This document shows positions 1 through 34,724 of a stretch of DNA of 34,724 nt, one piece after another. The stretch's first letter is position 1; each line of letters begins with the position of its first letter. Made by a program: the position numbers and the translations under genes. This DNA is from Nitrososphaeraceae archaeon. Its GTDB lineage: Archaea > Thermoproteota > Nitrososphaeria > Nitrososphaerales > Nitrososphaeraceae. Location: NCBI GenBank assembly GCA_016782225.1, contig JADDOW010000071.1:7119-41842 (forward strand), given 5' to 3'. A model generated the notes under the pieces. The model did no database searches. It saw nothing but the letters and a program-made list of their open reading frames with translations, and was not told where the DNA came from.

Positions 1-72
1 GCAAGTTGCTTGGCCTTCTCATCTGCAAGTTGCTTGGCCTTCTCATCTGCAAGTTGCTTGGCCTTCTCATCT
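1..72. repeat. 24-bp tandem repeat, three exact copies, coding
   Basis: The unit reads gcaagttgcttggccttctc plus atct and occurs at 1-24, 25-48 and 49-72 without mismatch. It probably continues beyond the window. It is in frame (8 codons) with the minus-strand fragment, so copy-number changes would lengthen or shorten the protein without a frameshift. Confidence 0.9.
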
Positions 73-116
73 GCCGCTTTTTTATTAGGAGGTACATAGC
101 CCTTTGGAAATGTCAT
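1..116 (-). CDS. N-terminal fragment of a Lys/Glu/Ala-rich repeat protein (cut by window edge)
   Basis: The reading frame starts with ATG at 116 and runs off the left edge, so only 38 residues are visible. After a short leader (MTFPKGYVPPNKKA) the protein consists of an 8-residue unit, ADEKAKQL, repeated at least three times. Each unit is encoded by an exact 24-base repeat at 1-24, 25-48 and 49-72. No signal peptide is visible. The charged, heptad-free octad would form a long polar helix or a TolA-like alanine/lysine-rich stretch. Function cannot be told from the fragment. An AT-rich element about 20-29 bases upstream (136-145) could be its TATA box. That the frame is real is an inference from the in-frame repeat and the clean start. 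Confidence 0.55.
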   Translation of the reverse strand, partial: MTFPKGYVPPNKKAADEKAKQLADEKAKQLADEKAKQL

Positions 117-174
117 AAAGATACTATAAAAAGAATAAATTAATGTCTTTCTACTTCTCAAAAACTATGGAATA

Positions 175-951
175 TTAAATTAAAGACATCAGAGAGTCAA
201 AGTTTTCTCTAGAATTGTTTCTTTTGTACTCCTTTAATAACTCTAAACACTCCATTTTTTTATTTTCATAATCGATAAATTTATTGATTTGTTTAGCTAT
301 GATGCCTTTAAAAAATAAACCCTGAAATGCAGATGTCAGGTTAGAAACTTTTCTGGAGGTACTTGCACTTTCGAAATCAATAATTGTGCAGGTTAGGCCA
401 TCAGGAGAGATTATTATATGATTATACAATTTATTTAATTGGCCATGATCCAGATTTATTTTATCTAAAACAAAACATTGATTCAATATATTGATAACAA
501 CCGACTTTATCAGATACGTATCTAATTTTGTATTTGAAAACCAATTTTCTATAGAGACCCCATCAAGAAACTCCATCAATAAAAAATCAACAGTACAAGA
601 ATGTACTTTAGGCCCTATGTTATGCATATTTGCAAGTTTATAGAAATCAAATTCAGGCTTCATGCTAAATCTACAAGAATCAGTTCTTTTGATTTTTAAG
701 GCCATGATTTCGTTTTTGGTATCTTCAACTTTTAAGACCAGGCCTTCACAGCCTTTACCCAAAATATTATTATTATATAAAACAGTATCACCCTCCAATA
801 CCGCGAATCTTAAATTCAATGAAAAAAGATCTTTGATTTTTGTTACGTAATCAAGCGTACTGAACCTAGGATAGCACAATAAATCTATCAGTTTGGGGGA
901 TGTTATAAGGAACTTATTAGAATAATCTACTATCGGTATACAGCAACTCAA
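175..951 (-). CDS. Small RIO/Bud32-like serine/threonine protein kinase
   Basis: This 258-residue protein looks like the archaeal predicted Ser/Thr kinase family related to RIO and Bud32 (COG2112-like). Visible kinase features in order are a glycine-rich loop around residues 64-72 (ILGKGCEGLVL), the ATP-binding lysine K86 in ALKIKR, a catalytic-loop equivalent DHGQLNK at 168-174 and the metal-binding DFE at 192-194 in place of DFG. The C-terminal lobe is short, as in lipopolysaccharide/RIO-type kinases. It is the last gene of the thpR-cca-kinase run and overlaps the 3' end of cca by 35 bases, which suggests translational coupling. The substrate is unknown. The kinase assignment is firm from the motifs. 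Any link to tRNA end repair is inferred from the neighbours alone. Confidence 0.8.
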   Translation of the reverse strand: MSCCIPIVDYSNKFLITSPKLIDLLCYPRFSTLDYVTKIKDLFSLNLRFAVLEGDTVLYNNNILGKGCEGLVLKVEDTKNEIMALKIKRTDSCRFSMKPEFDFYKLANMHNIGPKVHSCTVDFLLMEFLDGVSIENWFSNTKLDTYLIKSVVINILNQCFVLDKINLDHGQLNKLYNHIIISPDGLTCTIIDFESASTSRKVSNLTSAFQGLFFKGIIAKQINKFIDYENKKMECLELLKEYKRNNSRENFDSLMSLI

Positions 952-2314
952 ATATTGTATTCTTTACATGCTCACTAATATTTTTTTGCTGATCAATAGA
1001 ATACACTTGTACAGTAGATAAAAAATCCGATTTTAATCCACTAGGAATGCCAATTAGATCAGGCTTATTCATAAAAACAAATTTCAAATATTCTCTAGCA
1101 TCGATAAAATCACGCAAAAGAAGGCAATTTAGTCTATTATCTGAAGTCATCCATTTGACTGGTGAAATGGAGTTTGACATGACAAATTTTTCGGCATCAT
1201 TATCCCTGAAAATATCCGGGCCTATTCGTTTATGTAACTTAGGAATGGTTATGGATTCCATCAAAAACGCCAAAACACAATGTTCTCTTTCATCCGTAAA
1301 ACAAACATTTTTAATGATTTTAAATCCATTTAACTCTATGAATTTTGATATGGAATTCATAGTTTTTTGTAATTGACCCCAGATTATATCAGGTGCCCTA
1401 AAACTAAATTTAAATTCAGCGATCAAGATACTGGCAGATAATAATTCTATCAGCGCGGGATCAACATTACGAATTTTTTTGATGTCAACAAAAAAATCAT
1501 TTGAAGGATTTCTTAAAAAGACCTTTGAGCCTTGAATAAATGTTCCGGCAGATAAAGGAGAAATAGCAGTGCCTAAATTTCTATTGCTATCAACCGGATC
1601 TAATATTATTATGAAGCTATTGAATCTTTTTTTCAAATTATCAGCATCAACAAGATTGTTATCAAGGTCAATTACGTTTTTATCTACATCAAAATTGGAG
1701 AAATAATCCAATGTTGATAAAAAGGAACCAAATTTTATAATCAAAATTTCACTGACATAGCCACTAAATCCCTTCCTAGATATTTCTGCGCCATAAACAT
1801 TCAAAGATCTTAAAAATTTTTTTAGCAACCTAACTTGGTTCTTTTTATAATTATCGAGACTACTGACGACATAAAGCGTATGGAATGGAGAACGATCTGC
1901 TGCGCTTTTCCATTTTCCAAAAGAAACATCAAAGCAAGGGACAACATTGACTTTAACGGTTTCAACACATGCTTCAACATATGGGTGATCGGCATATCGA
2001 AGATATGGAGAAAAGTCTTTTAGTGATTTCAATCCTATTTCTTTTCCATAATTTTCAAAATCTTTGATATCCAAATGACTGTCAAACTTTACAAATATAT
2101 CAATATCAGTTTCCTTTTTAAGCCAGGTTCCCTTGGCAAAAGAACCACCAAATACCACGTCTTTTACGAAACCATAATTGCCTCTATCCGAAACAAAATT
2201 TGTAATAAGGTCTTTTACTTTATTTGCAACATTATTTAAATGGATTTTTTCTGAGTCGGTAGGTGTGCAATCATCAAGTATTTCATCAATTAAATCATTT
2301 ATTTCAATATGCAT
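917..2314 (-). CDS. cca: Archaeal CCA-adding enzyme (class I tRNA nucleotidyltransferase)
   Basis: The enzyme adds or repairs the 3'-terminal CCA of tRNAs from CTP and ATP. Counting from the ATG at 2314, the nucleotidyltransferase signature GGSFAKGT lies at residues 56-63 and the catalytic DIDIF at 70-74. VNVVPCF, supplying the third carboxylate region, follows, and then the archaeal RGFSGYVSE-type segment. The open frame extends to an ATG at 2362, but MHIEIND at 2314 puts the GGSFAKG motif at the distance usual for archaeal enzymes and cuts the overlap with thpR to 11 bases, so I chose it. ATG at 2329 is a further option. The length of about 465 residues is normal. The gene sits between thpR and a RIO-like kinase in one operon. 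Confidence 0.93.
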   Translation of the reverse strand: MHIEINDLIDEILDDCTPTDSEKIHLNNVANKVKDLITNFVSDRGNYGFVKDVVFGGSFAKGTWLKKETDIDIFVKFDSHLDIKDFENYGKEIGLKSLKDFSPYLRYADHPYVEACVETVKVNVVPCFDVSFGKWKSAADRSPFHTLYVVSSLDNYKKNQVRLLKKFLRSLNVYGAEISRKGFSGYVSEILIIKFGSFLSTLDYFSNFDVDKNVIDLDNNLVDADNLKKRFNSFIIILDPVDSNRNLGTAISPLSAGTFIQGSKVFLRNPSNDFFVDIKKIRNVDPALIELLSASILIAEFKFSFRAPDIIWGQLQKTMNSISKFIELNGFKIIKNVCFTDEREHCVLAFLMESITIPKLHKRIGPDIFRDNDAEKFVMSNSISPVKWMTSDNRLNCLLLRDFIDAREYLKFVFMNKPDLIGIPSGLKSDFLSTVQVYSIDQQKNISEHVKNTIFELLYTDSRLF

Positions 2315-2897
2315 TTCTTTTAGTAGCATTAATATAAAGCAAATCAGAATATACAGACCCATTTGACGTAATAGTGCTTTTTTTCAAACTAATTGTATTT
2401 ACTTCTTCTTCTTCTGAAATAAGTCTATCTGAGGGAGAAGAAAGAAAATTAGGAATCTTATAATTGTTATGAATCCGAAAAATCGTAAGATGCGGAAAGA
2501 ATTTTGGATTACCAGAAGAATTCTTACGTTCACTGTTGTCATTTACGTTGTCATATTTTTTTAGTACATCATTTATTTGAAAGTAGACATCATTTAATTT
2601 TTTATTGCTCTGATCATCTAAACCAAGCCAGATGATTCGTGGAGATCGCATATGTGGAAAAACACCAATTTTATCAAACAATATTTTAAAAGAGTCAAAA
2701 CGAATTCTTGTTAGATCAGACATTATATCTTTTGTTTCAATATCTGTTTTTTCTCCTAAAAATTTTATAGTTATATGCAGATTCTCTTTTTTTATTGGCT
2801 TTACGTTGCGAGAATTAAATTTGAATTTATTTGAAAGATAATTTTGTAATTTTTCAACACCAACTTTATTTATATCTATTGCAACAAATAACCGCAT
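2304..2897 (-). CDS. thpR: RNA 2',3'-cyclic phosphodiesterase (2'-5' RNA ligase family)
   Basis: This 197-residue protein belongs to the 2H phosphoesterase family. The two defining HxT motifs are HIT at residues 41-43 (followed by IKFLGE) and HLT at 136-138. The N-terminus MRLFVAID is typical of ThpR, so the ATG at 2897 is well supported. The family hydrolyses 2',3'-cyclic phosphate ends of RNA and can join tRNA halves in vitro. Its physiological role in archaea is unsettled. It is the first gene of a tight operon with cca and a small kinase, which points to RNA-end metabolism. The insertion around residues 117-131 is Asn/Ser-rich and looks like a flexible loop. Confidence 0.92.
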   Translation of the reverse strand: MRLFVAIDINKVGVEKLQNYLSNKFKFNSRNVKPIKKENLHITIKFLGEKTDIETKDIMSDLTRIRFDSFKILFDKIGVFPHMRSPRIIWLGLDDQSNKKLNDVYFQINDVLKKYDNVNDNSERKNSSGNPKFFPHLTIFRIHNNYKIPNFLSSPSDRLISEEEEVNTISLKKSTITSNGSVYSDLLYINATKRNAY

Positions 2898-3012
2898 TTT
2901 ATGATGTTAATATCATATCAGTATTATATCAAGTAATTCATTAAAAAATAAATTAAGTCACATAGTTTATGAAATAGAGGTCATTAAAATTTTAAAACGA
3001 CTTGTAATATGT

Positions 3013-3585
3013 TTGACTGGAATGCCAGGGGCAGGAAAATCAACTGTCGCTAATTTGCTTAAAGAAAAAAACTTTCAAGTTATTATTATGGGCGACATTA
3101 TAAGAGAAAAAGCACTTGAAGAAAAGATGGAATTAAACGACGAAAATTTAGGCATGCTAATGAAGAATTTAAGATATGAACATGGCAATGGAATAATTGC
3201 AAAACTAATTTTGCAGAAAATAAAAAAACGTGATGATTTCAACCAGTTTGTTGTAATAGATGGAATTAGGAGTTACGAAGAATTTAAAATTTTAAAAGAT
3301 CTGGATTTTGTAAAGCTATTAGCTATACATGCCTCATCAAATACAAGGTATAATCACATAAAACTAAGAGATAGATCAGATTCCCCCTCTAATTATGAAA
3401 AATTTTTGCAAAGAGATAAAAGGGAAATAGACATAGGAATATGTGAGGCAATAGCATTAGCTGACGAAGTAATATCTAACAATGCCCTTACCATCGCAGA
3501 ATTTAGAAACAATGTTGAAAAAATTATCGCAAAATGGGTTACAGAATTTAGAGATTTTGAAGAAAAAGGAATCATTACCGTATAA
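3013..3585 (+). CDS. P-loop NMP/dephospho-CoA kinase-like protein (UPF0200-like)
   Basis: The P-loop GMPGAGKS lies only three residues after the TTG at 3013. It is followed by a nucleoside-monophosphate-kinase-like core with MGDIIREKA, VIDGIRSYEEF (Walker B region) and LRDRSDSP. This fits the archaeal UPF0200/adenylate-kinase-like group related to dephospho-CoA kinase. The substrate is not known. The start is a problem: the frame is open upstream and reads KRLVICLTGMPGAGKS, which is the expected first beta strand, but no in-frame ATG, GTG or TTG exists between the stop at 2908 and 3013. The real start may be ATT at 2983 or 2989. An AT-rich element near 2946-2955 would place transcription start at about 2975-2980. 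The next gene begins one base after its stop. Confidence 0.8.
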   Translation: MTGMPGAGKSTVANLLKEKNFQVIIMGDIIREKALEEKMELNDENLGMLMKNLRYEHGNGIIAKLILQKIKKRDDFNQFVVIDGIRSYEEFKILKDLDFVKLLAIHASSNTRYNHIKLRDRSDSPSNYEKFLQRDKREIDIGICEAIALADEVISNNALTIAEFRNNVEKIIAKWVTEFRDFEEKGIITV

Positions 3586-3586
3586 T

Positions 3587-3997
3587 ATGACTATGATAAA
3601 CGAAAACAATCACAAGTACAAAGATTTAGAGATAATAGTTCAAGCATATATTAATCCTACTGAAGAGATAGAAAAAGTGTCTTCTGCAATAAAAAATGTT
3701 TTTCCAGAGTCTGCCCTAATATTAAAAGACAATAAACTGTACACATCTACTGAAAAAATTGAGGTATTTAAAAAAGTAAAAGATCAAATAAGATCAAAGT
3801 CTGCTTTATCGGTTTTAAAAAAAATTTTATTTAGCAACCAAAACATGGGCACAACATGGTTCTTATTGAATAAGCAAGCAGCATTTTCTAAAGTCGTTGC
3901 ACTAATTGAAGACGAAGATGAATCTCCATTAGGGCCAATAAAAATAACAATAAAGAATCAAAATATAGAGGAAATTATCAACTGGTTTGAAAGATAG
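3587..3997 (+). CDS. UPF0201-like RNA-binding-fold protein
   Basis: From the ATG at 3587 (or 3593) the product is about 136 residues. It has the pattern of the archaeal UPF0201/COG1325 family: an N-terminal IIVQAYINPTEEIEKV segment, alternating strands and helices, and a C-terminal SPLGPIKITIKN segment. This family has an RL5-like fold and was proposed to be exosome-associated, but its function is not established. The gene starts one base after the upstream P-loop kinase stops, so the two are one operon. Earlier in-frame starts would lie inside the upstream gene and are unlikely. Confidence 0.75.
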   Translation: MTMINENNHKYKDLEIIVQAYINPTEEIEKVSSAIKNVFPESALILKDNKLYTSTEKIEVFKKVKDQIRSKSALSVLKKILFSNQNMGTTWFLLNKQAAFSKVVALIEDEDESPLGPIKITIKNQNIEEIINWFER

Positions 3998-4024
3998 AAT
4001 GAAATAATGTTTTGGTATAAAAAA

Positions 4025-4921
4025 TCATTCCGCTGAAAGGTCCCAGTATGTCGCATCCTTAAATTCTATTTTAGGTTTCCCCAAAGATTTCCATTCCTTA
4101 AAGGATTTGGGGTAAAGTTTTACATTTGAAATTCCAGCTGTTTTTAAAGCAAAAAAAACTAATCCAGACAAGGTTCCCACACTTCCACAATAAGTTATAA
4201 TTTCACTATTAGAGTCGATTCCCCTATTCTCCATAAATCGTTTAAGTTCGGAAGGATTTCTTAAAATGGAGTCTTCTGAACGTATCATGGTATATGGAAT
4301 ATTTTTTGAATTTGGAATGTGTTCTGTTAGAAAATTCAGTCTTTCACGAGAATCAATTATGACTTTATTTTTATCATTACGGGCATTTTCTACGTATTCA
4401 GCATCCGCATAAATAGAATAATCAATATCGATAGAGTGGGAGGATTTGGGGAATTTATTAGATTTTTTTTCTATTTCCAGGCCCATATTTTTCCAATCAC
4501 TATAAGTAACTTCTAAAAGGGAGACATTCTTATGTCCAACAAATTTGAAAGACCATGCAACTCTTGAAGCTAGAGCCCCAAAAGTATCGTCATATACAAC
4601 TACCGGAGTATTGTCGGCTATTCCCAAATTATTCATAATCTTAATTATGGATTCTGGAGAATCATCGGATAATAAGTCAGCTAACGGTAAAGAAGCAGCC
4701 GTCGGTATATGACCTTTGAGGTATTCATCCTTTTTCCTAACATCTACAACTCTAACTTTATTTTTTTTTATTAAAGTTCTTAATGTATCTACATTACACA
4801 CTAAATTTAGTGTAGATGGTGACATTGTGTTTTCTTTCTTAATGGTATTTTTTTTTAACTTCACATCATACTTAATGCCATTTTTATTTTTTGTCTTTGT
4901 TAGATCACTCAAGCAGCGCAT
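4025..4921 (-). CDS. Tandem-rhodanese thiosulfate/3-mercaptopyruvate sulfurtransferase
   Basis: Two rhodanese domains are visible. The first spans about residues 40-155 (VVDVRKKDEYLKGHIP, VVVYDD) and has Asp where the active cysteine would be, as in inactive N-terminal domains. The second spans about 165-290 and carries the catalytic loop CGSVGT after ITY. The enzyme transfers sulfane sulfur from thiosulfate or 3-mercaptopyruvate to an acceptor. The ATG at 4921 lies inside the last codons of the sulfite/nitrite reductase gene (13-base overlap), which implies translational coupling. The first 32 residues are Lys/Asn-rich and unlike the family, and MSPSTLNLV at 4825 is a more typical N-terminus, so 4825 is an alternative start. 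Pairing with a siroheme reductase suggests a shared role in sulfur assimilation. Confidence 0.9.
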   Translation of the reverse strand: MRCLSDLTKTKNKNGIKYDVKLKKNTIKKENTMSPSTLNLVCNVDTLRTLIKKNKVRVVDVRKKDEYLKGHIPTAASLPLADLLSDDSPESIIKIMNNLGIADNTPVVVYDDTFGALASRVAWSFKFVGHKNVSLLEVTYSDWKNMGLEIEKKSNKFPKSSHSIDIDYSIYADAEYVENARNDKNKVIIDSRERLNFLTEHIPNSKNIPYTMIRSEDSILRNPSELKRFMENRGIDSNSEIITYCGSVGTLSGLVFFALKTAGISNVKLYPKSFKEWKSLGKPKIEFKDATYWDLSAE

Positions 4922-6744
4922 TCTCCCCTTGCAGTTTTTGCGACAAAGTTTGAATCGGCGCCATAATCTTTATACGAATCAGGGTTTTCTGCAAAAGAAG
5001 GCAACTCGGTAATAGGAACAAGGATTTTTTTAAGATCATCCAAAGTCTTTATTTTATCATTGCCATGACCTGCAGTAACTTTGTGTATCCAATCATGTAA
5101 ATTCTCATTGCCATCTTTTTCTTCTTTAAAGCATTCGATTATTTTAAGAACTACGTCAATAACTCGCTTGGCTGGGACACGCATGATAGTCTTTCCTAAT
5201 TCACCAGTTTCACCTGTGCTACCCGCAAAAAGCATTGTGTATATAGGAGCCATTGAATTTGCAATTCTACTGGCTCCACCATAAAATCCAATGGTTGCTA
5301 CTTCATGTTGACCACAAGAATTAGGGCATCCACTAATTTTTATTGTAGAGGTACGGAAAGCAGGATCCATGTCAAAATTTAATTCCAGGAATTTGCTTTG
5401 AATCTCCTTAGCAAGTCTGTGGGAATTAGTTATAGCAAGATTGCAAGATGTCGTTCCAGAACAACCTACTGCAGAAACAAGGGTATTAGCACCAGGATTA
5501 CCGAGACCAATACTAGACAATTTAGTGAAAACTTTGGGTATTGATTCGGATTTAATATATCTGATGAAAAAGTTTTGTTGCGGAGTAGTTCTGGCCTTTT
5601 GCTCTAAAGAAAACTCTCTAACACATTCCGCTAATACACGAAGCTGATTTGACGTAATATCACCAGCGCCCAATGTTATGTAAATGCCATAATATCCTGG
5701 TTGTTTCTGGGCAATCACATTAGTATTTAGCCACCTACTATATGGGGTTTGTGCAATATCAGAATTTATCAATGGTAGCTTTCTCTTGTTAGAGATGGTT
5801 GAAAGAGAATTTGCATTGGTATTAATACTTAAAGCCCTATCAAAGGCATTTTTTGTAGGTATCGACATTGTTGCTTCTACTATTACACGTTCTTTTAACA
5901 ACAACGTTTGGAATTTTTCCCACCCCAGTTCATTAACTAAATAACGCATCCTATTTCTTGCAAGGTTTTCGCGATTGCCCAATCTATCATAGACTCTAAT
6001 AGTAGATATTGAAGTGGATAAGAGTCTAGATTCAGGTGTAAACTCTTCTAAGAGATGCCCTATGAATGACGCGGCTCCTAGTCCCCCTCCAAGGTATATC
6101 CTAAAGCCACGGATTCCATCACGAATAGCAGGAACCAGACCTACGTCTGCAATTCTTACAAAACCATGCTCGGAGCAGCATGCAAAATTAAATTTAAATT
6201 TTCTTGGCAAATTTTGACATAAAGGATTTCTTAAAAAGAATTTTGCAACGGCCTTTGCATGCATAGTAGCATCAAAAGGTTCGTTAGTGCATACTCCTGC
6301 AAAATGGCTACACATAACATTCCTAATAGTATTCCCACAGGCTTCCCTTGAAGTTAAACCCCCTTCAGCCAGGCCTCTGACTACTTCACTAACATCTTCC
6401 AGTTGCACCCAGTGTAATTGTATATTTTGCCTGGTGGATACATGGGCTGAACCTATAGAAAACGTTTCAGACAAATTGGCGATTTTTTCCATTTGTTCTG
6501 GACTGATATCACCCCCAGGAACCTTTATTCGTATCATACTAAATTCACTATTCAATCTAGAACCATAGGCACCGTTTTGAAGTCTAAAGCGCCTAAATTC
6601 ATCAGCATTTAATTTATCTTGGCGATAAAGTTTTACTTTATTAGCAAAATATTCCGATTCTTCTACCAATCCCCAATTTTCATCTGGGTTCAAATGTTTT
6701 TTTTTTGAGGATGAAAGAATATCAGAATCAACAGAATGTACCAA
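4909..6744 (-). CDS. Ferredoxin-type sulfite/nitrite reductase (siroheme, [4Fe-4S])
   Basis: This 611-residue protein has the duplicated ferredoxin-like/siroheme layout of assimilatory sulfite and nitrite reductases. The siroheme-proximal cluster ligands are C428 and C434 (CX5C in GCSGTTSCN) and C473 and C477 (CX3C in GCPNSCGQ). The upstream half carries the STRQNIQLHW and TIRNVMCSH segments of the family. It reduces sulfite to sulfide or nitrite to ammonia with electrons from ferredoxin, in the cytoplasm. The overlapping rhodanese favours sulfite, but sequence alone does not decide. The start is TTG at 6744. A TATA-like GATATAT at 6771-6777 lies about 30 bases upstream, which fits a leaderless transcript. 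No siroheme biosynthesis gene is in view. Confidence 0.92.
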   Translation of the reverse strand: MVHSVDSDILSSSKKKHLNPDENWGLVEESEYFANKVKLYRQDKLNADEFRRFRLQNGAYGSRLNSEFSMIRIKVPGGDISPEQMEKIANLSETFSIGSAHVSTRQNIQLHWVQLEDVSEVVRGLAEGGLTSREACGNTIRNVMCSHFAGVCTNEPFDATMHAKAVAKFFLRNPLCQNLPRKFKFNFACCSEHGFVRIADVGLVPAIRDGIRGFRIYLGGGLGAASFIGHLLEEFTPESRLLSTSISTIRVYDRLGNRENLARNRMRYLVNELGWEKFQTLLLKERVIVEATMSIPTKNAFDRALSINTNANSLSTISNKRKLPLINSDIAQTPYSRWLNTNVIAQKQPGYYGIYITLGAGDITSNQLRVLAECVREFSLEQKARTTPQQNFFIRYIKSESIPKVFTKLSSIGLGNPGANTLVSAVGCSGTTSCNLAITNSHRLAKEIQSKFLELNFDMDPAFRTSTIKISGCPNSCGQHEVATIGFYGGASRIANSMAPIYTMLFAGSTGETGELGKTIMRVPAKRVIDVVLKIIECFKEEKDGNENLHDWIHKVTAGHGNDKIKTLDDLKKILVPITELPSFAENPDSYKDYGADSNFVAKTARGECAA

Positions 6745-6770
6745 TGTTATTATAATATTGATTGTAAACC

Positions 6771-6777
6771 ATATATC
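6771..6777 (-). promoter_or_regulatory. TATA-like box of the sulfite/nitrite reductase operon
   Basis: The minus strand reads GATATAT here, about 30 bases before the TTG start at 6744. That spacing fits an archaeal promoter giving a leaderless mRNA. The call rests on motif and spacing only. Confidence 0.45.
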
Positions 6778-6873
6778 TTTTTTGGAAAATTATAGGATAT
6801 AAAAATTTAAAAAAAGAAATAACAGGGAATTAGAAAAATTTATACTTACATTCAAAAAAACAATATTGAAGGT

Positions 6874-7005
6874 GGGGTCGTAGCGAAGCCTGGAATCGCA
6901 ACGGGCTCCAGATCATATAATGGGCAATTATAGAAGAAACCCGTGGATCAGGGGTTCAAATAATATGTCTTTGCAAACATATTAGAACAAATCCCTTCGG
7001 CCCCA
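6874..7005 (+). tRNA. tRNA-Trp(CCA) with two introns (37/38 and T loop)
   Basis: The acceptor stem pairs 6874-6880 (GGGGTCG) with 6998-7004 (CGGCCCC), and A7005 is the discriminator. The D stem is GCG/CGC, and the anticodon stem ACGGG/CCCGT encloses CT-CCA-GA with the anticodon at 6908-6910. A 27-base intron (about 6912-6938) lies after position 37, the canonical site. A second intron of 31 bases (about 6960-6990) interrupts the T loop. Removing both leaves a 74-base tRNA with T stem AGGGG/CCCTT and loop TTCAAAT. The T-loop intron forms an ideal bulge-helix-bulge: exon GTTC pairs with intron GAAC, flanked by two AAA bulges and an 8-bp intron stem TAATATGT/ACATATTA. CCA is not encoded. Confidence 0.93.
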
Positions 7006-7010
7006 TCCGA

Positions 7011-7018
7011 TTTTTTTT
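7011..7018 (+). terminator. Oligo-T terminator after tRNA-Trp
   Basis: A run of eight T residues begins six bases after the tRNA discriminator base. Such T runs are the usual archaeal termination signal. Confidence 0.6.
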
Positions 7019-7445
7019 AACCAAAGGAATTGTAAGGTTGTAAATTCCAAGAAATACAACTTAAACAATAAAGTTTTACTAAAGCAAAATAGCCTTAATG
7101 CCAGATAATATGTAGAAAATCAGTTATAAGGGACAGACAGACATACTCCTGCAATAATTTAATTTAAATTATATTAATCGCAAATTTGCCTACCGATACT
7201 AGTCGTTATTTTTTAGGAACATTGGCTTTAAATGTATTTCATATTCAGTATTGCTTATTTAATGATAAATTTTTGGTTCTCCATTAAAGTAAGGACATAG
7301 TCATAAATTCAAAACATGACAAAATGTTTCATCTGTTGTTGTAAATAAATTATAAAAATTGTCAATTGATAAAATAACAGCTTTTCTGGATGTTATTGAA
7401 CATCGTTTGGGAAAAGATGGTATAAGCAATTAAAATCAATTATTG
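7019..7445. other. Non-coding stretch between tRNA-Trp and the VOC gene
   Basis: About 430 AT-rich bases contain no convincing reading frame. Visible structure is limited to a small inverted repeat, ggaatt/aattcc with an 11-base loop at 7026-7048, and an AT palindrome-like patch near 7158-7180. I see no tRNA, C/D-box RNA or repeat family here. Confidence 0.5.
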
Positions 7446-7856
7446 TTATTCTGCCCCTACAAGACCTAAAAAGTCGAATCCGTCCCCTTCTAGTGGGTTT
7501 TCTTTTAATTTGACAATAGATATCAAATGGCCATCTGGATCTTCTATGATTGCATGTTTTCCAAATCCTTCTTCTCTCGGATTTTTAAAAAATATAACTT
7601 TTTTATCCTGCAAATTTCTCATAGTTTGATCAAAATCACTAGCTGAAAACCCAACTAAAATATGCTGACATGATTTGACTTTTTCTTTATTTTTTGCTGG
7701 ATGCAAAGCTAATACTGTTTCTTTATTAAAGAATTCGGTCCATTCATCAGACTTTTTCTTTAGTGGAATATTCAATATTTCCTTATAAAACTGGACTGAT
7801 TTATTCATATCCGATACTAAAAGTATAACAGCTCCTAATTTTCTAAATGACATCAA
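7446..7856 (-). CDS. Glyoxalase/VOC superfamily protein
   Basis: The 136-residue protein has the beta-alpha-beta-beta-beta repeats of the vicinal oxygen chelate fold: LGAVILLVSDMNKSVQFYKEIL at the N-terminus and the closing IIEDPDGHLISIVK near residues 103-116, with E and H positions typical of VOC metal sites. Members include glyoxalase I, extradiol dioxygenases and resistance proteins, and the substrate cannot be read from the sequence. It stands alone on the minus strand, flanked by non-coding DNA upstream and downstream. The start is one of two adjacent ATG codons (7856 or 7853). Confidence 0.85.
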   Translation of the reverse strand: MMSFRKLGAVILLVSDMNKSVQFYKEILNIPLKKKSDEWTEFFNKETVLALHPAKNKEKVKSCQHILVGFSASDFDQTMRNLQDKKVIFFKNPREEGFGKHAIIEDPDGHLISIVKLKENPLEGDGFDFLGLVGAE

Positions 7857-7938
7857 ATTGAATATATCGCTTCCAAATTATGAACTTTTGTATATTTTAG
7901 ACGTTTTTATGGTTTGTATCTTGATAGATCTAAAAAAC

Positions 7939-7947
7939 TTTATTTAT
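7939..7947 (+). promoter_or_regulatory. TATA-like box before the His-rich unknown gene
   Basis: The sequence TTTATTTAT lies 25-29 bases upstream of the TTG start at 7968. This spacing fits leaderless transcription and supports the TTG start. Confidence 0.45.
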
Positions 7948-7967
7948 GTAATTAATGATATTATTCA

Positions 7968-8567
7968 TTGCTAAACAGACTTTTTTTTATTTACGTGGCA
8001 AAAAATGAGGACTGGAAACAGCTTTACAACGAGGATTGGGCTTATGTTTCATCTATGACCAGATTTTTCAAATTGTGGATAAAACATGAATTTCATGTGG
8101 ATGTGGCAATTGAATGCGATATATTGCCTGTAATACCTGGAAGAATTTTTGACAGGCCATCGATAGCTTATCTCTTAAAAGACCATTCGGAAAGAGGTAG
8201 ATCTATTTTCCACTTCTATCTCCCATACTTTAAGCCCATATTTACAGACTGTCGCCCAATAGATGCCTATCACTCAAACAATTTTGGAATTGTTACATGG
8301 CATCGACCTAAACCATTATATTTATCTTCTGATGAAAACGAAAAATATTTTGCAGACAATAATTGTGCTCAAATATCTCATGTTTTGTCACATGAATTTC
8401 TTCGGCGAAGTAACAAGAAAAGAAAAGCATATTTTGATGGTATTCACAAACTATGGGATCTCCATGTTAGAGGCACGGTACCGTTTTTATATTTTAATCG
8501 ACAGTTCAATAGGGTTTCGAGAAATGATGAATATCGCTATGTTACTATTGACCTAGCAAAACTTTGA
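7968..8567 (+). CDS. Unknown His/aromatic-rich protein
   Basis: I do not recognise this 199-residue protein. It is soluble-looking, with no signal peptide or membrane segment, and unusually rich in Phe, Tyr, Trp and His. A cluster CAQISHVLSHEFLRR (C133, H138, H142, E143), followed by H160 and H166, could bind a metal but matches no metalloprotease motif I know, and it is not HExxH. The start is TTG at 7968, because a stop lies four codons upstream and the next ATG (M30) would remove a well-packed N-terminus. A membrane protein gene begins 19 bases downstream on the same strand, so the two are probably co-transcribed. Confidence 0.65.
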   Translation: MLNRLFFIYVAKNEDWKQLYNEDWAYVSSMTRFFKLWIKHEFHVDVAIECDILPVIPGRIFDRPSIAYLLKDHSERGRSIFHFYLPYFKPIFTDCRPIDAYHSNNFGIVTWHRPKPLYLSSDENEKYFADNNCAQISHVLSHEFLRRSNKKRKAYFDGIHKLWDLHVRGTVPFLYFNRQFNRVSRNDEYRYVTIDLAKL

Positions 8568-8586
8568 TATCAATAGTATTGGAATA

Positions 8587-8874
8587 GTGGTTATCTCAAT
8601 GAATTCCCATTTGAAATATTATGATTACATGGTAAAAAGCGGAGCAGTAATTTCCACCATAGGAGTAATTATGTTGATTTTGTTTGGTTTGATTTTATTA
8701 ATATTTCCCGTAATAAAAACATGTGAAAAAAGTTGTGTTTATATTTCTACTGCGCCAGGACATATAAGGCAGATAATTAATCCTCTGTTTCTATTTATTT
8801 CATTGTTATTGATATCATTTGGAATATTTTCAATTAGATTCGGGAAATTGAAAACATTAAATCAAAGATTTTAA
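8587..8874 (+). CDS. Small two-helix membrane protein, unknown
   Basis: The product (95 residues from GTG 8587, or 91 from ATG 8599) has two hydrophobic segments, about residues 19-42 and 66-84. They are separated by a 22-residue loop that holds two cysteines (C46 and C50, in CEKSC). The C-terminus is basic (RFGKLKTLNQRF), so both ends are probably cytoplasmic and the cysteine loop external. No family is recognised. It follows the His-rich unknown gene closely and is followed by a zinc-ribbon protein. The three may form a small unit, which is inference from order and strand. Confidence 0.6.
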   Translation: MVISMNSHLKYYDYMVKSGAVISTIGVIMLILFGLILLIFPVIKTCEKSCVYISTAPGHIRQIINPLFLFISLLLISFGIFSIRFGKLKTLNQRF

Positions 8875-8960
8875 TGGTGATGGAATTATATGCGATTATT
8901 CAATTTTTTTTTGTCTTCATTAAATTAAAATGTGTGTCAATATAAATATAGTCTGTGTTT

Positions 8961-9215
8961 ATGATCAACCCATTTAAAAAGTGGAAACCAAAGGGTAAAA
9001 TGTATAGCTTTAGATGTACACAATGTGGCGATGCATTCATCTCCTCCCACAATCTTGATGCCCCTCTTTGCGGCACCTGTATCCAAAAAGTAAAATCCTT
9101 AGATTCAACTGTTGATAACGAAAAACAATGTTCTGAATGTGGCAATACAGGTGTAATTTATGGAAAGGACAGATGCCACGCTTGTTATTTCAATTTCAAA
9201 AGAAACAACAACTAA
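8961..9215 (+). CDS. Small protein with two zinc ribbons
   Basis: The 84-residue product (ATG 8961, or GTG 8955 adding two residues) carries two consecutive four-cysteine sites. The first is C19-C22 and C37-C40, and the second is C57-C60 and C72-C75. They sit in a TQCGD and SECGN context typical of treble-clef or ribbon zinc sites. The N-terminus is basic (FKKWKPKGK), which would suit nucleic acid or ribosome contact. The specific function is unknown. A TATA-like AT stretch lies at 8940-8949. GTG and ATG are both plausible starts. Confidence 0.65.
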   Translation: MINPFKKWKPKGKMYSFRCTQCGDAFISSHNLDAPLCGTCIQKVKSLDSTVDNEKQCSECGNTGVIYGKDRCHACYFNFKRNNN

Positions 9216-9411
9216 TTCTCAACCCAACAACTTGTTGACTTTTTTTAAGAGCATTGTAAAAGATGTTTTATATTAAAATTATTGTGTCATTAGATTATTG
9301 CAATTTCCTTCCAATGATAGGGGAAGGCATAAATAGATTCATCAATTGCACCAAAACACTGGTAATAGATTTTTTTTCAATAGTTGTTTGAGGTTAATTT
9401 GCGCATAATGT

Positions 9412-10305
9412 CTACTTTGTAATGATATAGTTTTGATCCTCTGAAATAAGAAAAGTGTGTTCTGCTTGGGATACAATTTTGTTGTTACCTTCTACAAGAA
9501 CTGGATATGATCTGATATTTTTCTTTTTCATTAAAAAATTTATCATATTATTTAGCAAAGTTTCATCATAGTCTTTAATTAGCCATCTTATAGCAAAAGG
9601 CAATGTTTTAAATCTATTCCACAGATAGGTAATAAAATCATCCAAATCTCTATCTTTAGCTGGTTTTCTAGAGACAATGGAGAAGATATTTTGAATTTTT
9701 CCTTCATAGACAATTCCTAAGCCATCCCTAGTTGTAACAAAAGGTTCAATAGCATACGCTTGATTATTAGCCAAAGAAAATGAAGATCCTATTGTCCTAA
9801 TATTTGGAATTGATTTTCCCGAATGTACAGTATATTGGTCTAATGAATGACCGCTTAAATTTTGGATAGGCTTCAAACCATTATGTAATATAGTATTTTC
9901 AATTGTTTTTCCTATGTCCCCAGATTTTGTATTAATTTTTGAAATTTTAATGGCTTCAGACAATGATAATTCAGCAACATCCACTAGATGATCATATTTT
10001 GAATCATACGAAATAGTGACTGCGGTATCGGCAATATATCCATTAATGTGTACACCCAAATCGATTTTGATTACATCGGTATCTTTGACTACAATTGGGT
10101 CTTGGGGTTCAGCAGTATAATGTGCGGCGATCTCATTTAAGCTTACATTTACAGGGAATGCAGGTTTTCCTCCAAGTAAAGTAATTTCATTTTCTATAGA
10201 TTCGCAAATCTCAAGCAGAGTTCTATCAACATGGTTTTTTTTGCGGGTGTTTTCTCTGACTGTTGAGGCAATTTTACCTGCAAGCATGTAATTTTCCAAC
10301 ATCAT
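9412..10305 (-). CDS. map: Methionine aminopeptidase, type II
   Basis: The 297-residue protein removes the initiator methionine from nascent proteins. All five metal ligands of the pita-bread fold are visible: D82 (KIDLGVH), D93 (YIADTAV), H153 (LSGHSLDQY), E187 (YAIEPF) and E282 (SQAEHTF). The substrate histidine H62 sits in EIAAHY. The insertion of about 60 residues between the last two ligands (residues 200-260) and the SGHSLDQY motif are typical of the archaeal/eukaryotic type II enzymes. Two adjacent ATG codons (10305, 10302) can start it. It stands alone, and a pentanucleotide repeat lies just upstream. Confidence 0.95.
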   Translation of the reverse strand: MMLENYMLAGKIASTVRENTRKKNHVDRTLLEICESIENEITLLGGKPAFPVNVSLNEIAAHYTAEPQDPIVVKDTDVIKIDLGVHINGYIADTAVTISYDSKYDHLVDVAELSLSEAIKISKINTKSGDIGKTIENTILHNGLKPIQNLSGHSLDQYTVHSGKSIPNIRTIGSSFSLANNQAYAIEPFVTTRDGLGIVYEGKIQNIFSIVSRKPAKDRDLDDFITYLWNRFKTLPFAIRWLIKDYDETLLNNMINFLMKKKNIRSYPVLVEGNNKIVSQAEHTFLISEDQNYIITK

Positions 10306-10330
10306 TAACTAAGGATATTACCGATATCAG

Positions 10331-10356
10331 ATAATATAATATAATATAATATAATA
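10331..10356. repeat. (ATAAT)5 pentanucleotide repeat
   Basis: Five perfect ATAAT copies and a partial one lie between map and tRNA-Pro, 25-50 bases before the map start. Parts of it resemble a TATA box for map, so copy number might affect promoter geometry. That last point is inference. Confidence 0.8.
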
Positions 10357-10432
10357 TTGAAAGTTGTTTTCTGCAACTTAAGTTATTTGAAAATAAGATT
10401 AAAATTAGACTGAAATTTCAGATTATAAAGAA

Positions 10433-10506
10433 GGGATCGTTGTCTAGCATGGTAGGATGCCAGCCTTGGGCGCTGGAGGTCGTCGGTTCAAATCCGGCCG
10501 ATCCCA
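10433..10506 (+). tRNA. tRNA-Pro(TGG), uninterrupted
   Basis: The acceptor stem pairs GGGATCG (10433-10439) with CGATCCC (10499-10505), and A10506 is the discriminator. The anticodon stem CCAGC/GCTGG encloses CT-TGG-GC with the anticodon at 10467-10469. The T arm CGTCGGTTCAAATCCGGC is regular. At 74 bases it is the only tRNA in the window without introns. CCA is not encoded. Confidence 0.95.
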
Positions 10507-10561
10507 TCCTGATGAATAAAGATTAGATAAAAATAAATGAATAATGTTGGAAATAATAAAA

Positions 10562-10966
10562 CTATACTCTTCTTCCTCTACGTCCACCAGGTTTTCTCGT
10601 TGTATCGTGTGGTACAGGTGTAACATCATCTATTCTTCCTATTCTGAATCCTGCTCTTGCTAAAGCTCTAATTGCAGCTTGAGCTCCAGGGCCTGGGATT
10701 CTAGCACCTACTCCACCTACAGCTCTAACCCTTATATGCAGAGCATTGATGCCTTTGGTTTTAGCAGCATCTGCAGCAGAAACAGCAGATTTCATAGCTG
10801 CGTAAGGTGAAGATTCGTAACGATCTGCTGTTACATGTCGCCCACCAGAGCTAATGGATATGGTTTCCGCACCACTTATATCAGTTATATGAACTAAAGT
10901 ATTATTGTAACTACTGAAAATATGGGCAACTCCCCACTTATATTGTGTAATTTCTTCTTGAGACAT
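10562..10966 (-). CDS. rps11: Ribosomal protein uS11
   Basis: The 134-residue protein is a full-length archaeal uS11. It has the [20 protein letters not shown]-terminus, the [10 protein letters not shown] and SPYAAM segments, and the highly conserved basic end [20 protein letters not shown]. It belongs to the small-subunit platform near the 3' end of 16S rRNA. It is transcribed alone here, away from the usual rpoD-rps13-rps4 cluster as far as visible. A TATA-like element at 10991-11000 gives it its own promoter. The gene converges on tRNA-Pro with 55 bases between. Confidence 0.97.
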
Positions 10967-10990
10967 TAATATAAAAAAATTTGTTCAACA

Positions 10991-11000
10991 CATTTAAAAA
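10991..11000 (-). promoter_or_regulatory. TATA-like box of rps11
   Basis: The minus strand reads TTTTTAAATG, centred 29 bases before the ATG at 10966. The spacing fits a nearly leaderless mRNA. Confidence 0.4.
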
Positions 11001-11005
11001 CCTTG

Positions 11006-12019
11006 TTAAGTTAAATGAGTAAAACCTTTGTTTTTCAATAACCTCTTTTGTTCATTGGGGTAGACCACAAAAACTTTGTTGCCCACTCCATGAACAACTC
11101 TCCCAATGATAAAAAAATCCAAGCAGTATTTTTTTACCAGATGATTAACTTTTATCATATTTTTTTTTGGAATCGTTCCGATTATATGATATTCCTCTCC
11201 TCCATAGAATATAAGATCATCTACACATAGGTTATTGATTGTTGAAAATTTGTTTAATTCTGGCGGAATGGGTATTTTATCCTTATATATCAACATATTG
11301 ACTTTGCTTTCTTTTGCCAACTCATATAACGATTTGGCAAGACCATCACTAGAATCTATTGAGGAAGAGAGATATTTAGATAACTTTAATCCAAATTTTA
11401 TTTGAGGGAACGGATTTAAAACAGATTCGATTGACTTCTTTTTGAACAAATTGTTAGGGCTTTTAGAATCGTTCAATAAAATCTTTAGGCCAGAAGAACT
11501 ATATCCAAATGGGCCTGAAACTATCACATAATCATCAATAATAGCACCATTTCTTCTAGGAACATTCAAATTATTGTTAGATAATCCCAACATACAACAA
11601 TCTATAATTAACTCTTTGGATTGGTTAATATCCCCACCAATTATAAAAAAGCCAAATTCCTTTGATGTTACTGAAAACCCTTTAATTATGTCGCGTACAT
11701 TCCTCTTATTTAAAGATAAGGGTATTCCTAAAGAAACTAATGCAACTACAGGCCTTATTCCTTTTGTACTCAAATCACTCAAGCAAGAAACTAGGGATTT
11801 TCTGGCTATTTGTTTGAATGTCATTTTAGGAGGAACATCTGTGTGTTCCACTAACATATCACATGTAGCAGCTAAAGAATAATCTTTATTTGGCTTTTTG
11901 ATTATCTTTTCTAATGAAACTATGGAAATATCGTCTTTACCAAATAAAGGCTCTAGATTAGTATTGCCCATTTTGGACATAATTAAACCCAGTATCTGTT
12001 TTTCATCAAATCCTTTCAT
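11006..12019 (-). CDS. thiL: Thiamine-monophosphate kinase (ThiL-like)
   Basis: The 337-residue protein has the AIR-synthase-related fold of ThiL, which phosphorylates thiamine monophosphate to the diphosphate cofactor. Visible features are the N-terminal LFGKDDISIVSL, the TCDMLVEHTDVP metal-binding region, FIIGGDINQS (the GGDxxxS site), VSGPFGYSSSGLKIL and the SSIDSSDGLAKSL motif near residues 220-232. It overlaps the end of the upstream phosphohexomutase gene by 14 bases, so the two are translationally coupled. The overall identity is weaker than in bacterial ThiL, but the motif order is right. Confidence 0.88.
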   Translation of the reverse strand: MKGFDEKQILGLIMSKMGNTNLEPLFGKDDISIVSLEKIIKKPNKDYSLAATCDMLVEHTDVPPKMTFKQIARKSLVSCLSDLSTKGIRPVVALVSLGIPLSLNKRNVRDIIKGFSVTSKEFGFFIIGGDINQSKELIIDCCMLGLSNNNLNVPRRNGAIIDDYVIVSGPFGYSSSGLKILLNDSKSPNNLFKKKSIESVLNPFPQIKFGLKLSKYLSSSIDSSDGLAKSLYELAKESKVNMLIYKDKIPIPPELNKFSTINNLCVDDLIFYGGEEYHIIGTIPKKNMIKVNHLVKKYCLDFFIIGRVVHGVGNKVFVVYPNEQKRLLKNKGFTHLT

Positions 12020-13328
12020 AGATTTCGTATATTTTATTATAGATTAATTTATATAGTGAGTTGGCACGATTTTTTTCCGATTCTAAAGATATTCTTAGCA
12101 CATGTTCTGTATTCGAAGCCCTAACAAGAACCCATGAATCATCATCAAGAATAAATTTATGGCCATCATCACTTAACATTGAGCTTGAATGAGGTTTTAG
12201 GGCTTTAGATATTTTTTCAAGCAGATCGTTTAAAATGATTTCAGGTTTAATTGGAAGTTTTGTTCTAATCTGCACATAATGTGAGGCTAAATCTAAACAC
12301 TCATCAATTACTTTTTGGTTTAATGAAGAAACTATTATACTAGCTAAAAGTCCATCCCTGCAAGATGTAAAGTTTGGCATAATAAAACCACCACTACTTC
12401 CTTCACCCCCAGTATCACCATTAACTTCAGATATTTTTTTTATGACATTAGATTCGCCAACCTTAGAATAAAATACTTCTCCGCCATGTTCTTTAATGTA
12501 TTTCTCAATAGAAATACTTGAATCTAAACTGATGACAAATTTTTTAGTTTTATTGTAAATTGCACCTGAGACACACAGTAAAAGAGTCAAGTCAGGACTA
12601 AGCCGTTCGGCCTTATTATTAACAATTACAAGCCTATCACCATCCATATCAAACGCAAATCCAAGATTTAATTTATTTAATTTAACTAACTCCCTCAACT
12701 CATCTAAATTGTTGGAAGTTGGGTCTGGGCCTCTTGAAGAAAAACCAAACTGATCATTTATGCTCAAGTATTTTATTTTGTATAGTTGGAACAACCTATT
12801 GACATAATTACAGGCAGCACCCCCTCCGAAATCAAAACCAACCCTAAAATCTGATTTGACATCGTTAGAAATTGGAACATAATGCGTTATATCGGCCAAA
12901 TAGGTTGAATGAATTTTATGATATTCGCCAGTACCGGAATACCCATGGATGGTATTTTTTAACATAAGATTTAATTCGTCTTCGAATAACCCTCTCCCAT
13001 TAACTAATAGTTTTAAACCATTCCATTCCATTGGATTATGAGATGCGGTAATCATTATTGAACCACTATATTTCCTGGATTCTCGGAATAATACAGGAGT
13101 GGGCGCTATACCCAAATCATAAACGTCTATTCCCTGCTCCAAAAGACAACCAATCACACTATCACAGATAATTTTTCCTGAGTGTCTACTGTCTCTAGCA
13201 ATAACACAAGATAATTGATCGAAATTATCATGAATATATGAACTAAAAAGTCTTGAGAATCTACTTATCTCCTGAAGGCTGAGATCGTCCCCGAATATTC
13301 CCCTAATTCCCGAAATAGAAACCTTCAC
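12006..13328 (-). CDS. Phosphoglucosamine/phosphomannomutase family enzyme
   Basis: The 440-residue protein is an alpha-D-phosphohexomutase. The phosphoserine loop TASHNP has S96, the metal loop is DMDGDR at 227-232, the sugar-binding loop is GGEGSSGG at 307-314, and a phosphate-binding RASNTEHVLRI lies near the C-terminus. The GGEGSSGG loop is like that of archaeal GlmM-type enzymes, which interconvert glucosamine-6- and -1-phosphate for UDP-GlcNAc, but mannose or glucose phosphate cannot be excluded. ATG at 13328 gives the standard start MKVSISGIRG. It is coupled to thiL. Confidence 0.93.
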   Translation of the reverse strand: MKVSISGIRGIFGDDLSLQEISRFSRLFSSYIHDNFDQLSCVIARDSRHSGKIICDSVIGCLLEQGIDVYDLGIAPTPVLFRESRKYSGSIMITASHNPMEWNGLKLLVNGRGLFEDELNLMLKNTIHGYSGTGEYHKIHSTYLADITHYVPISNDVKSDFRVGFDFGGGAACNYVNRLFQLYKIKYLSINDQFGFSSRGPDPTSNNLDELRELVKLNKLNLGFAFDMDGDRLVIVNNKAERLSPDLTLLLCVSGAIYNKTKKFVISLDSSISIEKYIKEHGGEVFYSKVGESNVIKKISEVNGDTGGEGSSGGFIMPNFTSCRDGLLASIIVSSLNQKVIDECLDLASHYVQIRTKLPIKPEIILNDLLEKISKALKPHSSSMLSDDGHKFILDDDSWVLVRASNTEHVLRISLESEKNRANSLYKLIYNKIYEIYERI

Positions 13329-13389
13329 AAAGTCAGTATAATAAATTCATTAATTTATTTTAATTGGAGACAAATAATAAAAATACAGA

Positions 13390-13800
13390 TCAGGAGAAAC
13401 GTGAACCTGTCAATATAACTTCGCATTGTTCACAGATACTTTTATCGATATTTGATTCTATACTGTGATGCACATCACAAATAATAAAAGTATAGCGCAT
13501 ATAATTACACAATTGAATGAATTTAGTCATAGTACTTGGTGCATATGCTTTATTCATAGAAAGATCTTTAGTTATATCACTTATCATTTTCATCACTTCA
13601 AAATTGTTTTCTAATTTTGTTACTAAAGACAAATCGCCTCTTGTTCCTCGTATATAATTACTAACAGCAGCTTGAGTAATACCTAAAAGTTTAGCGACAG
13701 TTTCTTCTTTAAGGCTATAATCTTGAATTAATTTTTTGGATAAAATAGCGCGAATAGCGGGAATCAAAGACTTGGATTCAATTTCAGAAGGCAATAGCAT
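13390..13800 (-). CDS. HTH transcriptional regulator with C-terminal cysteines
   Basis: Residues 32-52 (EETVAKLLGITQAAVSNYIRG) form a clear helix-turn-helix of the XRE/COG2522 type found in archaea. The C-terminal third has C98, C108, H111-H112, C123 and C126, the last two as CEQC, which could bind a metal. The overall length of 136 residues and the layout match a widespread family of archaeal regulators, often next to metabolic genes. The target is unknown. It lies just upstream of the phosphohexomutase-thiL operon on the same strand, with a gap of about 60 bases, so it could regulate that operon. That is inference. Confidence 0.82.
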   Translation of the reverse strand: MLLPSEIESKSLIPAIRAILSKKLIQDYSLKEETVAKLLGITQAAVSNYIRGTRGDLSLVTKLENNFEVMKMISDITKDLSMNKAYAPSTMTKFIQLCNYMRYTFIICDVHHSIESNIDKSICEQCEVILTGSRFS

Positions 13801-13881
13801 ACAAAATTTTTGAGTTTCTAATTATATAAGCATTGTTAATTTAAAAAACTAAAACATAAAAAATATTTGGGTGATATTGAA

Positions 13882-14175
13882 TTAGCCCTCTTCCCAGCCT
13901 TTATCAAAAACACCGTTTTTATGTAAAGGAACTGGTTGGCCTGAGGTATATTCTAAAGGTCTCATCCAGAAAATAGCATGAGTTGGACAAACACCTACAC
14001 ATGCACCATCAGATATGCATCTTTCTGGATAAAAGACAAATGCTTTGCCTCGTTTCCAACCTTCAACTGGTTTAACTCGAAGTACATCGGGACCTAATGC
14101 GGTACAAATTTCTACACAAAGTGCACACCCAATGCATCTTTGTTCATCAACATCTGGAAGTATAGCAATTGGCAT
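13882..14175 (-). CDS. Two-cluster ferredoxin with one Asp ligand
   Basis: The 97-residue protein has two iron-sulfur motifs. The first is complete, with C14, C17, C20 and C24 (CIGCALCVEIC). In the second the second cysteine is replaced by aspartate: C53, D56, C59 and C63 followed by Pro (CISDGACVGVCP). The same Cys-to-Asp change is known from Pyrococcus ferredoxin, where Asp can ligate the [4Fe-4S] cluster or allow a [3Fe-4S] form. It is probably a cytoplasmic electron carrier, possibly for enzymes such as the sulfite/nitrite reductase. The partner is not shown by the sequence. It is transcribed alone. Confidence 0.9.
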   Translation of the reverse strand: MPIAILPDVDEQRCIGCALCVEICTALGPDVLRVKPVEGWKRGKAFVFYPERCISDGACVGVCPTHAIFWMRPLEYTSGQPVPLHKNGVFDKGWEEG

Positions 14176-14272
14176 CTAATAATTCACTAATCGTTTTGTA
14201 ACCATAAAACTATTTAAACTATATGTCAATATCAAAACAGCGTTATATAAAGAAATAAAATAGGGAGGTGCT

Positions 14273-14491
14273 CTATTTTTTAGCACGCATTGTATCTACT
14301 TGACCGCTATGAAGCCAATCTTTTAGCTCATCATGCGATGGCTTTGTATCATGTTTTCCCTGCAAGTGAAGATGAAGCAACACATAATTTACTTGATTCA
14401 ATATAACCTTATTATCCTCGTCACCTTTACGAGCCTTTGTCTTTAATTCTTGTGGTACGGTTGCCCACCATTCCTCGAATGTTCTTACCAT
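14273..14491 (-). CDS. Small hypothetical protein, helical, unknown
   Basis: The 72-residue product starts with MVRTFEEWWATVP and is charged and probably all-helical. It has paired tryptophans at 8-9 and a His-rich middle (LLHLHLQGKHDTKPSH). No cysteine pairs, signal peptide or membrane segment is present. I do not recognise the family. It stands between the ferredoxin and the methyltransferase pair with about 100 bases on either side. A clean ATG start and amino-acid composition unlike a random AT-rich frame support its being real. Confidence 0.6.
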   Translation of the reverse strand: MVRTFEEWWATVPQELKTKARKGDEDNKVILNQVNYVLLHLHLQGKHDTKPSHDELKDWLHSGQVDTMRAKK

Positions 14492-14639
14492 TGAAAAATC
14501 AGCGCTAAGTTACTTTATAAATATTTTGAAGGTTAATAAAAAAAACTATATTAATATCTTAATTATTTATTAAAGTACATAATTACAAAAGTGAAATAAA
14601 AATACATATACCAAATGCTTGCTACAAAAATTTTATATT

Positions 14640-15452
14640 ATGACTTTTTCCATTTTAGACGTTATTAATGCCCAAAAAGAATTAAACAAATTTCGCCTAA
14701 ATAACAGTACAAATCATGAAAGATTTATTTTTCCGTTTCTTTGCGGTTCATATTTTACCTACAGAAAAATTGACGTCATAAGAATATTCGCAATAGCCAA
14801 AACAATATCAGAAAACCCAACATATTTAGATGTCGGATGCGGTTATGGTGACTTTTTAGAAAAAATTAGGGAATACATACCTAACGCAGAAGGTATTGAG
14901 AAAAGTGCAGAAATATTTTACAGTATAGGAAAAGCTAAGCCTGAATATATAAAAATTGCTGATGCATATAACGGCATTGACAAAAAATATGACATAATAT
15001 TCGTTGGATGGATGGAACCGGGGGTTGACTACAGAGACCAAATATCTGAATCTGCAAAATGCATAATTACAACTTTTGATAAAGGCGGACAATGTGGAAT
15101 AAATGGAGGTTGTGAGTTTGACGGTCATGGTTTTGACAAGATAGCAAGCTGGGTTACACCTTCATGGATTGACGTAAATACAGAGTTAATGAATAAATAC
15201 TATACAAACAACATAAAAGCTGAAAAAATTCAGGAGTTGAGACGTCTAAGAGGTGCCCATAACCTATGGTATGTGTACTGTAGACCAGAATTAAAAAACA
15301 TGCTAAAAATAGCTCTAGAAGAATTGAAAAGTAAAAACATCAAAGAAAAATACAAACATGAAGAAATTTTAGACGAATGTGGTTTTGCTCTTAATGAATC
15401 CCTTCCACTAAATCCGGATCTTTATTTATGGAAAATAAAAATTGAAGACTAA
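14640..15452 (+). CDS. SAM-dependent methyltransferase, copy 1 of a tandem pair
   Basis: The 270-residue protein has a class I methyltransferase core with motif I YLDVGCGYG at residues 62-70 and DIIFVGWMEPG around 118-128. The substrate is unknown. ATG at 14640 aligns with the start of the downstream paralogue, and a TTG at 14619 would add seven residues. The central part, 14710-15076, is identical base for base to 15528-15894 in the second copy, while the N-terminal 23 residues and much of the C-terminal third differ. A further conserved block, RGAHNLWYVYCRPELK, follows. The two genes are separated by two bases and must be co-transcribed. A TATA-like ATACATATA lies at 14602-14610. Confidence 0.85.
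   Translation: MTFSILDVINAQKELNKFRLNNSTNHERFIFPFLCGSYFTYRKIDVIRIFAIAKTISENPTYLDVGCGYGDFLEKIREYIPNAEGIEKSAEIFYSIGKAKPEYIKIADAYNGIDKKYDIIFVGWMEPGVDYRDQISESAKCIITTFDKGGQCGINGGCEFDGHGFDKIASWVTPSWIDVNTELMNKYYTNNIKAEKIQELRRLRGAHNLWYVYCRPELKNMLKIALEELKSKNIKEKYKHEEILDECGFALNESLPLNPDLYLWKIKIED
14710..15076 (+). repeat. 367-bp identical block, copy 1 (gene conversion tract)
   Basis: Every base matches 15528-15894 at an offset of 818. Divergence begins abruptly at both ends (first mismatches 14709/15527 and 15077/15895). The identity includes silent codon positions. Confidence 0.92.
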
Positions 15453-15454
15453 AA

Positions 15455-16279
15455 ATGCCACCACAAATTAATGATATCAATAAAGCGTTGGATGCTCTAA
15501 ATAAATTTAGAGAATACACTATTTCACCAAATCATGAAAGATTTATTTTTCCGTTTCTTTGCGGTTCATATTTTACCTACAGAAAAATTGACGTCATAAG
15601 AATATTCGCAATAGCCAAAACAATATCAGAAAACCCAACATATTTAGATGTCGGATGCGGTTATGGTGACTTTTTAGAAAAAATTAGGGAATACATACCT
15701 AACGCAGAAGGTATTGAGAAAAGTGCAGAAATATTTTACAGTATAGGAAAAGCTAAGCCTGAATATATAAAAATTGCTGATGCATATAACGGCATTGACA
15801 AAAAATATGACATAATATTCGTTGGATGGATGGAACCGGGGGTTGACTACAGAGACCAAATATCTGAATCTGCAAAATGCATAATTACAACTTTAGATCA
15901 AGGATTAAGTCTTGCTGCAGAGTTTGACGGTCATGGTTTTGACAAGATAGCAAGCTGGGTTACCCCTTCATGGGAAGATATCAATATTGAAATAACAAAT
16001 AGATATTATTCCAAAATACCAAATGAACTAATTCAAAAACTTGCAGATCTAAGAGGTGCCCATAACCTATGGTATGTGTACTGTAGACCAGAATTAAAAA
16101 AGAGAATAAAGAATGCTTTAAAATTGTGTCTAGCAGAAGAATTAGAAAAAAGATATGAAAAATATGAGTTTGAAACTGTATTGGACAATGCCGGTTACAA
16201 ATATTTTGAAAGGCTTAAGAATCCGTTCACAAAATACAAATTATGGGATCCTGTTTTTGATTTTGACACAAAGACTTAA
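15455..16279 (+). CDS. SAM-dependent methyltransferase, copy 2 of a tandem pair
   Basis: The 274-residue paralogue has motif I at residues 63-71 and the same DIIFVGWMEPG and RGAHNLWYVYCRPELK blocks as copy 1. Its N-terminus (MPPQINDINKALDAL) and its last 55 residues are clearly different from copy 1. It also lacks the Gly/Cys-rich insertion of copy 1 (FDKGGQCGINGGCEFD), having LDQGLSLAAEFD instead. The start ATG lies three bases after the stop of copy 1. Divergent ends around an identical core suggest specialised substrates with a homogenised cofactor domain. The reaction is not identifiable from sequence. Confidence 0.85.
   Translation: MPPQINDINKALDALNKFREYTISPNHERFIFPFLCGSYFTYRKIDVIRIFAIAKTISENPTYLDVGCGYGDFLEKIREYIPNAEGIEKSAEIFYSIGKAKPEYIKIADAYNGIDKKYDIIFVGWMEPGVDYRDQISESAKCIITTLDQGLSLAAEFDGHGFDKIASWVTPSWEDINIEITNRYYSKIPNELIQKLADLRGAHNLWYVYCRPELKKRIKNALKLCLAEELEKRYEKYEFETVLDNAGYKYFERLKNPFTKYKLWDPVFDFDTKT
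15528..15894 (+). repeat. 367-bp identical block, copy 2 (gene conversion tract)
   Basis: Partner of 14710-15076, identical throughout. A second shorter near-identical patch at about 15921-15970 (one mismatch) and a third near 16051-16100 also match copy 1, which gives the pair a mosaic look. Confidence 0.92.
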
Positions 16280-16305
16280 TATAATAAATATTTAATAAAT
16301 TTTCA

Positions 16306-17568
16306 TTGAAAGTAACAACATTAGGGGCTGCAAAAGAAGTGGGCAGATCTGCTTTTTTAATTAATTCAAATAATACCAATATTTTGCTTGATTACGGAGT
16401 TCTGTTGAAAAGGGAGCCAGTTTTTCCCATTCATGTAAAACCAAAGGAAATTGATGCGGTTGTGATTACTCATGCGCATTTAGATCATTCAGGGTTTGTT
16501 CCCTTTCTTTTTTTAAATACAGACTCTAAAGTTAAAGCCTTAGCTACGTTACCAACTTTTGAATTATCGCAGTTATTAATTCAAGACATGATAAAGATTT
16601 CAGGGTTTTATCTTCCCTTTGAATACCCAGATTTAATGAACATGCTAAATCACTCAATAAATTTGGATTACAGATCAAAATTTGGTATAAGGGATGTAAA
16701 CATCACATTATTTGAATCAGGGCATGTACTTGGAGGTTCAACAGTTATTGTAGAAGCAGAGGGAAAAAGAATCTTCTATACAGGGGATATCAACACAAGA
16801 GGATCAAAAGTTTTGCGGCCAGCTGATTTGGATGTTGGGGAAATTGATTTGCTAATAATTGAGAGCACATACTCTCAGGCGGAGCAAGTTCCAAGAGACC
16901 AATCCGAAAAAGAATTAGTAAAACATGCTCTGGAAGTTGTTGAAAGAAAAGGAATATTATTTATACCCGCTTTTTCAGTAGAAAGGGCCCAAGAGATTGC
17001 ATGTGTACTTAAGGCATATGATTTTCCATACAAAATTGCGATGGATGGAATGGCTTTAAAGGCAAATCAAATTATGCTCAAACATCCCAAGTTTTTAAGA
17101 GATCCTGAAGTCTTTAAGAGATCGATTGAGGAGGTACAAAGCATTACAAGCTGGGATAGACGAAAAAGGGTAATTAAAGAGCCTGGAGTCATAATTTCAC
17201 CAGCAGGCATGTTAGTTGGTGGTTCCGGAGTATTTTATTTACAGGAATTATCCAAAAATGAACTCAATAGCATTGCATTGGTCTCATTTCAAGGCGAGGG
17301 AACACCGGGAAGGCTGTTACTAGACAAAAGGCAGGTTACCTTCGGAGGAAATACGATAAAATGTTTAGCAGAAATAAATAGATTCGAGTTTTCAGGACAC
17401 AATAGTAGAAAAGAATTGTTTGAGATATTAGATAAGGTAAAGGGAAATCCAAGTGTTTTAACTGTGCATGGAGATAATATTGCATGTACTAAATTTGCAG
17501 AAGAAATTAACGAAAAATACGGATTCAAAGCTCATGCTCCTGACACCGCCGAAGTCACAACTGTCTAA
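16306..17568 (+). CDS. Beta-CASP metallo-beta-lactamase RNase (aCPSF2-like)
   Basis: The 420-residue protein is a metallo-beta-lactamase/beta-CASP nuclease. Motif 2 HAHLDH is at 56-61, H140 is in FESGHVLGG, D161 is in YTGDIN, and ESTYS follows at 186-190. The beta-CASP part shows ISPAGMLVGG, FSGHNSRKELFE and VHGD near the C-terminus. The absence of N-terminal KH domains fits aCPSF2 (COG1236) and not aCPSF1. The family cuts or trims RNA, with a role in RNA processing or decay. The start is TTG at 16306, giving the family N-terminus MKVTTLGAAKEVGRSAFL. An AT-rich TATA-like stretch at 16276-16288 fits a leaderless mRNA. Confidence 0.9.
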   Translation: MKVTTLGAAKEVGRSAFLINSNNTNILLDYGVLLKREPVFPIHVKPKEIDAVVITHAHLDHSGFVPFLFLNTDSKVKALATLPTFELSQLLIQDMIKISGFYLPFEYPDLMNMLNHSINLDYRSKFGIRDVNITLFESGHVLGGSTVIVEAEGKRIFYTGDINTRGSKVLRPADLDVGEIDLLIIESTYSQAEQVPRDQSEKELVKHALEVVERKGILFIPAFSVERAQEIACVLKAYDFPYKIAMDGMALKANQIMLKHPKFLRDPEVFKRSIEEVQSITSWDRRKRVIKEPGVIISPAGMLVGGSGVFYLQELSKNELNSIALVSFQGEGTPGRLLLDKRQVTFGGNTIKCLAEINRFEFSGHNSRKELFEILDKVKGNPSVLTVHGDNIACTKFAEEINEKYGFKAHAPDTAEVTTV

Positions 17569-17622
17569 TTGATTCGTAATAACTAATAGATAAAAATAAT
17601 AGTCAACAATTTTAGTATTTGA

Positions 17623-18507
17623 TTGGATAGCATACAGGATATTAATATTGATTTAAGTTTAAACAGTGGTCAATATTTTTTATGGGAAAAGATGAAAAAA
17701 TCATGGTATGGGATTTATGGAGAAACCATATTAAAAATCACTGAAAAAACAAATGAAAACAATGGTGAGACAACTTATGAATATGGCTCATATCCAGAAT
17801 ACAATGATTGGCAGAAGCATATTTTTAGACAAGATGACAATTATTATGAGATAATTCATGAGATATCTAAAAATGAAAAAATCAGAAAGTTGGTCCAAAA
17901 ATATCCGGGGCTACGGATACTAAGACAAAAACCAATTCAATGCATATTTTCTTTTTTATGTTCAAGCAATAACAATATACCCAGAATTCGTTTTATTTTA
18001 AGGAACCTATCAAGGAAATTTGGAAGAAAAATAGTTTTTGATGATATGGATTTTTACACTTTTCCAAGTTTAACATCACTCTATAACGCTTCAATTCAAG
18101 ATCTTTTATCTTGCGGTCTCGGATATAGGGCCAGATTTGTTTCAAATACAGCAAAATACATTTCAGACAATCAACTAAGTATAGAATTTTTAAAAAAAAC
18201 TGGCTATTATTATGCGAAAGAGGAATTATTAAAATTAGATGGAGTTGGCGAAAAAATTGCAGACTGCATACTTTTATTTTCATTGGATAAATTAGAAGCA
18301 TTTCCTATAGATATTTGGATTATAAAATTTTTGTGTCAAAACTTAAAACAGATTACAAAAACCGAAGTAAAAATGAATTCCAAGATAACATCTAATCAAT
18401 ATAAAAAAATATCTAAAGAAATTCGAGACCATTATGGCAGATATTCAGGTTACGTTCAACAATACGTATATTATAACATTAGAGAAGAAAATGGTAGAAA
18501 ATGGTAG
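17623..18507 (+). CDS. ogg: OGG1-like 8-oxoguanine DNA glycosylase/AP lyase
   Basis: The 294-residue protein resembles eukaryotic-type OGG1. An N-terminal domain with SLNSGQYFLWEK is followed by the QKPIQCIFSFLCSSNNN segment and a helix-hairpin-helix-GPD motif, LDGVGEKIADCILLF, at about 205-219. The catalytic lysine is K211 and the catalytic aspartate D230 (FPIDIWI). It would remove 8-oxoguanine from DNA and cut at the abasic site. The start is TTG at 17623. It lies 54 bases after the beta-CASP gene on the same strand, so co-transcription is possible. The end converges on the acidic coiled-coil gene. Confidence 0.9.
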   Translation: MDSIQDINIDLSLNSGQYFLWEKMKKSWYGIYGETILKITEKTNENNGETTYEYGSYPEYNDWQKHIFRQDDNYYEIIHEISKNEKIRKLVQKYPGLRILRQKPIQCIFSFLCSSNNNIPRIRFILRNLSRKFGRKIVFDDMDFYTFPSLTSLYNASIQDLLSCGLGYRARFVSNTAKYISDNQLSIEFLKKTGYYYAKEELLKLDGVGEKIADCILLFSLDKLEAFPIDIWIIKFLCQNLKQITKTEVKMNSKITSNQYKKISKEIRDHYGRYSGYVQQYVYYNIREENGRKW

Positions 18508-18524
18508 AGAAGAAATTGATTAAC

Positions 18525-19127
18525 CTATCTGCTTTTTTTCTTGGCGTTGTCAGTTTTTTTCTTGGCGTTGCCAGTTTTTGAAATTGTGTTTTTTGGTTGG
18601 GGTTTAGGTATAGTGTTTTTTTCAATTTTCATTAATTTTTTGTTAACTTCTTTGATTTCAGCTTGAATTTGCTTAGTCAACATAGATTGTTTTTCTACAT
18701 TTTTAAGGCTTCTCTGCAGAGTTTGAACAGTCTGTTGAATTTTCTGAACCTCTCTAAAAGATTTTTCAAGTGATTTGTTAATATTAGTTAGGTCAACATC
18801 TTTGACATTAGGATTTTTTCTTGCTGGGTTTTTTTTATGTGGTTTAGAAACTATTTCTTCTTCTTCCTCTAGTTCTTCTTCTTCTTCTTCATCGTCTTCC
18901 TCTAGTTCTTCTTCTTCTTCTTCCTCTAGTTCTTCTTCTTCTTCATCGTCTTCCTCTAGTTCTTCTTCTTCTTCATCGTCTTTCTTTAGTTTATCTTCAC
19001 CTAGTTTTTTATCTTCCTCAGCTAGTTGTTTAGACGTTACATAATCTTGTTCTAAATACATTTTACTATTATTTGCAACATCTTTATTGCGCATAAGGAT
19101 GGGAAAAGATTGGAGTTCCATTGACAT
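18525..19127 (-). CDS. Acidic low-complexity coiled-coil protein
   Basis: The 200-residue protein has three zones. Residues 1-48 are mixed. Residues about 49-90 are almost only Glu and Asp with regularly placed Leu (EEEELEEDD units). Residues about 105-170 look like a coiled coil (SLEKSFREVQKIQQTVQTL). A Lys-rich tail ends in a short KKKTDNA-type repeat. It may be a histone-like or nucleic-acid chaperone, or a structural protein, but there is no recognised family. The opposite charges at the two ends could allow self-association. The frame is genuine, because it continues with normal codon use outside the repeats. It is the last gene before the convergent ogg. Confidence 0.7.
   Translation of the reverse strand: MSMELQSFPILMRNKDVANNSKMYLEQDYVTSKQLAEEDKKLGEDKLKKDDEEEEELEEDDEEEEELEEEEEEELEEDDEEEEEELEEEEEIVSKPHKKNPARKNPNVKDVDLTNINKSLEKSFREVQKIQQTVQTLQRSLKNVEKQSMLTKQIQAEIKEVNKKLMKIEKNTIPKPQPKNTISKTGNAKKKTDNAKKKSR
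18533..18574. repeat. 21-bp tandem repeat, two copies, coding
   Basis: Two copies of a 21-base unit (tttttttcttggcgttgtca plus g) differ by one base. They encode the KKK-containing seven-residue repeat at the C-terminus of the acidic protein. Confidence 0.8.
18858..18990. repeat. Imperfect tcttcc/ttcttc low-complexity repeat, coding
   Basis: About 130 bases of pyrimidine-rich repeats of the form cctctagttcttcttcttc with inserted catcgtc units encode the Glu/Asp/Leu tract. Slippage here would mostly preserve the frame. The strand asymmetry (nearly all C/T on plus) is strong and could favour triplex-like structure. Confidence 0.8.
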
Positions 19128-19199
19128 GTCTTATATTTTGAAATAAAAACTCTAATTATTAAAAGTGATCTATAAAAGTTATTAAAAATTGAAAAAATA

Positions 19200-20555
19200 C
19201 TAAGTTTCTATTTTTAACCCATTTGTAAAACTTTTATATATATACAGGGCTTCATCTTTATCTTTTGCACCTACTATTGTTGCAGCACCACTTGTAAGAA
19301 AGCTTATGAGTAATTTGTTTTGGTTTGAGAAGGTTATGCCCAAATTGCCTCTAGATGTTATTGCATAACCTTGAGATTCAGCATTTTTTAAAATGCTTAA
19401 TAGATTGACATCGTTTTTGATTTGCGCAGGGGTGACAGTATAAGTTCTTTTTCCTCTGTCTCGGCCACATAGCTCCTCCACCATTAATGACGGAGCTTGA
19501 ATAGGCTTTTTAATTACATTTCTTCCGCATGAAGAACATTCATCGTGTCTATACATCTGAATTTTATCAAAAACCAGATCATTGAGATCTATATAGAGTA
19601 ATTTATTTACTAATGATGGCTGCTGACCTACAACAATTTTTATGGCTTCAGAAACTTGAGCTCCAGCCACAAGATAGAGGATGGATGGATGTACTCCCTC
19701 GGTACTGCATGTAGGCATCTCTTCTTCGGATAATTCAGGAAAAATACACCTAAGACAAGCACTTTTATAAGGCAAAATAGTACATACAGAACCAACCATT
19801 CCAATAGCACCCCCGTAAATAAAAGGTATTCCGAGTTTTAAACAAGCATCATTTAAAGCATATCTTGCATCAATACTATCTAAAGCATCAATAACAATAT
19901 TGCAACCTCGAATTATATCCTCAGCTGTAAAAGGAGTAACCGAAATGGGGATGGCTTCTATATCTACACCAGGATTCATTTTTTGTAAACGTTCTAGCGC
20001 TGCTTCAACTTTAACTTTACCAACATCCAAATCAGTGTACAAATGTTGTCTATGTAAGTTAGAAATTTCCACTACGTCTCTATCAACTAACCTGATTTTT
20101 CCTATACCCATTCCAACTAGTTGTGTAACTACCGGATTTCCAATTCCGCCAGCACCCACAACGCATATTTTTGCATCTTTGAGTTTCTCCATCCCAACAT
20201 AACCAATTTCTTCAAGCATGATTTGTCTTGAATAGCGCATCATATCTTTGCTAGACATTTCTGCACCGCCGGCAACAGCAGGCAATATATAAACTGAATC
20301 ACCATCATTTAGGGCCGAATTCATTCCCGTGTTGTTAAATCGAATATTCTTTCCATTGATATAAATATTGATTAATGCCCTTGGTTTGCCATTAAGGTCT
20401 ATAACTCTGCGTTTAAAATCATCACCTAACACATTAGAGGCAATATTAAATGCTTCATCTAAAGTTGATGCATCAATGGATAGTTTTTTTTCCCCAGAGC
20501 CTTTGTTTAAAACAGATGGAATTACGAATTCTACTGTAGCCAATTTATAAATCAC
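19200..20555 (-). CDS. MoaD/ThiS-like domain fused to E1-like adenylyltransferase (MoeB/ThiF/UbaA)
   Basis: Residues 1-97 have a MoaD/ThiS beta-grasp fold (INIYINGKNIRF, LNDGDSVYILPAVAGG) that ends in the diglycine G96-G97. Residues from about 100 form an E1-like enzyme with nucleotide motif GAGGIG at 134-139, DRDVVEISNLHRQH at 158-171, zinc cysteines C267/C270 and C340/C343, and the putative catalytic C283 (PTCSTEG). About 100 residues of less clear C-terminal domain follow. E1 proteins of this type adenylate the carboxy-terminal glycine of a sulfur carrier for molybdopterin, thiamine or tRNA thiolation. Here the carrier is joined to its enzyme, so its diglycine is internal. M100 could be an internal start giving a free E1. 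The gene follows thrC closely. Confidence 0.88.
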   Translation of the reverse strand: MIYKLATVEFVIPSVLNKGSGEKKLSIDASTLDEAFNIASNVLGDDFKRRVIDLNGKPRALINIYINGKNIRFNNTGMNSALNDGDSVYILPAVAGGAEMSSKDMMRYSRQIMLEEIGYVGMEKLKDAKICVVGAGGIGNPVVTQLVGMGIGKIRLVDRDVVEISNLHRQHLYTDLDVGKVKVEAALERLQKMNPGVDIEAIPISVTPFTAEDIIRGCNIVIDALDSIDARYALNDACLKLGIPFIYGGAIGMVGSVCTILPYKSACLRCIFPELSEEEMPTCSTEGVHPSILYLVAGAQVSEAIKIVVGQQPSLVNKLLYIDLNDLVFDKIQMYRHDECSSCGRNVIKKPIQAPSLMVEELCGRDRGKRTYTVTPAQIKNDVNLLSILKNAESQGYAITSRGNLGITFSNQNKLLISFLTSGAATIVGAKDKDEALYIYKSFTNGLKIET

Positions 20556-20585
20556 AACACCATTTTTAGATTTATATCCGTTTGT

Positions 20586-21821
20586 TCATTGTATCATTGC
20601 AGAAACTAATTGTATGTTAGGTTTAACCGGATTGAGAGTAGGCAGAAGATCAAGAATAGACTCGGTAGTCTTAAGTCCGTTGCCAGTAACATAACAAACG
20701 ATTTTTTCATCTCTATCGATTTTATTGTCTTCAATAAGTTTTTTTAATACACCTACAGACACACCACCAGCAGGCTCGGTAAAAATGCCTTCGGTTTTTG
20801 CAAGCAAAAGAATAGCATGTTTTATTTCATTGTTCGAAACATCCTCTCCAATCCCATTAAATTGTCTAAGACGTTTTAACACATAGGATCCATCACCAGG
20901 ATCACCTATTGCAAGACTCTTTGCGATGGTCTCAGGCCTTTCTACTGGAATAACTTCATTTGACTTATTTTTATAAGCATCAACAATTGGCGCACATCCA
21001 TGAGGTTGGGCAGCAATTATTCTTAAATTAGAAATATCAGAAATTATTCCCAAGTCCATCATTTCTTCAAATCCTTTACAAATAGAGTTTAGCATAGCCC
21101 CACTGCCGACCGGAATAACCAACACATCAGGAACCGTCCAGTTTAGCTGTTCCAACACTTCAAAAGCTAAAGTCTTAGAACCCTCTACATAATAAGGTCT
21201 CATGTTTATATTCACTATACCATAGCCATTAGAATCACCTATTACAGAGGCTAGCCGATTAGCATCATCATATGTGCCCTCAACTGCTATAAATTTTGCA
21301 CCATATGATAAAGCTTGAGCTATTTTCACATGTTCCAAGTCAAAAGGAGCAAACACATAACAGGGTAATTGCGCCCTACTTGCATGTGCTGCAGTTGCAG
21401 AGGCAAGATTACCGGTTGATGCACAGCCAACAGCAGGTAAATTCATTTCTTTAGCTTTTGATACTGCAACTCCTGCAGGTCGGTCCTTAAAAGAAAAAGT
21501 TGGGTTTACAGAGTCATTTTTAATATATAAATTTTTTAATCCCCCTAATCTATTGCCTAAATTATCTGCCTTTTGTAATGGAGTAATAGAGCCATTTAGG
21601 CTGACGATATTTTTCTTATGTTCTACAGGAAGAATTTCAAAATATCTCCAATAAGTTAAATCAGATCTGTTCTCAAAAGTCTGTTTTGTTATATTATTGG
21701 CGAGTTTATATATTACATCCAAAGGCCCAAAACATTCTTCACATATATATACGAACGTTGGGGAATATTCTTTGTTACATTCTCTACACTTTAACGCTTT
21801 TATAATTCCCATTGTTTCCAA
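20586..21821 (-). CDS. thrC: Threonine synthase
   Basis: The 411-residue PLP enzyme converts O-phosphohomoserine to threonine. A short N-terminal zinc-type knuckle (C12, C15, C27, C30) is followed by the catalytic core with K112 in PTFSFKDRP, the GCASTGNLASATAAHA phosphate/PLP loop, and VIPVGSGAMLNSICKGF. The fit to archaeal threonine synthases is good over the whole length. The start may be ATG at 21821 or 21812 (MGIIKALKC). It precedes the MoaD-E1 fusion by 30 bases and lies about 70 bases after hisI. Functional linkage among these is not obvious. Confidence 0.94.
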   Translation of the reverse strand: METMGIIKALKCRECNKEYSPTFVYICEECFGPLDVIYKLANNITKQTFENRSDLTYWRYFEILPVEHKKNIVSLNGSITPLQKADNLGNRLGGLKNLYIKNDSVNPTFSFKDRPAGVAVSKAKEMNLPAVGCASTGNLASATAAHASRAQLPCYVFAPFDLEHVKIAQALSYGAKFIAVEGTYDDANRLASVIGDSNGYGIVNINMRPYYVEGSKTLAFEVLEQLNWTVPDVLVIPVGSGAMLNSICKGFEEMMDLGIISDISNLRIIAAQPHGCAPIVDAYKNKSNEVIPVERPETIAKSLAIGDPGDGSYVLKRLRQFNGIGEDVSNNEIKHAILLLAKTEGIFTEPAGGVSVGVLKKLIEDNKIDRDEKIVCYVTGNGLKTTESILDLLPTLNPVKPNIQLVSAMIQ

Positions 21822-21893
21822 GTAGTTATAAATAATATAATAGATAAATTGCTCTAAACAATATTAAGTATTACTTAACTTTTAGCAAAAAGA

Positions 21894-22220
21894 CTATTGT
21901 AACTCATTGTGAAAGCATGTTTTATTGCCAGTATGACATATAGATTTAGTAGAATCTACCAAGTATACCAAAGCATCTGAATCACAATCTACCAATATTT
22001 TTTTTACAGGCTGGATGTGGCCAGACTCTTCACCTTTCATCCACAGTTTGTTGTGAGAAGTGCTCCAAAACCATGCATTTCCGGTATCTATTGTTTTGGA
22101 TAGTGCATATCTATTGATGTATCCCACCATCAAAACATCTTTTGTACTAATATCTTGGACTACCACTGGTATCAGACCATTTCGTTTTTCAAAATCTATT
22201 TCATTAATGGTTTTAAGCAT
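21894..22220 (-). CDS. hisI: Phosphoribosyl-AMP cyclohydrolase
   Basis: The 108-residue protein carries all HisI signatures: WFWSTSHNKLWMKGEESGH at about 50-68, the VDCDSDALVYLV metal-binding stretch (Mg and Zn ligands) and the end CHTGNKTCF at 95-103. It opens the ring of phosphoribosyl-AMP in histidine biosynthesis. It is a single-domain enzyme, not fused to HisE. No other his gene is visible in the window. It may be co-transcribed with thrC. Confidence 0.95.
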   Translation of the reverse strand: MLKTINEIDFEKRNGLIPVVVQDISTKDVLMVGYINRYALSKTIDTGNAWFWSTSHNKLWMKGEESGHIQPVKKILVDCDSDALVYLVDSTKSICHTGNKTCFHNELQ

Positions 22221-22339
22221 CTACAAACATTATGATACGACGATATAAATTTTTGGGTTATTTGCAATAATAATTCTTAATAATTAGTTTGAGATAAACA
22301 CTATTACTATCAATAACCAGTATAAAATAGTCACCCAAT

Positions 22340-23713
22340 ATGAATAATCATGAGAGCAACATAGAGGAGGAAAATAAAATTCTTCATATAGGATTCGATG
22401 ACACCGATTCAACTAACGGAAGGTGTACCACTCATTTGGCATACCTACTTACAAATACTCTACTAAAAAAATTTAAAGTAAATTTCATTGACTTTCCTTT
22501 GTTAATTCGATTGAATCCCAACATTCCTCTTAAAACTAGAGGAAATGGGGCAGTTTGTTTAAGAATAAAAGGTAAAAGATATGATGAAATTAAAGAAGAG
22601 GCAAAATGTTTTATAGAAAATTACTCGGATATAGGAAACGGTGCAAATCCGGGTTTAGCTTTTTATGAAGAAAACAGCATTGCCAACGATATAATCTCTT
22701 TAAGTAATAATGCAATGGATACTGTATTAAGCAAACAGCTGGCTGAAAAAACTGCAAAAAAAAATAGCATACAATATCACCTTTTTGGAAAAGGGCATGG
22801 ATTGGTAGGAGCATTAGCAGCAATTGGTTGCTGTCTTGATACCGATCATACTTATGAGACAATTGCATACAGAAAAAAAGAGAATATTGGGACAATAAGA
22901 AAAATAGATAAATCCAAGGTTAAAAAAATAAGCGACGAATCATTTCCAAACACATTTAATAATTTTGATCATAGAAAAAAAAGAGTTTTAATTGCTCCGC
23001 ATGGCCCAGATCCAGTTTTTTGTGGAATCCGCGGAGAAGATCCATTAACCACTACAAAATTCATGGAGAATCTGCAAATAGACGAGGATTTGGATGGATA
23101 CATGGCATTTAGATCAAATCAGGGAACAAATTTGCATTTAACTAAAGAAAGAAGACTATCAAGGATACTGCCTTTTACATCAGGTCATATCAATTGCCAA
23201 TTAATTACAAAACCTAATGTCATCAATGGTGGGCATGTAATTTTTTACGTAAAGGATAATTTCAACGATATCTTACCTGTTGCAGTTTATGAACCCACAC
23301 GGTTAACCAAAATCGCGGCCTCATTAGAAATAGATGATAAAATTGAAATAGGATATGGAGCACATATTAAATCGAATAAAAGAACCCTAAATCTAGAGTA
23401 TCTAATTATAAAAGAGTTAAAAGAAATAACATATTTTAAAAACCCCATATGCGAAAAATGCAACAAGAATATGAAATCGGAAGGAAGAAACAAAGGGTTC
23501 CAATGCCCATTATGCAAAACCAAAAAAAACAATGAGCCTAAAACAGTAATAAAAAAAGACAGAGGATTGATTTGTGGTGGTTTATATGTTCCTGATCCCA
23601 TAGCCCACAGACACCTCACAAAACCGCATTTTAGATATAATAAAGAGAAAAAATATGATGAAAAACAGATTTTATACTTGTTAAATATTACGCAATGGGC
23701 CTCAAAAAAATAG
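22340..23713 (+). CDS. tiaS: tRNA(Ile2) 2-agmatinylcytidine synthetase (TiaS)
   Basis: The 457-residue protein is TiaS, which makes agmatidine at C34 of the CAU-anticodon tRNA-Ile so that it reads AUA. The N-terminal kinase-like domain shows IGFDDTDSTNGRCTTHLA at residues 17-34, and the middle carries the YHLFGKGHGLVGALAA and PDPVFCGIRGEDP segments. The C-terminus has an OB-like region and a zinc ribbon, CEKCNKNM...CPLC. The stop codon TAG occupies 23711-23713, so its last three bases overlap the 3' end of the convergent tRNA-iMet gene. The ATG at 22340 is the first in frame and gives a short polar extension before the conserved start. Confidence 0.93.
   Translation: MNNHESNIEEENKILHIGFDDTDSTNGRCTTHLAYLLTNTLLKKFKVNFIDFPLLIRLNPNIPLKTRGNGAVCLRIKGKRYDEIKEEAKCFIENYSDIGNGANPGLAFYEENSIANDIISLSNNAMDTVLSKQLAEKTAKKNSIQYHLFGKGHGLVGALAAIGCCLDTDHTYETIAYRKKENIGTIRKIDKSKVKKISDESFPNTFNNFDHRKKRVLIAPHGPDPVFCGIRGEDPLTTTKFMENLQIDEDLDGYMAFRSNQGTNLHLTKERRLSRILPFTSGHINCQLITKPNVINGGHVIFYVKDNFNDILPVAVYEPTRLTKIAASLEIDDKIEIGYGAHIKSNKRTLNLEYLIIKELKEITYFKNPICEKCNKNMKSEGRNKGFQCPLCKTKKNNEPKTVIKKDRGLICGGLYVPDPIAHRHLTKPHFRYNKEKKYDEKQILYLLNITQWASKK
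23704..23710 (-). terminator. Oligo-T terminator of tRNA-iMet, inside tiaS
   Basis: On the minus strand a run of seven T residues begins directly after the tRNA discriminator base. On the plus strand the same bases are the last Lys codons of tiaS. Confidence 0.5.
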
Positions 23714-23833
23714 CGGGGAGTTGATTTGAACTTACGGCTGGCCGTTTTATCAAAGCACAGAAACCGCTCTGCGGGTTATGAGCCCGCCGGGATAACCTAG
23801 CCCCCTATTAAGGTCTGGCTTCCCCACCCCGCT
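23711..23833 (-). tRNA. Initiator tRNA-Met(CAT) with two non-canonical introns
   Basis: The acceptor stem AGCGGGG/CCCCGCT has the A1-U72 pair, and the anticodon stem GCGGG/CCCGC gives three consecutive G-C pairs next to the loop CT-CAT-AA. Both are initiator hallmarks. The anticodon is at 23778-23780. Neither intron is at 37/38. An 18-base insertion (about 23797-23814) splits the D loop between G18 and G19: exon AGCC pairs with intron GGCT, with bulges AGA and AGG. A 30-base insertion (about 23732-23761) splits the 5' strand of the T stem after position 52. Removing both leaves 75 bases with D stem GGGA/TCCC and T stem GGTTG/CAACT. The second intron's exact edges are tentative. Confidence 0.88.
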
Positions 23834-23945
23834 AATTAATAGTTGTAATATCGGGATTATATATATGATGACACATTTTCAATTTTAAAAAACAACATAA
23901 AAAAAATTGCGGCAGTTATAAGCAAATGAGAAGAGATATTTTAGA

Positions 23946-24063
23946 TGCGGGAGATGGGATTTGAACCCATGAACCCCTAAGAGATGAGGTATCCCAATCG
24001 TCCTGGTTTCTGAGCTTCATGTATTTATATCTCACGCCTTTGACCAGGCTTGGCAACTCCCGC
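23946..24063 (-). tRNA. tRNA-Leu(CAG) with two introns in the anticodon arm
   Basis: The acceptor stem is GCGGGAG/CTCCCGC, D stem GCC/GGC and T stem ATGGG/CCCAT with loop TTCAAAT. A 14-base variable arm marks a type II tRNA. The anticodon CAG is at 24010-24012 in the loop CTCAGAA. A perfect anticodon stem TGAGG/CCTCA is formed only if two insertions are removed: 15 bases (about 24016-24030) between positions 30 and 31, and 18 bases (about 23991-24008) at the canonical 37/38 site. The mature form is 85 bases. The first intron's bulge-helix-bulge is not obvious, so its excision is inferred from the pairing. Confidence 0.85.
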
Positions 24064-24484
24064 ATAAAAGAATTTTCAGAAAACCACATATATATATCAA
24101 TAAAACCCCCTAAGTTAACCATTTTAAAAAGTCAAATGTAACTTTATTTATGTGACATTATGAGAGAAACAAATCATTCTTACAGGTAATACCTATTGCT
24201 TATCAAAGCAATACTTTAGAGCATGTGTATCTCAAATTTGGTTCTTTTACAATACAGTAAAGATAGTTAATATTAGACAACAATAAGAAGGATACAGTAC
24301 AATTTGATAGCCAATCATTGTATCACCAAATAAGGTTTATAAAACAGCCTAATCATGTAATAAGGTGACTCTGTTGCCATAGCCATACAAATAACTATTC
24401 ATAAGTCAAAACTTAATTTAGTTATGGGATATTATAAAATAATAGGTTTTCAGGAATTAAAAAATTATAGACATAAATTAAAGT
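24064..24484. other. Non-coding stretch between tRNA-Leu and the ABC ATPase
   Basis: About 420 AT-rich bases hold no convincing reading frame. The only notable element is a 20-base sequence at 24367-24386 that also occurs inside the ABC ATPase gene. It may be debris from a duplication or a small RNA. Confidence 0.5.
24367..24386 (+). repeat. 20-bp copy of an ABC ATPase gene segment in intergenic DNA
   Basis: The sequence gactctgttgccatagccat is identical at 24939-24958, where its complement encodes the MAMATES stretch just before Walker B of the ABC ATPase. Flanking bases are only loosely similar. Confidence 0.8.
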
Positions 24485-25402
24485 TTATTTTCCACCCAAC
24501 AGGTTTACAAATATATCATCCAAAGTTATTGGAGATACAGCAAATGATAAATTAGTGTTCATTGCCAATTTGGATATTTCCTGTAAATTAGTTTCGAATG
24601 TAAATAACCGAATGGAGTCTGAACTTATATTAATTATTTTCCCAAAAGAAGAAAAAAGGTCTTTGATACCAGTGTTATTGTATTTGCTTGACTCATGGAT
24701 ATCCACCCGTATTTGATAATTTAATGTATTTCGTAAATCAGTCATATTACCTTTTGATATAACTTTACCCTTATCTAAAATAAAAATAGAATCAGATAAT
24801 AATTCTGCTTCATCCATATAGTGAGTGGTCAAAACTATGGTTCTGTCCTTATTTTTCCAATCTTTAATAATAGACCAAACCTGCCGTCTAGAAACCGGAT
24901 CTAAACCAATTGTAGGTTCATCTAGAAATAATAAACGGGACTCTGTTGCCATAGCCATGCCAACTAAAATTTTCTGTTTCATGCCACCCGACAGATTCAA
25001 AACAGGGATATCTTTTGCAGAGTATAGGTCTAATCGGTTTAAGATGTCAGATGTTTTTCTCGTTGCAGAACTATTGCTTTCCCCTCTTATCTTTAACCAA
25101 TTATAGATGTGATCCCAGGGTGTTAATGCACGTAATGGCCTCCCTTCCTGTGGAACAATTGAAATTATTTTACGTATTTTCTCTGGTGAGGACACAACAT
25201 CATCACCAAACACCAATATTTTGCCAGATGATGGCAATAATTGAGTAGAACAAATACGAACAAAGGTAGTTTTTCCAGCGCCATTTCTTCCCAAAATTGT
25301 AGATATCTTGCCACGCTCAATTTTTAATGAAACGTCATCCAGGGCCTTTTTGTTTGAGCCTTTGTAGAGTTTACTTACATTTAAGGATTCTATAGCAAAC
25401 AT
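24485..25402 (-). CDS. ABC transporter ATP-binding protein (DrrA/CcmA-like), permease not adjacent
   Basis: The 305-residue ATPase has Walker A GRNGAGKTT at 38-46, a Q-loop VPQEG around 83-87, the signature LSGGM at 137-141, Walker B RLLFLDEPT at 156-164 and the H-loop histidine H194 (LTTHYMDEAE). The C-terminal 90-residue extension is typical of the DrrA/ABC-2 export group. Such ATPases usually have an ABC-2 permease next door, but none is visible: the 3' side is non-coding and the 5' side is dnaJ, 34 bases away. It may be co-transcribed with the chaperone operon. The substrate is unknown. Confidence 0.9.
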   Translation of the reverse strand: MFAIESLNVSKLYKGSNKKALDDVSLKIERGKISTILGRNGAGKTTFVRICSTQLLPSSGKILVFGDDVVSSPEKIRKIISIVPQEGRPLRALTPWDHIYNWLKIRGESNSSATRKTSDILNRLDLYSAKDIPVLNLSGGMKQKILVGMAMATESRLLFLDEPTIGLDPVSRRQVWSIIKDWKNKDRTIVLTTHYMDEAELLSDSIFILDKGKVISKGNMTDLRNTLNYQIRVDIHESSKYNNTGIKDLFSSFGKIINISSDSIRLFTFETNLQEISKLAMNTNLSFAVSPITLDDIFVNLLGGK

Positions 25403-25436
25403 AATGCCTTATTTACAATATCAAAAAATTCTACAT

Positions 25437-26561
25437 TCATTTTTTAAATTCTTTTGCTAAATCTTTAAGTAGATTTTTCTGTTTATCATTGATCTTATCA
25501 GGCAATTTGACCTCGACTTTAACATATTGGTCCCCCCTTCCATATCTTCCATACCTTGGCAAACCCTTACCCTTAATTTTGAAAACGGAGTTGGCTTTTG
25601 TGCATGAAGGTATCTTTAATTTTTCCGTTCCATCCAAAGTTGGAACTCGTGCTTCTATACCCAATATCATGTCAGTGAAAAAAACCTCATAATTGCATAT
25701 TAAATCACCTTCATCCATCACTTTAAAAAGATTGTGAGGTAAAACATGAATACGTATTAAAAGATCACCGTTTACACCGCTCTGTACGTGTTCTCCCTTT
25801 CCTGATAGCCTTAATGTTGTACCGTCTTCTATGCCAGATGGAATATCGATATCAACAGTATTTGTTTTGTTAATTTTTCCGTTTCCTTTACAAGTATGAC
25901 ATGGTTTTTCTATTATTTTACCTTCACCGTGACACGTATTACAAGTTTCAAGAGAAATAAAGGTAGAAAACTGATTTTGATTATAAACTCTTCTTGTTTG
26001 TCCTTGTCCGTTACATGTTACACATTTTTTGGCAGAGGTACCAGGAGCGGCGCCTGAACCTGAACAGGTAGAGCAGTTTTCGATTGACGGAATCTGGATT
26101 TCCTGCTTATGTCCTTTTAAAACATCCTCCAAGGTCATATCAACTTCATACAGAAGGTCCCTTCCCCTAATTCGCCTGTCATTATTTCTTGAACTGAATC
26201 CGAAAGGATCGTTACGATTTCTGCCTGCGCCGCCCATTCGGCCAAAAATCTGTTCAAAAATATCGCCTACACCACCGAAACCCATATCCTTGAAAATTTC
26301 AGCAAAGTTATCCTCAGAGCCCCTGAATACTTCCTCTGTTCCGACATGACCATAAGTATCATAGCGTTTACGTTTCTCTTGATCAGACAAAACAGCATAT
26401 GCTTCAGAAATTTCTTTAAATTTTTCTTCCGCTTCTGATGATTTATTACGATCAGGATGATATTTTAGAGCTAGTTTTCGGTAAGCGGACTTTATTTCGT
26501 CTTTAGATGCGTTTCTTGATACACTTAATACTTCATAATAATCTCTTTTAGTTGCCATCAC
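25437..26561 (-). CDS. dnaJ: Chaperone DnaJ (type I Hsp40)
   Basis: The 374-residue co-chaperone has a J domain with HPD at residues 35-37, a Gly/Phe-rich linker (about 94-125) and four CxxCxGxG zinc repeats starting at C163, C180, C207 and C221. A C-terminal substrate-binding region follows, so it is a complete type I DnaJ. It stimulates DnaK ATPase and delivers clients. It follows dnaK by 37 bases in the grpE-dnaK-dnaJ order. The start is ATG 26561 or 26558. Confidence 0.97.
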
Positions 26562-26598
26562 AAATCATAAAAATAAGTAGAGTGGGAATTGCATTATA

Positions 26599-28488
26599 TC
26601 AGGTATTTATGCCTGGATTGGGTGCGCTGGGGCTGGATTGTGTTGGTTCTCTAGTACTTTGGTTAGGGTCGCTTTCGTTTGGAGGAACATTACCACTAGT
26701 ATCACCTGAGCCTGTAGGAGAATTTGCAGCAGCAGCAGCTTGATATGCAGCAACACTAATTTCACTAAGTGCGTTCTTTAGGTCAGTTACCTTTGATTTC
26801 ATAGTATCAACATTGTTAGTTGAAATAGCCTCCCTTAATTCATTAATGAGTTTAGTCACTTTATCTTTTTGATCTGGTGTGACTTTATCTTTCAGGTCTT
26901 GATTAATCAGTTTTTCTGCAGAATATATTAAATTATCAGATTCGTTTTTCACCTGTGCTTCCTCTATCTTCTTTTTATCAATTTCAGCAAACTCCTCAGA
27001 CTCTTTTTTCAATTTTTCTATTTCCTCCTTGGATAATTTTGTACTTGCAGAGATAGTAATTTTAGCTTCTTTAGAGGTTGCCAAATCCTTTGCGGTTACG
27101 TTTAAAATTCCATTGGTATCTATATCAAATGTAACCTCAATCTGTGGAACACCTCGAGGTGCAGGTGGTATGCCAGATAAATTAAACATACCTAGAGAAA
27201 CACAGTCTGAAGCCATAGATCTTTCTCCTTGGACTACATGAATGGTTACCGCGGTTTGATAATCAGCAGCGGTTGTGAATACCTTGCTTTTTTTGGTGGG
27301 AATGGTAGTATTACGTTCAATTAAAGCCTCTTTGAGCCCTCCCATAACCTCTACTCCAAGAGTTAGTGGAGTCACATCCACCAATAAAATATCTGTTGTC
27401 ACCTCACCAGAAATGATTGCCCCCTGTATCGCTGCGCCCAACGCTACTGCTTCCATTGGATCAACACCGCCTTCAGGTTCTTTATTCATTACAGAGGATA
27501 CAAATTGTTTAACTAATGGCATTCTGGTGGGTCCTCCTACCAAAATTATTTTATCGATATCAGTGGTATTTAGTTTGGCATCTTTTAAGGACTGTAACAT
27601 GGGGTTTCTGCATCTTTCAACAATAGGTCTCATCATTTCTTCCAATTTTGCACGGGTCAACGTTAATATGAAATTTTTCGGTCCAGAGGAGGCATCATAA
27701 GCCAAGAATGGCAAGTTTATATCAGTAGTAACAATATTAGAAAGCTCGATTTTTGCTTTTTCAGCAGCTTCACGAACTCTCATCATGGCGGCTTTATCGT
27801 TTTTTATATCCAGACCAGACTGTTTTTTAAATTCGTTGACAAGATAATCTATTAAAACATTATCCATATCGGTACCTCCTAATTGGGTATCCCCAGAAGT
27901 GCTTTTTACCTCAAATACACCTCCACCCATTTCCATAATGGTAACATCCAAAGTTCCACCCCCAAGATCAAATACCATTATTTTAAGGTCTTTTTGGACC
28001 TTGTCTAATCCAAAAGCAAGAGATGCAGCAGTAGGTTCATTGATTATTCTTACCACTTCTAAACCAGCAATCTGGCCAGCATCTTTTGTTGCTTGACGTT
28101 GATTGTCGTTGAAATAAGCAGGAGCAGTAATAACAGCTTTATCAACAGTATCACCAAGAAATGCCTCAGCATCCCTTTTAATTTTTTGTAGAATAAATGA
28201 TGAAATCTGTTGTGGGGTATACTCTTTTCCAAATACCCTAAATTTATAATCAGTACCCATCTTTCTTTTGGCAGCCATAATTGTACCTTCAGGATTAGAG
28301 AGCATTTGGCGTCTTGCCGGTTCACCAACCATTAATTGGCCGTCTTTTGAAAAAGCAACCACTGATGGAAATGATTTTCCTCCAATTGAAGTGCCTTCAG
28401 CAGCTTGGATTATTACAGGTTTTCCACCAACCAAGGTTGCTGCGGCAGAGTTGCTAGTTCCAAGATCAATTCCTATTATTTTTCCCAT
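26599..28488 (-). CDS. dnaK: Chaperone DnaK (Hsp70)
   Basis: The 629-residue Hsp70 has the phosphate-binding start [14 protein letters not shown], the [15 protein letters not shown] and [14 protein letters not shown] motifs of the nucleotide-binding domain, and the VTPLTLGVE linker region. A substrate-binding domain follows, and then a tail of about 50 residues rich in Ala, Asn, Pro, Ser and Thr. The tail lacks the EEVD-type end, as expected for prokaryotic proteins. The ATG at 28488 follows the grpE stop codon with no gap. Archaeal mesophiles acquired this system from bacteria, and its presence fits a mesophilic Thaumarchaeote. Confidence 0.98.
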
Positions 28489-29151
28489 TTAAATTTCATC
28501 TCCTTGTCTATTATTATTATTATCGATATTTTTAACTATCTTTTTTGAAACTTCAACTAAACTTGGACGTAGAACTCGATCATTTAACAAATACCCCTTT
28601 CGAATCTCTTTTGTGACAATGTTTTCCTGTACACCATCACTATCGTCATTATATGAAAATCCTACAATTTCATGAAGATTAGGATCGAATGAGTTATTCA
28701 ATGAATCTATTTCCTTAATACCCTCTTTTTCTAGAAAGATGTTGATATTTTTCAAAATACTTTCCAATCCCTCAAGGATTGCATTATCAATTTTCTTTTG
28801 TTTTATTGTATCTATAGCGCGCATAAAGTCTTCCCGCATATTGACAACAACAGATAATACATCGGCTTTAATGGACAGTATTTTTAAAGAGTTTTGTTTT
28901 TCTACATTCTTTCGATAATTGTCAAAATCGGCCAAACCATATTTTAATTTGTTAAACGTATCGTTATATAGGCTACGATAATGTTCTAATTCATTTTTAG
29001 TATTCTTCAGCTCATTTTTAGTATTCTTCAGCTCATCCAAGATATTTTCATCAGAAATATCATTGTTTATTGATGGTGATGGTGATGGCGATTCAGAGTC
29101 CTCATAGTTATTTTCTGACAGAGAACAATCACTATCTTTTTCTTTGTCCAT
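28489..29151 (-). CDS. grpE: Nucleotide exchange factor GrpE
   Basis: The 220-residue protein has an acidic, Ser/Pro-rich N-terminus, a long helix (LKNTKNELEHYRSLYNDTFNKLKYGLADFDNYRKN) and the C-terminal beta domain with FDPNLHEIVGF and EIRKGYLLNDRVLRPSLVEV. It opens DnaK's nucleotide pocket. It is the first gene of the operon, and its stop codon directly abuts the dnaK start. Two identical 21-bp units (28991-29032) duplicate the NELKNTK heptad of the helix. No CIRCE or other known heat-shock operator was seen upstream. Confidence 0.96.
   Translation of the reverse strand: MDKEKDSDCSLSENNYEDSESPSPSPSINNDISDENILDELKNTKNELKNTKNELEHYRSLYNDTFNKLKYGLADFDNYRKNVEKQNSLKILSIKADVLSVVVNMREDFMRAIDTIKQKKIDNAILEGLESILKNINIFLEKEGIKEIDSLNNSFDPNLHEIVGFSYNDDSDGVQENIVTKEIRKGYLLNDRVLRPSLVEVSKKIVKNIDNNNNRQGDEI
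28991..29032. repeat. 21-bp perfect tandem duplication in grpE
   Basis: Two identical units (tcatttttagtattcttcag plus c) encode the same seven residues, so the GrpE helix gains exactly one heptad-length repeat and keeps its register. Confidence 0.9.
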
Positions 29152-29307
29152 AATATAAAACCATTAAAATCTAATAATTACATATCGATCCTAGGAAATA
29201 GTGTTGCTATAATATAATGTATGACTGCGTATAAAAACAACAACACAATTAAAAACTAAAGATAAAAAAAATTCATAAAATGCTTTATTTATGAATTTTC
29301 ATTCGAG

Positions 29308-29745
29308 CTATGCGTAATTACTTTTAATTGACGATCTTGCACCACAAGCTTCACAAATCATAAATCCCAATTTTTTAATTTTTTCTGTCCTGGTGTCAGG
29401 GCTTCCGCAAACAGGGCATATAACATAATCCTTTACATATCTATCAATTAATCCACCAAAAGAAGATATAGGTTTTCTGCCTAAAAAGATGATTCTCTCA
29501 CCAGCTATATAGCCTGCAGAGGCCAACTCCTTATTCAGATACAATAATAGTTTTTCAGGATCTCTCCTCAACGCTTTTGGAAAATCCATAAAATTTCTAA
29601 AAATAGTTCTCTGACCGACCCACATGATTTTTGGGGTTGGAACCTCAAGTCTAGCTACCTCTTTTTTTACCACATTACCCAATTTATTTTGTAATCGATC
29701 TAACAAAGACTCATAATCAGATTTAGCCTGATTGGACACATTCAT
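29308..29745 (-). CDS. Translation initiation factor aIF2 subunit beta
   Basis: The 145-residue protein is a complete aIF2 beta. It has an N-terminal helix that binds the gamma subunit, the core TIFRNFMDFPKALRRDPEKLLLYLNKELASAG with the typical LRRDP motif, the RKPISSFGGLIDRYV segment and a zinc ribbon with C110, C113, C131 and C134 (CPVCGSPDT, CEACGA). It forms the ternary complex with initiator tRNA-Met and GTP. It lies downstream of an unknown gene and mcm on the same strand. Confidence 0.96.
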   Translation of the reverse strand: MNVSNQAKSDYESLLDRLQNKLGNVVKKEVARLEVPTPKIMWVGQRTIFRNFMDFPKALRRDPEKLLLYLNKELASAGYIAGERIIFLGRKPISSFGGLIDRYVKDYVICPVCGSPDTRTEKIKKLGFMICEACGARSSIKSNYA

Positions 29746-29824
29746 TACTACACTTCACCAATTAATTTATGTTGTGGATACACTATATAGATTATAAATG
29801 ACAAATGAAAAGATCCCAAGGCAG

Positions 29825-30415
29825 CTAATTACTGCTGCTAATCCACTCCAAAAACGGAGACAAAGTATTGAACGGCAACATTTCAGGCTTTTCACAATTA
29901 TAACTTAACATAACCATCCTATCCAGCAAAAGATTATGCAGTTTTTTATCTATTTGATTGTTTTTTAAGGGATCAAAAATTTCAAAAAAACATTTTTGAT
30001 CATAATATGCCATGTGCTGAGAATAGCATGATATAAGAATTGAGGGATCACGAGTAATTCTTTTATTGATTTCATACTCATCAAACGAGGCATTATCTTG
30101 AAACTCCACATAAATTTGTAAAACTCTTCTTTGATAATTTTCTTTAATTAATTCAATATTTGATTTTGTAATTTTTTTAGAAAGAAGAATTTCTCGCTTT
30201 ATTTGATCAATTGATCTTCTCGCAAGATCTTTGACTGAAATAATATCCAGGTTTGATTTAATACCGAGTTTTTTTCCAAATAAAAAAAATATTCCTACAA
30301 TCTCATCCCTATTAACAAATGGAAAATCTATATCGCCTTCAAGAAATTTAGAAACTCTTTTGTAAACATCAGAAGGTAAAAACATTCCCATGTATGAGTC
30401 AGATATAATATTCAT
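29825..30415 (-). CDS. Unknown protein between mcm and aIF2 beta
   Basis: I do not recognise this 196-residue protein. It is predicted soluble and mainly helical, with many charged residues and no metal motif or nucleotide loop. The middle has a long amphipathic stretch (LARRSIDQIKREILLSKKITKSNIELIKENYQRR, about 64-97). Its setting, downstream of Gins23 and MCM and upstream of aIF2 beta on one strand, suggests a role in replication or translation, but that is only context. Gaps of about 100 and 80 bases on either side allow its own promoter. Confidence 0.65.
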   Translation of the reverse strand: MNIISDSYMGMFLPSDVYKRVSKFLEGDIDFPFVNRDEIVGIFFLFGKKLGIKSNLDIISVKDLARRSIDQIKREILLSKKITKSNIELIKENYQRRVLQIYVEFQDNASFDEYEINKRITRDPSILISCYSQHMAYYDQKCFFEIFDPLKNNQIDKKLHNLLLDRMVMLSYNCEKPEMLPFNTLSPFLEWISSSN

Positions 30416-30518
30416 ATGGATAAGACAATAAAATAATATTTCAAGGTTTAATCACGATTTTAGTTTGTTTGATTCAACTAATTGAGTTAAATATAGATAA
30501 ACTCGCCTGTTTCTCCAC

Positions 30519-32648
30519 CTATGCTTTTGAGTAAAATCCAGGTTTTCTTTCATAGATTTGACCATCATTCATTGCCTTTTTTATAAAAGATCTCGCATCA
30601 GATTCTGTAAATTTGCCCGTTTTTCCAAGCTCTAAAATAAATATGTTCTCTTCAACATCATTTTTGTCCTCCCCAGACAAGCTTGAAAATATCTCCATGA
30701 AAAGTTTTAATCTGGATATCTCACTGAAAGGTTTCCCATGTAAAACGCCTAAATCAACTTTCCCTGTATTAACGTCAACACCTGCAGTCTCCAACATTCT
30801 TTGGACAAGAAAGATAGATCTTTCTGCATCCTCTTTTTCGACTTTATCCTTTAGCAATAATCGCGCTCGGGCAGTTGAAAGTCTAACCAATCCCTCTAGT
30901 TGTCTAGGTGTCACAGTGATCATACTATCAGAATCAACATTTCTCATGGTCATATAATAATCGCGGATAAGTGTAATTGCTTCACGAGTCAATTCAGGTT
31001 CAGCCAGCTGTTTAGCAAAGGCCAAATACTTGCTGAAAAAATCTATATTAATTGCAGCTTGGGATGTCCTTTGAGCATCTTTATGGATTTCCAAAATATG
31101 ATTGGCTATTCTGCTGTCCTTGTCTTTTTCCGGAAGATCTCGTATTACATATACGATATCAAACCTAGTTAAAAGTGGAATGGGAAGATTTACGTTTTCA
31201 GTGATATTTTTATAAGGGTCATATTTTCCATACATAGGATTTGCTGCAGACAGTATTGATGTCCTTGCATTTAATGTAGCTACAATACCACCTTTGGCAA
31301 CGGAACAAGTTTGCTGTTCCATGACCTCATGTAACGCAGAACGATCTTCGGCTTTTATTTTATCAAATTCATCTATACAAACTAACCCCTGATCTCCCAA
31401 AACCACTGCGCCTGCTTCTAACATCATCATTCCAGATTTATCTTTTATAACTGCAGCAGTAAGCCCAGCGGCCGTGGAACCCCTACCGGATGTGTATAAA
31501 CCTCTAGGCGCGATTTTTGCAGCAAATTTAAGCATTTCAGATTTTGCCGTTCCAGGGTCCCCAACCAAAAGTATGTTAATATCACCTCGCCTTGTCGATC
31601 CATCGTCGAGTTTTTTGTTCACCGAACCTACAATTAAAAGCAATATAGATTCCTTAATGACCTCATGCCCATATACATGAGAAGCAAATGATGAAATTAA
31701 TTTTTCGTAAATATCGGGTTTTTTAGAAATTGCAAGTATTTGCCTTTCATCTTCGGCACTAATTGATATTCGCTCAACAGATCTTGTTTTCTTATCCCCA
31801 GCACGGCCACCAAGATATTCTATATTATTACCTTCCATCCTAAGTTTAAACAAAGAAGTTCTTATTTGAGAATTAGAGTTTCCAGAATTAAATGAAGACT
31901 CCTGATCAATTCGTATAATACCAGTTAGCATGATTCTGTCACCAGGCCTACACTGATCGACTAAATCACCCAAAATTGTGACCTCAATATAATGGGGGAG
32001 CTGTCCGGCGGGAAGGTCCTCAGGTAACTCTTGCAATCTAACCAACTGGAAATCAATAAACAAACTGTTTTCTATATCCATTTCCAGTTCTTTTTCAGAA
32101 CAATTGATACATCTCTGTGGTTTTTTCAATGACAATCCCTTTAGTTGGGACAGATTCACCTGATTGCAATTGAGACACCGATAGGCAATTTTTTTTCCGA
32201 ATGGTTTAACTTCAGAAGAACGTACTACCATACCAGAAACGCCTAATAACTTGTTTATTACATCTGCATTTATATCTCGCAATCCTTTTTGAACGGCATA
32301 ATTGCCTATTCTAACTCGTATGTGATCTTTGATATCTTCAGCGTAATCAGGATGGATTTCACCAAGTATAGAAACAACTGCCTCACTAAAAGCAGCAAGC
32401 ATTTCATCAGGTTCATGTGTAATATTTTTTGCAAGTAAAGGGTTAAAGCTGTCAAAATCGATATAATCTATAGTTACGGATGTAGATGAAGTTGCAATCA
32501 TATTGTTGATTTTATCAAAATATTTATAATTACCCCCACGATCCTTAAATGATCTCAAAAAAGATTCTAATTCATTCGATAAAGCAGACAGGGTTTGCTG
32601 TTGTTGCTCTTGAATGTTAGAGGAATTGTGAGAATTGTTATTACTCAA
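30519..32648 (-). CDS. mcm: Replicative helicase MCM
   Basis: The 709-residue protein is the archaeal MCM helicase, which unwinds DNA as a hexamer. The N-terminal domain carries a zinc site with C158, C161, C180 and C183. The AAA+ core has Walker A GDPGTAKS at 363-370, Walker B VCIDEF at 423-428, an LLTRFDIVYV arginine-finger region and PRQLEGLVRLSTARARL. A winged-helix-like C-terminus follows. The first 25 residues are Asn/Ser/Gln-rich and poorly ordered. The start is TTG at 32648, which overlaps the Gins23 stop by 8 bases, and no upstream alternative exists. Coupling with Gins23 fits the CMG-type complex. Confidence 0.97.
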   Translation of the reverse strand: MSNNNSHNSSNIQEQQQQTLSALSNELESFLRSFKDRGGNYKYFDKINNMIATSSTSVTIDYIDFDSFNPLLAKNITHEPDEMLAAFSEAVVSILGEIHPDYAEDIKDHIRVRIGNYAVQKGLRDINADVINKLLGVSGMVVRSSEVKPFGKKIAYRCLNCNQVNLSQLKGLSLKKPQRCINCSEKELEMDIENSLFIDFQLVRLQELPEDLPAGQLPHYIEVTILGDLVDQCRPGDRIMLTGIIRIDQESSFNSGNSNSQIRTSLFKLRMEGNNIEYLGGRAGDKKTRSVERISISAEDERQILAISKKPDIYEKLISSFASHVYGHEVIKESILLLIVGSVNKKLDDGSTRRGDINILLVGDPGTAKSEMLKFAAKIAPRGLYTSGRGSTAAGLTAAVIKDKSGMMMLEAGAVVLGDQGLVCIDEFDKIKAEDRSALHEVMEQQTCSVAKGGIVATLNARTSILSAANPMYGKYDPYKNITENVNLPIPLLTRFDIVYVIRDLPEKDKDSRIANHILEIHKDAQRTSQAAINIDFFSKYLAFAKQLAEPELTREAITLIRDYYMTMRNVDSDSMITVTPRQLEGLVRLSTARARLLLKDKVEKEDAERSIFLVQRMLETAGVDVNTGKVDLGVLHGKPFSEISRLKLFMEIFSSLSGEDKNDVEENIFILELGKTGKFTESDARSFIKKAMNDGQIYERKPGFYSKA

Positions 32649-33204
32649 GTTCTAACACCAATTTTTTAAAATCAAAAGCCTTTTCATAAAAAATTTCATA
32701 CAATGACTTTTCTTCTAAAGACAATTTTTCTTCTATTTCTGGAACTAAAGGAGAGGAAGCTGAAAGTTTTACTATTTTTTGTATTCTAGATACAATAAAT
32801 GGATTTAAAGATACAACTAATGATTCTCGCTCTTTTTCATCAATATTGCGAAGGTAGTCATTTACACGAACATAAAAATCAGGATCAATTGCCGAAAGTA
32901 CATGATTAGAAGAAATCCTTTCTCTGTTTAAAGCTCTTTTAATGTATGACAAATGATCCTCATCATGTATTTCTATTAATCCTCGTTCGCTTAAAATTCT
33001 AGAAATCCATCTTGGAACGGACGTCATGTCACCCTCTTTTGCATTAATAGATACAAAAGGGGGTATTGGAATTTCAACGTCCTTTAGGTAAATTACTCTT
33101 ACTTCTCTAAGCAAATAGTCTAAAGTAGAAAATATATAAAGAATTGAAATATCATCAAGATCATGGATTATGTTATTTGTATCAAAATTCAATAATGGCT
33201 TCAT
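32641..33204 (-). CDS. DNA replication factor GINS subunit (Gins23-like)
   Basis: The 187-residue protein has the small beta domain first (EIPIPPFVSINAKEGDMTSVPRWISRIL, about 45-72) and the helical domain after it. This is the B-A order of Psf2/Psf3-type subunits, so I assign Gins23 and not Gins51. It forms a tetramer that binds MCM and the GAN/Cdc45 nuclease. The gene overlaps the start of mcm by 8 bases. It has its own promoter-like AT-rich element at 33224-33237 and is divergent from rfcS across 105 bases. Confidence 0.85.
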   Translation of the reverse strand: MKPLLNFDTNNIIHDLDDISILYIFSTLDYLLREVRVIYLKDVEIPIPPFVSINAKEGDMTSVPRWISRILSERGLIEIHDEDHLSYIKRALNRERISSNHVLSAIDPDFYVRVNDYLRNIDEKERESLVVSLNPFIVSRIQKIVKLSASSPLVPEIEEKLSLEEKSLYEIFYEKAFDFKKLVLELE

Positions 33205-33223
33205 TATATAATAGTAGGATTAG

Positions 33224-33237
33224 TTAATAAAATTATT
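33224..33237 (-). promoter_or_regulatory. TATA-like box of the Gins23-mcm operon
   Basis: The minus strand reads AATAATTTTATTAA about 20-33 bases before the ATG at 33204. The call rests on composition and spacing. Confidence 0.4.
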
Positions 33238-33276
33238 AAATACAGTGTTAATATTTTTTTAATGCGTATTGAATAA

Positions 33277-33285
33277 TTTTAAATT
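33277..33285 (+). promoter_or_regulatory. TATA-like box of rfcS
   Basis: TTTTAAATT is centred 29 bases before the rfcS ATG at 33310, the spacing expected for a leaderless archaeal mRNA. Confidence 0.45.
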
Positions 33286-33309
33286 GGAAAAAATAAACAA
33301 ACTCTTACG

Positions 33310-34323
33310 ATGAATGATACTCAACAAAAAGGAGATAACATTTCGGATATAATGTGGGTAGAAAAGTACAGGCCGACAAATCTTGATCAGATAATTAACC
33401 AAAAAGAAATCATCACGGGTTTAAAAAATTTATTGAACAAACCAAATGAATTACCACATCTCCTGTTTACGGGTGCAGCAGGAATAGGAAAAACCACGAC
33501 TGCATTATGTCTCGCACGAGAAATATTAGGAGATAGTTGGAAAAGAGACACACTTGAACTTAATGCATCTGATGAAAGAGGCATCAAAATGGTGCGTGAA
33601 AGGGTGAAAGAATTTGCATCCATCATGAAGCTTTCGTTAAATCAGATAGAAAACGAGAGACCTTTTAAGATCATTATTCTAGACGAAGCCGATGAAATGA
33701 CATCAGAGGCACAAACAGCTTTGAGGAGAATTATAGAGGATAGCTCAAAAACAACAAGATTTATTTTTATTTGCAACTACCTTTCTCACATTATAGAACC
33801 CATACAAAGTAGATGTGTAGTCTTTCGTTTTTCAAAGGTACCTGTGGATGAGGTAGTAGGATATTTAAAAATTATTTGCAAAAATGAAGAAATAAAATTT
33901 GATGAAAAAGCTCTTTATAAAATATACGAACACACAAATGGCGATTTGAGAAATTCTATAAATATATTGCAATCAGCATCAGCCAGTGGTAATGTAAATA
34001 CATCACAAGTTCAAAATGCAATAGGCAATTCTGGAAAAAACAAAATATCTGAAATAATAAAGTTGGCGCTGGATTCAAAATTTAACGAATCAAGAATAAA
34101 ATTATTAGAATTGCTGTATGTTTACGGAGTATCCGAAACTGACTTTTTAAAATATGCAAACGAGGAAATCTATAACCTAGATCTTGAAGATTTATCTGAA
34201 GTTTCCTCGATGATAGCAGAATATGATTACAGGCTATCAAATGGCGCCCATCCAGAAATTCAATTGGCCGCGTTCTTAGCACAATTAGGAAAGATGGGGA
34301 TAAAAAAGAATAAATCTAATTAG
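33310..34323 (+). CDS. rfcS: Replication factor C small subunit
   Basis: The 337-residue AAA+ protein is the small subunit of the sliding-clamp loader. Visible motifs are WVEKYRPTNLDQI (RFC box II), Walker A GAAGIGKT at 55-62, the LDEADEMTSEAQTALRR Walker B region and the SRC arginine-finger motif (IQSRCVVFRF). A collar domain follows. It loads PCNA with the large subunit, which is not in the window. It is divergent from Gins23-mcm. Its stop codon overlaps that of the convergent zinc-ribbon gene. Confidence 0.97.
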   Translation: MNDTQQKGDNISDIMWVEKYRPTNLDQIINQKEIITGLKNLLNKPNELPHLLFTGAAGIGKTTTALCLAREILGDSWKRDTLELNASDERGIKMVRERVKEFASIMKLSLNQIENERPFKIIILDEADEMTSEAQTALRRIIEDSSKTTRFIFICNYLSHIIEPIQSRCVVFRFSKVPVDEVVGYLKIICKNEEIKFDEKALYKIYEHTNGDLRNSINILQSASASGNVNTSQVQNAIGNSGKNKISEIIKLALDSKFNESRIKLLELLYVYGVSETDFLKYANEEIYNLDLEDLSEVSSMIAEYDYRLSNGAHPEIQLAAFLAQLGKMGIKKNKSN

Positions 34324-34592
34324 AAATCTTCTTCAAATTCGTCACCACCCTCTTCTTCCGTTATCTCATCTAAATCTTCTTCAAATTCCTCGCGTTCTTC
34401 GGCAGTTTTATACGGAATATCAGCTTCGCCTAAATTTCCACATACAGGACATTTAAATTCAATTGTTTGACCTTCGAGATCCAACAGAAATTCTTTGGTG
34501 AAAACCTCATCACAATTTGAACAAACTAGAGTAGTTTGAATATTTTCTTGAGTAAATTTATGCGACTGTACCCGAAAAATTGTGTTCACCAT
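34320..34592 (-). CDS. Acidic zinc-ribbon protein (Elf1-like, tentative)
   Basis: The 90-residue protein has a zinc ribbon with C24, C27, C48 and C51 (CSNCDE and CPVCGN) and a very acidic tail of about 28 residues (EEREEFEEDLDEITEEEGGDEFEEDF). The spacing of the cysteines and a strand-rich core recall the transcription elongation factor Elf1 family, but the match is weak and the tail is unusual. It converges on rfcS with a 4-base overlap of the stop codons. An AT-rich element at about 34621-34632 (TTATAATAAAG on minus) could be its promoter. Confidence 0.65.
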   Translation of the reverse strand: MVNTIFRVQSHKFTQENIQTTLVCSNCDEVFTKEFLLDLEGQTIEFKCPVCGNLGEADIPYKTAEEREEFEEDLDEITEEEGGDEFEEDF

Positions 34593-34724
34593 ACTTATTT
34601 TACCTATAGGAATAGGTCTTTATTATAAGCCTTATCTTTTTTTTCTATCTAAATAAATAATATCAATCATCTATAAAAACAGATTGAAGAATTGCAATGG
34701 CTCTTTTCACTTAACGATAAAGCT

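Follow-up and report, generated by a model that had tools for sequence, protein, structure and literature searches.

Does an initiator tRNA gene that is interrupted twice still supply the cell with a working initiator, and do its introns place a special control on translation? Both questions are raised by a locus in a stretch of 34,724 nucleotides, referred to here as the window, from the genome of a soil ammonia-oxidising archaeon. The MCM protein encoded in the window shares 93-99% identity with proteins from the closest assemblies, which belong to Candidatus Nitrosocosmicus and Nitrososphaeraceae. Our analysis indicates, with a probability of roughly 0.95, that the locus is the functional and sole initiator tRNA-Met gene of a Candidatus Nitrosocosmicus species and that its precursor is cut by an (alpha-beta)2 splicing endonuclease and joined by the ligase RtcB. 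The gene is real and conserved, is very probably functional, and belongs to an already known class, that of archaeal tRNA genes with multiple noncanonical introns.

The tRNA-Met(CAU) precursor is encoded on the minus strand at 23711-23833 and is 123 nt long including A73, with A1 at 23833, position 72 at 23712 and A73 at 23711. Exon 1 (23815-23833, minus strand, 19 nt) supplies tRNA positions 1-18 and is identical to exon 1 of the intron-free initiator genes L011 and L014. Intron 1 (23797-23814, minus strand, 18 nt) lies in the D loop between G18 and G19 and is followed by exon 2 (23762-23796, minus strand, 35 nt), which covers positions 19-52 and carries the anticodon CAU at 23778-23780. Intron 2 (23732-23761, minus strand, 30 nt) interrupts the T stem between positions 52 and 53, and exon 3 (23711-23731, minus strand, 21 nt including A73) completes positions 53-73. 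The mature sequence bears the hallmarks of an initiator, namely an A1-U72 pair, the CAU anticodon and, at the base of its stem, three G-C pairs (GGGCUCAUAACCC). An earlier note on this DNA had described an initiator tRNA-Met with an 18-base insertion in the D loop, a 30-base insertion in the T stem and no canonical intron, and this description holds in full: the junctions fall at 18/19 and 52/53, and the anticodon loop CUCAUAA is continuous, with nothing inserted at 37/38. The gene is neither split nor permuted, as all exons lie in order inside the 123 nt. Upstream, a TATA-like element (ATATATATAAT, 23856-23866, minus strand), recognized by sequence resemblance, spans -33 to -23 of the gene, and a similar AT-rich box precedes the initiator gene in the relatives inspected. 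On the plus strand, convergent with the tRNA gene, is an ORF (22340-23713) resembling the tRNA-Ile2 agmatidine synthetase TiaS, with a score of 318 bits that is under the NCBIfam cut-off of 600; its stop codon (23711-23713) coincides with the last three bases of the initiator tRNA.

Computed removal of both introns yields a normal tRNA, a perfect cloverleaf that ARAGORN calls tRNA-Met(CAT) with a score of 121.2. The spliced sequence equals the intron-free initiator tRNAs of L011 and L014, from two genomes of the same order, across the acceptor, D and anticodon arms, and departs from them within the T stem and at a few positions. Across the window, neither ARAGORN nor the Rfam tRNA model calls the unspliced gene. 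ARAGORN miscalls a tRNA-Ser when only intron 2 is taken out, and reports no tRNA when only intron 1 is. Standard tools can consequently miss or misname the initiator tRNA in such genomes, which is a hazard for annotation.

Folding the precursor with a BHB model, a check that the earlier note had proposed, gives a full motif at both introns, each with 3-nt bulges on opposite strands and four of four pairs in the 4-bp central helix. At the junctions of intron 1 (AGCCAG|ACCTTAATAGGGGGCTAG|GTTA), the AGCC/GGCU helix suggested in that note turns out to be the central helix, flanked by the bulges AGA and AGG and continued by the inner helix CCUU/AGGG. The note had called the T-stem intron less regular, a view that does not survive closer inspection: at its junctions (GCGGTT|TCTGTGCTTTGATAAAACGGCCAGCCGTAA|GTTC) the 4-bp central helix is GCGG/CCGU, its two 3-nt bulges read UUU and AAG, and CUG/CAG forms the inner helix, so that this intron is no less regular than intron 1; the pairing is kept in relatives. 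Among the registers that yield the same mature tRNA, only one per intron forms the full motif; shifting intron 1 by one or two bases leaves the mature tRNA unchanged and destroys the motif, while intron 2 has no alternative register that gives the same mature tRNA. Shuffling the intron letters reaches the motif in about 0.05% of trials for intron 1 and about 0.25% for intron 2.

The inner helices are also maintained among relatives, in an alignment whose junction placement drew on BHB quality. Inner pairs 1-3 of the 18/19 intron are formed in 28, 26 and 23 of 28 distinct introns (21.1, 14.9 and 12.6 after shuffling), and inner pairs 1-4 of the 52/53 intron in 30, 28, 30 and 19 of 30 (28.2, 21.5, 21.3 and 12.7 after shuffling); these shuffle statistics ignore the kinship of the sequences, but the introns are nonetheless diverse in sequence and in length (13-25 nt at 18/19, 21-34 nt at 52/53). 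The pair types vary on both sides of the inner helix (CG, TA, AT, GC), which amounts to compensatory change. For some relatives the aligner's placement was set aside in favour of the BHB geometry, which moves the T-stem intron of L030, L102 and L103 from 51/52 to 52/53, the T-loop intron of L038 from 56/57 to about 59/60, and one intron of L116 and L117 from 50/51 to 45/46.

Is this the only initiator tRNA gene of the organism? The whole assembly has a single occurrence of the initiator anticodon arm, BLAST with the spliced tRNA matches only the three exons of the 23711-23833 gene, and no second initiator is present among the tRNA-model matches inspected. The search for another initiator tRNA that the earlier note had called for thus came back empty; the single-copy statement covers the assembled contigs (118 contigs, 99.8% complete), and a gap could hold a second gene. 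L131, a second CAU tRNA that lacks introns and differs in its anticodon stem, is taken as the elongator tRNA-Met. Another tRNA-model match, L159 (G000:C91:38272-38391), is weak at 33 bits, has no tRNA parse and is probably a false match or a remnant.

The two-intron architecture is widely shared. Both introns are found at the same sites in 15 of the 15 Candidatus Nitrosocosmicus genomes examined, with the same architecture in Candidatus Nitrosocosmicus sp. SS (L080) and other named records, and within the family 47 of 70 genomes, from 10 of 12 genera, match the two-intron pattern. When 20 other family genomes were read fully, 17 had both introns, one had introns at 18/19 and 59/60, one only at 52/53 and one only a T-loop intron. 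Across the order, where 20 genomes were read, the initiator gene has anything from no intron (2 genomes) to three (6 genomes), distributed over five sites (18/19, 37/38, 45/46, 52/53 and 59/60). Of 300 genomes sampled across the class, 155 fit the pattern with an 18/19 insertion, 74 fit that of an uninterrupted D arm and the rest match neither. Genus g36 holds both D-loop states (G133 with the intron, G135 without), and the D-loop intron has been lost in genus g12. The range from zero to three introns at five sites, together with both D-loop states in one genus, implies that the introns are dispensable in evolution. The intron sites of the initiator gene are often gained, lost or exchanged, and they therefore offer a natural series for the birth and disappearance of tRNA introns; in abundant ammonia-oxidising archaea, two to four exons commonly have to be joined to make even the only initiator tRNA. 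In L038, L017 and L037 (G032, G016 and G025), the family's T-stem intron accompanies a U52-A62 pair and the T-loop intron a G52-C62 pair, a split by intron type that is seen even inside genus g12 and hints that the 3' part of the gene was replaced, and not that an intron was simply lost.

These comparisons bear on other ways of explaining the locus. The silence of the standard gene finders might suggest a decayed pseudogene, with an intact initiator tRNA elsewhere. We rejected this reading, which we regard as extremely unlikely given that the 99.8%-complete genome contains no other copy, that the exons are nearly invariant across the family, that the whole genus shares the architecture and that the introns carry compensatory changes. 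The remaining alternatives accept a functional gene and ask why its introns persist. The earlier note had seen in the double interruption a gate on all translation initiation, and one could suppose that the two introns were selected as a checkpoint, the rate of splicing setting the supply of initiator and thereby tuning global initiation. That an essential gene present in one copy retains both of them throughout the genus, and in most of the family, would fit such a role. However, the frequent change of intron state among relatives, which vary freely between zero and three introns at five sites, with both D-loop states in g36 and loss in g12, weakens the idea, as does the abundance of introns in the other tRNAs of the genome: roughly one in two of those examined is interrupted, so that the initiator is not singled out. 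Disrupted initiator genes had, moreover, already been published for Nanoarchaeum and Thermofilum (PMC3218864), which also speaks against a special status. We consider selection as a checkpoint very unlikely.

It is somewhat less improbable, though still unlikely, that the T-arm introns persist because they disrupt the site in the 3' part of tRNA genes to which integrating elements attach. Thaumarchaeal elements use this part in nearly all cases involving a tRNA (PMC6563490), and most initiator genes of the family have an intron in the T stem or T loop. On the other hand, 10 of 39 such integrations hit tRNA genes that contain introns (PMC6563490), many members of the order lack a T-arm intron, and the D-loop intron is left unexplained.

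The reading of the locus as a functional, spliced initiator gene is in keeping with the processing enzymes encoded in the genome. There are two proteins of the splicing-endonuclease family, and a gene for the ligase RtcB is present. The alpha protein matches crenarchaeal catalytic subunits over its full length (the Aeropyrum alpha subunit end to end) and keeps the Tyr/His/Lys triad; its Lys37 aligns with Aeropyrum position 44 (K44), the lysine of the Crenarchaea-specific loop that has been linked to broad endonuclease specificity (PMC6379350). The beta protein is without the catalytic His, as expected for what would be the structural subunit. By sequence, the pair has the features of a broad-specificity (alpha-beta)2 endonuclease, that is, one catalytic subunit, one non-catalytic subunit and the loop lysine, and would presumably assemble as a heterotetramer.

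We propose that the gene, probably with a TATA-type promoter of its own, is transcribed into a two-intron precursor, and that in the folded precursor the end of intron 1 would pair with AGCC of exon 1, and that of intron 2 with GCGG of exon 2. The (alpha-beta)2 endonuclease would recognise each BHB and cleave every 3-base bulge on the 3' side of its second base. Ligation of the exons by RtcB would then re-form the G18-G19 dinucleotide and the T stem, which would let the D and T loops meet. The two motifs do not overlap, and the order in which the introns are removed may therefore be free. We infer, on sound grounds, that splicing is required for the function of this initiator tRNA.

Multiple noncanonical introns, up to three per gene, are established for archaeal tRNAs (PMC4033280, PMC4390854, PMC3218864), and 107 noncanonical tRNA introns have been counted in Thaumarchaeota (PMC8450103). 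The multi-intron tRNAs of Thermoproteales, Thaumarchaeota and Caldiarchaeum resemble the present gene in having short introns in the D arm, the T arm and elsewhere, as many as three in one gene, together with BHB motifs and a two-subunit endonuclease (PMC4033280, PMC4390854, PMC8450103, PMC3293823). Unlike those, the present gene is an initiator whose introns lie at 18/19 and 52/53, while 37/38 is uninterrupted. Initiator genes are also disrupted and rebuilt through BHB splicing in Nanoarchaeum equitans, where the gene is split at 37/38, and in Thermofilum pendens, where it is permuted at 59/60 with a 37/38 intron (PMC3218864); the gene described here instead has ordered exons, one transcript and two cis introns. 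Other families of the order share the widespread 18/19 intron and also have introns at 37/38, 45/46, 52/53 and 59/60, but in other combinations of up to three, and most have the 37/38 intron that is absent in Nitrososphaeraceae. Within the part of the literature covered, we found no report on initiator tRNA introns in Nitrosocosmicus, Nitrososphaera or Nitrososphaeraceae; the gene may well be catalogued already in tRNA databases.

Interrupted tRNA genes are common in this genome, with introns in about half of roughly 37 tRNA loci examined, an approximate figure for which eight loci were read by eye. A possible intron donor, in the form of another tRNA with an 18/19 or 52/53 intron, was not found among the parsed loci of the same genome. 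In the window, tRNA-Trp(CCA) (6874-7005, plus strand) appears doubly interrupted as well: one intron, of about 27 nt, is at 37/38, and the other, of about 31 nt, is in the T loop and has a BHB of four out of four central pairs and eight inner pairs. Just upstream of the initiator gene, tRNA-Leu(CAG) (23946-24063, minus strand) has two introns, one of 15 nt within the anticodon stem and one of 18 nt at 37/38; ARAGORN gives tRNA-Leu(cag) when it is spliced and miscalls the unspliced gene as Ile when run with its intron option. Elsewhere in the window, two adjacent methyltransferase-like ORFs (14619-15452 and 15455-16279, plus strand) share a long, near-identical middle and differ at their ends, a pattern that would fit recent duplication in tandem or gene conversion.
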